Source: Pseudanabaena yagii GIHE-NHR1 (GTDB lineage: Bacteria > Cyanobacteriota > Cyanobacteriia > Pseudanabaenales > Pseudanabaenaceae). From it: a stretch of 64,000 nucleotides of DNA. The position numbers and the translations under genes are program-made. The notes beneath the pieces are model-generated. The model saw only the letters and a program-made list of their open reading frames with translations. It ran no database searches and was not told the DNA's origin. This document shows positions 1 to 64,000 of this stretch, one piece after another (within the stretch, counting starts at the first letter, position 1; every line of letters starts with the position of its first letter). The stretch is taken from assembly GCF_012863495.1 (NCBI RefSeq), contig NZ_JAAVJL010000001.1, forward strand, positions 3,095,501 to 3,159,500, read 5' to 3'.

Positions 1-586
1 TCGAGGCAAGGATCAGCCCTGCTGCAGGATTTTGAGGATTTTGTTGAGCAGTAGTCTGGGCAATGTAGGAAGCGATCGCCCCACCGAGAGATTCGCCATA
101 GATAATAATTTTCTGGGGCGGGATTTTGCGTTCTTGGGTGAGGTATTGCCATGCTGCCTCAACATCTTTATAGGTTCCCTCTTCACTCGGCTGCCCTTCA
201 CTCTTGCCATAGCCGCGATAGTCAAATAAAAATGTGGCAAGCCCCAAGTCTTTAAATATTGGTAAATAGCTAACACGATTACCAATATTGCCACCATTGC
301 CATGACAAAACAAAATCACTGCTTTACCAATAGGGTTGTTATCTTTTGCAGGTACAAACCAAGCAGATAAATTGACGTTATCTTTAGTAGTTAGTTGAAT
401 ATCTTCAAATTTTAAGCCAATAGATTTTGGTGTTTCTAGGACATCTTTGCTTGGCATAAATACCATGTTTGCCTGTCCGAAATATAAGGCGATCGCTAAG
501 CCAATATAAGCAAGAACAAGAACCCGAATCACTGGTAGTAAAAACTTCTGAAATATTTGAAATAATGGTTGCAAATTCTGGCTCAT
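1..586 (-). CDS. alpha/beta hydrolase, C-terminal part outside window
   Basis: A reading frame of 195 codons runs leftwards from an ATG at 586 to the window edge without a stop, so the C-terminus is missing. Residues about 15-40 form one hydrophobic membrane segment or signal anchor. Then come the alpha/beta-hydrolase landmarks: an HGNGGN oxyanion-hole motif, FDYRGYGKSEG, and the nucleophile elbow GESLGG (catalytic Ser). This is the BEM46/YfhR-like family of membrane-anchored serine hydrolases. The substrate is unknown. The catalytic Asp and His would lie beyond the edge. Confidence 0.85.
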   Translation of the reverse strand, partial: MSQNLQPLFQIFQKFLLPVIRVLVLAYIGLAIALYFGQANMVFMPSKDVLETPKSIGLKFEDIQLTTKDNVNLSAWFVPAKDNNPIGKAVILFCHGNGGNIGNRVSYLPIFKDLGLATFLFDYRGYGKSEGQPSEEGTYKDVEAAWQYLTQERKIPPQKIIIYGESLGGAIASYIAQTTAQQNPQNPAAGLILAS

Positions 587-613
587 ACTTCCTCTGTTAT
601 TAGCGATCGGCGA

Positions 614-1249
614 TCAAGTTTGTTGAAACAATTTAGAGATTTTCTTAAGAATCATAAGTACAGAGCAGAGTTCATTAGTCTTGCGGTTATATAATGAGAA
701 ATCATTGGAAAACTGATATTGAGTGATCTCCCCTTTCAGCACTTTCAGGAATATTGAAAATCCACCATTGCTAATAAATCCATAGGTTGGTTGTGATTGA
801 TTAGGGCTATCCAGCATATAGGTAAGTGCTTGAGCCATGCCTGATTCGATACTAAATGCTTGTCCTTTTGATTCAATTACTAGTACCCATAGTTTTTTGT
901 GAATCACGAGTGTATCAATCTGACCTTGATAGATGGTTTCTTCATTGTCATCAACATCTACTGATTCAATCTGAACGGGGTATTCTGCTCTGATATCGAA
1001 AGGTGGATCGTAAAAACTTGCCATTTCAAGCAAAGGTGCGATCGCGATTTGATTAACTAGCCCTTCGCTAATATGTCCGTGATGGCGATGGTAAAGATAG
1101 CGTTCTTTTAATAGATCACAACGTTCTTTCTCAGCTTCGGTCAACTCTGGTAAATCTTCGTACCATTCATTAAAAAAGCGATCGCTAATAGCTTTCTGTG
1201 CCAAAAAATTAGTTTTTGTATTCAAGCTATATGGCACGGTTAATGACAT
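614..1249 (-). CDS. PD-(D/E)XK nuclease-like protein (type I restriction R-subunit N-terminal fold)
   Basis: The 211-residue protein carries a PD-(D/E)XK nuclease signature: Asp112 in GQIDTLV, then Glu126 and Lys128 in VIESKG, and a downstream Gln139 in GMAQALTYM. That arrangement is typical of the N-terminal domain of HsdR-like proteins. No helicase domain follows, so this is a stand-alone domain common in cyanobacteria. DNA cleavage is inferred from the motif. The gene lies divergently to the unknown gene at 1332, with 82 bp between them. Confidence 0.7.
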   Translation of the reverse strand: MSLTVPYSLNTKTNFLAQKAISDRFFNEWYEDLPELTEAEKERCDLLKERYLYHRHHGHISEGLVNQIAIAPLLEMASFYDPPFDIRAEYPVQIESVDVDDNEETIYQGQIDTLVIHKKLWVLVIESKGQAFSIESGMAQALTYMLDSPNQSQPTYGFISNGGFSIFLKVLKGEITQYQFSNDFSLYNRKTNELCSVLMILKKISKLFQQT

Positions 1250-1331
1250 AATTTCTTGTTTTTTATCATAAATTAAAGATTAAATTTGTTTGAATACTAT
1301 CTAAAGTCCAGTATAGTTACTAACTAAAAAA

Positions 1332-1979
1332 ATGACTAATAAGAGAGAACAATCCCTCGAACCATTAATTGCAGCAGCTAATGAGTTAATTAGTTCTGTC
1401 CCTATTATTGGAGCCTTTATCAGCGCTCCGATAGCTGCTGGTATGGTTGCTTGGCAAAATAAAAACTTGAATAACTTTATTCTATCTGTTAAGCAGAAAT
1501 TTGCTTCTCTTGAGGAATCAAAAATTGATTATGCTTTTTTAGAAACTGATCAATTTAAGGACATTATTTTACAAACACTGGATGCAGCAGTAAGAACCTC
1601 TTCAGAAATAAAATGCAATGCTTTAGCAAATGCTCTAATGTTTTCAGCTACTTTGCCAACAAGTAAACATATTGGTAAACAGTCTTGCATACGAGTGATC
1701 TCACAAATATCCGATGAGGAAATACTGGTTCTACAAGTTTTATATGAGGTAGAACATCAAAAAGATCCAAAAATCCAGTTGCATGAAATTGCAGATAGAT
1801 TAGGTTGGGAAGACTTAGATGTAAAAGTTACTGTTTATGGATTGATACAACTTGGTCTTGCCTATGATCCTTTGGTTGGTTCTTGGGATCATCTCGGTGG
1901 AAGTGTTGATGGACCACAAGCATGTCGTATTTCATCTCTAGGATTAAAATGTGTACAATATGCTCTTACTAATTACTAA
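1332..1979 (+). CDS. unknown protein with hydrophobic segment and C-terminal winged-helix-like region
   Basis: I do not recognise this 215-residue protein. Residues about 18-40 are strongly hydrophobic and Gly/Ala/Ile-rich (SVPIIGAFISAPIAAGMVAW), which could insert in a membrane. The C-terminal part (about 128-180) alternates helices like a winged helix (EEILVLQVLYEVE, then LHEIADRLGW). It is convergent with trpC, with only 14 bp between the stop codons. Its divergent neighbour is a predicted nuclease. The A+T-rich codon use fits an accessory gene. Confidence 0.6.
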   Translation: MTNKREQSLEPLIAAANELISSVPIIGAFISAPIAAGMVAWQNKNLNNFILSVKQKFASLEESKIDYAFLETDQFKDIILQTLDAAVRTSSEIKCNALANALMFSATLPTSKHIGKQSCIRVISQISDEEILVLQVLYEVEHQKDPKIQLHEIADRLGWEDLDVKVTVYGLIQLGLAYDPLVGSWDHLGGSVDGPQACRISSLGLKCVQYALTNY

Positions 1980-1993
1980 GGGTTTGGGGATAT

Positions 1994-2863
1994 TTAATTT
2001 CCTAGCAAATTCTTCACTGCTTCTTTAATATTTTCTTGCTTGATTAAAGACTCACCCACTAGTACTGCACTTGCTCCACAATTTTGCACAAAATCTAAAT
2101 CTTGACGGGTATAAATACCAGACTCGCTTACCCAGAGATATTGATTTCTAGTTTCTGGATCTAGTCTATCCATTAAAACTTTGGTCTGCTGAAGCTCGAC
2201 GACAAAATTTTCTAAATTGCGATTGTTAATCCCGATTAAGCGCACATCAGGAATCTGCACAACCCGATCTAATTCCTCTGGAGTATGGACTTCAACTAGA
2301 GCCGTCATTCCCAACTGATGAATTAATGCTTGTAACTCAGTCAAATCAGCATCAGTGAGAATAGCTGCAATTAATAAAGCGGCATCCGCACCATGCGATC
2401 GCCCCCAATAGATTTGATAGGGGTCAATAATAAATTCTTTGCAAAGTAACGGTAAATCAACGACTTGGCGTACTAATTGCAGATTTTCAAAACCACCTTG
2501 GAAAAACTCTGAGTCGGTCAATACCGAAAGACAACTTGCGCCACCAATTTCATAGGCTTTCGCGATCGCTTGCGGATCAAAATCTTCACGAAATATGCCT
2601 TTGCTGGGCGATGCTTTTTTGACCTCAGCGATCAAGGCAGGCTGGGTAAGGGAATTTTGCAAACTGCCATAAAAGTCTCGCGCTGGTGGCACATTTGCCA
2701 GTTTAGCTTTTACCGACTCTAACGACTCGTTCGCATACATTTGCGCCACCTCACGCTCTTTTTGCCAGACAATTTTTTCTAAGATATTTTGGGGCGCATC
2801 AGTGATAGGGGCGATCGCATAACCTTTGTGTTGGGCAAATTCAGACTGGCGGCGTACTTGCAT
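1994..2863 (-). CDS. trpC: indole-3-glycerol phosphate synthase
   Basis: TrpC closes the indole ring in tryptophan synthesis, converting 1-(2-carboxyphenylamino)-1-deoxyribulose 5-phosphate to indole-3-glycerol phosphate in the cytosol. The 289-residue protein has the family landmarks in order: AEVKKASPSKG (phosphate and substrate lysines), DSEFFQGG, LCKEFIIDPYQIY, GINNRNL and VSESGI. The length matches stand-alone cyanobacterial TrpC, which has an N-terminal extension of about 35 residues. No other trp biosynthetic gene is adjacent. Confidence 0.96.
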   Translation of the reverse strand: MQVRRQSEFAQHKGYAIAPITDAPQNILEKIVWQKEREVAQMYANESLESVKAKLANVPPARDFYGSLQNSLTQPALIAEVKKASPSKGIFREDFDPQAIAKAYEIGGASCLSVLTDSEFFQGGFENLQLVRQVVDLPLLCKEFIIDPYQIYWGRSHGADAALLIAAILTDADLTELQALIHQLGMTALVEVHTPEELDRVVQIPDVRLIGINNRNLENFVVELQQTKVLMDRLDPETRNQYLWVSESGIYTRQDLDFVQNCGASAVLVGESLIKQENIKEAVKNLLGN

Positions 2864-3040
2864 GGACGAAAATAGCTCTTACGGTGAAAGGACACAATTT
2901 TTAGCATAAACCAATTTATGGAAAACCTAATCTAGACAGCACTTTTGTAAATAGCTTTATAAATAATGAAGTTTCTTTATAAGCAAAGAGGTCATTTTTC
3001 GGTATATTTGCCTGTGTAATCTGAGTTGAGCATAGTTTTT

Positions 3041-4933
3041 ATGAGCGCGATCGCAAACTCTAACCAACCCGAAGACAAGCCAAAGACTTCGCGAGTTCAA
3101 GCTTATTGGCGAAATATCCCTTGGAAAAAGTTAACTAGTTTGGTAATGGCGATCGCCCTATGCTTTTACCTCACAGCTTGCGGTGGTGATAATAAACCCG
3201 TGAGCAAAGCCCCCGTCAAAAAAGTTGAGACTGTCGCTACGAACATTGTCGAAGTTTCACCACCTACCGAGATTCAGCGTTTAAGTCGGCTTCTAGAGCG
3301 CTACGAGCCACAGGTAAGCATAGTTAGCCCTAAACCCGATGAGGTACTTAATAGTGACCAAGTAGCGGTGAAATTTGACGTTAAAAATTTGCCGATTTTC
3401 AAAAATGCTGACTTTGGTTTAGGTCCCCATATCCATGTGACCTTAGATAACCAAGAATACAAAGCGCTTTACGATCTCAACCAAACCGCAACCTTTGAGA
3501 ATCTCTCTCCCGGAACCCATACAATTCGCGCTTTTGCCTCTCGTCCTTGGCATGAAAGTTTTAAAAACAAAGGAGCCTATGCTCAGGTTTCCTTTAATGT
3601 CTTAACGAAGACTGGCGAAAATACTCCTGACGCAAAAACACCCCTGCTTACCTATAGCCGTCCTGTTGGAACCTATGGTGCAGAGCCAGTAATGTTAGAC
3701 TTCTACCTCCAAAATGCGCCTTTGCACTTACTGGACAAGGATGAACCGACTATTGATGACTGGCAAGTACGCGCCACGATTAATGGTCAAAGCTTTACTT
3801 TTGATCGCTGGGAGCCAATTTATTTAAAGGGCTTGAAGTCTGGTAAAAACTGGGTGAAGTTGGAACTTCTCGAAGATGATGGCGATGCAATTCCCAATGT
3901 GTTTAATAGCACTGCCCATGTAATCAACTTCCAGCCTAATGGTACTGATACCCTCTCCCGTCTAGTGCGTGGTGAAAAGATTGCCAATATTGAAGCGATC
4001 GTTGATCCTAACTATGTCCCACCTACTCCTACCCCTGTGCCAACTCCTACCCCTGTTGAGGTAACTCCTGCCCCTGTAGTGACTCCTGCTAAGGTTGAAG
4101 AAACTCCTCAACCTGTGTCACCTGCTCCGACAGCGACACCGCAAGCCGCAGTTAAGACAGAAGAAGTAAAACCTGCGGATAAAACTGCTCCAGCTTCGGT
4201 AGTACCTGTGGTTCCTGTAGTAGTGCCAGTACCTACCACCGTTGCTCCTGTTACCCCTGCTCCTGTCAAAGCAACGCTGATCGCTCCAGTAAAGGTCAAG
4301 GCTGAACCCGTGGTTACTCCAGTGAAAGCTACGCCAGAGCCTGTTAAGGTTGCACCTGTAACTACACCTGTGAAATTGACCCCAATCCCAGTCAAGACAA
4401 CGCCTGTAGTGAAGCCAACAGTAGAGCCTGTAAGGTCTAAGTACGTTCCTAGAGCCACTCCTGAACCTGTTAAAACTGCGCCCATAGTTAAGCCTACTTC
4501 TATAGAACCTGTGAAGTTTAAGACCGTACCCTTGGTCAAGACTACACCTGTTGTAGAGCCTGTCAAGGTTAAGCCCAGCTTTAATGTCATTACTACTCCT
4601 GTTGTTGTACCAACTAAGGAACCAATTAGTCAGCCAGCAGCTAAGGATCTAACTTCTACAGAAACCAAATCTAAACCAGATTCCAAGTCTGATGAAGCCC
4701 CTAGTGATGTTCTAGAAAATACCTCAAATAAATTGAAGAATTACTTCAAAAATTTCAATTTTAGACGGACAAATTCCACAGAACAGACTGAGACTAAATC
4801 TGCGGAACCTTCTGCAAAAGCAGTCACAGATGCTAAAACTGAAGCTAAGCCTACAGACAATGCTCCAGTCGTGACAGATATTTCGACTAGCTCGACAACT
4901 CCCATTAAAGTGTTAACCAAGTCAGGTAAATAA
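3041..4933 (+). CDS. large lipoprotein with Pro/Thr/Val/Lys-rich low-complexity region
   Basis: The ATG at 3041 (MSAIANSN) is preferred over an upstream in-frame TTG at 3026. A basic stretch is followed by a hydrophobic segment and a lipobox-like LTACGG, so the mature protein is probably lipidated and exported. Roughly residues 60-310 form a globular, beta-rich domain containing GPHIHVTLDN and TIRAFASRPWHESFK. From about residue 325 to 520 the chain is a degenerate repeat of proline, threonine, valine and lysine (variants of PVKxTPxPVK), then a charged C-terminus. Function unknown; the repeat could span the periplasm or peptidoglycan. Confidence 0.75.
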   Translation: MSAIANSNQPEDKPKTSRVQAYWRNIPWKKLTSLVMAIALCFYLTACGGDNKPVSKAPVKKVETVATNIVEVSPPTEIQRLSRLLERYEPQVSIVSPKPDEVLNSDQVAVKFDVKNLPIFKNADFGLGPHIHVTLDNQEYKALYDLNQTATFENLSPGTHTIRAFASRPWHESFKNKGAYAQVSFNVLTKTGENTPDAKTPLLTYSRPVGTYGAEPVMLDFYLQNAPLHLLDKDEPTIDDWQVRATINGQSFTFDRWEPIYLKGLKSGKNWVKLELLEDDGDAIPNVFNSTAHVINFQPNGTDTLSRLVRGEKIANIEAIVDPNYVPPTPTPVPTPTPVEVTPAPVVTPAKVEETPQPVSPAPTATPQAAVKTEEVKPADKTAPASVVPVVPVVVPVPTTVAPVTPAPVKATLIAPVKVKAEPVVTPVKATPEPVKVAPVTTPVKLTPIPVKTTPVVKPTVEPVRSKYVPRATPEPVKTAPIVKPTSIEPVKFKTVPLVKTTPVVEPVKVKPSFNVITTPVVVPTKEPISQPAAKDLTSTETKSKPDSKSDEAPSDVLENTSNKLKNYFKNFNFRRTNSTEQTETKSAEPSAKAVTDAKTEAKPTDNAPVVTDISTSSTTPIKVLTKSGK

Positions 4934-4961
4934 ATTCATTTCTGACTGTAAACAAAATCAT

Positions 4962-4990
4962 AAAAAAGCGACGCATTGCGTCGCTTTTTT
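4962..4990. terminator. bidirectional hairpin terminator
   Basis: A perfect inverted repeat with A6 on one side and T6 on the other (stem GCGACGCA/TGCGTCGC) lies between two convergent genes, the lipoprotein and the cyclase. It overlaps the cyclase stop codon and could serve both strands. Confidence 0.85.
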
Positions 4991-6941
4991 ATGTAGTTTC
5001 TGATGAAGCTGAAGAAACGACAGGATTCGCTTTTTTCTGAATATCTAATACTCGATAAATTCCTGTTTCTTGCTTTTTCCCTTTGAGAGCATATTTGCCC
5101 ACAAACTCAGTCTTGAAATTATTATTTAGCCTCTGATGGGTATCTTCACTAATCAAAATATGGTGAGGACCACCGTCCACTTCTTTATTAAAACTTTCTA
5201 GACGGGCAGCGATATTCACCGCATCTCCTAAAACTGAATACTCCAAGCGTTCAGCACTACCCAAACTACCAGCAATCACAGTACCAGAGTTAATCCCAAT
5301 TCCTGTAGTAACAGGTGGTAATCCTTGAGCTACCCAGACATCATTCATCTCGGCAAGTTTACGGGCGATCGCTAAAGCTGCATCGACAGCCGATTGAGCA
5401 TCACGGGTACGCTCAACTTCATTTGCATGGGGAATTGGGACACCAAAAACCGCCATTACTGCATCGCCAATGTACTTATCCACCATGCCACCATGGGCTA
5501 AAACTTCATTAGCGATCGTGCCGAGATAGTTATTGAGCCAATTCAAGGTTTCTCCTGGGGCTTGAGCTTCGGCAGCAGTACTAAAATTCCGCATATCAGT
5601 AAACAAGACTGTTACATAGACCTCCTGTCCTGTGATCCGTCCTTCTTCCATAAATTTCTCGCGATTGCTCCAAATTATATCCACTAGTTCTTTGGAGACG
5701 TGACGCGAGAAGAGTCCCATTAAGACTTTGCGCTCCGATTGTTGAATGGCAAGTTGATATGACATGACTAACACATTTGCCGATATCAAGCCTAATAATG
5801 AAGGAAAGATGGGGAGCCACAATGCTTGAGCAAAGGCAATATAACTACCAACGGTTAAGCCGATCGCAAGAGTAGCTAAAAGCCCAACATTTCTGAAAGC
5901 ATTGGGAATAAAGGTTGCTAGTCCACCACCAATAATTGCCCAGATTGCAATCCAGAGGTTTTCGAGATCGTTTGACCAAACCTGTATAAATTTGCGATCG
6001 TCTAAAGTGGCACTAATTAACTGGCTGACGATATTGGCATGGATCTCCACTCCATACATCACCTCTTCGTCAGCAGTAACGGGCGTAGCAAAGCTATCTT
6101 TGAGGCTTTCCGCAGTTATCCCAATCAGTACAGCGCGATCGCGAAATTGTTCTGGGGCAAATTTTCCGTCAATGACATCGCTTGCACTGATATGTTGAAA
6201 AGAACGTGGTTTACCGCGATAGCGGATCATTACTTGATATCCACTATCATCTTCCTTGCGATATGCACCATAATTGGCTGTCATTCGCGGAATGATTTGT
6301 TTCCCTGCTGTAAATTGAATCGCATCTGGATTAAAAACAAGCTGCTGCTTATTATGCAATTTTTGTAAATATAGCTGGGTAATTTCAAAAGCAAAGGAAC
6401 CTGAGTCGCCAACGATAGCAGAGCGCCGTACAACTGCCCCCTTATCCGTTGATAAATTGACATAGCCATAACGGCTAATTTGTTCGAGATCTTTGGCAGG
6501 TTCAACATTGCTTCTACCTTTTACAGTGGCAAGAAATGTGGCATTAACGACATTACCTGCATTTTTAGTTGCTTCAACTAGCTCACTCCGTCCATCTAGT
6601 ACAGGAAGATCAAGATATTTATCAATACCAATTACTGCGGGTTTTGCTGATGCAATTTGATTAATGAGTTTGGCAAAAAGTCGATCAGAAAATGGCCATC
6701 GAAATCTTTGAATATCGGCTTCAGAAATCTCTACAATGACAATACGTTGATCGCTTGGTTCGTTGAGTTGCGATCGCATTAAGTTGTCATAGCTCAAAAG
6801 TTCAATCTGCTTAAAAGTGCCGTTGTCTCGTAATACTAAAACTCCTAGAGACACAGAGAAAGTAATCAAGCCAGCAACTAGTTGCTGATGATTGCGTTTA
6901 CAGAAAGCACCAAAATTAACTAAAGGGGCGGGGAGTTTCAT
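4989..6941 (-). CDS. CHASE2-domain adenylate/guanylate cyclase
   Basis: This is a 650-residue class III nucleotide cyclase with an extracytoplasmic sensor. Residues about 20-38 are a membrane anchor, about 40-315 a CHASE2 domain (YDNLMR, IGIDKYLD, VLIGITAESLKD), and about 325-400 hold further membrane segments. The cyclase domain occupies about 440-630. Metal-binding Asp449 (LFTDMRNFS) and Asp493 (KYIGDAVMAVFG) are present, as are the transition-state residues in GDAVNIAAR. Lys489 is the usual adenine-selecting lysine. The second purine-specifying position appears to be Ser569 rather than Asp or Thr, so adenylate cyclase is likely but not certain. Confidence 0.9.
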   Translation of the reverse strand: MKLPAPLVNFGAFCKRNHQQLVAGLITFSVSLGVLVLRDNGTFKQIELLSYDNLMRSQLNEPSDQRIVIVEISEADIQRFRWPFSDRLFAKLINQIASAKPAVIGIDKYLDLPVLDGRSELVEATKNAGNVVNATFLATVKGRSNVEPAKDLEQISRYGYVNLSTDKGAVVRRSAIVGDSGSFAFEITQLYLQKLHNKQQLVFNPDAIQFTAGKQIIPRMTANYGAYRKEDDSGYQVMIRYRGKPRSFQHISASDVIDGKFAPEQFRDRAVLIGITAESLKDSFATPVTADEEVMYGVEIHANIVSQLISATLDDRKFIQVWSNDLENLWIAIWAIIGGGLATFIPNAFRNVGLLATLAIGLTVGSYIAFAQALWLPIFPSLLGLISANVLVMSYQLAIQQSERKVLMGLFSRHVSKELVDIIWSNREKFMEEGRITGQEVYVTVLFTDMRNFSTAAEAQAPGETLNWLNNYLGTIANEVLAHGGMVDKYIGDAVMAVFGVPIPHANEVERTRDAQSAVDAALAIARKLAEMNDVWVAQGLPPVTTGIGINSGTVIAGSLGSAERLEYSVLGDAVNIAARLESFNKEVDGGPHHILISEDTHQRLNNNFKTEFVGKYALKGKKQETGIYRVLDIQKKANPVVSSASSETT

Positions 6942-7377
6942 TTTGATTGCCGATTGAAAAAAGTGCCTTGTGATTGCCTTTATAAAAAATCGAGGTATTT
7001 ACTTACCACAATAGCAACTGAATATGATTGTTAAAATAGTTCACTTTTCCTCACAAATCAGCATTAGTTAAGCAGTTTTGATTTTGCTATAGGCAAAATC
7101 AAAACTCAAAACTCTTACTAGGGAAGTTGTTGGAATTAAACGTAGAGTTGTTTAGCGATCGCGTAACTCATCAATTGGACTCAATGATGAGTTACGTTTC
7201 ACTCCTAATGAATCCTACATTTAATTAAGATTCCTATTTGGAATTGATTTTGGGTTGCAAATAAGTATGCACTTATTTGCAAATTGCTATGTTTTATGAG
7301 TGTTTTTACCAAGATTCTGTCTGATCTAACTGCATCTTTCTATGCTGATACATCAGCGAAATAGCTGTATTTGCAAT
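6942..7377. other. intergenic region with two inverted repeats
   Basis: No supported gene is seen. Two inverted repeats are present: 7075-7105 (arms GTTTTGATTTTGC) and about 7161-7196 (arms CGTAACTCATCA/TGATGAGTTACG). The first resembles the hairpin after the SppA gene at 26963. The promoter of the cyclase gene must lie in the left part. Confidence 0.5.
7075..7105. repeat. dispersed hairpin (GATTTTGC family), copy 1
   Basis: The arms GTTTTGATTTTGC and GCAAAATCAAAAC are perfect around a 5-nt loop and are followed by TCAAAACTC. A second, similar copy sits at 26963-26993, followed by TCAAAAT. No poly-T tract follows, so this looks like a repeat rather than a simple terminator. Confidence 0.55.
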
Positions 7378-7420
7378 AAAAAAGAGAGGGTGATTCGGTA
7401 TATCACGCTCTCTTTTTTAT
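7378..7420 (-). terminator. hairpin terminator downstream of gap2
   Basis: An inverted repeat with one mismatch in the stem (GAGAGGGTGAT against ATCACGCTCTC) is flanked by A and T runs. It lies about 85 bp past the gap2 stop codon on the minus strand. Confidence 0.75.
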
Positions 7421-7504
7421 TTGATTTTTTACTTGTTTACAGCGATTGCTGCTCTTCTAGTGGTACATAGAGTTTTGCATGGAAACTCTATCTTGCTTAT
7501 ATGG

Positions 7505-8518
7505 TTACTTCCAATTCTTAGCAACAACTTCAGCTAAGTCAACAACACGTTGGCTATAGCCCCATTCGTTGTCGTACCATGCAACAACCTTAACCATGTT
7601 GCCACCCATGACCATGGTCAAAGAAGAGTCAACAATGGAGGATGCGTCAGTACCGCGATAGTCGATGGATACAAGAGGCAATTCGTTGTATTCCAAAATA
7701 CCCTTCATGGAGCCTTCAGCAGCAGCACGGAATGCTTCGTTTACTTCTTGAGCGATCGTGTGCTTTTCAACTTCAACAACAAAGTCAACGACGGAAACGT
7801 TAGGAGTTGGTACGCGCAAAGCAATACCATTTAACTTGCCAGCCAACTGAGGTAATACAAGAGCAACTGCCTTAGCTGCACCAGTGGAGGTAGGAACAAT
7901 GCTCAAGGCCGCAGCTCTAGCACGACGCAAATCGCGGTGGCTAGCATCAAGCAAGCGTTGGTCGCCAGTGTAGCTGTGGGTGGTGGTCATGACCCCTTTA
8001 ACAATGCCAAAGTTTTCGAGAAGTACTTTAGCGACAGGTGCTAAGCAGTTAGTGGTACAGCTAGCATTACTGATGATGTTATGGATGTCGTGGTTGTATT
8101 GATCTTCGTTTACACCAACTACAAATGTGCCATCTTCATTTTTTCCAGGAGCAGTGATGAGGACTTTCTTCGCGCCTGCGTTGATATGTCGGCTAGCGCC
8201 AGCCTTATCAATGAATACGCCTGTAGATTCAATAATTAGATCGATACCCCAATCTTTCCAAGGCAAATTGTCAGGATTGCGATCAGAAACAGTTTTGATA
8301 GTTTTGCCATTGACAGTGATAGTTGTGTCATCAGCACTAACATCGGCATCAAATTTGCCGAGCATGGAGTCATACTTCAGCAAGTGAGCGTTAGTTCTAG
8401 GATCAGAAGTATCATTAAGTCCCACTACTTCTATGTTTGTTTCTTTGCGACCTGCCCAGCATCTGAGAAAGTTACGTCCGATGCGTCCAAATCCGTTAAT
8501 CGCTACCCTGATAGTCAC
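7505..8518 (-). CDS. gap2: glyceraldehyde-3-phosphate dehydrogenase, photosynthetic Gap2 type
   Basis: The 337-residue enzyme interconverts 1,3-bisphosphoglycerate and glyceraldehyde 3-phosphate. Gap2 enzymes use NADPH or NADH and run in the Calvin cycle direction. Visible landmarks are the Rossmann motif [10 protein letters not shown], the catalytic Cys154 in [12 protein letters not shown], the phosphate-binding [14 protein letters not shown] and the C-terminal [17 protein letters not shown] followed by [11 protein letters not shown] fits the Gap2 subgroup better than the glycolytic Gap1. It is a single gene read in the same direction as apcE upstream. The terminator at 8631-8669 separates them, so it probably has its own promoter in 8519-8630. 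Confidence 0.95.
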
Positions 8519-8630
8519 TGCTTATCGCCCTTTATATAAATTTAACATTTAACTTTAATCTGATGCCTATGATACCGAAAAACCGTACCTAATTTATTCC
8601 CTATTCCAGCAAAATTTTTTTGATTGAGAT

Positions 8631-8669
8631 CACAAAAAAGGGGGGCGCAACGCGCCCCCCTTTTTTGTG
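8631..8669 (-). terminator. strong hairpin terminator of apcE
   Basis: A perfect 15-bp inverted repeat, CACAAAAAAGGGGGG with its complement, sits 9 bp after the apcE stop codon. It has a run of six C and six T on the transcribed side, as in a strong intrinsic terminator. Confidence 0.9.
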
Positions 8670-8677
8670 ATTAATGC

Positions 8678-11832
<3,155 letters not shown>

Positions 11833-12960
11833 ATGACAAATCAGGGCAGTATAGCATCACCTAGATTTCGTGTTTATGGGGAGAGCGTAGAGTTTGAGAC
11901 TGAACGACATCTAGAATGGTTCTTTTGGTATACAGTTCTTCCCAAAATTGGACTGAAGCCACTCAAAAGTCAGTACACTTGCAGAGAAGGAATTTGTGAC
12001 ATATTAGCAAAAGGGAACCAGAATCAACTCGTCATCATAGAGTTAAAAAATGTTGAAGATTCTCATGTTATTGAACAAATTACTGCGTATTTCGATGCCC
12101 TTATCGAAGAAAAGCCCTTTAGTGAACAAATTGATTATACTAAACCTATTGACCTATACACTGTTTGTCCAACCTATAGGAATCGTACTGTAACAACATT
12201 AAAACACCACAAACTTAAATTTACTCTCTTATCTTATGCAGTAAAAAGCAGCAATCAAGGATTTATATTTACATTGTATGAATGGCTTACAAAGACAGAA
12301 ATAGCCAAAATAGACATACCAATAGCTGCTGAAATTGCACCTACACCTAATTTGCCTGACCCTCCAAAAGCTTTTGTTAATCTTTTAGGGAGTTGTTCAG
12401 AATGTGAAAAAATATGGGCTATTGAAATTCGTGGTCAGATTTATCAATTTGCTCAATCTTTAAACTATAGAATTTATGAGAAGCCAGATAGTAAATGGGT
12501 TCGGTTTGAAAGAAACAAACAAAATCCCATTGCTGAGATAGGTTGGGAAAACAAGAGAGAAAGTCTTGCTGTTTATCTATGGTTGCCATTTGTAACTATT
12601 AATGGACAATGGAATACAAGAGATAGTTATAAAAGAACTGCCATGATGAGACTTTGGATAGTTGATGGCATTGTTCAATATATTGCTTACATAGAAAACC
12701 AGAGAAAAAGTTGGTTGGTTGTTACTGATGAAGAAATTCAAACGGGCAAATTTACTAAACCTGTGAAATTACAGAAAAAAGGTCGTAGCGCTTATTGGAA
12801 AGGTCTAGCTATGCCCACGGATGTCTATCTTGATCTAATGGGATTTACTGCACATTCTCATTCTTTAAATTCTTTTGTAGAATTAGCACTTGAACATTCT
12901 TTACAGAGACTAACTAAAAGTCGCCAGAAGAATATTATCAAGGCAGAATCTAATTTTTAG
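11833..12960 (+). CDS. NucS/RecB-like PD-(D/E)XK endonuclease domain protein
   Basis: The chosen ATG at 11833 gives 375 residues. The frame is open upstream to 11695, but that extension is Ser-rich and looks non-coding. Residues about 18-110 resemble the C-terminal nuclease domain of NucS and related DUF91 proteins: Asp56 in GICDILAKG, Glu70 and Lys72 in IIELKN, and Gln82 in EQITAYFDAL. After a Pro-rich linker near 200 the C-terminal half (about 210-350) looks like the DUF5655 type of domain, which is a weak assignment. A nuclease role is inferred. The codons are more A/T-rich than in the neighbouring genes. Confidence 0.7.
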   Translation: MTNQGSIASPRFRVYGESVEFETERHLEWFFWYTVLPKIGLKPLKSQYTCREGICDILAKGNQNQLVIIELKNVEDSHVIEQITAYFDALIEEKPFSEQIDYTKPIDLYTVCPTYRNRTVTTLKHHKLKFTLLSYAVKSSNQGFIFTLYEWLTKTEIAKIDIPIAAEIAPTPNLPDPPKAFVNLLGSCSECEKIWAIEIRGQIYQFAQSLNYRIYEKPDSKWVRFERNKQNPIAEIGWENKRESLAVYLWLPFVTINGQWNTRDSYKRTAMMRLWIVDGIVQYIAYIENQRKSWLVVTDEEIQTGKFTKPVKLQKKGRSAYWKGLAMPTDVYLDLMGFTAHSHSLNSFVELALEHSLQRLTKSRQKNIIKAESNF

Positions 12961-13049
12961 CGATCGCCTTTACTGCACCTCAAACAAATAGTAATTTAGC
13001 TAAAACCTGATCCACTTAAAGCTATCGCTATTTTACTTTTATGCAAAAA

Positions 13050-13089
13050 AAGTAAAGAGAGGCTTGTACTCGCAAGCCTCTCTTTACTT
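13050..13089 (-). terminator. hairpin terminator of ilvD
   Basis: A perfect 17-bp stem (arms AAGTAAAGAGAGGCTTG and complement) lies just after the ilvD stop codon on the minus strand. Confidence 0.8.
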
Positions 13090-13097
13090 GCAATTAA

Positions 13098-14783
13098 CTA
13101 GAATAGATCTAAATCCGTTACAGCACCTTTGCTGCTAGTTGAAACAAGGGTGGCATATTTTGCCAGAACACCTTTGGTGTAGCGAGGAGCAGGCGCTTTC
13201 CAACTAGCACGGCGTGTGGCTAGTTCCTCCTCACTGATATTGAGTTGAATCAAACGCTGATGAGCATCAATCGTGATGGAGTCGCCTTCTTGGACTAAAG
13301 CGATCGTGCCACCAACATAGGCTTCAGGGGCAACGTGACCGACAACCATGCCATAGGTTCCACCAGAGAAACGTCCATCGGTGATTAAGCCAACGGAATC
13401 ACCTAGACCAGCACCGATAATTGCACTGGTAGGCGCTAACATTTCTCGCATACCAGGTCCACCCTTAGGTCCTTCATAGCGAATAACTAATACGTCTCCG
13501 GGATTGATCTTATTATCGAGAATCGCCGCGAGAGAATCTTCTTCCGATTCAAAAACACGAGCAGGTCCAGTGATGATCGGATTTTTGACACCAGAGATTT
13601 TAGCGACAGCACCTTCTTCAGCAAGATTGCCTCTAAGAATGGCGAGATGTCCTTGCTTGTACATAGGACGATCCCAAGGACGGATCACATCTTGATCGGC
13701 GCGAGGTTCGGCAGGAATATCTTTGAGAAGTTCCTCAACGGTTTGACCAGTAATCGTGATGCAGTCACCATGTAATAATCCATGAACTAAAAGCATCTTC
13801 ATCACTTGAGGAATACCACCTGCTTTGTGGAGATCGGTGGCAACATACTTTCCTGAAGGCTTGAGGTCGCAGAGAACAGGAACACGCTCACGAATGCGCT
13901 CAAAATCATCGAGGTTCCATTCCACACCTGCGGAATGGGCGATCGCTAAAAAGTGCAAGACCGCATTAGTGGAACCACCTACTGCCATAACCACAGAAAT
14001 GGCATTCTCAATCGACTTACGAGTGATGATGTCGCGAGGTAATAAATTATTGCGAATCGCATTTACTAGAACCGTACCCGCAAGTTCTGTATTGGTTGCC
14101 TTTTCAGGTGCAACGGCGGACATGGTGGAGGAATACATCAAGCTCATGCCCATTGCCTCAAATGCAGAAGACATAGTGTTAGCTGTGTACATCCCCCCAC
14201 AAGATCCAGCCCCCGGACAAGCATTACGCTCAACAGAATTAAGTCTTACTTCATCAATTCTGCCCGCACTGTATTGTCCGACCGCTTCAAAGGAGCTAAC
14301 TACCGTCAAGTCTTCACCATCTAAATGTCCGGGTTCAATTGTACCACCGTAGACAAATAATGCAGGAATGTTCATTCTAGCCATAGCAATCATCGCCCCT
14401 GGCATATTCTTGTCACAGCCCCCGATCGCTAAAACACCATCCATGCTCTGACCTGTGCAAGCAGTTTCGATGGAGTCCGCAATGACATCACGGGAAACGA
14501 GAGAATATTTCATCCCCTCAGTTCCCATGGAGATCCCATCGCTGATGGTGATTGTACCGAAAACTTGGGGCATCCCATTGGCGGCGCGGATTCCTGCCTC
14601 GGCGCGGATCGCTAGGGGGGCAATGCCCATGTTACAAGGGGTAATTGTGCTGTGGGCGCTTGCAACACCGACAATAGGTTTAGTAAAATCTGAGTCTTGG
14701 AAACCAACGGCGCGTAACATAGCGCGGTTAGGCGATCGCTGAACGCCTTCGGTAATTGCACGACTGCGGCGATTATCGGACAT
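13098..14783 (-). CDS. ilvD: dihydroxy-acid dehydratase
   Basis: IlvD dehydrates 2,3-dihydroxy-isovalerate and 2,3-dihydroxy-3-methylvalerate in branched-chain amino acid synthesis, using an iron-sulfur cluster. The 561-residue protein contains the cluster and substrate motifs GGCDKNMPG and [16 protein letters not shown], and the C-terminal GRFSGGTYG and GHVAPEA motifs. The length matches the family. It starts at ATG 14783 and lies divergently from the small lipoprotein gene at 14873. Confidence 0.96.
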
Positions 14784-14872
14784 AGTTCAAATCTCTTGAG
14801 TTAGCTTAACTAAAACATTTTAGAATTTTTAGACCCCAGCAGAATAAATTTGGACTATCGGCAATCACCATA

Positions 14873-15322
14873 ATGCAACTTCAAAAGTCTTCATTCCATA
14901 CTTCATCGAGTCGGCTCAATCGTTACAATGTTCTTGGTATGACTGCTTTGAGTATGGGATTACTCCTATATGGTTGTGGGGAAAATCGAGTTACTCAATG
15001 TAACAAATTTGTTACGGTTGCGAATAAAACCAAAGATTTAGTAGCTCCCAAGGATGCGGCAGGCTTTACGCAGCTTGCGGACAAAATTGATCAAATTCGT
15101 ACTGAGACGCAAGCGATCGCCGTTAAGGATTCACAGCTTAAGGAGTTGCAAACTAAACTCTTGAGTATGTATGGGGATGTGTCATCGGCGCTAAAGGCTC
15201 AGGCAAAGGCGGTAGAGGCGAAGGATACTAATGCTCAGACCAAAGCTAAGCAGGATTTAGAAACGGCAGCAGGTAAGGAGAGCGATTTGGTCGATTCGAT
15301 AAATACCCTATGTGCCAAATAA
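14873..15322 (+). CDS. small lipoprotein, unknown function
   Basis: The 149-residue protein has a hydrophobic stretch ending in a lipobox-like LLLYGCGEN near residue 35, so it is probably a lipoprotein. The mature part is helical and Lys/Ala-rich (TKDLVAPKDAAGF, LKAQAKAVEAKD), with two further cysteines, one near each end. Similar small cyanobacterial proteins exist, but I cannot assign a role. Its 3' end overlaps the Uma2 gene by 13 bases, so the two are probably co-transcribed. Confidence 0.65.
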   Translation: MQLQKSSFHTSSSRLNRYNVLGMTALSMGLLLYGCGENRVTQCNKFVTVANKTKDLVAPKDAAGFTQLADKIDQIRTETQAIAVKDSQLKELQTKLLSMYGDVSSALKAQAKAVEAKDTNAQTKAKQDLETAAGKESDLVDSINTLCAK

Positions 15323-15963
15323 CCCTAAAACCTACTCAGCAATGGCAGCAAGCGACTTGGCAAGACTATGAAGCTCTGCGAGATGAGGAAAATAGCGATC
15401 GCTGTAAATTGTTTTTCGATAATCAACGCTTGTGGGTAGAAAGAGGAGCAGAAGGAATAAATCATGCTCAATTTAGCGCTTTGATCCCTATGCTTTTTGC
15501 TGTTTGGGCAGCAAAATTTCCAAATGTCAAATTAAGTACTTTTGGCGGCTGTCAGTTAGAAAAAAAGGGACGTAGAGCGATTGCTCCCGATATTGTTGTG
15601 TATGTTGGTGAAGATGTACCCACTCGGAAAACTGGTCAATCGCGGTTTATTGATCTGGACAATTGGCGATCGCCTAATTTAGTTGGTGAAATCTCTGATA
15701 CAACTTTGGTGATCGATTTAGATGAAAAGAAGCGACTGTACGCAGATTTAGGGATTTCTGAATATTGGGTGATTGATGTTCGTGCTTATCGCCTATTTGC
15801 TTTTAAACTAGATGAAACTGGCGTTTATCAACAATGCGAAGTTTCTCATGTTTTGCCAAATTTAGCGATCGCCTTGTTAGAACAAACCGTGGAATTGTTA
15901 GCTACAAAAACGAATACTGAAACCGCAATCTGGTTTTCACAACAAATTGCCACATATTCTTAG
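15310..15963 (+). CDS. Uma2 family (DUF820) putative endonuclease
   Basis: The 217-residue protein matches the Uma2 family, a PD-(D/E)XK-like fold greatly expanded in cyanobacteria. Recognisable features are the N-terminal WQDYEALRD, the APDIVVYVG strand holding the active-site Asp, LVGEISDTT with the acidic residue, KKRLYADLGISEYWVID with the conserved Lys, and the final AVxxLxQ-like region. The family's biological role is not established. Translation is probably coupled to the preceding lipoprotein gene. Confidence 0.85.
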   Translation: MCQITLKPTQQWQQATWQDYEALRDEENSDRCKLFFDNQRLWVERGAEGINHAQFSALIPMLFAVWAAKFPNVKLSTFGGCQLEKKGRRAIAPDIVVYVGEDVPTRKTGQSRFIDLDNWRSPNLVGEISDTTLVIDLDEKKRLYADLGISEYWVIDVRAYRLFAFKLDETGVYQQCEVSHVLPNLAIALLEQTVELLATKTNTETAIWFSQQIATYS

Positions 15964-15992
15964 GATATTGGCGGAGAAAAGTGCCGCCGATA

Positions 15993-16457
15993 TCAAATTC
16001 TGAGATTTTTAAACCAAGCTTGCAATAATTCTTGGCATTCTCTCTCGCGAATTCCTGCGATCGCTTCCAACTTGTGAAAAGACACAGGACTATCGGGTAA
16101 ATTGGCTACTGTCCGAATTGAGCCTGTTTTGGAATCATCAGCACCGTAAACTAAAGTACTAATCCGCGCTTGCAAAATTCCTCCTGCACACATGGGACAG
16201 GGTTCTAAAGTGACATAGAGGGTGCAACCCGTTAAATGCCAATCTCTTAATATGCGTGAAGCCTCACGAATCGCTACAATCTCAGCATGGGCAGTAGGAT
16301 CTTGATCTCGCTCTTTGCGATTTACTCCTGTGGCGATCATACTCCCTTGATTATCGACAATAATCGCCCCTACAGGAATTTCTCCCGCCTCTCCTGCCTG
16401 TTGTGCCAAGGAGATCGCTTGATCCATCCAATTTTGATGAGTTTGTAGGTTTTTCAT
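15993..16457 (-). CDS. tadA: tRNA-specific adenosine deaminase
   Basis: TadA converts A34 to inosine in the anticodon of tRNA-Arg(ACG). The 154-residue protein has the zinc-dependent deaminase signature: His57 and Glu59 in AHAEIVAI, and the zinc cysteines 87 and 90 in PCPMCAG. The GAIIVDNQG strand near the N-terminus also fits. It is divergent from metG, with 73 bp between the starts. Confidence 0.93.
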   Translation of the reverse strand: MKNLQTHQNWMDQAISLAQQAGEAGEIPVGAIIVDNQGSMIATGVNRKERDQDPTAHAEIVAIREASRILRDWHLTGCTLYVTLEPCPMCAGGILQARISTLVYGADDSKTGSIRTVANLPDSPVSFHKLEAIAGIRERECQELLQAWFKNLRI

Positions 16458-16530
16458 TACTTTTGGTGAAAAATGTTACATTTACCACCATTTTTTTGCA
16501 AAATGGTATTAGCCGTGAATTGAGTACCCT

Positions 16531-18105
16531 ATGTCTTTAGAACCGATTGCTTTAACTACACCACTTTTTTACGTCAACGATCGCCCACATATTGGCAGTG
16601 CCTATCCGACGATCGCTGCCGACGCTTTTGCACGGTTCTATCGGCTCAAAGGTCATCCTGTGATGTTTGTGACAGGCACAGATGAGCATGGACAAAAAAT
16701 TCAGCGCACTGCCGAAAAAAATAATCTATCCCCCCAAGAACATTGCGATCGCACTGTTGCGGAATTTTATGTGCTTTGGGAAAAGTTTAATATTCGCTTT
16801 GATCGCTTCACGCGCACCACTGCACCCAAACATCAGGCGATCGTGAATGAGTTTTTTCAACGGGTCTACGATTCGGGTGACATTTACTTAAATCAGCAAA
16901 AAGGCTGGTACTGCGTCGCTTGCGAAGAATTTAAAGAAGAGCGAGAACTTCCCGCCAGCCATCATTGCCCAATCCATACCAATGTTGTGTGCGAATGGCG
17001 CGACGAACCCAACTATTTCTTCCGTTTATCGAAATATCAAGACGCACTCGATCAATTTCACGAAGCGAACCCTGACTTTATTCAGCCTGAAAGCCGCCGC
17101 AACGAAGTCCTCGGCTTTATGAAGCAAGGCTTGCAGGACTTTTCGATCTCTCGCGTTAATCTTGACTGGGGCTTTCCGATTCCTACCGATCCCACCCATA
17201 CTATTTATGTTTGGTTTGATGCCTTGCTTGGCTATGTGACGGCTCTGCTCGATCCTGAGGATGAGCCGACGCTAGAAAATGCTCTCAAGAAGTGGTATCC
17301 CTTCAATTTGCATATCATTGGTAAAGATATCTTAAGATTTCATGCGATTTATTGGCCAGCGATGTTGATGTCGGCGGGACTATCTTTACCAAAGCGCGTA
17401 TTTGGTCATGGTTTGCTGACAAAGGATGGTCTCAAAATGGGCAAGACCTTAGGCAATACGATTGATCCCTATGATCTCGTCGATCGCTTTGGTGCAGATG
17501 CCATTCGTTACTACTTCTTAAAAGAAATTGAATTTGGCAAAGATGGTGACTTTAGCGAAGAGAGATTCATCTCAATTGTCAATGCTGATCTCGCTAATAG
17601 CCTTGGCAATTTACTCAATCGCAGTCTAGGAATGGCAAATAAATATTGCCAAGGAACTATACCTGCACATGATCCCAGCGATTCCAGTGATGTATCAAAT
17701 TTAATTAAACCAGTGATCGAACAGGCATCAAATTTAGGCGATCGCGTGGCAATTGATTATCAAAATCTTAATTTTCGATCTGCTTGCGAAAAAATCTTAG
17801 AGTTGATCTGGAATTGCAACAAATTAATTGATGAGACCACACCGTGGAAACAATTTAAAGCAGGAAAACAAAAAGAAGTTAATGAAACTTTGTATACTTT
17901 GTTAGAGTCTGTAAGAATTGCAGTCTATCTGTTTTCCCCAATTACATCAAATCTCAGCATTGCTGCCTATCAACAATTAGGATTAAGTTTTGATGAAGCC
18001 AATCCACCTGATTGGAGTCATACAAATTGGGGAATACTACAATCAGGTCAGCCTCTCGCAACACCCACTCCTATCTTTCAACGTATTGAAAATACTAGGT
18101 TTTAG
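16531..18105 (+). CDS. metG: methionyl-tRNA synthetase
   Basis: MetG charges tRNA-Met. The 524-residue protein has the HIGH-like motif HIGSAYPT near residue 20 and the KMSKS-like motif KMGKTLGN near residue 310. The connective region (WYCVACEEFKEERELP with a later HCPIH) carries zinc-knuckle-like cysteines. The C-terminal anticodon-binding helical domain ends without the tRNA-binding EMAP-like extension found in longer MetG proteins. It is a single-gene unit. Confidence 0.96.
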   Translation: MSLEPIALTTPLFYVNDRPHIGSAYPTIAADAFARFYRLKGHPVMFVTGTDEHGQKIQRTAEKNNLSPQEHCDRTVAEFYVLWEKFNIRFDRFTRTTAPKHQAIVNEFFQRVYDSGDIYLNQQKGWYCVACEEFKEERELPASHHCPIHTNVVCEWRDEPNYFFRLSKYQDALDQFHEANPDFIQPESRRNEVLGFMKQGLQDFSISRVNLDWGFPIPTDPTHTIYVWFDALLGYVTALLDPEDEPTLENALKKWYPFNLHIIGKDILRFHAIYWPAMLMSAGLSLPKRVFGHGLLTKDGLKMGKTLGNTIDPYDLVDRFGADAIRYYFLKEIEFGKDGDFSEERFISIVNADLANSLGNLLNRSLGMANKYCQGTIPAHDPSDSSDVSNLIKPVIEQASNLGDRVAIDYQNLNFRSACEKILELIWNCNKLIDETTPWKQFKAGKQKEVNETLYTLLESVRIAVYLFSPITSNLSIAAYQQLGLSFDEANPPDWSHTNWGILQSGQPLATPTPIFQRIENTRF

Positions 18106-18478
18106 ACAGTTTTTAATGCTTGAGCATCGTCTTGTTTGTCACTTTTTTTCAATATTAATTTCCCCAAAATATACTCCTATGAGTATATTTACTTATAGTG
18201 TATAATCGAAGATAAGCTATAAAAATAAGTTATTTATTAATATAGTTTTATTATAAAAAAACATCTTATATTTTTAGATTCACTTTAATTTTTTTTAAAA
18301 TTTATTCAAAATTTATTCAAAATTTATTTTTGACGGTCTTGGGATAAGGCTAATTGTCTTGTTAAAAGTTACTTTGAACGTCCACCGCTAGTCCCCAATA
18401 GACTATGCGTTAGTTTATTAAAAAGTTTTAAGAGGTTCTTCTGAATTAGGTAAACACTTAGGACGGTTTTAAGTATCC
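18106..18478. other. A+T-rich intergenic region
   Basis: No gene is seen. The stretch is very A+T-rich, with a short tandem repeat of AAAATTTATTC near 18297-18330 and a TATACTCCTATGAGTATA palindrome near 18169. It presumably contains the promoter of the NYN gene. Confidence 0.45.
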
Positions 18479-19171
18479 ATGCTAATACCAAAGCTTCATC
18501 CCACAGCACTAGATAACAAACGTTCTATAGGCAAAAATATGTTACCTTTCGAGCAAGATTCTGGATTTAAGCCAGACCAAATTTTAGAAAACCGAGGGCG
18601 CGTTGCCATCTTTATAGATGGCTCTAATCTTTTCTACGCAGCGCTCCAACTTGGGATCGAAATTGACTATACAAAGTTACTTTTGTGTCTTACCGATGGC
18701 TCACGTTTACTCAGAGCCTTTTTCTATACAGGGGTTGATCGCACCAATGAAAAACAACAAGGCTTCTTGTTGTGGATGCGGCGCAATGGCTATCGGGTAA
18801 TTTCTAAGGAACTAGTGCAACTGCCCGATGGTTCTAAAAAAGCGAACCTTGATGTGGAAATAGCGGTGGATATGATGGCGCTCATCGGCTCCTATGACAC
18901 AGCCGTACTAGTTAGCGGTGATGGGGATCTCGCCTACGCGGTTGATGCAGCAAGCTATCGAGGTGTGCGCGTTGAGGTAGTTAGCCTGCGATCGATGACT
19001 AGCGATCATTTGATTAACGTTGCTGATCGCTATGTTGATCTCGAAGCCATTAAAGAGGATATTATGAAAATATCGCGTCCTCAATCCTCCAGTCCCGCAC
19101 CAGCTATTGCTAGTTATACCTATCGACCAATTTCTGGTATTGCGGCTCTTGATAGCGATCGCGACAACTAG
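18479..19171 (+). CDS. NYN-domain protein, LabA/DUF88 family
   Basis: The 230-residue protein contains a PIN-like NYN domain: FIDGSNLFYAA with the first metal-binding Asp near residue 43, LDVEIAVDMM, and the VLVSGDGDLAY acidic cluster. These are the hallmarks of the LabA group, whose founding Synechococcus member influences circadian output. Some NYN proteins are RNases. The second ATG at 18539 (MLPFEQDSG) is an equally possible start. The C-terminal tail after about 195 is Ser/Pro-rich and probably disordered. Confidence 0.8.
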   Translation: MLIPKLHPTALDNKRSIGKNMLPFEQDSGFKPDQILENRGRVAIFIDGSNLFYAALQLGIEIDYTKLLLCLTDGSRLLRAFFYTGVDRTNEKQQGFLLWMRRNGYRVISKELVQLPDGSKKANLDVEIAVDMMALIGSYDTAVLVSGDGDLAYAVDAASYRGVRVEVVSLRSMTSDHLINVADRYVDLEAIKEDIMKISRPQSSSPAPAIASYTYRPISGIAALDSDRDN

Positions 19172-19568
19172 GCAAGGTAATTGCAATATAACTAATAGTT
19201 ATCATTAGTAATTACCTATGGATATTTTCATTTGTTGCAACGGCAACTAGGTTTAAGCGGAATAAGTACTGGCGACAAGCTAACTCTGAAAAGCTAAATT
19301 GCAAAAATATTGACAGAAGTTGCCATTGTCAATATATTATAGAGTTCGCTGTAAAATATGCTGTCTTCGTAATTTGCTCTTGCTGATTGTAGCTAACCCA
19401 CTGCATAAAACGCACGCTCGCACGAAGATTGAGTTGTACAGCCATTCGCCCCAAAGGTTCTCTCAAAATTTATCTAAAAATTATTTTTAGAGCAACCACA
19501 ATTTAATCAAACCTTAGATTTGGGGCAACCATAACATTGAAAACTGACAACAAATTGGGAGACTTATA
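19172..19568. other. leader/promoter region of the ribosomal protein operon
   Basis: No gene is visible. In particular there is no rpmJ, infA or adk reading frame upstream of rpsM, where many cyanobacteria have them. This region probably holds the operon promoter. A sequence TATTATAGAG at about 19334 is a plausible -10-like element but is not proved. Confidence 0.45.
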
Positions 19569-19952
19569 GTGGCTCGCATTGCAGGAGTTGACCTTCCTCG
19601 TGACAAGCGCATCGAAATAGGACTAACGTACATATACGGAATCGGTCTAACTAGCGCCAAAAAAATCTTAGCAGCTACCAAAATAAACCCTGATACAAGG
19701 GTTAAAGATCTTACTGATCCTGAAGTAACGACTTTACGCCAAGAGGTAGAATCCAACTTTCAAGTAGAGGGCGATCTGCGTCGTCTTGAAGGTTTAAGCA
19801 TCAAACGCCTAGTAGACATCGGTTGCTACAGAGGTCGTAGACATCGTATGGGTCTTCCTGTGCGCGGACAACGTACTCGCACCAATGCTCGTACCCGTCG
19901 TGGCGGTCGTCGCACTGTTGCAGGTAAGAAGAAGGCTCCAGGTAAGAAGTAA
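19569..19952 (+). CDS. rpsM: 30S ribosomal protein S13
   Basis: S13 sits in the head of the small subunit and contacts the P-site tRNA and the large subunit. The 127-residue sequence starts with a GTG codon ([14 protein letters not shown]), contains the helix-hairpin [14 protein letters not shown], and ends in the basic [20 protein letters not shown] tail. It is the first gene of a seven-gene translation and RNA polymerase cluster. Confidence 0.97.
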
Positions 19953-19972
19953 TTAAGGATTAATACGAAACT

Positions 19973-20368
19973 ATGGCTCGTCAAACAACACGTAGAACTG
20001 GCGCACGCAAGAATAAGCGTAATGTTCCTAATGGAGTCGCTTACATCCAGTCTACTTTCAACAATACTATCGTCACGATCGCTGACACCGTAGGTGACGT
20101 AATCTCTTGGTCTTCGGCTGGTGCGAGCGGCTTTAAGGGTGCGAAGAAGGGTACTCCATTTGCAGCCCAAACTGCTGCTGAATCTGCTGCAAGAAGAGCG
20201 ATCGAACAAGGAATGCGCCAAGTTGAAGTGATGGTAACAGGTCCTGGATCTGGTCGTGAAACCGCAGTCAGAGCTTTGCAAGCTGCTGGTTTGGAAATCA
20301 CCTTGATCCGTGATATTACCCCCATCCCTCACAATGGTTGCCGTCCTCCTAAGCGCAGACGTGTATAA
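19973..20368 (+). CDS. rpsK: 30S ribosomal protein S11
   Basis: S11 lines the mRNA exit platform of the small subunit. The 131-residue protein contains [31 protein letters not shown] and the C-terminal [16 protein letters not shown]. It follows rpsM by 20 bp. Confidence 0.98.
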
Positions 20369-20476
20369 CCAATTACGAATTAGCAATTAAAAATTAAATT
20401 CGTAATTCGTAATTTCTCAATTCTCTAATTTCCCCTTTGATTTTCGTTTACTCTTGCAGACTAAGTCGGTACAAAT

Positions 20477-21430
20477 ATGGCACAGTTTCAGGTTGAGTGC
20501 GTTGCATCCCACACAGAAAAAGATAATAGCCAGTACAGCCAATTTGTACTGGAACCACTAGAGCGGGGGCAAGGCATTACCATTGGAAATGCGCTCAGAC
20601 GGGTATTGCTCTCCAATCTTGAGGGTGCGGCCGTCACTGCTGTTCGCATTGCTGGTGTCAACCATGAGTTTGCGACGATTCCAGGCGTGCGGGAAGACGT
20701 TTTGGATTTGATGCTCAACCTGAAGGAACTAGTGTTGAAGTCTTACAGCTCAGCACCACAGATCATTCGTTTGGTAGAGCGTGGTCCAAAGCTAGTCACT
20801 GCCACTAGTTTTCATTCTTTGCCCTCAGACATTGAGATCGTTAATCCTAACCAATACATCGCTACCCTCAGTGAGGGTGCAACCTTGGAAATGGAACTAA
20901 CGATTGAACGCGGCAAAGGTTATCGTTCCGTAGACCGCTCTAAAGAAGACCACAGTTCTCCAATCGACACGCTCAAAATTGATGCTGTGTTTATGCCTGT
21001 GCGTAAGGTCAAGTATGAGATTAAGGACGCTCGGATCGGTGATGCGATCAATAAAGAGAGTCTCCAAATTGATATTTGGACTAATGGCAGCATTACACCT
21101 CAAGAGGCTCTTAGCCAAGCCGCTAGTGTCTTGGTGAGTTTATTCTCTCCCTTGCAGGAAATCACTCTTGCGCCTTCATTACCTCAAGAGCGTGATGAGC
21201 AGGATGAGACTAAGCAAATTCACATTGAGGAATTGCAACTGTCGGTCAGAGCTTACAACTGTCTCAAACGCGCACAGATCAATACTGTGGCGGATTTGCT
21301 GGAGTACACTCAAGACGATCTACTAGAGATCAAAAACTTTGGTCAGAAGTCGGCTGAGGAAGTTATGGATGCGCTCAAGCAGCATCTTGGCTTGACCTTG
21401 ACCGAATCTAAGACTTCTAAAGTTTTATAA
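20477..21430 (+). CDS. rpoA: RNA polymerase alpha subunit
   Basis: The 317-residue alpha subunit dimerises to nucleate RNA polymerase assembly. The N-terminal domain (about 1-230) contains GNALRRVLLSNLEGAAV. After an acidic linker (DEQDETKQ) the C-terminal domain (about 245-305) shows ELQLSVRAYNCLKRAQINTV and NFGQKSAEEVMDAL, the DNA and activator contact surface. The 108-bp gap after rpsK holds an imperfect inverted repeat (CAATTACGAATTAG and AATTCGTAATT) but no gene. Confidence 0.98.
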   Translation: MAQFQVECVASHTEKDNSQYSQFVLEPLERGQGITIGNALRRVLLSNLEGAAVTAVRIAGVNHEFATIPGVREDVLDLMLNLKELVLKSYSSAPQIIRLVERGPKLVTATSFHSLPSDIEIVNPNQYIATLSEGATLEMELTIERGKGYRSVDRSKEDHSSPIDTLKIDAVFMPVRKVKYEIKDARIGDAINKESLQIDIWTNGSITPQEALSQAASVLVSLFSPLQEITLAPSLPQERDEQDETKQIHIEELQLSVRAYNCLKRAQINTVADLLEYTQDDLLEIKNFGQKSAEEVMDALKQHLGLTLTESKTSKVL

Positions 21431-21521
21431 GAGTATCTCTATAAAAGTTCTATAAAAATGGCAGTATTTGGCAGCTTTAGTTTCACAAATATTGCATTCA
21501 ACATTCATCTAGTACACACCT

Positions 21522-21956
21522 ATGCGTCACCGTTGTAAAACACCCCAGCTTAATAAGGCTGCTGACCAGCGCAAAGCTCTCCTACGTGCTTTGACGACTG
21601 AGTTAATCCTCAGAGGCGAAATTAAAACCACTAGAGCAAGAGCTAATGCTGTTCGCACTACTGCCGATCACATCATTACCCTTGCTAAAAATGGTTCTTT
21701 GCACGCTCGTCGCCAAGCGATCGCCTATTTATACGATATTTCGGTTAAGGATGGCGAACCCGTGAGCGATCGCGTTCAAACTAAGACCAAGCAAGAGCAA
21801 TTACCTGAAGAAGAGCGCGTTACTAGCTTAGTAGACTTACTGTTTAGCCAAGCTAAAGAACGTTATGCCGATCGTAATGGTGGCTATACCCGTATTGTTC
21901 GCACGGTCAGTCGTCGTGGCGACAATTCCGAAATCGCGATTTTGCAACTGGTATAA
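21522..21956 (+). CDS. rplQ: 50S ribosomal protein L17, with internal insertion
   Basis: L17 lies near the peptide exit tunnel. The N-terminal [20 protein letters not shown] and C-terminal [20 protein letters not shown] are standard. At 144 residues it is about 28 longer than the usual 116 of cyanobacterial L17. The extra residues lie between AIAYLYD and [13 protein letters not shown] (roughly residues 72-103) and are charged ([15 protein letters not shown]). The reading frame is intact across the insertion, so it is probably a lineage-specific loop. Confidence 0.96.
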
Positions 21957-21973
21957 GCAGTTCAATTCCTGAG

Positions 21974-22825
21974 ATGCCAGAGGTGATTTTGTCTGCTGAT
22001 TCTGACCCTGTTCGTCGTGTGGCTTTAGTTATTCAATATCTAGGTACACATTATTACGGATGGCAAAGACAGCTAAATCATCCCTCCGTGCAGCAAACGA
22101 TTGAAGAAGCGATCGCGCAGATTTGCGGAAATACAACCGTTATACATAGTGCAGGTAGAACTGACACAGGTGTTCATGCTGCGGCTCAGGTAGCGCATTT
22201 CGATACTTCGAGTGTGATTCCTCCTCAGAAATGGGCAAAGGTATTAAATAATTACTTGCCCGAAGATATCTTGATCTGTAGCTCGACGGAAGTAGCGAGT
22301 GACTGGCACGCAAGATTTTCGGCCACATGGCGACGTTATCGGTACACGATTTACACAGCCGCAATCCCGAACTTATTTGTGAAGCAGTTTAGCTGGCATT
22401 ACTACCATGAGCACCTTAACGAAAAGCTAATGCACCAAGCCTTGCAACCTATGTTAGGTGAGCATGATATGGCTGCTTTTCAGAGGGCAGGTTCGAGTCG
22501 CCCCCACAGTCGTCTTGAGGTTCAAGAAGCACTATGTTGGCGAGATGGTGATTTTGTCCATGTGGAAGTTCAGGCAAGTGGCTTTCTTTACGGCATGATT
22601 CGTCTGTTAGTAGGACAGCTAATCGATGTGGGGCGTTCTCGTCTCAGTGTCGAAGCCTTTACTAGTAGATGGCAAGAAAAACGTCGTATCGAAGTTAAAT
22701 ATGCAGCACCGCCGCAAGGACTCTGCCTATTGGCGATCGGCTATGCTGATAACCCATTCACTGAGTTCGCATCGCGCAAGCAAACTTTGGGTTTAACCAA
22801 TGATCGGGCAATTAGCTTGATTTGA
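21974..22825 (+). CDS. truA: tRNA pseudouridine(38-40) synthase
   Basis: TruA makes pseudouridine at positions 38-40 of the anticodon arm. The 283-residue protein has the catalytic Asp63 in SAGRTDTGVHAAAQVAHF, the QYLGTHYYGWQRQ start, and VQASGFLYGMIRLLVG near the C-terminus. It lies 17 bp after rplQ, in the usual cyanobacterial order. Confidence 0.95.
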   Translation: MPEVILSADSDPVRRVALVIQYLGTHYYGWQRQLNHPSVQQTIEEAIAQICGNTTVIHSAGRTDTGVHAAAQVAHFDTSSVIPPQKWAKVLNNYLPEDILICSSTEVASDWHARFSATWRRYRYTIYTAAIPNLFVKQFSWHYYHEHLNEKLMHQALQPMLGEHDMAAFQRAGSSRPHSRLEVQEALCWRDGDFVHVEVQASGFLYGMIRLLVGQLIDVGRSRLSVEAFTSRWQEKRRIEVKYAAPPQGLCLLAIGYADNPFTEFASRKQTLGLTNDRAISLI

Positions 22826-22892
22826 AGTTTAAAGCTCAAGTTTCCCAAGATAAATAAAGTTTGATAGATAAATTTCGCTTGTAGAGAAACTA

Positions 22893-23360
22893 ATGACTAC
22901 AACTACACTCACTCCTAATAAAAGCTACTTACCTAAAGATCCAGATCGTAAGTGGTATGTTATCGATGCGGAAGGTCAGCGCCTCGGGCGACTTGCTAGC
23001 GCGATCGCGGTTATCTTGCGCGGTAAAGATAAGCCCATCTATACGCCCCACTTAGATACTGGTGATTTCGTCGTGGTAATTAATGCTGACAAAATTGCCG
23101 TAACTGGTAAGAAATCAACCCAAAAGCTATACAGAAGACATTCTGGTCGTCCAGGTGGGATGAAGACTGAAACCTTTGATAAGGTAATTGCCCGCGTACC
23201 TGAGCGCGTTCTTGAACATGCTGTTAAAGGCATGTTGCCCAAGAATACCCTCGGTCGTCAGCTTTTCACCAAGCTCAAGGTTTACAAGGGTGCGAGCCAT
23301 CCCCACGATGCTCAACAGCCTGAAACCTTGGTCATCAACACCATTCCATCGCAGAAGTAG
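22893..23360 (+). CDS. rplM: 50S ribosomal protein L13
   Basis: L13 is an early-assembling large-subunit protein. The 155-residue sequence has [34 protein letters not shown] and the [13 protein letters not shown] motif. It is followed 12 bp later by rpsI, its invariant partner. Confidence 0.98.
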
Positions 23361-23372
23361 GAGAAATAACCG

Positions 23373-23786
23373 ATGTCAGATACTGAACGTTCTAATCGTG
23401 CTGTGTATTGGGGTACTGGTCGCCGTAAGACTGCGATCGCCCGTGTGCGCCTCGTCCCTGGGGAAGGCAAAATCGTAATCAACGGCAAGCCCGGTGATTT
23501 GTATTTGCAATTCAATCCTAGCTACATTTCAGGTGTGAAGGCTCCTTTGGAAACCTTAGGCTTGGAAAATGAGTACGATGTCTTGGTTAATGCTCATGGC
23601 GGTGGTGTTACAGGTCAAGCTGACGCAATTCGCTTAGGTGTTGCTCGTGCTTTGGTGGAGCTTGCTCCTGAAAATCGTAAGCCTCTCAAAGTAGAAGGTT
23701 ATCTCACCCGTGATCCTCGTTCTAAAGAGCGTAAGAAATACGGACTTAAGAAAGCTCGTAAAGCTCCTCAATACTCGAAACGGTAA
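23373..23786 (+). CDS. rpsI: 30S ribosomal protein S9
   Basis: S9 reaches the P-site tRNA with its basic C-terminal tail. The 137-residue protein contains [39 protein letters not shown] and the C-terminal [17 protein letters not shown]. It is the last gene of the operon. rpmE and prfA, which often follow in cyanobacteria, are absent. Confidence 0.98.
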
Positions 23787-23796
23787 TCAACCAATT

Positions 23797-23837
23797 ACAA
23801 AAAAAGAGGTGGTACAAAGTACCACCTCTTTTTTTGT
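23797..23837. terminator. terminator of the ribosomal operon
   Basis: A perfect stem (AAGAGGTGGTAC with complement) with A7 and T7 flanks lies 10 bp after the rpsI stop codon. Confidence 0.92.
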
Positions 23838-23838
23838 A

Positions 23839-23879
23839 AGCAGAAAAGAGTCAGTTTAAGAAACTGGCTCTTTTCTGCT
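23839..23879. terminator. second hairpin between rpsI and hemC
   Basis: A stem with arms AGCAGAAAAGAGTCAGTTT and AAACTGGCTCTTTTCTGCT (one G-T wobble, T3 loop) lies directly after the first terminator. It is convergent to hemC and may stop transcription coming from hemC on the minus strand. Confidence 0.65.
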
Positions 23880-23953
23880 TTTTAAGTAAGGTCAGTTCGG
23901 AATAATTTGAGACGGTCGTTTAAAATTTGCTAGCTTAAGCCGGACTGACGTTT

Positions 23954-24904
23954 TTAAGCGCGAACTTCCGCAAAAATCTTATTGAGGATGTCTTGAGCAC
24001 CCTTAGATTTGAGATCATCGGCTAATTCTGCACCGATCGCTTCGGGGTTAGTGAGATCGCCAGTTACTTCACCCTTGACTAAAGTTTTACCATCAAGGCT
24101 TGCTACGATTCCCTTCAAGGTTAGCTTGTCGCCAGTAATAGCAGTATGAACACCAATGGGAACTTGACAACCACCTTCGAGTTCACGGAGGAAAGAGCGC
24201 TCAGCAAGGCAACGTTGAGTGGTGGGATAGTGGATAATCGGGGCAAACAAAGCCAAAATGTCAGGATCTTCGGCACGGCACTCGATGCCTAATGCTCCCT
24301 GTCCAACGGCATGGAGGGAAATTTCAGCATCAATGACCTCATGTACGCGATCGCCCATGCCTAGACGACGTAAACCTGCGGCAGCAAGAATCAATGCGTC
24401 ATATTCGCCAGAATCGAGCTTTTGGAGACGAGTATTCAAGTTGCCACGTACATCCTTAAAGGTGAGATGAGGATAGTAATGGCGGAGCTGCGCGAGCCGA
24501 CGTAAGGAAGATGTGCCGACAACAGTACCCGCAGGCAAAGTTGCAAGGTTTTTGTCCTTCAGCTTTTCATGGACAACTAGGGCATCGGCGGGATCTTCAC
24601 GCTCTGTTACTGCACCAAGGATTAAACCTTCAGGCAACTTAGTTGGTAAATCTTTGAGGCTATGTACAGCTAGATCTGACTCTCTGGTCAGCATAGATAC
24701 TTCTAATTCTTTGGTAAATAAGCCTTTATCACCAATTTTAGCGAGCGCTACGTCAAGAATCTTATCGCCCTGTGTACTCATGGTGACGACTTCAAACTGG
24801 CGATCGGGGTGTGCTTTGCTTAGTTCCGCTTGTACCCAATGCGTTTGTACCAGTGCTAGCTGACTTTTGCGAGAACTAATGCGAACTGTTGAGGATGCAA
24901 CCAT
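23954..24904 (-). CDS. hemC: porphobilinogen deaminase (hydroxymethylbilane synthase)
   Basis: HemC condenses four porphobilinogens into hydroxymethylbilane, upstream of heme, chlorophyll and bilins. The 316-residue protein shows the N-terminal [14 protein letters not shown], the [12 protein letters not shown] active-site strand, [11 protein letters not shown], and the dipyrromethane-cofactor cysteine in [10 protein letters not shown]. It is read in the same direction as chlM to its right, 207 bp apart, with a hairpin between them. Confidence 0.96.
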
Positions 24905-25081
24905 AGGACAAAGGGTGAATAATTAAAAAAGTTTTGTGGGTGAAGGTGGTAAGGTGAGATTTTTAAGATATAAAAAGATTATAAAAATCGAAGTAAAAGC
25001 ACCATTTTCTATTCAAACAGGTTTTGCTACGGTTTCGATGCGATCGCCTGCTTGCAAAATGTAAAGAATTCTTACCTGAGT

Positions 25082-25109
25082 CAAATCGCTGCCCTAGGGC
25101 AGCGATTTG
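25082..25109 (-). terminator. perfect palindrome after chlM
   Basis: A 28-bp perfect palindrome (arms CAAATCGCTGCCCT/AGGGCAGCGATTTG) begins 3 bp past the chlM stop codon. It lacks a long T tract, so its termination strength is uncertain. Confidence 0.6.
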
Positions 25110-25111
25110 GT

Positions 25112-25822
25112 CTAATTGCGGACAGCTTCAAGTAGGCGTGAGAAATAAAAGGAGGTGGCAGTAAATTCTTTGCGCTTGATCTTAAAGCCTAAGCCTTCAA
25201 GAACGCGCCGCACGTCGGATTCTTTGTGCAAATAGGCACGAGTTGCCTTGCTAGGTCCTGGAACCATGTCACCTACTTTCTTCATTAGTACATAGTAGGG
25301 ATTTTTAGGAGCAAAGCTGAGGATTAATCGAGATTTAGCAAGGGAAGCAAGATGGGCAATCATCGCTTCAGAATCTTGATCTGGATAATGAATCAACACA
25401 TCTAGACAAATTACGGTGTCATATTCCCCAGACAATGATGCTAAATCCTTAACTTCAAAGACGGGATTTTCAGGATCGGTAGCGCGGCTTTTACCTTCGC
25501 CAACCATTTTTTCGGAAATATCACTGGCATAGACCTTTGCGCCCATTTCGGCGAGGGGAATGCTCAAGCTACCAGTGCCACAACCTGCGTCACAAATTGT
25601 ATGTCCAACCGCATTTTTGTCATTTTTAAACCAACCTAAGACATAATCGACGGTTTGTTGATGTCCTGTGCGGATGTCAAGTTGGACGCGGTTGACATCA
25701 CCACCTTCTCCATAAATCCGCCGCCAGCGATCGAAGCCAGTGGAATTAAAATAATCGCGAACTATGTCTTTGTCTTTGGGAGATTTTTTTGTGGAGTTCT
25801 TATTGAGAGCTTGATTAGCCAT
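25112..25822 (-). CDS. chlM: magnesium-protoporphyrin IX O-methyltransferase
   Basis: ChlM methylates the 13-propionate of Mg-protoporphyrin IX with S-adenosylmethionine, a committed chlorophyll step at the membrane surface. The 236-residue protein has the SAM-binding CDAGCGTGSLSIPLA near residues 77-91 and the family-typical DYFNSTGFDRWRRIYG start, RLILSFAPKNPYY, and RAYLHKESDVRRVLEGLGF near the C-terminus. It lies divergently from the SppA-type gene. Confidence 0.94.
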   Translation of the reverse strand: MANQALNKNSTKKSPKDKDIVRDYFNSTGFDRWRRIYGEGGDVNRVQLDIRTGHQQTVDYVLGWFKNDKNAVGHTICDAGCGTGSLSIPLAEMGAKVYASDISEKMVGEGKSRATDPENPVFEVKDLASLSGEYDTVICLDVLIHYPDQDSEAMIAHLASLAKSRLILSFAPKNPYYVLMKKVGDMVPGPSKATRAYLHKESDVRRVLEGLGFKIKRKEFTATSFYFSRLLEAVRN

Positions 25823-25859
25823 GATTGTGAAGAAAGGTTACAGAAAAATGATTTTAACT

Positions 25860-25900
25860 CAGAAATGAAAGGCGACGCATTGCGCCGCCTTTCATTTCTG
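25860..25900. repeat. 41-bp hairpin in a divergent promoter region
   Basis: Arms CAGAAATGAAAGGCG and CGCCTTTCATTTCTG pair perfectly around an inner CGCA/TGCG. It lies between the starts of chlM (minus) and the SppA gene (plus), where neither gene ends, so it is not an ordinary terminator. Confidence 0.7.
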
Positions 25901-25941
25901 GGTTTTATATTAAACTAAAGCAGATACCAGAAAAATTTGCT

Positions 25942-26952
25942 ATGCAACTCAATCGCATCATTGCTCTTGTTTTAGTCGCTGTTTGCTTTATTTCGGCAAC
26001 CTTCGGGATTCAGCGCCGCCAAATGGATGAAGCCCTAAATTTAAAGAAAGTACTCGATCGCGATCGCCTTGAACTTGTCTCTTTAGATGGGGTAATTACA
26101 GGGACAAGGGCTTCAGCTTCAGGGGCAATGGCAGTACGCGATCGCCTCCGTGAACTCATCGAAGAAGACTCTGTTAAAGGCGTTTTGCTATCGATTAATA
26201 GTCCGGGGGGAACCGTTGGTGCAAGTAAAGAGCTATATGCCGCTGTTAAGGACTTGAGCGAGAAAAAACCTGTGGTCGTGAGTATGCTCGACCAAGCAAC
26301 TAGTGGCGGCTACTACACAGCGAGTTCTGCTACGAAGATTTATGCAAATGCGGGGACTTTAACAGGCAGCATTGGTGTGATTTTAAGCGGATTCAATGCT
26401 AAGGAGTTGCTCAGTAAGGTCGGTATTCAAGCACAAACGATTAAAACTGGTCCCTACAAAGATATTTTTTCTTCATTCCGAGATTTATCAGAGCCAGAAC
26501 GCCAATTGTTGCAAGACCTCTTGCAAAGTACCTATCAGGAATTTATTACTGATGTCGCTAAAGGTCGCAAACTCGATTTAGAAGTGGTGCGTAAGCTCGC
26601 AGATGGGCGGATTTATACTGGTAGCCAAGCTAAGGAAAATAAACTAGTCGATGCGATCGGGACATTAGATGAAGCCGTTGTTGATTTAAGAACCTTGGCA
26701 AGGAAGAAGTTTAATTTACCTGAAACTAAGGAATTACCAATTCGTAAATCGCCTGCTTCCTTTGAAAGACTATTAGACCAATTGCTCAATCAGGCTGGGG
26801 TGAGTATTGCTTTACCATTTTTTGATGTTGTGGGGAATGGCAAAATCTCTGGCGCGATCGCTGATCAGTTAACTTCAAAATTGGCTGGGCAAAATATGCA
26901 AATGGGCAACTATGATCCACCAGTTTTGCTGATGCCAAGTTGGTTTAACTAA
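25942..26952 (+). CDS. sppA: signal peptide peptidase SppA, short form
   Basis: The 336-residue protein degrades cleaved signal peptides in the membrane. A single N-terminal hydrophobic anchor (about 4-22) precedes the S49 peptidase domain. The Ser-Lys dyad is visible: nucleophile Ser121 in QATSGGYYTAS and Lys173 in TGPYKDIFS. INSPGGTVGASKELY and GSIGVI are also typical. The length matches the single-domain form rather than the double-domain E. coli enzyme. Confidence 0.93.
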   Translation: MQLNRIIALVLVAVCFISATFGIQRRQMDEALNLKKVLDRDRLELVSLDGVITGTRASASGAMAVRDRLRELIEEDSVKGVLLSINSPGGTVGASKELYAAVKDLSEKKPVVVSMLDQATSGGYYTASSATKIYANAGTLTGSIGVILSGFNAKELLSKVGIQAQTIKTGPYKDIFSSFRDLSEPERQLLQDLLQSTYQEFITDVAKGRKLDLEVVRKLADGRIYTGSQAKENKLVDAIGTLDEAVVDLRTLARKKFNLPETKELPIRKSPASFERLLDQLLNQAGVSIALPFFDVVGNGKISGAIADQLTSKLAGQNMQMGNYDPPVLLMPSWFN

Positions 26953-26962
26953 CTTATTAAAG

Positions 26963-26993
26963 GTTGAGATTTTGCCTTATGCAAAATCTCAAC
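26963..26993. repeat. dispersed hairpin (GATTTTGC family), copy 2
   Basis: Perfect arms GTTGAGATTTTGC and GCAAAATCTCAAC lie 10 bp after the SppA stop codon. The sequence and the following TCAAAA tail resemble the copy at 7075-7105. It may act as a terminator here. Confidence 0.6.
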
Positions 26994-27028
26994 TCAAAAT
27001 TTTTAATGGGAATTAATGGTCGAAGATC

Positions 27029-28039
27029 ATGCAAGATCAGCATTTAAAATCGCCAATCATTTCTGAAGAGAGTAATCAACAAGTTGAGCGTCTAGTCAAG
27101 CAAATTGAGCATATTCAACATATTGTTAAATCTGCTTTTTGGGTATCAACTGAGGAATTAGCAATATTGCTCAATCTTGAGAATAGCTTTATCGATAAAC
27201 TCAAGCTAGAAGTTGCCTCTCAGGAGCAGAACTATAGTTTTTTTTGGCGCAATTTTGAATGTACTTTGGTAGAGCGACAATTTGCGAAGGGCTTTTGGTT
27301 AATTAATGAGCGGCAAGATTTATTACCAAAGACTGCATCCCATGCTTCGCTAAATGCTTCACAAAAGGCGGCAAATGTATTTACAGTTAACGAGCCTCAA
27401 TCATCATCAAATCATCAGGGATCAGTTTTATTAGATGTCTCGGCAGAAGAGATCATTCCCTCTCCCTATGCTCTTATTGATGATTTTTTATCCCCAACTC
27501 AACTCAGTGAATTATTGCGCTATAGCATTAATAAACAACCTGAATTTGTCCCCACTACAAATTCGGCAAATGACCCTAACTATCGGCGCTCATTCTATCT
27601 GCCATATTTTCCTGAATTCTCAGAGTTGATGATTAATCTCGTTTGGAAAATTACGCCGCAGATCCTGACGCATTTGGGGATGAGTAACTTTGCGATCGGG
27701 CAAATTGAATCCCAAATGACTGCCCATAACCACGGTAATTATTACAAAATTCATAATGATAGTGGTAGTCCTGATACGGCAACACGCACCCTGACCTATG
27801 TTTACTATTACTATCGTGAGCCGAAAGCCTTTACGGGGGGCGAGTTAGTCATCTATGACAGCAAAATTGAAAATGGATTTTCCGTCGCGGCTAAGTCCCA
27901 TAAGGTGATTCAGCCACAGAATAATACGATTGTCTTTTTCCCTAGCCACTGTATGCACGAAGTTTTGCCCGTGAGTTGCCCATCGGAATATTTCGCTGAC
28001 AGTCGATTTACGATTAATGGTTGGGTAAGGCATATCTAG
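27029..28039 (+). CDS. 2-oxoglutarate/Fe(II)-dependent oxygenase (prolyl 4-hydroxylase-like)
   Basis: The 336-residue protein has an N-terminal helical region (about 1-110) with no clear assignment. A C-terminal P4Hc-type dioxygenase domain runs from about 145 to 336. The iron ligands are visible as HxD in YKIHNDSG and the distal His in SHCMHEVLPV. The 2-oxoglutarate-binding basic residue is probably Arg in DSRFTINGWVRH. Substrates of bacterial members vary and cannot be predicted here. A hairpin follows the stop codon. Confidence 0.85.
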   Translation: MQDQHLKSPIISEESNQQVERLVKQIEHIQHIVKSAFWVSTEELAILLNLENSFIDKLKLEVASQEQNYSFFWRNFECTLVERQFAKGFWLINERQDLLPKTASHASLNASQKAANVFTVNEPQSSSNHQGSVLLDVSAEEIIPSPYALIDDFLSPTQLSELLRYSINKQPEFVPTTNSANDPNYRRSFYLPYFPEFSELMINLVWKITPQILTHLGMSNFAIGQIESQMTAHNHGNYYKIHNDSGSPDTATRTLTYVYYYYREPKAFTGGELVIYDSKIENGFSVAAKSHKVIQPQNNTIVFFPSHCMHEVLPVSCPSEYFADSRFTINGWVRHI

Positions 28040-28047
28040 AAAAAAGG

Positions 28048-28078
28048 CAGGAAAAAGTCACAAAGTGACTTTTTCCTG
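28048..28078. terminator. hairpin terminator between convergent genes
   Basis: A perfect 14-bp stem (CAGGAAAAAGTCAC with complement) and an AAA loop lie between the oxygenase gene and the small membrane protein gene. Confidence 0.75.
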
Positions 28079-28081
28079 TAA

Positions 28082-28321
28082 TTATGGTTTGGCGATTTTT
28101 TGCTTGACTTTGGAGATTACGCCACTAGCGATCGCCCCAGCCATCACGATCCCTAATACTGGCTGAATCAGTGGTTCCCATAGTTGTCGCCATAGTTCTA
28201 GACCAAGGTTGATTTTGAGACTTTCACCGCCAAGGGCAACTAGTAGCCATACAAAAAAGAAAAATACTAAGAACAAATTGAACATCAAAAATTTGTTCGT
28301 CCAACGTCCGATGGTTTCCAT
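28082..28321 (-). CDS. small two-helix membrane protein, unknown function
   Basis: The 79-residue protein has two hydrophobic segments: about 12-31 (LMFNLFLVFFFFVWLLVALG) and about 52-70 (PVLGIVMAGAIASGVISKV). The C-terminus is basic (KQKIAKP). I do not recognise the family. It lies downstream of psbK on the same strand but two hairpins separate them. Confidence 0.55.
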   Translation of the reverse strand: METIGRWTNKFLMFNLFLVFFFFVWLLVALGGESLKINLGLELWRQLWEPLIQPVLGIVMAGAIASGVISKVKQKIAKP

Positions 28322-28347
28322 AGTTCATTAAAAATATTATTTTTAAG

Positions 28348-28423
28348 TTTCTAAGAGTGTGTCGCTTCGCGTGACACTCTTAGAAAGCAATCGGGGTAAC
28401 GTTGCCGTCACCCCGATTGCTTT
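28348..28423 (-). terminator. two adjoining hairpins downstream of psbK
   Basis: Two inverted repeats abut: 28348-28386 (arms TTTCTAAGAGTGT) and 28384-28423 (arms AAAGCAATCGGGGT). They follow psbK on the minus strand and precede the small membrane gene. At least one probably terminates the psbK transcript. Confidence 0.65.
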
Positions 28424-28522
28424 TATCGTTTTTGTTTTATAAATGCGTCAGTACAACCGTATGAGATGTACCGAAAAGTTTGTTATAAGTTTTTTTGATT
28501 AAGTCAAGACTTAAATTGAAAC

Positions 28523-28660
28523 CTATTTGAAACCGACTGCTGCTTGCCATACAAATGCAAGTAGCAAGAAGAATACAGGGATCACAGGAAGAACGTTTAC
28601 CAGTGGATCGAAAATTCTATACGCTTCAGGTAATGTTGCAATCAATAGACTAAGTGGCAT
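28523..28660 (-). CDS. psbK: photosystem II reaction center protein K
   Basis: This 45-residue reading frame reads [20 protein letters not shown] at its start and continues through VLPVIPVFF to [10 protein letters not shown]. The LPEAYxIFDPLVxVLPVIP core and the FVWQAAVGF end are diagnostic of PsbK, a single-helix subunit at the periphery of photosystem II near CP43. An AAGGAGG Shine-Dalgarno sequence sits about 9 bp before the ATG at 28660, which fixes the start. The short leader before LPEAY is the part usually cleaved on maturation. Confidence 0.95.
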
Positions 28661-28766
28661 TAAAAATAGACCTCCTTCAAGAGCTAAGATGAATTTTACC
28701 ACGTCAAAGAAGCCATTCTTTTTTCTGAAAATTTTTTATCCAAGGGTTTATAAAATAGGTTTATTT

Positions 28767-29261
28767 ATGGCGATCGCAAATCACAAGATATCAAATGAGC
28801 AATTTATACCTTTGACAAAAACTTGGCAAAAACTGCTCAAAATCTTTCAAGTTAGCGCTTTATCCCTGATACTTTGCCTCTGTACCTTTGCTTTTAGCAA
28901 TCCCGCTTCGGCAAATGTGCAAATCAAGCTGACTAATGTTACCTATGAGCCATGTACAGGTGATGTGGGTAAGCATATGGTGCTAGGCGGCGGGGTGATG
29001 TCGGCTAACTGCTACATCATCAAAGGAGAAGCCAACAATACTTCAGGTAAAGTTGTTTACAATGCCGACATTTTTGGGCGCATTTATGATGCTAATGGTA
29101 ATGATGCTATGCCCGAACGCGCAAGGCTAGGTGCAGTTGAAGAGATCCCCACAGGTACAAGTAATTTTCAGATTATGGTTGCTGTTCCTGCCGATCAACC
29201 TGAACCACTAGAGCTAAAACAATTTAAAGCATCAGGATTTGCAGGTAAGGTCAGGCGTTAA
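28767..29261 (+). CDS. secreted protein of unknown function
   Basis: The ATG at 28767 gives 164 residues. The frame is open upstream to 28527, but that part overlaps psbK on the other strand. A basic N-region, the hydrophobic core ALSLILCLCTFAF and the site NPASAN form a good signal peptide cleaved near residue 50. The mature domain (VQIKLTNVTYEPCTGDVGKH, then NCYIIKGEANNTSGK) is beta-rich and carries two cysteines that may pair. Homologues seem restricted to cyanobacteria; no role is known to me. Confidence 0.75.
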   Translation: MAIANHKISNEQFIPLTKTWQKLLKIFQVSALSLILCLCTFAFSNPASANVQIKLTNVTYEPCTGDVGKHMVLGGGVMSANCYIIKGEANNTSGKVVYNADIFGRIYDANGNDAMPERARLGAVEEIPTGTSNFQIMVAVPADQPEPLELKQFKASGFAGKVRR

Positions 29262-29282
29262 TCGTGAATCACAAGTAAGCAA

Positions 29283-29303
29283 AGGCAGCGCAATGCGCTG
29301 CCT
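29283..29303 (+). terminator. short hairpin terminator
   Basis: Arms AGGCAGCGCA and TGCGCTGCCT around a single base, followed by CTGTTTT, lie 21 bp after the secreted protein's stop codon. Confidence 0.65.
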
Positions 29304-29411
29304 CTGTTTTATGGAAGCGATCGCGTTAAAATGTAAATCGGTCAGTATGGCAAAATCTAAAATCCGACCCTAAAGTTCAAGTCTAAAGTTCTCAGATATC
29401 GATACAAAAAT

Positions 29412-29687
29412 ATGGCTGTCAAAGTTTTAATTCCCACTCCTCTACAACAATTAACCAATAACCAAGCCACCGTAGAATGTGCTGGTGCTTCGGTTAAAGA
29501 AATCATCGACTCATTGGAAAACAATTGTCCGGGGATCAAGGCTCGTATTTGTGACGAGCAAGGAAATCTTCGCCGCTTTGTTAATTTTTATGTCAACAGC
29601 GAAGATATTCGTTTTCTCGAAGGGGCAGATACAGCTCTCAAGGATGGCGATGAAGTAAGCATCATTCCTGCGATCGCAGGGGGCTAG
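29412..29687 (+). CDS. MoaD/ThiS-family ubiquitin-like sulfur carrier
   Basis: The 91-residue protein has a beta-grasp pattern and ends in the diagnostic Gly-Gly (IIPAIAGG). That end is adenylated and thiocarboxylated in MoaD, ThiS and CysO-type carriers. [24 protein letters not shown] and [14 protein letters not shown] match the family. The neighbours do not identify the pathway (molybdopterin, thiamine or cysteine), so no symbol is given. Confidence 0.85.
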
Positions 29688-29693
29688 ACCTAG

Positions 29694-29728
29694 CTTTTGG
29701 TGTCGCGGCAAGCCGCGACACCAAAAAG
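29694..29728. terminator. hairpin between convergent genes
   Basis: A perfect stem (CTTTTTGGTGTCGCGG-type arms, CAAG loop) lies 6 bp after the sulfur-carrier stop codon and is shared with the convergent small membrane gene. Confidence 0.75.
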
Positions 29729-29729
29729 A

Positions 29730-30041
29730 TTAGATATTGCTAAGCATTTCCACAGCGAGTTGAAATAACCAAATTGCTGATTGCTTTTTGGGATCAGCGT
29801 CAACTTTGCCCTTACCGCCCCAGTTTTGGAGCCAGTTGCCCAATCCACCAAAGAATCCACTAAACCACTGCCCCACCTGCGCGAAAATTTGTTGGGGACC
29901 GATACCTGTTAACACTTGGATACTAAAAATAACGGCAACTACCAGAAAGGCGGTTTTAAAACTAGCTTTAATCACGCTGAGCAACCACCACAACAGCAGC
30001 AGCGATACGACTAATGCTCCGATTACTAAAGGCAAGTTCAT
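29730..30041 (-). CDS. small membrane protein, unknown function
   Basis: The 103-residue protein has two closely spaced hydrophobic segments (about 4-22 and 30-46), then an aromatic, Gly-rich amphipathic stretch (QWFSGFFGGLGNWLQNWGG) and a charged patch (KGKVDADPKKQ). I cannot assign it to a family with a known role. The start at 30041 follows an A-rich leader. Confidence 0.6.
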   Translation of the reverse strand: MNLPLVIGALVVSLLLLWWLLSVIKASFKTAFLVVAVIFSIQVLTGIGPQQIFAQVGQWFSGFFGGLGNWLQNWGGKGKVDADPKKQSAIWLFQLAVEMLSNI

Positions 30042-30095
30042 AGAGTTTTTCTCAATTCATCTCAAATTCCAAGAGTCTATAGCAAATCTGTAGTT

Positions 30096-30136
30096 ATTTG
30101 GGAGACTGCGCCCCTTTGGGGCGCAGTCTCCCAAAT
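30096..30136. repeat. 41-bp perfect palindrome
   Basis: Two 19-bp arms (ATTTGGGAGACTGCGCCCC with complement) surround a TTT loop. It lies just before the phosphopantetheinyl transferase start, between divergent genes, so it is more likely a dispersed palindromic repeat than a terminator. Confidence 0.7.
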
Positions 30137-30151
30137 TATTTAATCTCACAA

Positions 30152-30817
30152 ATGACTATAGATTTGCAACTATATCAAGCGAGGCTTGATATCTCTGAAA
30201 TTGAGTGCGATCGCCTCTGGAAACTTTTATCTGAGGATGAGCGATCGCGAGCGGATCGGTTTAAGCGAGAAAATCTGAGACGCAATTTTGTAGCCGCAAG
30301 GGGAAATTTAAGGATCATCTTGGCGCAATGGCTAGGTTGTAAACCCAAAGCAATTCATTTCAGCTATAGCGATCGCGGTAAACCCTATCTTCAAAATCCT
30401 AAGGGCATTTATTTTAATCTTGCCCATTCTCAAGATTTCGCAATTTATGGTGTCAGTAGCGATCGCGAGGTAGGCATCGATTTGGAATATATCAATCCTC
30501 AATGTGACATTGAGGGAATTGCCCAGAGATATTTCTCACCGTCAGAGTATGAGGTAATTAAAGGACTTGGCGATCGCGATCCATCTTTGGCAATTCAGGC
30601 TTTTTATCAAGCATGGACGCTTAAGGAAGCCTATGGAAAGGCGACTGGACAGGGAATTGCCAATATTCTTGAAGGTTTAGATGTTTCGCCATTACTAGAA
30701 ATAGCGATCGGTGCAACTTTGCAGATTGGAGATTGGAACTTAAAACTCCTAAGTACAGAATTAGAATTAGGCACAAGTTATGCTGCCGCTTTGTGCATTA
30801 ATCAACACTCTTCCTAG
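30152..30817 (+). CDS. Sfp-type 4'-phosphopantetheinyl transferase
   Basis: The enzyme moves phosphopantetheine from CoA to carrier proteins of fatty-acid, polyketide or peptide synthases. The ATG at 30152 gives 221 residues; an upstream in-frame start at 30098 falls inside a palindrome and is rejected. Family motifs are FNLAHS (88-93), GIDLEYI with Mg-binding Asp110 and Glu112, and WTLKEAYGKATG (155-166). The length fits the Sfp/HetI group. No carrier-protein gene lies nearby, so it probably serves the whole genome. Confidence 0.92.
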   Translation: MTIDLQLYQARLDISEIECDRLWKLLSEDERSRADRFKRENLRRNFVAARGNLRIILAQWLGCKPKAIHFSYSDRGKPYLQNPKGIYFNLAHSQDFAIYGVSSDREVGIDLEYINPQCDIEGIAQRYFSPSEYEVIKGLGDRDPSLAIQAFYQAWTLKEAYGKATGQGIANILEGLDVSPLLEIAIGATLQIGDWNLKLLSTELELGTSYAAALCINQHSS

Positions 30818-30818
30818 T

Positions 30819-30944
30819 CAAGAATCAGTGGTAAGTAGCTAGACATAAGTAAAACCCAAACCAGAGTTTTGTTCCGCCCGCTACGCGGGCGGAACAAAAC
30901 TCTCGGTTTTTAGTTTACTTCTAGCTACTTACCACTGATTCTTG
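30819..30944. repeat. 126-bp nested palindromic element
   Basis: The outer arms CAAGAATCAGTGGTAAGTAGCT and their complement enclose an inner perfect hairpin (about 30864-30903, arms AGTTTTGTTCCGCCCGC-like with complement). The inside of the left outer arm reads AAGTAGCTAGACATAAGTAA. Related arms occur at 44379 and 62066, so this belongs to a dispersed family. It lies between the convergent transferase and larB genes. Confidence 0.8.
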
Positions 30945-30955
30945 CCGTTCTTATT

Positions 30956-31705
30956 CTATTGATGTCGATGTAAAATCTTTCCTGCTAGCATGGCGGCTCC
31001 AAAACCATTGTCGATATTCACTACACCTACACCTGTAGCACAGGAATTGAGCATGGTGAGTAATGGAGCTAATCCGTTAAAACTTGCGCCATAACCGATG
31101 CTGGTAGGAACTGCCACTATCGGACAATCTGCCAGACCTGCGACAACACTTGCTAATGCTCCTTCCATTCCTGCGACGACAATAATCACATCAGCATTAG
31201 CGATCGCATCCCGATGACTGAGTAAGCGATGAATTCCTGCGACACCCACATCCCAAAGTCTCTTAACTGTAAAGCCACAGAGTTCTGATGTAATCGCAGC
31301 TTCTTCGGCGATCGGAAGATCGGCAGTACCTGCGGTGAGAATTGTAATTGTCCCTTCTTTTTTCATCGTTGATTCGCCGAGGCAGCAAATTTGGGCGAGG
31401 GGGAAATATCGCAAACCGCGCAAAGATGGCTGAATTTGAGCATAAACTGCTGCCGAAATTTTAGTTGCCATGACAAGAGGATTTTTGGATTCCATTACAC
31501 GCATGATTTGCACAATCTGTTCAGGGGTTTTGCCCAATCCAAAAATTACTTCAGGAAAGCCTGTCCGTAAATTGCGATGATGATCAATTTTGGCAAAGTC
31601 TCCCACTGATTCATAGTGGAGATATTTCAACTTTTCTAAAGCTTTCTCTGGGCTTAGTTCCCCCGTTGCAACTGTTTCTAATAGTTGCCTTAAGTTGTCA
31701 TGCAT
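30956..31705 (-). CDS. larB: nickel pincer cofactor biosynthesis protein LarB
   Basis: LarB carboxylates and hydrolyses nicotinic acid adenine dinucleotide in the route to the nickel-pincer nucleotide cofactor. The 249-residue protein has the family N-terminal helix (LSPEKALEKLKYL), DHHRNLRTGFPEVIFGLGKT, and the AIR-carboxylase-like region with ILTAGTADLPIAEEA, VVAGMEGALASVVAGL and VPTSIGYGASFNGLAPLL. larC and larE are not in the window. Confidence 0.92.
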   Translation of the reverse strand: MHDNLRQLLETVATGELSPEKALEKLKYLHYESVGDFAKIDHHRNLRTGFPEVIFGLGKTPEQIVQIMRVMESKNPLVMATKISAAVYAQIQPSLRGLRYFPLAQICCLGESTMKKEGTITILTAGTADLPIAEEAAITSELCGFTVKRLWDVGVAGIHRLLSHRDAIANADVIIVVAGMEGALASVVAGLADCPIVAVPTSIGYGASFNGLAPLLTMLNSCATGVGVVNIDNGFGAAMLAGKILHRHQ

Positions 31706-31822
31706 AGAAATTAAGAAATAGTGGGTTTACCTTTTAATCTAGCTTGTTACCGATGCTACTTTTCCGAAAACCTAGAAGCGGCTTAATGATGGGAGACTTA
31801 ACTAGAATAGCGTTAATCTCTC

Positions 31823-32752
31823 ATGCGTTTGGAACAGTTACAGGCTTTTTTGGCAGTGGCAGAAACGGGAAACTTTCAACAGGCAGCCCAGAAGTGCGGC
31901 GTTAGTCAATCAACGATCAGCCGACAGGTGCAGTCTCTTGAGGCAACTGTGGGCTTATCGTTGTTTCATCGTCAGGGCAATGCCAAGCTTACTTTGGGGG
32001 GCGATCGTCTATTACCTCATGCCAAGAAAATTTGTCAGATCTGGGCAACTGCCGAGCAGGAGCTAACTGATTTGCAAGCGGGTAAGCAAACAGAACTCTG
32101 TGTAGCAGGAATTCCTTCTGCCTGTGCCTATCAATTACCGCCGATATTACAAAAATTTTCTCGGACTTATCCAAACGTACAATTGCGGGTAACGACATTA
32201 GGAAGCGATCGCGCTCTTAAGGTTCTCAAAGACGGTTTGATTGATATTGCGATCGTGATGAATAATCCATTTTTGACCGCAAGTTCGGAAATGGTAATCA
32301 CAAGATTATATGAAGAAAAGATTCAATTATTGCTACCTGCTCAGCATCCACTCAGCAAAAAAGAGGTTATAACTTGGAGAGATCTCGATAACTTTCCGCA
32401 GGCAGTATTTAAGGATGGCTATGGGTTACAGCGCCTAGTACAAGATCAGTTCAATCGTCAGGGAATTCGCTTGAATGCTGCTTTGGAACTAAATGCTCTT
32501 GAAGCTTTTCGAGGAGTGGTGAAGCAAGGGAGTTTGATTGCGCTGTTGCCTGAAACTTTTTTAGTGGAGTTAAATTATGATTCTGACTTGGTGGTGCGAT
32601 CGCTCAGTGAACCCAACTTAACTCGCGAGATTGTGTTAGTGACGACCATCGATCGCATTCAAATTCCGCCGATTCAATATTTTTGTAAGCTCGCTGCCGA
32701 AATGGTGCAACAGGAAATTCCCGTCATCTTAAAAAGTGCTTTGAGTTCTTAA
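31823..32752 (+). CDS. LysR-family transcriptional regulator
   Basis: The 309-residue protein has an N-terminal winged helix (residues 1-60: FLAVAETGNFQQAAQKCGVSQ and TISRQVQSLEATVG) and a C-terminal effector domain (about 90-300). It is divergent from larB and 112 bp upstream of the TrpD2-like gene, in the same direction. Its ligand and targets are not predictable from sequence. Sequence similarity to cyanobacterial carbon-metabolism LysR proteins is only general. Confidence 0.9.
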   Translation: MRLEQLQAFLAVAETGNFQQAAQKCGVSQSTISRQVQSLEATVGLSLFHRQGNAKLTLGGDRLLPHAKKICQIWATAEQELTDLQAGKQTELCVAGIPSACAYQLPPILQKFSRTYPNVQLRVTTLGSDRALKVLKDGLIDIAIVMNNPFLTASSEMVITRLYEEKIQLLLPAQHPLSKKEVITWRDLDNFPQAVFKDGYGLQRLVQDQFNRQGIRLNAALELNALEAFRGVVKQGSLIALLPETFLVELNYDSDLVVRSLSEPNLTREIVLVTTIDRIQIPPIQYFCKLAAEMVQQEIPVILKSALSS

Positions 32753-32864
32753 AAAATGTTAATGGGTAAAGCTTTGCTCTACTTATTATCATTTTTTTAA
32801 ATGGCGAGCCTGTGAGATAATTCAACATCTAACCGACTTTTGCATTAAATTCACCCAAAGAGTA

Positions 32865-33893
32865 ATGAGTAAAGAATTTCGCGAATTTTTGCGTAAAGTT
32901 GGTAGCGGTACACATACCAGCAAAAGCTTAACGCGCCAAGAGGCAGAACGCGCCACAGTGATGATGTTGCAAGGAGAAGCAACTCCTGCACAGATCGGGG
33001 CATTTATGATCGCCCATCGGATTAAGCGTCCAACTAGTGATGAGTTGGCGGGAATGCTGGATGCCTATAAATTTTTGGGGGCTAAGGTCGCAGCGATCGC
33101 TACTGATAAAAGGGTATTAGTACTGGGATTGCCCTACGACGGGAGATCAAAGACTGCGCCTATTAATCCTGCAACTGCAATTGTGTTGGCAGCAGCAGGA
33201 ATTCCTGTGTTAATGCATGGGGGCGATCGGATGCCTACCAAGGAAGGGCTGCCATTGATTGAGATCTGGCATGAATTGGGACTGAATTGGCAAAGTTTAG
33301 AGCTTGCCCAAGTACAGCAAAATCTAGAACAGCATCATTTGGGATTTGTCTATTTGCCTAAACATTTTCCCCTTGCTCAAAGTATTGTTCCCTATCGCGA
33401 ACAAATTGGTAAACGTCCACCCTTCGCCACCATTGAGCTAATGTGGTCTCCCTACCAAGGGCAACAATTAATCGTGTCGGGATTTGTGCATCCACCCACT
33501 GAGACAAATATTCGAGAAGCCTTTGCAAAGCATGGCATTACTGAGTTTGCAACAGTAAAAGGTTGGGAAGGAAGCATCGATTTACCGCGATCGCGTACAG
33601 CAATTATCGGTATTAACCGAGGCGATCGCTTTGAACGTTTGACTTTATCGGCAAGAAATTACGGCTTTAGTTCAGAAGATCCTGCGATCGCAGATGCTTC
33701 TGAAATTGCTGCTAAAATCATCTCTGCCCTCAAAAATGAACCTTCCGAATATCTCAACTCAGTATTGTGGAACTGTGGCTTTTATCTCTGGCTCTATGGA
33801 CTGCATGGAGATATTACAGAGGAGATCGCCTATGCTCAAGAAATTATCAGCAGTGGCGCAGCATTGCAAAAATTAGAGGATTTACGAGGTTAA
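32865..33893 (+). CDS. TrpD2-like (YbiB-type) anthranilate phosphoribosyltransferase family protein
   Basis: The 342-residue protein belongs to the nucleoside/anthranilate phosphoribosyltransferase fold. It shows LTRQEAERATVMMLQGEATPAQIGAF-type N-terminal helices and LPYDGRSKTAPINPATAIVLAAAG. The PRPP-binding GTGGD motif of true TrpD is replaced (around GLPYDGR), so anthranilate activity is unlikely. YbiB-type relatives bind DNA or RNA, which is the best parallel. The LysR gene lies just upstream. Confidence 0.85.
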   Translation: MSKEFREFLRKVGSGTHTSKSLTRQEAERATVMMLQGEATPAQIGAFMIAHRIKRPTSDELAGMLDAYKFLGAKVAAIATDKRVLVLGLPYDGRSKTAPINPATAIVLAAAGIPVLMHGGDRMPTKEGLPLIEIWHELGLNWQSLELAQVQQNLEQHHLGFVYLPKHFPLAQSIVPYREQIGKRPPFATIELMWSPYQGQQLIVSGFVHPPTETNIREAFAKHGITEFATVKGWEGSIDLPRSRTAIIGINRGDRFERLTLSARNYGFSSEDPAIADASEIAAKIISALKNEPSEYLNSVLWNCGFYLWLYGLHGDITEEIAYAQEIISSGAALQKLEDLRG

Positions 33894-33974
33894 GTTCCTT
33901 TCTTGAAAAGATTAAGAACCATAGATTAGCGATTACTATATTTAGACGATTCTTTATAGTAGATTCAATTAAAA

Positions 33975-34037
33975 CCTAGAGGATTTTAATTCGTAGATAG
34001 CATAAATCAAAAATTAAAAGATTTTCTATCCTCTAGG
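33975..34037. repeat. spaced inverted repeat downstream of the TrpD2-like gene
   Basis: Arms CCTAGAGGAT and ATCCTCTAGG are separated by about 43 A+T-rich bases. It could be a weak terminator. No gene is seen in the surrounding 33894-34138. Confidence 0.45.
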
Positions 34038-34138
34038 AGTTATTTGAAATTGCTATATTACTTTCCATCTTTTTGATTTACTTGGGGGAAGATTCTCGCT
34101 TGCACGAGTATCGCACACTTTAACTTACCAGAGCTTTT

Positions 34139-34465
34139 TTATGACAACGCATCCCGTAACATCGCTAATTTTTCGGGCAAAATGCGATAGTAAATCCAAG
34201 TTCCCCGACGCTCTTTGGTGAGTAATCCAGATTCATATAAAACCTTAAGATGGTGGCTTACCGTTGGCTGAGCTAGACCCAAAGTTTCCACTAATTCACA
34301 GGCACATACTTCCTGACTCGGTTGAGCAGCAATTAAGCTCAAGATTTGTAAACGTGCAGGTTCCCCCAATACTCGAAATATAGCCGCTAAATAGTTGGCA
34401 TCGTCAGAGGTGAGGCGACCTTCTAGTAAGGGAGGACAACAGGTAATCGATTGATTTGGCTTCAT
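34139..34465 (-). CDS. arsR: ArsR-family arsenite-responsive repressor
   Basis: ArsR represses arsenic resistance genes and releases DNA on binding As(III). The ATG at 34465 gives 108 residues; an in-frame TTG farther out at 34501 is unlikely. The winged helix includes FRVLGEPARLQILSL and LGLAQPTVSHHLKVLYESGL. The EVCACELV segment has cysteines 54 and 56, in the position of the classical ELCVCDL thiol site, and Cys9-Cys10 near the N-terminus may add a ligand. It is divergent from acr3, with an operator-like dyad in between. Confidence 0.92.
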   Translation of the reverse strand: MKPNQSITCCPPLLEGRLTSDDANYLAAIFRVLGEPARLQILSLIAAQPSQEVCACELVETLGLAQPTVSHHLKVLYESGLLTKERRGTWIYYRILPEKLAMLRDALS

Positions 34466-34510
34466 AAACTTATAGTGCCATGAATTAATGCGAGGTGACA
34501 AAATATCGAT

Positions 34511-34538
34511 TATTATAAATATTGATATTAATCAATAT
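34511..34538. promoter_or_regulatory. putative ArsR operator, arsR-acr3 side
   Basis: A 28-bp A+T-rich sequence contains the perfect dyad ATATTGAT-N4-ATCAATAT and lies between the divergent arsR and acr3 starts. The same 28 bp, with only two differences, occurs before the GAPDH gene at 40382-40409. Position and repetition make it a strong candidate ArsR site. Confidence 0.75.
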
Positions 34539-34552
34539 CAGGTAAATCAATC

Positions 34553-35617
34553 ATGGCACATATACAGCCGATTAAAAAACTCTCTATACTCGATCGCTTT
34601 TTGACTGTCTGGATTTTTCTGGCGATGGCGATCGGTGTGACCATCGGCGCACTTTTTCCTGCGGTTGATCGCGTGATCAATCAGTTTCAAGTTGGCACTA
34701 CGAATATTGCGATCGCGATCGGCTTAATTTTGATGATGTATCCACCCTTCGCCAAGGTACGTTACGAAAAATTAGGCGATGTCTTCCGCAATGGCAAAAT
34801 CTTAGCGCTAGCTCTATTTCAGAGTTGGATCGTTGCACCGAGTTTCATGTTTCTCTTGGCGATCGTCTTTTTTCGAGACTCACCCGAATATATGGTGGGC
34901 TTGATGTTGATTGGGATTGCGCCCTGTATTGCGATGGTAGTGGTATGGAGCGATCTCGCTAAGGGGAATTCCGAATATACGGCAGGGTTAGTTGCCTTTA
35001 ATAGCATCTTCCAAGTCATGTTCTATAGTTTTTATGCTTGGATTTTTATTACGGTATTACCGCCGCTATTTGGTTTAAGAAGCACTGTAGTCAACGTGAG
35101 CATCATCGAGATTGGACAGACTGTTTCGATCTATCTCGGTATTCCCTTTATCGCAGGATTTTTGACACGCTTTTTCCTAAGCAAAGCTAAGGGGAGAACT
35201 TGGTATCAGAACATATTCATTCCCAAAATCAGCCCGATCACTCTCATTTCACTGCTGTTTACGATTGTGGTGATGTTCAGTCTTAAGGGTAACTTGATGT
35301 TAAAAATCCCTTTAGATGTCTTCAGAATTTCGATTCCATTATTGATTTATTTCGTTGTGATGTTTGTAATCAGCTTTTATTTTGCTTGGCTCATCAAGGC
35401 GGATTACGACAAAGCGGCAAGTGTTGCTTTTACAGCAGCAAGTAACAATTTTGAACTAGCGATCGCTGTTGCCGTCGGGGTATTTGGCATTAATTCGGGA
35501 GCAGCTTTTGTAGCGGTTGTTGGTCCCTTAATCGAAGTTCCCGTTTTAATTAGTCTTGTCAATCTATCTTTTTGGTTTAAACGAAATTTCTTTGATAGTG
35601 CAGATCGAACTAAGTAA
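34553..35617 (+). CDS. acr3: arsenite efflux transporter Acr3
   Basis: Acr3 exports arsenite across the plasma membrane. The 354-residue protein has about ten membrane segments and the family's essential cysteine, Cys125, in [21 protein letters not shown]. The second key region [14 protein letters not shown] in the penultimate helix is also present. It is divergent from arsR. The stretch immediately after it is a broken toxin gene on the opposite strand, where the accessory island begins. Confidence 0.95.
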
Positions 35618-35731
35618 ATTGATGCGATCGCCTCTAATCCCACCCAGTTGTTGGTTACGCAATAGCTCTCGTCCGCGCTGACGAAGTAATTCAGCAATTA
35701 GGATATTTGTGTCAATAATCAATATCATCAT
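35572..35731 (-). pseudogene. VapC-like PIN toxin remnant
   Basis: From an ATG overlapping the antitoxin stop (ATGATG at 35731), about 30 codons read as a PIN N-terminus: MMILIIDTNILIAELLRQRG, then RELL. The similarity then ends, and a stop follows near 35572, inside acr3 on the other strand. A full PIN domain needs about 130 residues, so the toxin is a fragment, cut off at the edge of the arsenic locus. Confidence 0.65.
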
Positions 35732-35982
35732 GATTCTTGATTGACAAATGCTTCTACTAATTCATCTTCGGTCATGCCAGTTTCTAATAGAATTTTCTCA
35801 ACTGAGCGATCGAGAGAGTCTATGGCGTTGGTATCAACATTATTTCGGTTAACTCTTTGGGCTTCAGCAATTTCTTGACCTAGTAATTTCCATAGTTTGA
35901 TTTTATGTTCAATATTTAGGGTGGTGACGGCTTCGGCTAGTAGATCAAAGTGGATGTTAATTTGGGCGGTGGCAGTTGTCAT
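35728..35982 (-). CDS. antitoxin-like protein, partner of the broken PIN toxin
   Basis: The 84-residue protein (ALxxLNIEHKIKLWKLLGQEI, then acidic TGMTEDELVEAFVNQ) has the size and helical, acidic C-terminus of cyanobacterial VapB-like antitoxins. Its stop codon overlaps the PIN remnant's start, the usual TA arrangement. With the toxin destroyed it is an orphan antitoxin. Confidence 0.6.
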   Translation of the reverse strand: MTTATAQINIHFDLLAEAVTTLNIEHKIKLWKLLGQEIAEAQRVNRNNVDTNAIDSLDRSVEKILLETGMTEDELVEAFVNQES

Positions 35983-36088
35983 AATGTTTCTACTTGCATG
36001 GCAAGTTTTCCTTAGACCGATTGATGATGATTTTACTCGACATTTTGGGGTTTGAGTAGGATCTGGACAGCTAAATCATGACCAATCA

Positions 36089-36313
36089 TCAATTGATTGC
36101 TAGTTGCTGTAATCCTTGATAGGCAAAGATTTGTTCGTCTAATGTTTTTGCCTTAGCTAAAAAAGCGAGTCTTCCTCTAATCTGTTCTTCGTAGGTAATG
36201 ACGGTAACGGCAACTTCAGGATCTTCTATCTCTGCAAGTTTGGCTAAGATTCGCTTACCTTCTTGTCCGTTGCGCTGAATGAGGCTGAGATGATCGGTGT
36301 CAAAAATATACAT
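36089..36313 (-). pseudogene. truncated VapC-family PIN toxin
   Basis: The 74 residues start MYIFDTDHLSLIQRNG and continue through VTVITYEEQIRGRLAFL, the N-terminal half of a VapC PIN domain with Asp5 and the first Glu of the active site. Typical family members are about 130 residues. The C-terminal half with the remaining acidic residues is missing after LQQLAIN, so it is probably inactive. It follows the antitoxin gene by 6 bp. Confidence 0.7.
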
Positions 36314-36319
36314 GATGCT

Positions 36320-36532
36320 CTATTCAGCAGATTTGCGCCATTCTTGACCGAGGCGATTTGCTTCGTCAAAGGTGGGATCGTTTTCAAAGCTACCTGCGAC
36401 TTTTAACCACCAAGGTGTTTTTTTCTGAACAAATGCAGATAGCACTTGTCGCATTTGTGCGAGTTCTGTTTCTAATGCGGCTACTCTAGTTTCTAGATGT
36501 TGAGATTTGTCTTCAAGCTGTTGAGAGAGCAT
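36320..36532 (-). CDS. VapB-like antitoxin with coiled-coil start
   Basis: The 70-residue protein has an N-terminal heptad-like coiled coil (LEDKSQHLETRVAALETEL) and a C-terminal toxin-binding-like tail (FENDPTFDEANRLGQEWR) common in cyanobacterial antitoxins paired with PIN toxins. It lies directly upstream of the truncated toxin on the same strand. Confidence 0.65.
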   Translation of the reverse strand: MLSQQLEDKSQHLETRVAALETELAQMRQVLSAFVQKKTPWWLKVAGSFENDPTFDEANRLGQEWRKSAE

Positions 36533-36740
36533 AGAAGTTTTTGGTGAGCTAAGGTGATGCGGCTATTATAGCAAGATGGTTGCAAGTGTAAATTTACGCG
36601 ATCTCTAACCAATCTAACTACAAGTGAGATCATCTCAAACACACCAACAAGCGATCTCAAGTTTTCTAGTAAAGTCAAAAAGATGAATGGCAAGCAATCT
36701 CAATATTCACAAATTCCTGAATATGCTATCACTACTACGT

Positions 36741-36746
36741 TATAAT
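36741..36746 (+). promoter_or_regulatory. -10 box of the retron RNA (putative)
   Basis: TATAAT lies 5-7 bp before the first core base of the a1 repeat, so transcription would start at about 36752-36754, the expected 5' end of an msr-msd RNA. No clear -35 hexamer is visible. Confidence 0.5.
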
Positions 36747-36907
36747 TTTGAAAGCTAGGTATTCGTGCAAAATTGATTCCCGTTGTTGATCCTGCGACGG
36801 TAATGCATCAAGGGGTACGATATATACCTCGTTATAACACTGTTACGCAACCTTACGAACTGTTAGTAGTAAGTTAGAATCTGGTACGAGTACTTAGCTT
36901 TTAAAAT
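36745..36907 (+). ncRNA. retron msr-msd RNA (predicted)
   Basis: The core a1 segment 36751-36768 (AAAGCTAGGTATTCGTGC) pairs with a2 at 36884-36901 over all 18 positions, three as G-U. Six further pairs extend it outwards to 36745 and 36907. Inside, by eye, are a hairpin at 36773-36811 (inner stem CCGTTG/CGACGG, outer TTGAT/ATCAA), a hairpin at 36812-36830 (GGGGTA/TACCTC), and a stem at about 36848-36876 (AACCTTAC/GTAAGTT with one bulge). This matches the plan of a retron RNA in which msr hairpins precede the reverse-transcribed msd. The branching G cannot be fixed from sequence alone. The RT gene starts 14-20 bp downstream. Confidence 0.75.
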
Positions 36908-36921
36908 CGTGCTTAATTGGT

Positions 36922-38727
36922 ATGAATACGACCTTTTTAAATCTTTCAGAAGAAGAATTAAGAGAAGAATTTTGCAGGTTAAGAACTCGTGAAGATATAG
37001 CAAAATTATTTCAAATTAGTGATTATCAACTTCGTTATCATTTGTATGTTAATCCTTCCCAGAAAGCATATGTAATATTTGAAATCAAGAAAAAATCTGG
37101 AGGGATAAGATCTATCTCAGCACCTAAAACTGCTCTTAAAATTATTCAACATAAATCTAATCAACTATTTCAAAGTGTATATAAACCAAAACCTTCTACA
37201 CATGGGTTTACATCAAACAAAAGTATTGTTACCAATGCGAAACAACATCTTAGACAGCGATATGTCTTAAACCTCGATCTTAAAGATTTCTTTCCCTCCA
37301 TTAACTTTGGAAGAGTGAGAGGTCTACTCATGGCAAATCCATACAATTGTACTGAGGAAGTGGCAACAGTTTTTGCACAAATTTGTTGCCATAACCAACA
37401 GTTGCCTCAAGGCGCACCAAGCTCACCAACTATATCAAACATGATCTGTGCAAAGTTGGACACTCAACTACAAAGGTTAGCCAAGAAATATCAATGTATT
37501 TATTCTAGGTATGCTGACGATATTACTTTTTCTACCTCACGTTCAAGGTTTCCTTCTCATCTAGCTTGGTTTTCCAGAGATTCAGAAAAATTAAATATAG
37601 GTAGCGAACTAAAAGATATTATTGAAGGGAATGGATTTCAGATTAATGAATCAAAAGTTAGATTACAAAATAGATATAATCATCAAGAAGTTACTGGAAT
37701 TACTGTAAATGAAAAATTAAACATTAAACGTAAATATATTCGTCAGATTCGTGCTGTGCTTCATGCTTGGGAAAAATACGGTCTTGAGAATGCTGAAATG
37801 ATTTTTTGGCAAAAGTATGAAAAGCATCGACATACGGAATTTAATCCAGATTCTTTTAGGCAAGTTATCAGGGGTAGAATCGAGTATGTCGGTTCAGTAA
37901 GAGGAAAAGATGATCATCTTTATTTGAAGCTTTTGAGATGGTTAAGTAAACTTGCTCCAGATCTGGTAAATAAAACAAAGTTCGATATTGCAAATATAAA
38001 TGAATCATCTGAGGAGCAAAAGGATTTACCGCAAGTTATTATTTGGACGGAGGGAAAAACAGATATAAAACATCTTAGATCTGCACATAGGTGGTTACAG
38101 AATAATAAAACAACTAGATATAAAATTGAGATAAAGTTCAAAGATGATTTAGATGATCAGAAACAAGGTAGTCCTGAGTTACTAAAAATGTGTGAGCAGT
38201 TCTGTAAAGAAAAACGAAATAACCCCATAATTGCAATTTTTGATCGCGATGAACCTGACCTAATTAGAAAGGTTCATAATGAAACTACAGGCTTCAAATC
38301 TTGGAATAATGGAGTTTATTCATTTGCTATACCAATTCCTCAACATCGGAAAGATAATCATTCTATCTGTATTGAATTTTACTACAAAGATGAAGAAATC
38401 AAAAGACATGATAATGATGGTAGAAGGTTATTTCTAAGCAATGAGTTTAATCCCATTAGCGGTAGACATATTATTGATCGAGATTTGGTAACTCAAGAGA
38501 CTAAGAAAATCAAAAAGAATGAGATAAAAATAATCGATAGTAATGTGTTTGACTCTAATGATACAAATGTAGCATTATCGAAAGATAATTTCGCGAATTA
38601 TATATTGCAAGAGTCGGCTAATTTTAACGACTTTGATTTCAATCCATTTTTAGAAATTTTTGAGGTTATAAATAGAATTTCTAAACATCATGAAGAGAAT
38701 ATCAAATCTGAACATATAACTCATTAG
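36922..38727 (+). CDS. retron reverse transcriptase fused to TOPRIM-like domain
   Basis: The 601-residue protein makes multicopy single-stranded DNA from the adjacent RNA and probably acts in phage defence. RT motifs run in order: KKSGGIRSISAPK (about 57-69), the retron-specific NAxxH (105-109), LNLDLKDFFPSINF (116-129), LPQGAPSSPTISNM (161-174), catalytic YADD (197-200), GFQINESKVR (238-247) and the retron VTG (258-260). From about 368 a TOPRIM-like domain follows: TEGKTD with Glu377 and IAIFDRDEPD with Asp441 and Asp443. The remaining 150 residues are unassigned. RT-TOPRIM is the architecture of retron Ec67/Eco2. The gene is A+T-rich with HIP1 sites nearly absent, so probably acquired. Confidence 0.9.
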   Translation: MNTTFLNLSEEELREEFCRLRTREDIAKLFQISDYQLRYHLYVNPSQKAYVIFEIKKKSGGIRSISAPKTALKIIQHKSNQLFQSVYKPKPSTHGFTSNKSIVTNAKQHLRQRYVLNLDLKDFFPSINFGRVRGLLMANPYNCTEEVATVFAQICCHNQQLPQGAPSSPTISNMICAKLDTQLQRLAKKYQCIYSRYADDITFSTSRSRFPSHLAWFSRDSEKLNIGSELKDIIEGNGFQINESKVRLQNRYNHQEVTGITVNEKLNIKRKYIRQIRAVLHAWEKYGLENAEMIFWQKYEKHRHTEFNPDSFRQVIRGRIEYVGSVRGKDDHLYLKLLRWLSKLAPDLVNKTKFDIANINESSEEQKDLPQVIIWTEGKTDIKHLRSAHRWLQNNKTTRYKIEIKFKDDLDDQKQGSPELLKMCEQFCKEKRNNPIIAIFDRDEPDLIRKVHNETTGFKSWNNGVYSFAIPIPQHRKDNHSICIEFYYKDEEIKRHDNDGRRLFLSNEFNPISGRHIIDRDLVTQETKKIKKNEIKIIDSNVFDSNDTNVALSKDNFANYILQESANFNDFDFNPFLEIFEVINRISKHHEENIKSEHITH

Positions 38728-38790
38728 TAATTAAGTACTCCTCAAGTTATTTTCCGAGAACTTAATCACAACTTTGTGATTGACACAACT

Positions 38791-38937
38791 AGCAATTTTT
38801 ACAACATTTATAGTGAACGCCCATCATAATCAACATCCTCAAACAAAGCGCGATCGCCGATTGTTTAGTTCCAACGCGATTATTGGGTTTTGTTTGGGTT
38901 TGATGAGAGGCGATCTCATTGTAGATTTAGCGATCAC
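38791..38937. repeat. 147-bp direct repeat, left copy
   Basis: It is closely similar, base by base, to 39605-39751. On the minus strand it decodes to PLIKPKQNPIIALELNNRRS before a stop, a decayed copy of the remnant better kept in the right repeat. The two copies bracket the RelE-type toxin-antitoxin module. Confidence 0.75.
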
Positions 38938-38975
38938 CATACTCTAAAATATTGATTGTAGAGATACTGATAAAT

Positions 38976-39251
38976 ATGAAACGTACACAAGTAAAAGTAA
39001 ATCTATCTCTTCCTTTCAAAGCTCTCGTAGAAATGATGAGTTCCCTAGAACTACGCGAGAAAATCAAGCTGCGAGAACTATTAGATCGAGATATTGCCAA
39101 AACTCAACAAAAATCTCAAAACCTACCTTCACAAGAAACCTATCAGGAACTCGAACCTGCGATAGAAAGTTTTCGACGTGGTTGGGATGACGTAATGAAT
39201 GGCAGAACTAGACCAATTTCAGATCTTTGGGATGGGATTGATGTCGATTGA
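38976..39251 (+). CDS. antitoxin of a RelE-type TA pair
   Basis: The ATG at 38976 gives 91 residues; a TTG farther upstream at 38952 is less likely. The protein has an N-terminal MKRTQVKVNLS strand and a helix ELREKIKLRELLDRDIAK, then an acidic tail with GWDDVMNGRTRPISDLWDGI, the toxin-wrapping type of C-terminus. It overlaps the toxin gene by 11 bases, so translation is coupled. Confidence 0.75.
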   Translation: MKRTQVKVNLSLPFKALVEMMSSLELREKIKLRELLDRDIAKTQQKSQNLPSQETYQELEPAIESFRRGWDDVMNGRTRPISDLWDGIDVD

Positions 39252-39585
39252 TCCATTAGTTGAACTTAAATTCTCAGAAGAGTTCAAAAATAAACTTCGC
39301 GATTTATCAAAAAAGTATCGTAATATTCGCGCAGACTTACAGCCAGTTCTTGACGACCTCCAAGCAGGAAATTTTCAAGGCGATCAAATAGCTAACGTTG
39401 GCTATACGGTTTTCAAATTGCGGATTAAGAATCGAGACAACAAAAAAGGTAAAAGCGCAGGTTACAGAGTCATTTACTACGTCAAAACAGCTACATCGGT
39501 TTTTCTAGTTACGATTTACTCAAAATCTGAGCAGTCAAACATCCCAGCCGCAGAGATTCGCCGTATTCTGGCTAACTATGAATAA
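39241..39585 (+). CDS. RelE/ParE-family toxin
   Basis: The ATG at 39241 (MSIDPLVELKF) gives 114 residues. The sequence has the RelE-fold pattern: FSEEFKNKLRDLSKKYRNI helices, GYTVFKLRIKNRD, then the core strand AGYRVIYYVKTATSVFLVTIYSKSEQ and a short C-terminal helix. Family members cleave mRNA on ribosomes or block gyrase; which applies here is unknown. It appears intact, unlike the two PIN toxins on the other side of the retron. Confidence 0.85.
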   Translation: MSIDPLVELKFSEEFKNKLRDLSKKYRNIRADLQPVLDDLQAGNFQGDQIANVGYTVFKLRIKNRDNKKGKSAGYRVIYYVKTATSVFLVTIYSKSEQSNIPAAEIRRILANYE

Positions 39586-39770
39586 AGTTTCTGATTGAGA
39601 GCGCCAGCAATTTTCTGTAACATTGACAGCGAAGGCAAATCATCATCAGCATCCTCAAGCAAGAGCGATCGCCGATTGTTTAGTTCCAATGCAATCGTTG
39701 GATTTTGTTTGGGTTTGATGAGAGGCGATCGCACTCTAGATTTAGCGATCAGCGATATAAAATATAACAA
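39576..39770 (-). pseudogene. XRE/HTH antitoxin C-terminal remnant
   Basis: The minus strand decodes PLIKPKQNPTIALELNNRRS followed by an acidic stretch and LPSLSMLQKIAGALNQKL. The last part resembles the final helices of an XRE-type helix-turn-helix antitoxin, but the recognition helix and N-terminus are missing. It lies in the right copy of the 147-bp repeat and runs into the toxin gene's end. Confidence 0.4.
39605..39751. repeat. 147-bp direct repeat, right copy
   Basis: It has the same length as 38791-38937 and is very similar over it, including TCGCCGATTGTTTAGTTCCA and TTTTGTTTGGGTTTGATGAG in both. The spacing of 814 bp equals one toxin-antitoxin cassette plus one repeat. Confidence 0.75.
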
Positions 39771-39780
39771 TGATAAGAGG

Positions 39781-40056
39781 ATGATCTTCATGGCGATCGC
39801 AACACCAAACGCACTAACAGATAACCGTATCCGCTACGTCACCAACACCGAAGGCGAAACAATCGATGTAATTGTCCCCGTTGAACTCTGGCAACAAATC
39901 ATCAACTCCATCACCATTGATACTGTCATATCTCAACAAGAAGATAATTTAGAAGCCTTCGCTTTGCAAAACTTAGAACAGTGCTATGGAGAAGATGAAC
40001 CTGAGTACCCATTAGAGTTAATCAAAGAACACAACAGCAATTATGCAAGAAAGTAA
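39781..40056 (+). CDS. small antitoxin-like protein
   Basis: The ATG at 39781 (or 39790, MAIATPNAL) gives 91 or 88 residues. The sequence RIRYVTNTEGETIDVIVPVELWQQI is a strand-rich N-terminus followed by helices, and the tail DEPEYPLELIKEHNSNYARK is the kind found in cyanobacterial antitoxins whose partner is a PIN or RelE toxin. No toxin follows; instead a 57-residue reading frame overlaps its stop codon. Confidence 0.6.
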   Translation: MIFMAIATPNALTDNRIRYVTNTEGETIDVIVPVELWQQIINSITIDTVISQQEDNLEAFALQNLEQCYGEDEPEYPLELIKEHNSNYARK

Positions 40057-40216
40057 AATCATTCTTACTCCTTACAAACAACCAATTGATCGCCTCAAGC
40101 GCCACATGGCAGAATATCAGCTTCAACTAAAACGAGCCATTGCAGCCATTAATATTCTCGAAACAGCTAGTCCAGACTCCGATTCAGCAAACTATCATTC
40201 GCAACAAATCAACTAA
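40043..40216 (+). CDS. 57-residue protein overlapping the antitoxin-like gene
   Basis: The frame starts at an ATG 14 bases before the preceding stop codon. It reads MQESKIILTPYKQPIDRLKR and continues as a charged helix (HMAEYQLQLKRAIAAINILE). The overlap suggests translational coupling. I do not recognise it. It could be a genuine small partner or a fragment. Confidence 0.4.
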   Translation: MQESKIILTPYKQPIDRLKRHMAEYQLQLKRAIAAINILETASPDSDSANYHSQQIN

Positions 40217-40381
40217 GCTTTATCCGTCAATTCCAAAGCAGTTTTAGTTTGTGATTCCAATGACGCTGTTATAGCGATCGCCTATTTCTAAGTTGGCTTA
40301 ACATCCAAACGATGACTAATCTTAATTCAACTTTTGGTGTTGACAGATTTCCATTATTATAGCCAGAATAAATATATTGAC

Positions 40382-40409
40382 TATTATAAATATTTATCTT
40401 AATCAATAT
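40382..40409. promoter_or_regulatory. putative ArsR operator, GAPDH-arsJ side
   Basis: This 28-bp sequence differs from the arsR-acr3 intergenic site (34511-34538) at only two positions and lies 30 bp before the GAPDH start. The left half of the dyad is less perfect (ATATTTAT). It suggests joint control of the separated halves of the arsenic locus. Confidence 0.75.
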
Positions 40410-40438
40410 TTAAAGCATACTTAACCTTTAGATAATCT

Positions 40439-41443
40439 ATGGCTGTGCGCGTTGGTATTAATGGCTTTGGCAGAATTGGCAGATTGGCTCTGCGAGCTGC
40501 TTGGGAGTTTCCTGAATTAGAATTTGTGCATATTAACGAAATCAATGGCGGCGCAGAAGCTGCTGCACATTTACTCAAATTTGACTCGGTACATGGACGC
40601 TGGCAACAAGATGTACAAGTAATCGGTGATCGCATCCAAATTGATCGTAAACCCCTCAGCTTTAGCGAATATGCCAAACCTGAACTAGTCAACTGGCAAG
40701 ACTTAGGCGTTGATATCGTATTGGAATGTTCTGGCAAATTCCGCACCCCCGAAACCCTAAATCCCTATTTCACCAAAGGTGTAAAGAAAGTCATCGTCGC
40801 GGCTCCAGTGAAGGAGGAAGCCCTAAATATCGTCATGGGAATTAACGATCATCTCTACGATCCTGAAAAGCATCATCTATTAACAGCAGCATCTTGCACT
40901 ACCAATTGTCTCGCGCCTGTAGTGAAAGTCATCCATGAAGGATTAGGAATTAAGCATGGTGTGATTACCACGATTCACGACAATACAAATACTCAAACCC
41001 TTGTCGATGCACCGCACAAAGATTTGCGTCGTGCTAGGGCTTCGGCTTTGTCCCTAATTCCCACTACAACGGGATCGGCAACTGCGATCGCTCTCATCTA
41101 TCCTGAACTCAAGGGCAAGTTAAATGGATTAGCCGTGCGTGTGCCTTTGCTGAATGCTTCGCTTACGGATTGTGTGTTTGAAGTGGAAAGAGAAACCACA
41201 ATTGAGGAAGTCAATCAACTATTAAAAACAGCCGCCGAATGTGAGTTGAAGGGGGTTTTAGGTTATGAAGAACGTCCCTTAGTTTCTATTGATTACAAAG
41301 ACGATTCGCGATCGTCGATTATTGATGCCCTCTCGACAATGGTTGTCGATCGCACTCAGGTAAAGATTCTTGCTTGGTATGACAACGAATGGGGCTATTC
41401 CTGTCGCATGGCGGAATTAGCGAGAAAAGTGGCTTCGTTCTAA
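40439..41443 (+). CDS. ArsJ-associated glyceraldehyde-3-phosphate dehydrogenase
   Basis: In arsenate-exposed cells this enzyme makes 1-arseno-3-phosphoglycerate, which ArsJ then exports. The 334-residue protein has [20 protein letters not shown], catalytic Cys153 in [12 protein letters not shown], and the terminal [19 protein letters not shown]. It differs from Gap2 at 7505: it has [14 protein letters not shown] instead of [14 protein letters not shown] in the phosphate-binding loop, and an [15 protein letters not shown] region that breaks the NAD-binding Asp pattern. These traits and the arsJ neighbour identify the arsenic-linked type. Confidence 0.93.
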
Positions 41444-41445
41444 GA

Positions 41446-41594
41446 CCCTCACCCCCCAGCCCCCTCTCCCGCAGGAGAGGGGGAGCGAAGAAGATATTTT
41501 TTGCTTTTTCTTCTTTCAATGAGAAAGAGAGAGCAAAGAACGCATATTTCTTTCTTGTTCCCCTCTCCTGCGGGAGAGGGGCTAGGGGTGAGGG
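41446..41594. mobile_element. 149-bp MITE-like element
   Basis: The ends are near-perfect terminal inverted repeats of about 35 bp. The left end reads CCCTCACCCCCCAGCCCC and the right end is its complement with two fewer C, and each contains an inner CTCTCCCGCAGGAGAG-type hairpin. The interior of about 75 bp is A+T-rich and codes for nothing. The element lies between the GAPDH gene and arsJ. CCCTCACCCC/AGCCCC repeats of this kind recur in many genomes. Confidence 0.65.
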
Positions 41595-41623
41595 CAAATC
41601 ATCTAAACTTTGAGAGATTTATC

Positions 41624-42883
41624 ATGCCCCCTTCTACTGCATCCCAAGCAAACTTCAAGAACTATGTTCTTGTCACCCTCACCTATTGGGGATTTACGAT
41701 TACCGATGGCGCTCTGCGACTGTTGGTATTACTCTATTTTAATAACATTGGCTATACCCCGATTCAAATTGCCTCTCTATTTCTATTCTATGAAGTCTTT
41801 GGAGTTATTACTAACTTCTTCGGTGGATGGATTGGCTCACAATTAGGGCTGAAAGTTACACTCTATACAGGAATTGGATTACAGATTTTCTCCTTAGTAC
41901 TGTTATCCTTTCTGAATCCTGAATGGGCGCAGTGGCTAGCGGTTCTCTATGTGATGATTGCACAGGCTTTTTCAGGAATTGCTAAAGACTTGACCAAAAT
42001 GAGTACCAAAAGTGCGATTCGTTTAGTCGTGCCGCAGGATGCTCAATCGGCTTTGTTTAAATGGGTGGCGATTCTCACAGGTTCTAAGAATGCTCTTAAA
42101 GGTGTAGGCTTTTTTGTCGGTAGTGCTTTATTAGGACTATGTGGTTTTGTGAATTCCCTATGGATTATGGCGGGAGGTTTATTCCTGCTGCTGTTTACAG
42201 GTTTATTCTTACCAAAGGGCATGGGCAAAATCAAAGCAAAAGTTAAGTTCAAACAACTCTTTTCTAAAAGCCCTGAAATTAATCTCCTATCAGCAGCAAG
42301 ATTCTTTCTCTTTGGTTCTAGAGATGTGTGGTTTGTCGTGGGACTGCCTGTATTTTTGCGAAGTGTTTTAGGTTGGTCGTTTTATCAGGTTGGTGGCTTC
42401 TTAGCTTGTTGGGTAATTGGCTATGGCATTATTCAATCCCTCGCACCGACATTAATTAAGCGATTTGGTTCTGGTCAGCCGCCACGATCGCAAACTGTAC
42501 GATTCTGGACAACATCCCTCATTGCGGTTCCTGCGATCATTGCGATCGCTCTGCAATTAAATCTCCCCGCAAACCTAGTAATCATGGTTGGCTTACTGAT
42601 TTTTGGTGTCGTCTTTGCCTTTAACTCGTCTGTGCATTCTTATTTAGTTCTCGCCTTTACCGATGATGATAAAGTCGCTCTAAATGTGGGCTTCTATTAC
42701 ATGGCAAATTCGGGAGGACGCTTAGCAGGCACGGTTCTATCGGGTTTGATTTATGAATTTTATGGATTGATTGGCTGCCTATGGGTATCCGCAATCATGG
42801 TTTTAGCTGCGGCTGTGATTACGCACAAGTTACCCGATCCTGAAACCCCAAAAGCGATCGCATGGAAATCTGATGGAGAATAG
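41624..42883 (+). CDS. arsJ: organoarsenical efflux permease ArsJ
   Basis: ArsJ is a major-facilitator transporter that exports 1-arseno-3-phosphoglycerate. The ATG at 41624 gives 419 residues; the frame is open further upstream only because it runs into the MITE-like element. The start NYVLVTLTYWGFTITDGALR and the helices with GIAKDLTKMSTKSAIRLV and FFLFGSRDVWFVVGLPVFL are typical of the family, with about 12 membrane segments. It pairs with the GAPDH gene just upstream. Confidence 0.92.
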   Translation: MPPSTASQANFKNYVLVTLTYWGFTITDGALRLLVLLYFNNIGYTPIQIASLFLFYEVFGVITNFFGGWIGSQLGLKVTLYTGIGLQIFSLVLLSFLNPEWAQWLAVLYVMIAQAFSGIAKDLTKMSTKSAIRLVVPQDAQSALFKWVAILTGSKNALKGVGFFVGSALLGLCGFVNSLWIMAGGLFLLLFTGLFLPKGMGKIKAKVKFKQLFSKSPEINLLSAARFFLFGSRDVWFVVGLPVFLRSVLGWSFYQVGGFLACWVIGYGIIQSLAPTLIKRFGSGQPPRSQTVRFWTTSLIAVPAIIAIALQLNLPANLVIMVGLLIFGVVFAFNSSVHSYLVLAFTDDDKVALNVGFYYMANSGGRLAGTVLSGLIYEFYGLIGCLWVSAIMVLAAAVITHKLPDPETPKAIAWKSDGE

Positions 42884-42937
42884 TATCGGACGCATCTTTG
42901 TAGATTCCTGTACGAAGCAAAATCAAAAAACAGTACC

Positions 42938-44287
42938 ATGCCAATCTCTATTGCTTTTATCGCCCATGACACCCAAAAAGCAGATATGGTCGCACTGGCG
43001 CAAAAGTACCACGTAACTTTGTCTCGCTATAATTCCCTTGCGACTGCAAATACTGGTAAGCAAATTCAATCCGCCACAGGTCTACCTTTCGAGCTAGTGC
43101 GATCGCAACGGGATGGTGGTGATATTGAAATTGCTGCTCGTGTAATTGCAGGGGAAGTTGCCTGTGTCATCTGGCTATTCGATCCCGATCATGCTCCACT
43201 CCTCGGCTCCAATCTTCTAAATTTATTGCGAATATGCAAAATCTATAATGTCCCTCTGGCGACGAACCTTGCCACCGCAAATATCGTGCTGCAATCACTA
43301 GGCAAAAGTCGTATTGCCCATCTGATTTTTAACCCCATTGCAGGACAGGGCAATCCTGACGCGGATCTCGCCATGATTCGCCAAATTTTGGAACCCCATG
43401 TGCAATTAAAAATTATTTTCACAAAGCCCAATCTGAACCCTACCGATCAAGCCAAAACTGCGATCGCGACAATTCAAGAGGGGAACTCCACAGCTTCTGA
43501 CACCGATTTTATTATTGCTTCTGGTGGCGATGGGACGGTTTCCGCAGTAGCCAATGCTTTAATTGGCACAGGCATTCCCCTTGGGATTATTCCTAGAGGT
43601 ACTGCTAATGCTTTCTCCGTAGCATTGGGGATTCCAACGGGGTTAAAGGCAGCTTGCGAAAATATCCTCACAGGCAATACCTGTATTGTCGATGCTGCCC
43701 GTTGTAATGACTTGCCGATGATTTTGCTAGCTGGTATTGGCTTTGAAGCGGAAACCGTGGAACGCGCTGATCGAGACATGAAAAATCTCTTAGGAGCCTT
43801 TGCCTATTTCCTTGCAGGGGCGCAACAACTTTTAGAACAGAAGCTCTTTACCGTTGAAGTGGAAATTGATGGATCGGTCACTCAGTTTCAATGTGGAGCG
43901 ATGACTATTGCCAATGCTGCGCCTCCAACTTCAGTGCTGGCACAAGGTTGGGGAGAGGTGATTCCTAACGATGGGTTACTTGATGTGACGATCGCCATTT
44001 CCAAAAATGAGAGCCTCAATCTTTCCGATCGCCTATTAGCGATCGATGTCATCGGCAAGCTATTTGCGTCTGCATTAGTCAAAACCCCCATCGAAAATGA
44101 AGTCTTAGTCTGTTTCCGAACTAACAAAATCAAGGTTACGGCAATTCCACCGCAAAAAGTGGTAGTAGATGGTGAGATTATTGGTACAACTCCCGTTGAA
44201 GTAGTCTGTATCCCTAACGGATTAACGGTTTTTGCGCCACTAGTTAATAGTTTACTCCCAGTCAAAAAAACAGCCGAATCGCATTAA
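42938..44287 (+). CDS. methylglyoxal synthase-like domain fused to diacylglycerol kinase-like domain
   Basis: Residues 1-122 resemble methylglyoxal synthase (HDTQK at 10-14, ANTGKQIQ and Asp62 in GGDIEIA, the catalytic Asp position). The usual phosphate loop SGPxGGDxQ reads SQRDGGDIE here, so catalysis may be altered. Residues about 123-445 are a lipid or diacylglycerol kinase domain with IFNPIAGQGNP, the nucleotide-binding SGGDGTV (195-201) and PRGTANAF. Such fusions occur in cyanobacteria. It lies 55 bp after arsJ in the same direction. Confidence 0.88.
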   Translation: MPISIAFIAHDTQKADMVALAQKYHVTLSRYNSLATANTGKQIQSATGLPFELVRSQRDGGDIEIAARVIAGEVACVIWLFDPDHAPLLGSNLLNLLRICKIYNVPLATNLATANIVLQSLGKSRIAHLIFNPIAGQGNPDADLAMIRQILEPHVQLKIIFTKPNLNPTDQAKTAIATIQEGNSTASDTDFIIASGGDGTVSAVANALIGTGIPLGIIPRGTANAFSVALGIPTGLKAACENILTGNTCIVDAARCNDLPMILLAGIGFEAETVERADRDMKNLLGAFAYFLAGAQQLLEQKLFTVEVEIDGSVTQFQCGAMTIANAAPPTSVLAQGWGEVIPNDGLLDVTIAISKNESLNLSDRLLAIDVIGKLFASALVKTPIENEVLVCFRTNKIKVTAIPPQKVVVDGEIIGTTPVEVVCIPNGLTVFAPLVNSLLPVKKTAESH

Positions 44288-44595
44288 ATTGATTACATGG
44301 AGTGGTGCAAAGGATTTCCTAGTCTAATTGAGTTGACTTCAGCTTTGAGCTGAAAACTAAAGTTTTTAGTTTGTTTTCTAAGTAGTTAGGCATAAGTAAA
44401 CCTAAAACCCAAATTATTGTTGTGCCCGCTATGCGGGCACAACAATAATTTGGGTTTGATGCTGAGCTACTTAGCCGTTTAAGTTATTTAAGCCCTATAA
44501 CCAAGGGAAATTCTGATTTTTGTTGTAGTTACCCAAGATGTGTGTAGATTTTTGGTTAGCTGTGCTAGCATCTTTTGTGAGTTCGCTGGATAGTA
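44288..44595. other. intergenic region with palindromic element
   Basis: No gene is seen. Most of it is the repeat at 44379-44473, flanked by A+T-rich DNA that must contain the HNH gene promoter. Confidence 0.5.
44379..44473. repeat. nested palindromic element, second copy of the AAGTAG family
   Basis: The left end AAGTAGTTAGGCATAAGTAA resembles those at 30831 and 62067. The core is a perfect hairpin (AAACCCAAATTATTGTTGTG-type arms around GCCCGCTATGCGGGC), and the right end GAGCTACTTA closes the outer palindrome loosely. Confidence 0.75.
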
Positions 44596-45090
44596 ATGGC
44601 AAAAGTCCTTGTACTAAACGCATCCTATGAGCCGCTGAACATTACCAATTGGCAGCGTGCAATTGTGTTGGTCATAAAAGGTAAAGCAGAACAAGTCGAA
44701 CATAATGGCAAGATGGTCTATCCAGGGATGCCACTGCCCACCGTGATCCGAATGCTGCAATATGTCAGTATTCCCTATAAAGAAATCCCGCTTACCCGTC
44801 GTAATATCCTCCATCGTGATGCCCATTCCTGTCAGTACTGTGGGCATACGGGGGATGACCTCACCCTCGATCATGTTTTGCCGCGATCGCGTGGTGGTGG
44901 TGATAGCTGGGACAATATTATTACGGCCTGTGTACGGTGTAATGTCAAAAAAGGCAATCGCACGCCCAAGGAGGCAGGGATGCCACTCAAAAAACAACCG
45001 CGCCGCCCCCATAGTGGTTTGCATTTTGAGGTAACGAAATATTTGAGGTCAGGTAATCATGACGAATGGCAAAAATATATTATTCATTAA
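44596..45090 (+). CDS. HNH endonuclease
   Basis: The 164-residue protein has a zinc-bound HNH domain: Cys79 and Cys82 in CQYCG, Asp92-His93 in LDHVLPRSRGG, Asn107 in WDNIITAC, and Cys112 and Cys115 in CVRCNVKKGNRTP. The N-terminal region (VLVLNASYEPLNITNWQRA) is shared with a very widespread stand-alone bacterial family. Its cell role is not established. Confidence 0.9.
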   Translation: MAKVLVLNASYEPLNITNWQRAIVLVIKGKAEQVEHNGKMVYPGMPLPTVIRMLQYVSIPYKEIPLTRRNILHRDAHSCQYCGHTGDDLTLDHVLPRSRGGGDSWDNIITACVRCNVKKGNRTPKEAGMPLKKQPRRPHSGLHFEVTKYLRSGNHDEWQKYIIH

Positions 45091-45127
45091 AAAAGGGTGA
45101 TTTCGCTTAGCGAAATCACCCTTTTTT
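45088..45127 (+). terminator. hairpin terminator of the HNH gene
   Basis: Perfect arms AAAAAAGGGTGATTTCG with their complement end in T6 directly after the stop codon. Confidence 0.85.
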
Positions 45128-45174
45128 AATGCACTACTTAGGCTCTTGCGGATAAAAAATGTCCTACCAAAGTT

Positions 45175-45244
45175 AGCTTCGACTTCGCTCAGCTACCGTT
45201 GCTTCGACTTCGCTCAGCTAACGTTGGCTGAGCGGAGTCGAAGC
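45175..45244. repeat. TTCGACT(T/C)CGCTCAGC repeat cluster
   Basis: Two direct copies of GCTTCGACTTCGCTCAGCTA (45177 and 45201) are followed by an inverted copy (GGCTGAGCGGAGTCGAAGCC, 45225-45244). A related inverted pair lies at 48422-48473. This is a repeat known from many cyanobacterial genomes. It has no coding content. Confidence 0.7.
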
Positions 45245-45278
45245 CACAGGTACTTTAATTAATAGCAAGTCCCTTATT

Positions 45279-45390
45279 AGTGAAGTACAGAGAATTATTT
45301 CCTCGCTGAAGGCGGAGCAATAATTCCTATTAATTTAGTGAAGTACAGAGGATTATTTCCCCGCCTTCGGCGGGGAAATAATTCCTATTT
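45279..45390. repeat. tandem pair of AGTGAAGTACAGAG repeats
   Basis: The unit AGTGAAGTACAGAGxATTATTTCC, then a GC-rich hairpin and AATAATTCCTATT, occurs twice in tandem (45279 and 45337). The hairpin of the second unit (CCCCGCC TTCG GGCGGGG) abuts the M16 peptidase stop codon and may terminate it. Confidence 0.65.
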
Positions 45391-48234
45391 AGGTACTACA
45401 GACACAATCAGGAGATTGTCGGGTTGTAATAACTCCTTAGCAGCGCGATTAACCTGTTCTAGGGTTACGGACTGGATGCGTTGTGGATACTTGTAAAAAT
45501 CACCCACTGGTAAGCCGTAGATTTCATCGCTGAGGAGAGATTCGGCAATGCTATCAGGATCAGCAAATTCCGTGGAGAAATTATTAATCAAGCTCTTTTT
45601 GGCAACATCAAATTCCGCTTGGGTGATGCCCTTATTCCGCACATCCTTGAGAAGTGCTACCGTGGCAGCGATCGCCTTTTGTGTATCCTTGCCACTAGTT
45701 TGCATCTGCACGATAAATGCGCCCTGTGGTGGTCTACCCGCTTGGAAATAGCTATAGATGCCATAGGTCAAACCAAGGCGATCGCGAATTTCTGTACCGA
45801 GACGACTTGCTAGGGTATCACCGCCGAGGACTTGGTTTAACACCAATGCAGGATAGTACTGAGGGTCAGAACGGGAAATACTGGGATGTCCCATGATCGT
45901 AACGGCTTGGGTCTTACCAGCGAGAGATTCTTGTTTCTCTGTGGTTTTGGCAATCTGCTCTACTTTAGGATATTGAAACTTAGGAGCTTTGCCATTAGCT
46001 TTCCAATTGCCAAGTTTCTCTTCAAGCAACTGCTTAACTACGGCTGGATCAAAATCTCCCGTCAAAGTGAGAATCGTATTATCAGGACGATAATAGGTTT
46101 TATAGAACTTCGCTAAATCTTCTCGCTTTAAAGATTTCAGTGATTCTTCCGTTTTCATCGCATTAAAGGGATGACCTTTGGGATAGAGCGTTGATTGGAA
46201 GATCCGCCTTGCTAGGGAACCGGGGCTATCGAGTTCGGATTTAAAGGATAATAAATTGCGCTGAAGGTTCAGATCAAATTCTTTCTCAGGGAATGTGGCA
46301 TTTTGCAAGAGATCGGCTAATTGATCGATCACAATCGGTAAATCCTTTGCCATCGCAATTCCCGAAACGCCAACACTTTCACGTCCTGCCGAAAATCCTA
46401 ATCTTGCGCCGAGATTTTCTAAGCGAGAGGCAAGAGTAAGCGCATCTTTAGAAGTTGTGCCATTTGTGAGATTTTGAGCAGTAATACCAGCTAAGCCAGC
46501 CTTCTTAATGGAGTCAAATCCTGCCCCTGCCTTGATTTCGCCAACGAGGGTGACACTGGGGGTACTGCGATCGCGCAATAGTAGCACCTTCAATCCATTC
46601 GCTAGGGTAAATTTATCGGGCTGTACCGCAGTTGGGGTTCCTGCCTTGGCAATCAAAGCACTCTCTGGCAAATACTTAGCAACTTCCGCAGGATCGACGG
46701 GAGAGCTAGGTTTAAAGGCTTCCGATGAATGGGAATTGCTAGGCGTTGTCCCTGCACCCTCCGTGATCACCGATGGCTCAAAATATCCAACCACACGGCG
46801 ATCGCTTTGGAGATATTGCTTCGCGACACGCTGTACATCGGCAATTGTGACCTTCTCAACTGCATCTAAATAGCGATCGCTATAGCGATAATCCTTGGCA
46901 ATGGTCTGGTTGTAAGCGATCTGACTTGCCTGTGAACCAATATCGCGATTACTCAGGATATAGGTCGCCCGCATACTGACTTTGGCGCGTTCCAGTTCCT
47001 CTGGGGCAATGGGCTGAGTTTGGACTTTCTCGATCTCTTCAAGGATGAGGCGATCGAGATCTTCGAGGGATTTACCTGTGGTTGGGGTGGCACTTACCAA
47101 ATACCAACCAGTGCCAATCTGAGTTGATGAACTGCCGCTAACACTACTGGCTAAACCTGTCTCTACTAAAGCTTGATAGAATCGCGAACTTCTACCCGAA
47201 GTCAGAATATTGTCTAATACATCAACTGCCGCAACATCAGGGCTATCGACATTAGGTAAATTCGGATAAAGCGACTGCAAGAAGGGCACACTTCCTGGTT
47301 CCTTGAGGCGAATTACTTCCTTGCTAGATCTTGGCTCTGGCGGCTGAGGTTTTTGCTTTTGGGCTTCAGGGGAGAGGATGTCTTGGGGTTTGGGTGGAGC
47401 CTTAATTGCACCGAAGATTTCCTTCACTTTTTTGAGCGTAGCTTGTGTCTCGAAATTACCCACGATGACCAAGGTGGCATTATCGGGACGATAAAAAGTA
47501 CGGTAATAATTTTGAATATCTTCAACCGTATAGTTTTCCACTTCAGGACGGTAGCCAATGACTGGCCATCCATAGGAGCTATCGGGATAAGCCGCGAGCA
47601 TTACTTGCCGATATAGTCTAGTACCGGGGTTGTTATTTCCGCCATCTAGCTCTGACAAAACTACGGTGCGTTCACTTTTGAGTTCCTTGTCACCTGCGAC
47701 CGTGTTAACCATGCGATCGGCTTCTAGTTGCAGCATGGCTTCCAGTTTATCGCTGCCAGTTGTGCCGAAATAGGCGGTCATGTCATAGCTAGTAAAAGCA
47801 TTGGAATTACTACCCAAGGCACTAAATAAGCGTCCAAACTGGATCGGACGGTCTTTTGTACCTTTAAACATCAAATGTTCAAGTTGGTGGGAAATACCTG
47901 TAATGCCGCGTTTTTCGTTTTGGGAACCCACGCGATACCAAACTTGGACACTGACTACAGGAGCCGTATTGACTTCCTTAGTTAATACCGTTAGTCCATT
48001 ATCTAAGACTGTTTTAACAACGTCACCTGTCAATGAGTTATTTGATGAGGCAGGCGATCGCTTTAATGTCTTAGCAACTAGATCAGGTTGAGCAGCCTGT
48101 GCTTGACCTCCCCCTAGTTGTAGAAATGATTGCGAAAATAGGGGTAAGTTACCGAGCATCACTACTGCGATCGCTGTAGCTAAGCCACGACTCAAAAAAG
48201 AGAGCATAAAATTACGCTTCACCGAAATCTCCAC
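45385..48234 (-). CDS. M16 (insulinase-family) zinc peptidase, two domains in one chain
   Basis: The 949-residue protein has an N-terminal signal or anchor (about 12-32, then QAQAAQ) and is probably exported. The first half holds the inverted zinc motif: His116, Glu119 and His120 in HQLEHLMFKGT, with the distal Glu in the ERTVVLSELDGG helix. The second half (from about 535) repeats the fold but has AGITAQNLTNGT where the HxxEH would be, so it is the inactive partner. Many bacteria encode the halves as two genes; here they are fused. It degrades peptides, substrate unknown. Confidence 0.9.
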   Translation of the reverse strand: MEISVKRNFMLSFLSRGLATAIAVVMLGNLPLFSQSFLQLGGGQAQAAQPDLVAKTLKRSPASSNNSLTGDVVKTVLDNGLTVLTKEVNTAPVVSVQVWYRVGSQNEKRGITGISHQLEHLMFKGTKDRPIQFGRLFSALGSNSNAFTSYDMTAYFGTTGSDKLEAMLQLEADRMVNTVAGDKELKSERTVVLSELDGGNNNPGTRLYRQVMLAAYPDSSYGWPVIGYRPEVENYTVEDIQNYYRTFYRPDNATLVIVGNFETQATLKKVKEIFGAIKAPPKPQDILSPEAQKQKPQPPEPRSSKEVIRLKEPGSVPFLQSLYPNLPNVDSPDVAAVDVLDNILTSGRSSRFYQALVETGLASSVSGSSSTQIGTGWYLVSATPTTGKSLEDLDRLILEEIEKVQTQPIAPEELERAKVSMRATYILSNRDIGSQASQIAYNQTIAKDYRYSDRYLDAVEKVTIADVQRVAKQYLQSDRRVVGYFEPSVITEGAGTTPSNSHSSEAFKPSSPVDPAEVAKYLPESALIAKAGTPTAVQPDKFTLANGLKVLLLRDRSTPSVTLVGEIKAGAGFDSIKKAGLAGITAQNLTNGTTSKDALTLASRLENLGARLGFSAGRESVGVSGIAMAKDLPIVIDQLADLLQNATFPEKEFDLNLQRNLLSFKSELDSPGSLARRIFQSTLYPKGHPFNAMKTEESLKSLKREDLAKFYKTYYRPDNTILTLTGDFDPAVVKQLLEEKLGNWKANGKAPKFQYPKVEQIAKTTEKQESLAGKTQAVTIMGHPSISRSDPQYYPALVLNQVLGGDTLASRLGTEIRDRLGLTYGIYSYFQAGRPPQGAFIVQMQTSGKDTQKAIAATVALLKDVRNKGITQAEFDVAKKSLINNFSTEFADPDSIAESLLSDEIYGLPVGDFYKYPQRIQSVTLEQVNRAAKELLQPDNLLIVSVVPK

Positions 48235-48297
48235 GAAATACAGACTTTATTATAGTTGTGCTAGCAGACTAGGAAGTTCCCAAGGGCAAAAAGCCGT

Positions 48298-48404
48298 TTT
48301 AAAGATATCCCACTAGAAGTTGAGGTCTTGAGAAATGACAGTAATCGTCCTTTGTATGTCACAGCGATCGGTATCGATGAAGTTGAGGCAAGAGGTTATA
48401 GATA
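48298..48404 (+). pseudogene. possible remnant of a DUF4384-like domain
   Basis: About 34 codons before a TAA read KDIPLEVEVLRNDSNRPLYV and TAIGIDEVEARGYR. This recalls the 'NxSDRPLYV' strand pair in DUF4384 domains of cyanobacterial caspase-like proteins. No start codon or upstream frame exists. The assignment is weak. Confidence 0.25.
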
Positions 48405-48421
48405 ATTCAAATAAAAAATAG

Positions 48422-48473
48422 GGCTTCGACTCCGCTCAGCCAACGTATATAGATGGCTGAGCGGAGTCGAAGC
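48422..48473. repeat. inverted pair of GGCTTCGACTCCGCTCAGCCA repeats
   Basis: Arms GGCTTCGACTCCGCTCAGCC and complement are separated by about 10 bases. It belongs to the family found at 45175-45244. Reading frames across it are artefacts. Confidence 0.75.
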
Positions 48474-48605
48474 CTCTTTTAACTTATTTAGAACTGCTAT
48501 ATATCCAAAAAATACATGGCAATCACCACTTGCCAACCATGTTAAAAGCCGTGGATCGACTCTGTAGAGATGCCAATCCATGAATATTTTTAGATTTTGT
48601 GCCCC

Positions 48606-48674
48606 TAAATATAAAACCTAAAAGCCTGTGGTGCACGCGCAGCGTGCACCACAGGCTTTTAGGTTTTATATTTA
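48606..48674. repeat. 69-bp perfect palindrome
   Basis: Two 33-bp arms, starting TAAATATAAAACCTAAAAGC, pair perfectly around GCA. It sits 93 bp before the DUF3318 gene. Its TAAATATAAAACC ends resemble the TTTATATTTAATT tail of the element at 62066-62140. Confidence 0.85.
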
Positions 48675-48767
48675 TTTGAAATAACAAAAGTACAAGTCGT
48701 TAAAACTTATACTAAGATCTAGATTTAGTGACAAGTCCTTCAAAACTCTGAACTTTGACGAAGATTC

Positions 48768-49397
48768 ATGCCATCTCCAACTTCTTCCCTCCGAAATACC
48801 TTTGCTAGAACTGAGATTCGTCGCCTGCAAGATCTGCTCCCCCCTGAGCTACAAGCATGGGTAAAAGTCCTGAATGCCGATGGTGTCCGCCCTCCACTGA
48901 TCGCCTGTGAAGAAGCTGGCGGCGATGAGGTAGTAATTTTGGTCGATATGGTGCGCTGGGAACGGCTGGCTGAAGATCAGCGCAATCTCCTATATTGGCA
49001 TGAGGTTGCTCGTATCCAGAATGACGCAGTGCCCAAGGATGGTTGGGAGGTTGCAGCCCTAGCGATCGGACTTGGTGGTGCAGTTGGCGAGTTATGGGTA
49101 CAAAATGGTTTGCTATTTGTGCTGGCTCTGGGTATTTGCGGTGTTGCAGGTTTTCAACTCTGGCGCAAAGGTACAAGCAAAAAAGATATTCGCAATTTAA
49201 TTGAGGCTGACCAAGGTGCAATTCGCTTAGCCGTGCGTAATGGCTATCCTTTGCCTGCGGCTTACAAGAGTCTAGGCAGTGCATTAAAAATTATGCTTAG
49301 TGATGCGTCTAAGGGGCGATCGCGGACATTAATCGAAAAGCGTCTTGATGCTCTGCGCTCTGAGGCAAATAAAGCAAGACGTAATTACGAAAACTAA
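48768..49397 (+). CDS. DUF3318-domain protein
   Basis: The 209-residue protein is a conserved cyanobacterial family of unknown function. It has an N-terminal region resembling an M48-like zinc peptidase helix without the full HExxH motif (LLYWHEVARIQND), two membrane segments at about 95-135 (VAALAIGLGGAVGELW and LLFVLALGICGVAGF), and a basic C-terminal helix (RSRTLIEKRLDALRSEANKA). Confidence 0.82.
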   Translation: MPSPTSSLRNTFARTEIRRLQDLLPPELQAWVKVLNADGVRPPLIACEEAGGDEVVILVDMVRWERLAEDQRNLLYWHEVARIQNDAVPKDGWEVAALAIGLGGAVGELWVQNGLLFVLALGICGVAGFQLWRKGTSKKDIRNLIEADQGAIRLAVRNGYPLPAAYKSLGSALKIMLSDASKGRSRTLIEKRLDALRSEANKARRNYEN

Positions 49398-49435
49398 ATA
49401 ATAAAAGAGGACGCTTTGCGTCCTCTTTTATTATT
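49397..49435. terminator. hairpin terminator between convergent genes
   Basis: Perfect arms AATAATAAAAGAGGACGC and complement (TTT loop) lie between DUF3318 and the response-regulator gene. Confidence 0.85.
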
Positions 49436-49451
49436 TAGGGATTTGCGCTGA

Positions 49452-50606
49452 CTATAGATTAAATTCAACTTCTAATAGGGACAAATCATCCTCAAAGGGG
49501 CGATTATTAGCGGCTTCCTTGACGCAAGATAAGATGTATTCAATTCTTGATGAGCGATCGCTGGGAATGCGGATAAAAGTATCGATTAACGCATTAAATC
49601 CCCAAATACTTCCATCTTCCTGTGGTAACTCATAAACACCATCGCTAAATAGGTATAGTCTGCTATTGGTATCAATTTCACAAACCTGCTCCTGATAGCT
49701 AATATCAGGCATCATTCCAATGGGCAAACCAGAGGTTTTTAATAGCTTGATTTTCGGCATTTCTTCGCTAGAAATCAGCACCGATGGTGGATGCCCAGCG
49801 CTTGAATACACTAGTTGATGTGTTTGCTTGTCATACACGCCATACCAAATAGTGAAATACATATCATTATGTACAGACATCTGAAATGTATTATTGAGGT
49901 CAGCTAAGACTTCGCTAGGACTATAGAAATTTGTAGTGTTTTGGGAGGTGCGACTATGCCTCAAACTGCGGGTACGCATCAGATTTAAGACAGAAACTGA
50001 CAGTAACGCCGAACCAACCCCATGTCCTGAAACATCTAGTAAATAAAATGCTAGATGATCGCTATCGAGCCAGAAATAGTCGAAACTATCACCACCAAGC
50101 TGCGTTGATGGCAAAAAGCTAGATTGAATTGCGATGTCCCCTTCAAGTGGTTCAGGTAAAAGCGATCGCACATATTGTGAAGCCTGAAATAATTCTTGCT
50201 CGATTACTTGCTTTTGCCTTTGGAGTTCTTGGGTGGCTTGATAGAGCCTTAGTCCAGCCCTGACCCTTGCCCGTAATTCATTAATTCTTGGCGGTTTACT
50301 TAAGAAATCGTCTGCCCCCATTTCCAAACCACGAACCAAGTCTCCCTCTTGATCCCGTGCGGTCAGTAAAATCAGGTAAATATTAGATAATTCAACATTA
50401 CTCTTGATCCGATTACATACCTCCAGACCATCCATGACTGGCATCATCCAATCACAAATAATCAGAGATGGATGTAATTCTTTCGCCTTAGCTAAGCCTT
50501 CCTCGCCATCTTTTGCCATAGCTACTTCATAGCCCTGTCCCTTGAGAAACTTCTGAAGGGTCAGTCTGATGGTTGGATCGTCATCAATGATGAGAATTTG
50601 AGGCAT
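49452..50606 (-). CDS. response regulator with PP2C-type (RsbU/SpoIIE) phosphatase output
   Basis: The 384-residue protein has an N-terminal receiver domain (1-120; phospho-acceptor Asp52 in IICDWMMPVMDG, Lys in DDFLSKPP). A coiled-coil linker follows (about 130-150), then a C-terminal serine phosphatase domain with GGDSFDYFWLD, LLDVSGHGVGSALLS and LFSDGVYE. Such proteins link a histidine kinase to partner-switching control of an anti-sigma or STAS protein. No cognate kinase or STAS gene lies next to it. Confidence 0.92.
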   Translation of the reverse strand: MPQILIIDDDPTIRLTLQKFLKGQGYEVAMAKDGEEGLAKAKELHPSLIICDWMMPVMDGLEVCNRIKSNVELSNIYLILLTARDQEGDLVRGLEMGADDFLSKPPRINELRARVRAGLRLYQATQELQRQKQVIEQELFQASQYVRSLLPEPLEGDIAIQSSFLPSTQLGGDSFDYFWLDSDHLAFYLLDVSGHGVGSALLSVSVLNLMRTRSLRHSRTSQNTTNFYSPSEVLADLNNTFQMSVHNDMYFTIWYGVYDKQTHQLVYSSAGHPPSVLISSEEMPKIKLLKTSGLPIGMMPDISYQEQVCEIDTNSRLYLFSDGVYELPQEDGSIWGFNALIDTFIRIPSDRSSRIEYILSCVKEAANNRPFEDDLSLLEVEFNL

Positions 50607-50701
50607 ATTGATGTGTCAGGCTTACAAGACACTTACATTATTGGCTCATGTCAACAATGTAAGTGTATAAAATTTAGTTTCTAAAGTAATTCCTAAATAA
50701 T

Positions 50702-51250
50702 TTATTCATCAATTGCAAAGGATTTCGCAACTCTGGCAAATAAATCCTTGACTTTTTCCCAGCGTCTTTCTGAGCTAGAAATACTGAGAGTATAGAGATT
50801 ACCGCGATTGGTCGATACGGTTACAAGATCATGGCGAGGTTCACCCTGTAAACGTTTAACCGCATATTCAAAGGTGTAATAGCTGCGATCGCCTACTTCT
50901 CTTTGCTCAGCATTTAGAAGTTGTGCTTGCCGCCCTGAACCTTGTGGGGCAACGACTCTCTGCTGCACGCGTAAACCAATTGCTTCAGGCTCGCCAATTT
51001 CCTCTAGTGATTTCACGGTTTCTAGTTTGCTAATGGCAATAGATACATTTTCTGAAGGTTCGATGATGTCATGGAACAAAATATCGATCGCCGAATTTCC
51101 TTTTGTTTCTGTCCAACCATTGGGGTATAGAAATCGATAGCCGTCCTTACTATCTGCAAATGGAACTAAGCCACTTGTAGGTGTACTAGCACAACTGGTC
51201 AGCAAGAGGGCAAACACCACAAGCAAGGTAGAGACAGCACGTTTGAGCAT
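50702..51250 (-). CDS. CyanoP, PsbP-like lipoprotein of photosystem II
   Basis: The 182-residue protein has a signal peptide with lipobox LLLTSCAS, so it is lipid-anchored, presumably on the lumenal side of the thylakoid. The mature domain has the PsbP fold signature: YRFLYPNGWTETKG near the start, NVSIAISKL, and YTLSISSSERRWEKVKDLF near the end. CyanoP assists photosystem II assembly. It is a single-gene unit. Confidence 0.9.
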   Translation of the reverse strand: MLKRAVSTLLVVFALLLTSCASTPTSGLVPFADSKDGYRFLYPNGWTETKGNSAIDILFHDIIEPSENVSIAISKLETVKSLEEIGEPEAIGLRVQQRVVAPQGSGRQAQLLNAEQREVGDRSYYTFEYAVKRLQGEPRHDLVTVSTNRGNLYTLSISSSERRWEKVKDLFARVAKSFAIDE

Positions 51251-51686
51251 AATTCAGAATATTAAATGAAATAAATAGAGGATGAATTGCGAATAAATTG
51301 CGAAAACCCTGACAAAAATCTTATCAAAAAAAATAGCTGGTAAAACCTGCTGGCAACTACCTTGTTTGATCAAGCTAAGTCAATACCTAGGATACCTTAA
51401 TGCACAGGCTTCTAATGTAAATGGTTTTAATATCCGCCATTCTTAGGATGAGACGGACTTTGCAAATTACTTTGGGGTTTATTTAATTTTGATCGCCTAA
51501 GCGCTAGGTATTTTTAACTAATGTAAAGTATTACATCAAAAGATTACGCTTCGTATCCAACCATCGAGGGCATTAACCCTAGTATGATAAGTTCTATATC
51601 GAAAGTCATAGAAAAGACTTGATTTAAATCAAATAAATTCAGCATCATCTTTAAAAGTTTAAATTTAGTTTACATTCACATAGTTT
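51251..51686. other. intergenic region
   Basis: No gene or strong hairpin is seen in these 436 bp. It contains the CyanoP promoter on the minus strand and the leader of the 68-residue gene on the plus strand. Confidence 0.45.
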
Positions 51687-51893
51687 ATGAGAGGTAACGT
51701 GGTGACTAGCAACAAATCTGTAGAACTGCAACAAGGTGATCTCAGCGAATACGTCGCACATTTGCAATTACATATGGCTTTGCAAGCCCGTAACCTCGTC
51801 CCGAATTTGAGCAGCGATCGCACTCAGGATAGCCGTAGCAGAATGCTATCGCGCACTCAAGCGGATTTCGAGAGATTGGCTTCTCGCCTATAG
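51687..51893 (+). CDS. small protein of unknown function
   Basis: The 68-residue protein (GTG at 51702, VTSNKSVELQQ, is an alternative start) is mostly helical, with SEYVAHLQLHMALQARNL and a C-terminal TQADFERLASRL. A hairpin terminator follows directly, which supports a real gene. I do not recognise a family. Confidence 0.55.
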   Translation: MRGNVVTSNKSVELQQGDLSEYVAHLQLHMALQARNLVPNLSSDRTQDSRSRMLSRTQADFERLASRL

Positions 51894-51897
51894 TTGC

Positions 51898-51927
51898 AAA
51901 AAGAGGTGCTTTGCGCCTCTTTTTTTA
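51898..51927 (+). terminator. hairpin terminator
   Basis: Arms AAAAAGAGGTGC/GCGCCTCTTTTT around TTT, ending in T7, follow the 68-residue gene. Confidence 0.8.
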
Positions 51928-51946
51928 TGTAGACATTTTATGTAGA

Positions 51947-51966
51947 CAAGGGGCTTAAGCCCCTTG
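51947..51966. repeat. 20-bp perfect palindrome
   Basis: CAAGGGGCTTAAGCCCCTTG lies between the terminator and the next hairpin, followed by TTTTC. Weak second terminator or repeat. Confidence 0.55.
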
Positions 51967-51998
51967 TTTTCAAATTTTTGGCACAATAGAAAAGTAAG

Positions 51999-52033
51999 AT
52001 CAAAGGGAGTCAGCTTTGCTGACTCCCTTTGAT
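51999..52033. repeat. hairpin immediately upstream of mutS2
   Basis: Perfect 16-bp arms ATCAAAGGGAGTCAGC and complement with a TTT loop end 25 bp before the mutS2 start. The position makes it part of the mutS2 leader rather than an ordinary terminator. Confidence 0.65.
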
Positions 52034-52058
52034 GAAGAAAAGACTATTTTGAGGTGTC

Positions 52059-54107
52059 ATGCAGGCTGAGACGTTAGAACTGTTGGAGTGGAATCGGCTA
52101 TGTCAGCATTTATCAACATTTACAACGACGAAGCTGGGGGCGATCGCGGCGGTACATTTGCCGATACCCGATCGCTATGATCAGACATTAGAGCTATTGA
52201 CTCAAACTAAAGAGGCATATTCCCTTGAGGAACGCAATGCTGGGGTGTCTTTAGATGGGATTCAGAATATTACTGAGGCGGTATTACGGGCGGAGAAACA
52301 GGGGATTTTGTCCGCAGGTGAGCTATGGGCGATCGCCACGACTTTGGCAGGGGCGCGAAATTTGCGCCGACAGTTAGACAATGCGGATTACTGTCCAAAT
52401 TTGCAGATTTTAGCTAGCGAATTGCGGACTTATCCTGATGTGGAGCAGGAAATTTATCGCTGCATCGATGAAGGGGGCAATGTTTTAGATCGGGCTTCGG
52501 TACGTTTGGGGGAAATCCGTGATGAGTTAACCTCCGTGCGCGATCAAATTTTGACCAAGTTGCAAAATATCATGCAGCGCAATGCTAGCTCTTTGCAGGA
52601 GCAGATCATTACCCAACGCAACGATCGTTATGTGCTTTCGGTCAAATCGCCCCAACGCGATCGCATTCCGGGGGTAATTCATGATACTTCCAGCACAGGT
52701 ATGACATTATTTGTCGAGCCGAATTCGATCGTGCAGTCTAATAATCGCTTGCGGCAACTCCTGAAAATGGAGCAGGCCCAAATCGAAATTATTTTGGAGA
52801 ATTTGAGTGCCAAGGTAACGGCGATCGCTGAGGATTTGCAGAAATTACTGATTATCGTCACCAAGATTGATTTGGCAGTAGCAAGGGCAAGGTATGCCTA
52901 TTGGTTAGGCGCAAATCCACCCCACTTTACTGATCATGAAGCGATCGTGCTCCGTCAGCTACGACATCCTCTATTAGTTTGGCAACAACGCAACGAAGAG
53001 GGACGCGAAGTTGTACCTGTGGATGTATTGGTATCCCCACAGATTTCCGTAGTTGTAATTACGGGACCAAATACAGGTGGTAAAACGGCAACTTTAAAAA
53101 CCTTTGGCTTAGCCGCATTAATGGCAAAGGCAGGCATGTATATTCCTGCGAAGGAACCTGTGGAATTGCCTTGGTTTGATCTTGTCCTTGCGGATATTGG
53201 TGATGAGCAATCACTCCAACAAAATCTCTCGACCTTTTCGGGACACATTCGCCGCATCGGTCGCATTCTTGATGCGATTTCCCCACAATCCCTAGTACTA
53301 CTCGATGAAGTTGGCGCAGGGACTGACCCCTCCGAAGGCAGTGCGATCGCTACAGCACTATTGGAATATCTGGGAGAACATACGCGCCTCAGTATTGCCA
53401 CTACTCACTTTGGCGAACTCAAAGCCCTGAAATATCAAAATCCCAAATTTGAGAATGCTTCTGTGGAATTTGATGATGCCTCCCTTGCACCGACCTATCA
53501 TTTGCTATGGGGGATTCCCGGACGCTCGAATGCTTTGGCGATCGCAGGGCGCTTAGGTTTGCCACAGGATATTCTCGAAGCCGCTCAAGTGCGTGTGGGC
53601 ATTGGTTCGGCAGAAATGAATGAAGTGATCGCCGAACTCGAAGCACAGCGTCGCGAACAAACGCAAAAAACACAGGCAGCCGCGCATTTATTAGCGGAAA
53701 CTGAACGCTTGCATCGAGAAATTCTGGATCGTGCGGAAAAAATGCGATCGCAGGAAAAGGAATTACGTGAGCGTCAAGAGAAGGAAGTCCAAGCTGCGAT
53801 CGCGCAAGCTCAAAAGGAAGTCGGTCGAGTGATTCGCAAATTGCAAAAAGGAGAACAACTAGGCGAACAAGTCGCTGCGGATGTGCAACGCACTGAGCAG
53901 AGAATTGAGGAATTAACGAAGCGTCATATGCCCGTAATCCATGAAGAGAAAATCGAGGTAAAGGTGAAAGTAGGTGATCGCGTTCGGATTCCCAAATTTG
54001 GCAAAATCGCTCAAGTTCTCACCGCTCCCAATAGCTCTGGTGAGTTTTCAGTACGGCTTGGTACAATGAAATTATCAGTTAATGTGACGGATATCGAGAT
54101 AATTTAA
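52059..54107 (+). CDS. mutS2: MutS2 family ATPase lacking a C-terminal Smr domain
   Basis: MutS2 proteins bind branched DNA or collided ribosomes. The 682-residue protein has the core and lever helices (about 1-320), Walker A GPNTGGKT (about 337-344), Walker B LVLLDEVGAGTDPSEGSA and the THFGELK switch, then a long charged coiled coil (about 520-630) and a small KOW-like beta domain at the end. Most MutS2 proteins are 780 or more residues with an Smr nuclease domain; here the chain ends at VTDIEII and no Smr sequence follows. Confidence 0.93.
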   Translation: MQAETLELLEWNRLCQHLSTFTTTKLGAIAAVHLPIPDRYDQTLELLTQTKEAYSLEERNAGVSLDGIQNITEAVLRAEKQGILSAGELWAIATTLAGARNLRRQLDNADYCPNLQILASELRTYPDVEQEIYRCIDEGGNVLDRASVRLGEIRDELTSVRDQILTKLQNIMQRNASSLQEQIITQRNDRYVLSVKSPQRDRIPGVIHDTSSTGMTLFVEPNSIVQSNNRLRQLLKMEQAQIEIILENLSAKVTAIAEDLQKLLIIVTKIDLAVARARYAYWLGANPPHFTDHEAIVLRQLRHPLLVWQQRNEEGREVVPVDVLVSPQISVVVITGPNTGGKTATLKTFGLAALMAKAGMYIPAKEPVELPWFDLVLADIGDEQSLQQNLSTFSGHIRRIGRILDAISPQSLVLLDEVGAGTDPSEGSAIATALLEYLGEHTRLSIATTHFGELKALKYQNPKFENASVEFDDASLAPTYHLLWGIPGRSNALAIAGRLGLPQDILEAAQVRVGIGSAEMNEVIAELEAQRREQTQKTQAAAHLLAETERLHREILDRAEKMRSQEKELRERQEKEVQAAIAQAQKEVGRVIRKLQKGEQLGEQVAADVQRTEQRIEELTKRHMPVIHEEKIEVKVKVGDRVRIPKFGKIAQVLTAPNSSGEFSVRLGTMKLSVNVTDIEII

Positions 54108-54228
54108 TTCACTTCCATCAATGGATTCGATAGTAGGATGGGTGTTGAGAAATTTTTCGGTTTAGCGATTCTGTAGCATTTATAATATAACAACTACAAG
54201 CACCTTGCATCTTGAGAGACAAAATCTG

Positions 54229-55053
54229 ATGAAGTTAATAACGGAAAAGGCTGAGTTATTCTTCGATTTAATGTGGTCATTACAGTTTTTTATCAATACA
54301 GAATTAAAGATTCTTACAAAGATAAAAAACCGCAAAGAGTATGCTGCATTACCGCAAAAAGATAAACAAGTTGTAAGAGAAAAGATCTATGAGCAGCCAG
54401 AACTAATAGATAAATATATTGCTAGTAATCCAGATAGACTTAATGACAATCATCTATCCATAATAAAACAATGGAAAAACTTTATAAAGGGTGATTTCTA
54501 TATAGAGCGATATCTGAAAAATCATGCGATATTTGTTGGTGATAATAATGTCTATGGTGTTCTAGGGTTGCATGATGCATTTGATCATTTATTCCCCAGC
54601 AATTACTTGCCAATATATGTAAAAACGATACTTCTGCCATTTCAAGGGAGAATTGTTTACGATGGACTAATGCAGGTTTATCAAGTTTCTTTTGGTGGCG
54701 GTATTAAGCGATCTTTGTCAGAAACTTATATGCAGGCAAAACAAAATAATAAAATTATTACGACCTTAGAAAAAACAAGGGTAAAGATCGAGAGCAAGGC
54801 TTTTGTAGAAGTAGAACAAGAAAATATTTGGACTAATGAGATTGAACAGCTTAAATCATTGTCAAAAAAGCTAAAGGGTGGGGATGGACAACCAGCCATT
54901 AACAGTCCAGTATTTAGTTTAGTTAAGGCAAGTATAGCTTTGGCAGATAAAGCATTGTTTGATCCATCAGATATAGACGCTCTAACGAAAGAACTCCAAA
55001 AAGTTGAAAGAGCAGTCAGGAAGGTTGAGAACACATTAGATCGGATGCTTTAG
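54229..55053 (+). CDS. unknown protein upstream of the CHAT-NTPase-TPR gene
   Basis: The ATG at 54229 gives 274 residues; a TTG at 54205 would add eight. I do not recognise the family. The N-terminus is helical (ELFFDLMWSLQFFINTELKIL), the middle has GDFYIERYLKNHAIFVG and VYGVLGLHDAFDHLFPSNYLP, and the C-terminus is a long charged, heptad-like helix (LTKELQKVERAVRKVENTL). It precedes the CHAT gene by 79 bp on the same strand and might form an operon with it. Codons are more A/T-rich than in mutS2. Confidence 0.65.
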   Translation: MKLITEKAELFFDLMWSLQFFINTELKILTKIKNRKEYAALPQKDKQVVREKIYEQPELIDKYIASNPDRLNDNHLSIIKQWKNFIKGDFYIERYLKNHAIFVGDNNVYGVLGLHDAFDHLFPSNYLPIYVKTILLPFQGRIVYDGLMQVYQVSFGGGIKRSLSETYMQAKQNNKIITTLEKTRVKIESKAFVEVEQENIWTNEIEQLKSLSKKLKGGDGQPAINSPVFSLVKASIALADKALFDPSDIDALTKELQKVERAVRKVENTLDRML

Positions 55054-55132
55054 CGTCAAGTCGATTTGCCTGCGACTGAATTATTATTAGCACTAGGCTT
55101 GAATAACTATTTTTTATAGTGGGATTTGTGCG

Positions 55133-58100
55133 ATGCCTGTCATTACCATTCGTGAAGGACAACAGACGGATTCGGGCTTTGCGGCGACTCTGAGTATTGA
55201 GGGGCGGAATTATGCGATCGCGATTAATACTCCCTTAATATCGGCATCGGATGAGGCGAAGTGGGAGTGGTATTTCGAGCAGTGGTTGCAATATCCGATG
55301 TTGGATACGACTAGGGCTGAGCAGGTGGCGGCTAGCATTAGGGACTATGGGGAGAGTTTGTTTGACCAAGTGTTTAGCGATCGCCGTGCTTTTGCGGACT
55401 ATTCACGATTGCGAGATGATTTGGGGTCGTTGCGGTTTGAGATTGAGGGGAGTAATCCAGAGTTTCAGGCTTTGCATTGGGAGGCGTTGCGCGATCGCGA
55501 TTTGCCGCGACCTTTGGCGGTGGACTGTGTGATGGTAAGGAAAAGTACGCTGCCAACGCCTGTGATGGCTGGGGTGAATCCTTCGCCGACTTTGAATTTG
55601 TTGATGGTGACAGCGCGACCTTTTAAGGAGGATGTGGCTTATCGGGTGGTGTCGCGTCCTTTGATTGAGGCGATCGCCAATAGTCAGTTGCCAGTAAAGA
55701 TCGATTTGCTGCGTCCTGCGACCTTTGAGGCTCTGTCGAATCATTTGGAGGAGAAGGGGGCGGGGCATTATCACATGATTCATTTTGATTGTCATGGGGC
55801 TTTGCTGCCATACACAACCTGTGAGCGGGTGATGCTGGGTGGGAATTTGACCTTTAAGCCACGTTATGGCAGAAATCCGCTTGCGCCCTATCAGGGGGTA
55901 AAGGCGTTTGTGGTGTTGGAGAGTGATGTGGATGGGGAAGAGGATTTGGTGGAGGCGACGGAGTTGGCGGCGTTGCTGACGGGGAAGCGGATTCCTGTCT
56001 GTATGCTGAATGCTTGTCAGTCGGGGAAACAGTTGGGATCTGAGGCGGCGGCGGATCAGGGGGCGGACTATCGCGAGACGAGTCTTGGTAGTCGGTTGAT
56101 GACGGCGGGTATGCAGATGGTGGTGGCGATGGGCTATAGCGTCACGGTGACGGCGGCGACAGTGATGATGAAGGCGGTGTATGAGCAGATTTTCAATCGG
56201 AAGCTATTGGAAGATGCGGTGCGGTTGGGGCGGCGCGAGTTGTTTAACCAAAAGGAACGGCAAGCTTATTATGACTATGTGATTCCGTTAGAAGATTGGT
56301 TGTTGCCTGTGGTGTATGGCACGCAGCAGGTGAATTTGAATTTGCGGGAGTTTACGGCGCGAGAAGAGGAGGCTTATTTTGAGTCGTTGGGTCGGGCGTT
56401 TGAGTTTGTGCTGCCTGAGTATGATTTTGTGGGGCGGGATTTGGATATTCTCAGGATTGAGAAAGCGTTGGCGCGGCACAATATGCTGCTGTTGCAGGGG
56501 ATGGGCGGTACTGGTAAGACGACGCTGTTAAATTTTTTGCGGGAATGGTGGGAGAAGACGCATTTTGCGGATGGTGAGAAAGGGGAGCAGATTTTCTATT
56601 TTGGTTACGATGAGAGGGCTTGGACGCTTGAGCAGATTTTGTTTGAGTTGGGACAGAGGCTGTATGACCGCTTTGAGATGGGCAGGTTTCAGGCGATGAG
56701 TCAGGCGGCGCAAGTGCCGAAGTTGGTGGCGCTGTTGCGGGGTGCGGGTCATGTGTTGATCTTGGATAATTTGGAGTCGGTGACGGGGGAACCTTTGGCG
56801 ATTCCGAATACTTTGCCGCAAGCGGAACAGGTGAAGTTACGCGATTTCCTGAAGAAGTTAGCGGGGGGCAAGACGCGGGTGATTTTTGGGTCGCGCTGTG
56901 GTGAGGATTGGTTAAAGGCGGCGACTTTTCAGCAAAATGTGTATGGGTTGCGGGGGCTAGACCAAGAGGCGCGGACGCTGTTGGCGCAAAGGATTTTGGC
57001 GCGTCATGTACCGCAGAGGGTGAAGGCGATCGAAGCCGATCCAGAGTTTACAAGGTTAATGAAGGTGTTGGCGGGGTATCCGTTGGCGCTGGAGGTGGTG
57101 TTGCCAAATCTGAAAAGTCAATCGCCTTCGCAGGTTTTGGATGCGTTGCAGGCGGCGGATTTTGATTTGGATAGTGGGAGTGAGGACAAAACCAAGAGTA
57201 TTTTGAAGTGTGTGGAATATTCCCACAGTAATTTGTCGCCCGATGCTCAAAGATTATTGATTTGTCTGGCTCCGTTTAGCAGTTTTATCGATCGTAGTGA
57301 TTTACCGAATTATGCGAAGCAATTACAAAAGCTAGAACCATTTCAGGATTACGATTTTGCGAATTTTGACGCGGCGATTCAGGAGGCGATTAATTGGGGC
57401 TTATTGGAAGGAATGGATGGGTCAAATCGACTGCTGACGATTCAACCGATTTTCCCCTATTTCCTGAAAACTAAGTTAGCGAGTTTAGATGAAGCGACCT
57501 GCAAGGCGCTGCAAGAGGGTTTTAAGATTCACTATCAAGGTTTGGCAGAATCCTACAGTCAGTTAATGGAATCAAAAGATCCACAAAAACGCCAGATGGG
57601 GATCTTTTTCTGTCGATTGGAATACGAAAATCTCTACAATGCGCTACAAACTTGTTTGGCTAATCAAGAAAGTATTAATATTTTCTTCTGTTTGGCTGAA
57701 TACTTCAAAGTTATTAATGACATCCAAAGCCGCCTTAAACTATCAAAATTTGTAGTTCAAGAACAAGAAGCCTATCCGCTAGAAATTCGCAAAGGCGAAA
57801 TAGGTATTGAATTTGTAATGGCAAGAGAAAGATTGTCTTACTGCTACGTGGAATTACAAGAATATGGACAAGCAAAAGAATCCTATCAAGTAGTTTTAAG
57901 TCTGTATAAAAGATTGAAAGATTTTGATAATCGTGAAAGAGGACTCGCACTTGCCAACACATACCATCAGTTGGGAAGAGTAGCCCAAGAATTGCGAGAA
58001 TATGGAGAAGCGCGGCAAAACTATCAACAGGCTTTGGCGATCAAAATCGAATTTGGAGATCGCTACTCCCAAGCTGGCACATACCACCAGTTGGGAAAAT

Positions 58101-58789
58101 TAGCCCAAGACTTGCGAGAATATGGAGAAGCGTGGCAAAACTATCAACAGGCTTTGGCGATCAAAATCGAATTTGGAGATCGCTACTCCCAAGCTGGCAC
58201 ATACGGGAATTTAGGCGCGGTTGCCTTAAACTTGAGAGAATATGAAGAAGCCAAACTAAATTACAAACAAGCCATTTCAATCTTTGATGAATTTAACGAT
58301 CGCTACAAACAAGCAACTGCCTACCACCAGCTAGGAATAGTTGCCCAAGAATTGCGAGAATATGGAGAAGCGCAACAAAACTATCAACAGGCTCTCGCGA
58401 TCTTTATTGAATTTGACGATCGCTACTCCCAAGCCAGTACATACCACCAGTTGGGAATGATAGCCCAAGACTTGGGAGAATATGAAGAAGCGCGGCAAAA
58501 CTATCAACAGGCTCTTGCGATCAAAATCGAATTTGGCGATCGCTACTCCCAAGCCAGTACCTATGAAGGTTTAGGTCGCGTTGCGGAAGATTTAGAAGAG
58601 TTTCCAGAAGCAAAAAACAATTTCTTACAAGCTTTGCGTATTCGGCATGAATTTAAGGATGAATACGGTATTCAAACCTATGTTCTACCTAATTTTGCTC
58701 GTCTCTATCAAACCACAAAGGATGAGAGACTGATAGAAGAGATTTCTCAGGTTTTAGGCATAACTCTTGAAGAAGTTAAGCAAAGTTAG
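55133..58789 (+). CDS. CHAT protease - NTPase (NB-ARC/STAND) - TPR protein
   Basis: The 1218-residue protein combines an N-terminal CHAT caspase-like domain (about 150-410; catalytic His221 in FDCHGAL and Cys295 in MLNACQSGKQLG), a STAND NTPase (P-loop GMGGTGKTTLL at about 456-466; LILDNLES Walker B) and a C-terminal TPR array. The last six repeats are exactly 40 residues (120 bp) each from 57961 to 58680 and near-identical in DNA. This is the plan of an NLR-like immune or cell-death switch: TPRs sense, the NTPase assembles and CHAT cleaves. The target protein is unknown. The front half has G-rich codons unlike its neighbours. Confidence 0.9.
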   Translation: MPVITIREGQQTDSGFAATLSIEGRNYAIAINTPLISASDEAKWEWYFEQWLQYPMLDTTRAEQVAASIRDYGESLFDQVFSDRRAFADYSRLRDDLGSLRFEIEGSNPEFQALHWEALRDRDLPRPLAVDCVMVRKSTLPTPVMAGVNPSPTLNLLMVTARPFKEDVAYRVVSRPLIEAIANSQLPVKIDLLRPATFEALSNHLEEKGAGHYHMIHFDCHGALLPYTTCERVMLGGNLTFKPRYGRNPLAPYQGVKAFVVLESDVDGEEDLVEATELAALLTGKRIPVCMLNACQSGKQLGSEAAADQGADYRETSLGSRLMTAGMQMVVAMGYSVTVTAATVMMKAVYEQIFNRKLLEDAVRLGRRELFNQKERQAYYDYVIPLEDWLLPVVYGTQQVNLNLREFTAREEEAYFESLGRAFEFVLPEYDFVGRDLDILRIEKALARHNMLLLQGMGGTGKTTLLNFLREWWEKTHFADGEKGEQIFYFGYDERAWTLEQILFELGQRLYDRFEMGRFQAMSQAAQVPKLVALLRGAGHVLILDNLESVTGEPLAIPNTLPQAEQVKLRDFLKKLAGGKTRVIFGSRCGEDWLKAATFQQNVYGLRGLDQEARTLLAQRILARHVPQRVKAIEADPEFTRLMKVLAGYPLALEVVLPNLKSQSPSQVLDALQAADFDLDSGSEDKTKSILKCVEYSHSNLSPDAQRLLICLAPFSSFIDRSDLPNYAKQLQKLEPFQDYDFANFDAAIQEAINWGLLEGMDGSNRLLTIQPIFPYFLKTKLASLDEATCKALQEGFKIHYQGLAESYSQLMESKDPQKRQMGIFFCRLEYENLYNALQTCLANQESINIFFCLAEYFKVINDIQSRLKLSKFVVQEQEAYPLEIRKGEIGIEFVMARERLSYCYVELQEYGQAKESYQVVLSLYKRLKDFDNRERGLALANTYHQLGRVAQELREYGEARQNYQQALAIKIEFGDRYSQAGTYHQLGKLAQDLREYGEAWQNYQQALAIKIEFGDRYSQAGTYGNLGAVALNLREYEEAKLNYKQAISIFDEFNDRYKQATAYHQLGIVAQELREYGEAQQNYQQALAIFIEFDDRYSQASTYHQLGMIAQDLGEYEEARQNYQQALAIKIEFGDRYSQASTYEGLGRVAEDLEEFPEAKNNFLQALRIRHEFKDEYGIQTYVLPNFARLYQTTKDERLIEEISQVLGITLEEVKQS
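57961..58680. repeat. six tandem 120-bp TPR-coding units
   Basis: Units begin at 57961, 58081, 58201, 58321, 58441 and 58561. Units 1, 2, 4 and 5 share long identical stretches such as CGAGAATATGGAGAAGCG and AAAACTATCAACAGGCT. The periodicity is exact, so unit number could change by recombination without breaking the frame. Confidence 0.9.
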
Positions 58790-58809
58790 AATCAACTTAA
58801 AATTTGATG

Positions 58810-58854
58810 GATTGCGAGAATATGGAGAAGCGCGGCAAAACTATCAACAGGCGA
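58810..58854 (+). pseudogene. detached TPR-unit fragment 1
   Basis: ATTGCGAGAATATGGAGAAG and the following CGCGGCAAAACTATCAACAGGC are identical to TPR unit 1 (from about 57994). The fragment lies 21 bp after the stop codon of the CHAT gene and has no open frame of its own. The rest of 58790-59087 holds no convincing gene apart from the short frame at 58960. Confidence 0.7.
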
Positions 58855-58959
58855 TCTTATCAAGGAAAAATTAAAAAGGAAAAAGGAAAAAATGGATGAT
58901 GATATTTATCGCTATTTAGCTGAAGTATAATAAATTCAGGTGTTTAGCTGCCCAAAAAC

Positions 58960-59076
58960 ATGACACCAAAAACCTTTCCAGACTCTAAAATTAACCTTGT
59001 CAAGCGAGCGATCGATCCCAACACAGAACTAAGCCAAAACTGGATCAAAGCAAATCGCAAACAATTTAGCACTTAG
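58960..59076 (+). CDS. 38-residue reading frame before the DUF433 gene
   Basis: The frame reads MTPKTFPDSKINLVKRAIDP and then NTELSQNWIKANRKQFST. It ends 11 bp before the DUF433 start, which would fit coupled translation, but no homology is evident. It may be a remnant. Confidence 0.25.
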   Translation: MTPKTFPDSKINLVKRAIDPNTELSQNWIKANRKQFST

Positions 59077-59087
59077 GGAGCAATTAC

Positions 59088-59288
59088 ATGAACTGGGAAA
59101 CTTATATTCACTCCGATCCAGATATTTTAGTTGGCAAGCCAGTCATCAAAGGCACAAGGCTTTCCGTCGAATTTATTTTGGGCTTATTGTCCGCAGGTTG
59201 GACAGAACAACAAATATTTGAGAACTATCCCACTCTAAACCAAAATTCACTCAGAGCCGTATTTGCCTTTACTACTGGAGCGAAATAA
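59088..59288 (+). CDS. DUF433 (VapB45-like) antitoxin
   Basis: The 66-residue protein is a short form of DUF433: IHSDPDILVGKPVIKGTRLSVEFILGLL-type start (HSDPDILVGKPVIKGTRL) and a helix WTEQQIFENYPTLNQ. Usually a DUF5615 PIN-like toxin gene follows at once. None does here, so it is an orphan. Confidence 0.85.
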   Translation: MNWETYIHSDPDILVGKPVIKGTRLSVEFILGLLSAGWTEQQIFENYPTLNQNSLRAVFAFTTGAK

Positions 59289-59405
59289 AATACGACAGCG
59301 AACATTGCGATCGCGATAATCCTTCTGTTATTACAAGGCTTTTTGATGTGATTTAGCAAAATTTATAACCGCAATTTATTAGTGGGGAATTATACTGGAC
59401 AGCAA

Positions 59406-60089
59406 CTACTGAAATTTAGAAAAGCGATCGCGTTCTTTGTTAATCCGAGATTGAATATCTAGAAAAATATTCTTCACTTCTTCTAAATCAGAACCTAACA
59501 GAACTGGAGGCTTGAGCGGTTTTAACACTTCCGTAATAGTAACGGGATATTTTCTAAGCAATTGGGTAATATCTGACTCATACAAAGTTGCGCGATCGAA
59601 CTGTCCTTGACGATATAAAGAAGGCAGGGCATAGAGTTTGAGGATAATTAAGCCCATAGGAGAAGCGATCGCAATATCCGTAGCATCAGCATAGGAAGTT
59701 CTAGAACTACAATGTTTCAACACATACTTAAATACCTTGTTGTTAGTCAATAACAAATCAATCTGAATGTTCTCAAATTGAGCGCGACAAAAATCTTGAT
59801 CTTTACTGATTACTTCCAGTCCATCTACCCTAGAAATTTGCCCCTCATCAAATACTAGATCGATATCTTCCGTATTGCGTCCCTCAATATAATTAAGCAT
59901 CGCAATACCACCCACCAAAAGATAATCACCTATCTTCTGTAACTTAATCATCTCAAATAAGCGACGAACACTCTCTGAGTCAGGTAAATTCTGATTACTT
60001 GATTGATTACTCAATGACACTTCTCTCCAGTTCTTGATGTCAAAAACAGAAGCATTTCTCAGGATTGTACTAATCGTTTGCCTTTGCAT
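59406..60089 (-). CDS. nucleotidyltransferase-fold protein (AbiEii-like)
   Basis: The 227-residue protein has the minimal nucleotidyltransferase core: LLVGGIAMLNYIEGR (Gly60-Gly61) and TEDIDLVF with Asp75 and Asp77 as metal ligands, then IQIDLLL with the third acidic residue. Such AbiEii-like proteins are often toxins of type IV TA or abortive-infection systems, but no AbiEi-like antitoxin is adjacent. An A+T-rich acquired gene is likely. Confidence 0.75.
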   Translation of the reverse strand: MQRQTISTILRNASVFDIKNWREVSLSNQSSNQNLPDSESVRRLFEMIKLQKIGDYLLVGGIAMLNYIEGRNTEDIDLVFDEGQISRVDGLEVISKDQDFCRAQFENIQIDLLLTNNKVFKYVLKHCSSRTSYADATDIAIASPMGLIILKLYALPSLYRQGQFDRATLYESDITQLLRKYPVTITEVLKPLKPPVLLGSDLEEVKNIFLDIQSRINKERDRFSKFQ

Positions 60090-60162
60090 AGAGCTAAATT
60101 ATATCTCTTTTACAGTACATTGCTAAACTTTATCTTTTGCGATCGTACCCAACCAACAACAA

Positions 60163-60200
60163 CAGCGATCGCAATCAAGATCGAATTTGGAGATCAATTT
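60163..60200 (+). pseudogene. detached TPR-unit fragment 2
   Basis: GCGATCGCAATCAAGATCGA and the following ATTTGGAGATC match the AIKIEFGDR part of the 120-bp TPR units. The frame continues as FKQDSS before homology ends. It lies between the nucleotidyltransferase and the XRE regulator. Confidence 0.55.
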
Positions 60201-61026
60201 AAACAAGACTCCAGTTGCGTTCAGTCTCCTCATCTGCGGGGAATAGACACTCAATTCTTATCTCCTGAAGCGTGATGTCATAGGGAGTGCCGAGCGTTGC
60301 GATCGTTGAGAAGAACCGCAGATCTAAATTATTTCGCTTGAAGTGAGTTGTCAAAATCAAATCATTTTGTGGCGATTTAGTTGAAGTTTTCCAAAGTTCG
60401 GCTGCATCAGGATAATGCATTAGCTCATCAAATAACAGAGTCGATTGTTCACTCTCAATCGATGAATTCGCCTCACGATACACTCTTTGCAGTAAATGTC
60501 CAGCCAACTCCTCCCAATTCACAATAAACGGACGTAGCCCCTGCGGATCGAACGCAAAACGCATCAAATTGATTTTTCCATTCACACAAAACAAAGTTTG
60601 CAACTTCTCAGGAGCGATGAGTATATTCAGGAATCGGTTAGCCCCTTGATTCGCTAAGAGTAAGTTCCAGTAGCGATCGATTACGATCGCTGGATAGGGT
60701 TCTTGCTGACTCAGCATACAATTGATCGCCTTACAAACCGATGCCATTTCAGGAGCTGACAGATCGGTTTCGGTATGAATAGGGGCAAATCCCGCCGCAC
60801 TCAGCATTAAATTTTGATGTCTAAAAGGAATTTCTAAAACAGTTGCCAATTGCAAAATCATTTCCTGACTAGGTTTCGCACGTCCCGATTCCAAAAAACT
60901 GATGTGACGTTGGGAAACTTGACTGGTTAGGGCTAGTTCTAGCTGACTGAAGCTACGGCGATCGCGCCATTGTTTAAGGATCGCGCCAAAGGTTGTTGGC
61001 TTCTGCTTAAGATGCCCTTGCTGCAT
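60199..61026 (-). CDS. XRE-family regulator with MmyB-like ligand domain
   Basis: From the ATG at 61026 (MQQGHLKQKPTTF) the protein has 275 residues; a start at 61113 would add 29. Residues about 14-70 form a helix-turn-helix (LKQWRDRRSFSQLELALTSQ, VSQRHISFLESGRAKPS). The remainder resembles the MmyB-like domain (PAIVIDRYWNLLLANQGANRF, LRPFIVNWEELAGHLLQRV), which binds fatty-acyl or other small ligands in related regulators. It is divergent from a small membrane protein gene, its likely target. Confidence 0.88.
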   Translation of the reverse strand: MQQGHLKQKPTTFGAILKQWRDRRSFSQLELALTSQVSQRHISFLESGRAKPSQEMILQLATVLEIPFRHQNLMLSAAGFAPIHTETDLSAPEMASVCKAINCMLSQQEPYPAIVIDRYWNLLLANQGANRFLNILIAPEKLQTLFCVNGKINLMRFAFDPQGLRPFIVNWEELAGHLLQRVYREANSSIESEQSTLLFDELMHYPDAAELWKTSTKSPQNDLILTTHFKRNNLDLRFFSTIATLGTPYDITLQEIRIECLFPADEETERNWSLV

Positions 61027-61152
61027 GGTAAGGCTCCTCAAAAAATGAGTTTGATTACCTGTGAGGTAATTGCTTTGATTATCTCCCTTTGACATGATAC
61101 TGGCAATCAGCACTTGAAGTCATTCTTCTATCTGTCTTGCAGGAGCAATAAC

Positions 61153-61494
61153 ATGACATTACTACGAAGCTTTCTATCTGTTTCTACATTGCTTATTTAT
61201 GCCGTATCAATTTATGTCATCGTCACCATGGGAATCAACTTCCCTGCCGTCTATTTTGGTGATCTCCTAAAGCTTGACTGGCGATCGCAGTTCAATACAG
61301 ATCTTTTAATTGCTCTGTGCCTGTTCTTGATTTGGGTGATATGGCGTGAGGGATTTACCGCTAAAGGATTTCTATTCGGTTTGATGTTTACATCTTTGGG
61401 ATTTATGTTCGGATGCCCCTATTTACTGTATGCCACCTACAAGGCTCAAGGTGATCCCAAGGCGTTGCTGTTGGGGGTACATGCTGACAAGTGA
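61153..61494 (+). CDS. small membrane protein, unknown function
   Basis: The ATG at 61153 has a good CAGGAG ribosome-binding site 9-10 bases upstream and gives 113 residues. Four hydrophobic segments are likely (SVSTLLIYAVSIYVIVTMG, LLIALCLFLIWVIW, FLFGLMFTSLGFMFG and a short last one). The pattern is similar in outline to DUF2834, but I am not sure. Its divergent neighbour is the MmyB-type regulator. Confidence 0.65.
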   Translation: MTLLRSFLSVSTLLIYAVSIYVIVTMGINFPAVYFGDLLKLDWRSQFNTDLLIALCLFLIWVIWREGFTAKGFLFGLMFTSLGFMFGCPYLLYATYKAQGDPKALLLGVHADK

Positions 61495-61497
61495 TCT

Positions 61498-61538
61498 AAA
61501 TGTAGAAGCGTACCCCGAAGGGGTACGCTTCTACATTT
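61498..61538. repeat. 41-bp perfect palindrome
   Basis: Arms AAATGTAGAAGCGTACCCC and complement surround GAA directly after the membrane protein's stop. It could terminate that gene. Structure and size (19-3-19) equal those at 30096-30136, with a different sequence. Confidence 0.75.
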
Positions 61539-61540
61539 AG

Positions 61541-61575
61541 GAATTATTGCCCAAGACTTGCGAGAATATGGAGAA
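61541..61575 (+). pseudogene. detached TPR-unit fragment 3
   Basis: ATTGCCCAAGACTTGCGAGA and the next ATATGGAGAA match TPR units 2 and 5 of the CHAT protein (IAQDLREYGE). It lies between the palindrome and narM. Confidence 0.65.
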
Positions 61576-61612
61576 ACAATTAGAACTCAACAAACTATCT
61601 CATCATTAACCT

Positions 61613-62065
61613 ATGCTCCAATTTTTTCAGTTTGAAGCAGATTTTGTAGCCTCCTTGAGATGTATCCCGATGCAAGTACGCTACAAACTTGATACCTGTG
61701 GCATCAAACTAAAACTTCAGCATTGGCTCAGTTTTTCAACAGGCGATCGCCAGAAATTAATTGACCTGCCCTGTACTACTGTCGAAGAAATTCAAAACTA
61801 TCGTGACAATTTGCGATCGCTGGTTTGTCAACAGTTCCAGATATATCCTAGCGATTTACCCATTGAGGAAAATCCTGCATGGTTGCAAAGTGAATTTATC
61901 CCGATCAGCGTTTTGCAACACGCAGAGGAATTAAAAGTAGCGATCGACCTATCGCAGTGGCAAAATCTCACCCCCCTACAAAGATTTGCCCTGATTAAGC
62001 TCAGCACATCCGATCACGAAAACAGTAATTTTTTACCCGCCTTACAAGAATTTGACTTAATTTGA
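61613..62065 (+). CDS. narM: nitrate reductase-associated protein NarM
   Basis: The 150-residue protein matches the cyanobacterial family needed for activity of ferredoxin-nitrate reductase NarB. FFQFEADFVASLRCIPMQVR followed by YKLDTCGIKLKL is diagnostic, and the conserved cysteines (Cys17, Cys29 and Cys54) might bind a metal or cluster. narB and nitrate transport genes are not in the window. Confidence 0.92.
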   Translation: MLQFFQFEADFVASLRCIPMQVRYKLDTCGIKLKLQHWLSFSTGDRQKLIDLPCTTVEEIQNYRDNLRSLVCQQFQIYPSDLPIEENPAWLQSEFIPISVLQHAEELKVAIDLSQWQNLTPLQRFALIKLSTSDHENSNFLPALQEFDLI

Positions 62066-62140
62066 TAAGTAGCTAGGCATAATTGAAACCCCAACCGTAG
62101 AGCACGCTGCGCGTGCTCTACGGTTGGGGTTTTATATTTA
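62066..62140. repeat. palindromic element, third copy of the AAGTAG family
   Basis: The left end AAGTAGCTAGGCATAATTGA matches those of 30819 and 44379. The core 62086-62132 is a perfect hairpin (22-bp arms AAACCCCAACCGTAGAGCACGC-like, TGC loop). It lies just after narM. Confidence 0.8.
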
Positions 62141-62148
62141 ATTGCACC

Positions 62149-62186
62149 TAATTTGATACAAAAAGCTTGCTTTTCGTATCAAATTA
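62149..62186. repeat. 38-bp inverted repeat
   Basis: Arms TAATTTGATACAAAAAGC and GCTTTTCGTATCAAATTA pair with one mismatch. It separates the preceding palindrome from the next terminator. Confidence 0.6.
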
Positions 62187-62212
62187 GCCTGACAAGAATT
62201 TGGTATTGCATA

Positions 62213-62243
62213 AAAAAAGGGAGTGCATTGCACTCCCTTTTTT
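62213..62243 (-). terminator. hairpin terminator of the OmpR-family regulator gene
   Basis: A perfect 15-bp stem AAAAAAGGGAGTGCA/TGCACTCCCTTTTTT lies at the stop codon of the regulator on the minus strand. Confidence 0.85.
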
Positions 62244-62919
62244 ATGAAAGTTGACTTAAGCGATAGCCAACACCATGAATTGTCTCGATCAAGTTGTGGG
62301 GAGCACCTGCACCCTTCAACTTGTTCCGCAGACTCTTAATCGTGGCATTGATCGTATCTTCTCTAGGTGGATCAGTCAGCGACCAGACATGCTCGACAAT
62401 TGTGATCCGTTTCAATACTTGACGACCATGATGTAGCAACAACTCTAGGATGTTGTACTCCTTAGGTGTTAAATGCACAGATTGACCTGTATAGGAAACC
62501 TCATGCATTCCTGGATCAAGCTGCAATTCCCCCCAACGTAAAACAGTGGGTTCTGCAACCTGAGCACGACGTGACAACGCACGGATACGAGCCATTAACT
62601 CAGGTGGATCGATGGGTTTGACGAGATAATCGTCAGCACCAGCGTCTAGACCCTGAACCTTGTCAGAACTCATATCAAGAGCTGTGACCATCAAAATCGG
62701 GATATTGTTGCCATGGGCACGCAGACGACGACATAGGTTAATGCCATCTAACTTGGGCAACATGACATCTAGCAAAATGAGGTTGTAATCATCAGCTTGA
62801 GATTTCTCCCAGCCTTCTTCCCCATCTCTAGCAATATCTACAACACAATGCTGACCTGTTAACACTTCGGCTAAAGTGTCAGCTAAGTTGGCATCATCTT
62901 CTACAAGGAGAATTCTCAT
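62242..62919 (-). CDS. OmpR/PhoB-family response regulator
   Basis: The ATG at 62919 (MRILLVEDD) gives 225 residues; an in-frame ATG at 62931 adds four. The receiver domain (1-115) has phospho-acceptor Asp51 in LILLDVMLPKLDG and the Lys of DDYLVKPIDP. The winged-helix domain (about 125-222) includes LTPKEYNILELLLHHGRQVL and DTINATIKSLRNKLK. It resembles the RppA/ManR group of cyanobacterial regulators that control photosynthesis or metal responses. No kinase gene is adjacent, so the exact identity is open. Confidence 0.9.
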   Translation of the reverse strand: MRILLVEDDANLADTLAEVLTGQHCVVDIARDGEEGWEKSQADDYNLILLDVMLPKLDGINLCRRLRAHGNNIPILMVTALDMSSDKVQGLDAGADDYLVKPIDPPELMARIRALSRRAQVAEPTVLRWGELQLDPGMHEVSYTGQSVHLTPKEYNILELLLHHGRQVLKRITIVEHVWSLTDPPREDTINATIKSLRNKLKGAGAPHNLIETIHGVGYRLSQLS

Positions 62920-62931
62920 TGGATCGAACAA

Positions 62932-63400
62932 TTTTTAATTATTTTAAGCTGGGATAGGTGCTTGCTTATATGCTAACGACTACCTTTGCAGGTTTATGAA
63001 GAATATGAACTTTATAAATCTCGTTAACACGATTCACCCCTATCTATTTGCATCATATACGAAACGTCGAATGGTTTTTCAGAAATACAAAAATTTTAAG
63101 TATTATTGCGATAAAAGTACTTTTAATCAGCTATAAATCATTATTTTTTTATAAAAATGTTCGGTATTAATACTTATCCACCACATTTTGTTTGCAAAAA
63201 GTATACAAAAGATTTTTTAGCGCCTTTAGAGCTATGGGATCGATCGCCTTGGACAATCTCCAGCAAAACTCAGAGCAAAATTCAAGGCAAAACTAAAAAC
63301 AGTTGCAACTTTTATGCTATTTGCGTGACGCTTGCATCGTTGCTAAGTTAAATTGAGTTGAGAAAGAGTTACAAAATCTAAAAAAAATCTTCGTTAAAAA
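62932..63400. other. intergenic region between the divergent regulator and hemL
   Basis: No supported gene is seen in these 469 A+T-rich bases. A 64-codon frame at 63157 has no convincing features. Promoters for both flanking genes must lie here. Confidence 0.5.
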
Positions 63401-64000
63401 ATGACTGCGAATTTATCTACTTTTAAAACAACGGCATCTCAAGAAATTTTTGCCAAAGCTAAAGAACTAATGCCTGGTGGTGTGAGTTCCCCCGTCCGAG
63501 CCTTTAAATCCGTTGGTGGTGAACCCATCGTCTTCGATCGCGTCAATGGTGCATATGCATGGGACATCGACGGCAATAAGTATATTGACTATGTTGGCTC
63601 ATGGGGACCTGCGATCGTTGGGCATTCACACCCCGAAGTCATCGAAGCACTACATAAAGCATTAGAAAAAGGCACAAGCTTTGGTGCGCCCTGCGTCCTC
63701 GAAAATATCCTCGCCGAAATGGTGATCGAAGCCGTACCTAGTGTGGAAATGGTACGCTTTGTGAACTCTGGTACTGAAGCCTGTATGTCCGTCTTGCGCT
63801 TGATGAGAGCCTTTACAGGTCGCGACAAAATCATCAAGTTTGAAGGTTGCTATCACGGTCACGCTGATATGTTTCTTGTCAAGGCAGGTTCGGGTGTCGC
63901 AACCCTCGGTTTACCTGATTCCCCTGGGGTTCCTAAATCCACAACCGCCAATACTCTTACAGCTCCCTACAATGACCTTGAAGCGGTCAAACAGTTATTC
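63401..64000 (+). CDS. hemL: glutamate-1-semialdehyde 2,1-aminomutase, N-terminal part
   Basis: HemL converts glutamate-1-semialdehyde to 5-aminolevulinate, feeding heme, chlorophyll and bilins. From the ATG at 63401 the first 200 codons are open to the window edge. [57 protein letters not shown] and [19 protein letters not shown] are family signatures of this PLP enzyme. The PLP-binding Lys lies past the edge. Confidence 0.97.

Follow-up and report, generated by a model that had tools for sequence, protein, structure and literature searches.

A predicted type I-C (RT–Toprim) retron of Pseudanabaena yagii and its msr family, shared mainly with cyanobacterial stand-alone-RT retrons

The window analysed is a stretch of 64,000 nt from Pseudanabaena yagii GIHE-NHR1 (contig NZ_JAAVJL010000001.1, positions 3,095,501–3,159,500, forward strand). 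On its + strand an RT–Toprim fusion gene (36922–38727) encodes a protein of 601 residues, which was assigned to type I-C using PADLOC. Mestre et al. 2020 is said to be the study that defined the retron types. The top PADLOC family was RT-Toprim_I-C (PDLC02965; E = 1.9e-169, residues 25–589). The models PDLC02965 and PDLC02968 were matched end to end with 557–563 bits, so that the subgroup is already catalogued as type I-C; no protein-level difference from these models is evident, and they hold no description of an RNA. The models for types XII (RT-TIR_XII) and XI (RT-Protease_XI) ranked below I-C. Their RT parts are close and their RT profiles score nearly as high, but the effector is TIR or trypsin-like, respectively, and the msr model described below is weak or absent in these types. 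The reverse transcriptase domain (residues 1 to ~345, 36922–37956) gave the sole Pfam match, RVT_1 (E = 2.9e-21). The motifs named for it in the initial annotation were located as NAKQH (NAxxH) at 105, YADD at 197–200 and VTG at 257, and F53 and H281 are the counterparts of F46 and H281 of Eco2 (Ec67). The nearest solved structures were those of Ec67/Eco2 (PDB entries 9i2f and 9lm3), aligned over the RT, and the RT tree likewise places the domain among the retron RTs.

The Toprim-like effector domain occupies approximately residues 369–595 (38026–38706, + strand). E377, D441 and D443, which had been pointed out earlier, are present together with D381, E485 and K554, and an RT is followed here by a C-terminal Toprim with E, DxD, E and K, as in type I-C. 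The C-terminal domain of the window RT–Toprim family was compared with three Ec67-family proteins using hhalign; it matched at 98% (E = 1.5e-13), with the EGKTD and DxD motifs aligned, as well as the glutamate and lysine. Residues E374, D378, D460/D462, E515 and K562 are needed in Eco2 (PMC12405507). These residues and F46 and H281 of Eco2 all have counterparts in the window protein, and the Eco2 metal-B serine (Ser513) corresponds to Cys483. An AlphaFold2 model from a seven-row alignment was fair for the RT domain and below 50 pLDDT for the Toprim domain, because few usable sequences were available; its strand–helix order agrees with Toprim, to which no weight is given. The proposed relationship to Ec67/Eco2 as an RT–Toprim retron is borne out by the PADLOC assignment, the nearest structures and the hhalign match. 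Like Eco2, the window system has a single protein, with the RT first and the Toprim after it, and an ncRNA of similar size directly upstream. Unlike Eco2, its RT (~40% identical) lies on a different branch of the RT tree, and the Toprim domains are related at the profile level only.

In the ncRNA region (+ strand), complementary a1 and a2 arms beside the RT gene enclose msr and msd hairpins. The a1 arm (36751–36768) and the a2 arm (36884–36901) pair at 18 of 18 positions with three G-U pairs, and six further pairs outward to 36745 bring the helix to 24 pairs, as had been read initially. The outward extension is probably outside the transcript, since it overlaps the hexamer TATAAT (36741–36746), the likely −10 box of the ncRNA promoter. 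The TATAAT recorded earlier before a1 is indeed there and is kept in the relatives L001 and L002 (TATACT in L003; alignment A1), but no convincing −35 element was found upstream of it, and it was absent from the list of the consensus scan. A candidate branching guanosine (AATTGATT) lies just 3′ of a1 at 36775; its position and its near-conservation in alignment A2 suggest this role, which is uncertain as the position is not fixed across relatives (it is missing in L085 and L075). The msr stem-loop follows at 36780–36800 (CCGTTGT-TGATCCT-GCGACGG; CCGUUGU-UGAUCCU-GCGACGG as RNA). A second hairpin, GGGGTA...TACCTC (36812–36830), was found in the MFE fold and in the consensus fold of four close relatives and is probably near the msr/msd border. 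The msd template region is placed approximately at 36801–36883, between the msr hairpin and a2, and would include a hairpin at 36852–36873. The RNA 36741–36921 folds with −54.1 kcal/mol (z = −3.8 versus shuffles). The span from a1 to a2 is 151 nt, and in Eco2 the msr measures ~62 nt and the msd 67 nt (PMC12405507); because these sizes are similar, the earlier description of a short RNA unlike E. coli examples was abandoned. A search against Rfam gave no match at the gathering threshold and nothing useful at E = 10.

Of 63,840 start positions, one gives a helix of 18/18 pairs at exactly this spacing. The arms alone are nevertheless only moderately unusual, since inverted repeats of at least 18 pairs with a loop distance of up to ~300 nt number five in the whole 64 kb, four besides a1/a2. 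Position and covariation, and not the pairing itself, are what we regard as decisive for the predicted identity of a1 and a2. The ncRNA was compared across 22 non-redundant RTs of the group (window included), all of which have the conserved core TTGATTYCCGTTGTTGATCCTGCGACGG upstream. The arm 5′ of this core is specific to subgroups (for example AGCTAGGTATTCGT, CCAGATGCTCAC, TGCCAGATGTTTG, CACTTGCGG, GGAGATATTTAG and GAGGTATATACAGG), and the complement of each subgroup arm was located before or at the RT start. The 22 loci have at least ten different arm sequences, and each locus, the window and 21 relatives alike, retains its own complement; cognate helices comprise 8–20 Watson–Crick pairs, versus means of 6.5–7.9 with the arms of other subgroups. 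Among the four nearest sequences one a1/a2 pair changes from C-G to U-A, alongside several one-sided changes. The seven pairs of the msr hairpin are found in 21 sequences, with changes on both sides at four of the seven (for example, four sequences have A-U in place of G-C, and three have C-G in place of U-A). The covariation in homologues that had been named as a check on the retron reading is thus present.

Two covariance models were used. Model R2 was built from the cores of stand-alone RTs only, with the RT–Toprim loci left out. Its sole match in the window was at 36762–36830 (31.8 bits, E = 0.00044), which takes in the msr hairpin, and in RT–Toprim relatives it matched at the expected place in six of six (E = 0.00043–0.26). 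The full family model R1 matched once in the genome from which the window comes. Searched against 386 genomes of the phylum, it gave 18 matches, spread over 17 genomes, and all 18 lie on the same strand as an RT of the group and 92–514 nt upstream of it; two of them (one in genome G050, one the second of two tandem copies in G127) are outside the training set. The msr model also matched at L116 (8.9e-10). At the Ec67-family loci L111–L113 it found nothing credible, and it does not detect the Eco2-type ncRNA. As defined by sequence, there is an msr family that is shared mainly with cyanobacterial stand-alone-RT retrons and also occurs in Herpetosiphon (Chloroflexota); this occurrence rules out an RNA family restricted to cyanobacteria. 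In L056 (G127), two tandem msr copies (2698–2767 and 3022–3093, − strand) lie upstream of one RT gene and may represent a second ncRNA or a duplication.

RT–Toprim relatives were found in L001 (93% identical, disrupted), L002 (91%, at a contig end), L003 (69%, ending at residue 486), L079 (604 residues) and L081 (593 residues), and on plasmid pHAU01 of Herpetosiphon aurantiacus (46.6% over 94%). The next nearest RTs are cyanobacterial proteins of 364–392 residues that carry no fused effector and are 54–58% identical to the window RT (e.g. WP_071819522.1 of Picosynechococcus PCC 7002 plasmid pAQ5); they belong to the same msr family. The RT tree joins the window RT to those of L002 and L003 (100/97), within a group of RT–Toprim proteins, stand-alone RTs and one RT–AAA fusion (96/78), with the Ec67 family elsewhere. 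Judged from these comparisons, the RT and msr backbone appears to be of the cyanobacterial stand-alone-retron type and not that of Eco2. RT–Toprim may have been assembled here independently of Ec67, but a topology with one clade including Ec67 was not rejected by the AU test (p-AU = 0.093); for the six RT–Toprim rows forced into one clade, p = 0.31. Of the proposed cyanobacterial subgroup, the separation from Ec67/Eco2 by RT tree and ncRNA stands, together with the msr family, but the group extends to Herpetosiphon and a single origin with Ec67 was not rejected. Viral contigs gave no match in a single-protein scan, and only RT-protease, RT-TIR and distant RTs in an alignment-based scan. On one viral contig, an RT-protease (type XI) retron (L088:2848–4533) directly follows an apparent P2-type replication gene; P2-type prophages are known carriers of retrons.

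The stand-alone retrons differ from the window system in having a separate downstream effector in place of the fused Toprim and, mostly, a longer msd. For all 11 stand-alone RTs of the msr family whose following gene could be read, that gene is at most 70 nt away and encodes a protein of 210–335 residues with the R-[NDSK]-xxx-H motif of HEPN RNases (mean of 0.9 of 11 in shuffles); examples are L050:2573–3439, L048:2614–3525, L051:2567–3298 and L116:3495–4400, with seven others. No Pfam or PADLOC match was obtained for the three of these proteins that were tested. In type IX retrons the effector is a HEPN protein in which the canonical motif is absent (PMC13405049), and on this ground the stand-alone RT with its HEPN-motif gene may be a separate retron–HEPN kind. 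A further locus, L061:313–2586 (G153), encodes a 757-residue fusion of a retron RT with an AAA_5 ATPase domain and has an msr copy upstream; it is apparently an RT–AAA retron.

Outside the retrons, a counterpart of the Toprim domain occurs in an OLD-like AAA ATPase of 666 residues (L084:8730–10730, G155), the C-terminal Toprim of which is 55–57% identical to that of the retron. In such OLD-family ATPase–Toprim nucleases the partner is an AAA ATPase rather than an RT; no RT was found near the G155 gene, nor an ncRNA. Another ATPase of the same genus carries the Toprim module at 32–35% identity. At the level of sequence, the G155 Toprim is direct evidence of module exchange and favours assembly from parts. 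We tentatively suggest that one RT and msr chassis, mostly cyanobacterial, may take varied effectors, namely an OLD-derived Toprim (in the window), HEPN-like RNases encoded as separate proteins and a fused AAA ATPase, and that RT–Toprim may have arisen independently of Eco2, a possibility that we would put somewhat short of an even chance. If this is true, 'type I-C' would unite assemblies that arose by convergence and would not be a single lineage.

The surroundings of the retron were compared with the complete genome of a sister species (G002). The flanks at 34834–36614 and 40340–41511 are 91.6 and 90.3% identical to it, respectively, and colinear, and the slot between them (36615–40339) corresponds to L122:1767–5274. 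The slot in G002 holds McrC (PF10117, 1.5e-48), an AAA_5 McrB-like GTPase and a MazEF pair. In the window, it holds the retron and, directly downstream at 38976–39585, a RelE-type pair, consisting of a RelE/ParE-like toxin (PF06296, 6.1e-9) preceded by a small antitoxin-like ORF. Since the same slot is occupied by a retron and a RelE-type pair here and by McrBC and MazEF in the sister species, it is a defence-exchange site, which supports an anti-phage role. The GC content of the RT gene is 32%, versus 43% for the window.

Retrons are anti-virus devices in which a bacterial RT copies a small RNA into DNA, and this keeps a toxic nuclease in check. The locus has the ncRNA with its covarying arm pairing, an RT domain and a Toprim domain whose active sites are intact, and the defence-exchange site; with its full ORF, it is very probably a complete single-protein type I-C retron acting as an anti-phage abortive-infection device, in line with the initial annotation as to completeness in this genome. 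In Eco2, the RT–Toprim protein and the msDNA form an inhibited trimer, the Toprim is an RNase and activation is by the phage nuclease DenB (PMC12405507). Because the same residues are conserved, the Eco2 scheme is the best explanation for the window, and we infer msDNA synthesis, autoinhibition, RNase activity and a phage trigger by analogy with it. Transcription immediately 5′ of the RT gene would yield the RNA 36751–36901, in which a1 would pair with a2; the RT would bind the msr hairpin. Priming would take place at the branching G, and the msd would be copied to single-stranded DNA that is still joined to the RNA. The resulting RNA–DNA–protein complex would keep the C-terminal Toprim nuclease silent until a phage product disturbs it; the Toprim would then be released and degrade RNA, and the infected cell would be stopped.

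An msDNA-making retron could instead use its Toprim as a DNA nuclease, as OLD and Gabija enzymes do, and attack phage or host DNA. The identity of the module to the G155 ATPase, set against a profile-level match to Eco2, and the cysteine at the metal-B position point in this direction, but the domain is fused to an RT, like that of Eco2, for which RNase activity was shown (PMC12405507), and the catalytic residues other than that at Cys483 align with Eco2; we consider a DNA nuclease rather unlikely. It is far less probable that the locus is a decaying remnant, its ncRNA and protein being relics of no current function. The retron is present in one copy per genome with a patchy distribution, and its nearest relatives are broken: L001 (2397–4209, with stops) and L005 are frame-disrupted, and L003 (3001–4470) and L080 are cut at 486 residues, which could mean that the element is dispensable or decaying, or that the metagenomes were poorly assembled. 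The window copy, however, has a full ORF, all of the catalytic residues and fully paired arms, and full-length relatives exist in other families (L079, L081 and Herpetosiphon). A regulatory or terminator hairpin next to a non-retron RT (e.g. of DRT or Abi type), for which the other inverted repeats of the window and the lack of an Rfam match might speak, is already contradicted by the retron RT profiles and structures as top matches, by the location of the msr family only upstream of such RTs, by the covarying arms and by the finding of no T-run terminator.

For the type I-C retron favoured here, the protein-level assignment was already known; the new elements are an RNA family backed by covariation and evidence that effectors are exchanged on a common RT and msr core. 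In a 2019 review, cyanobacterial retrons appear only as putative ones that lack experimental proof (PMC6868368). With the ncRNA placed precisely beside its RT and backed by covariation, a direct test for msDNA in phyla other than the usual ones becomes feasible. The covariance model can be run as a search and finds the RNA of the whole retron group, and the swapping of effectors on a constant RT and msr core, as suggested above, would help to explain the origin of retron types.
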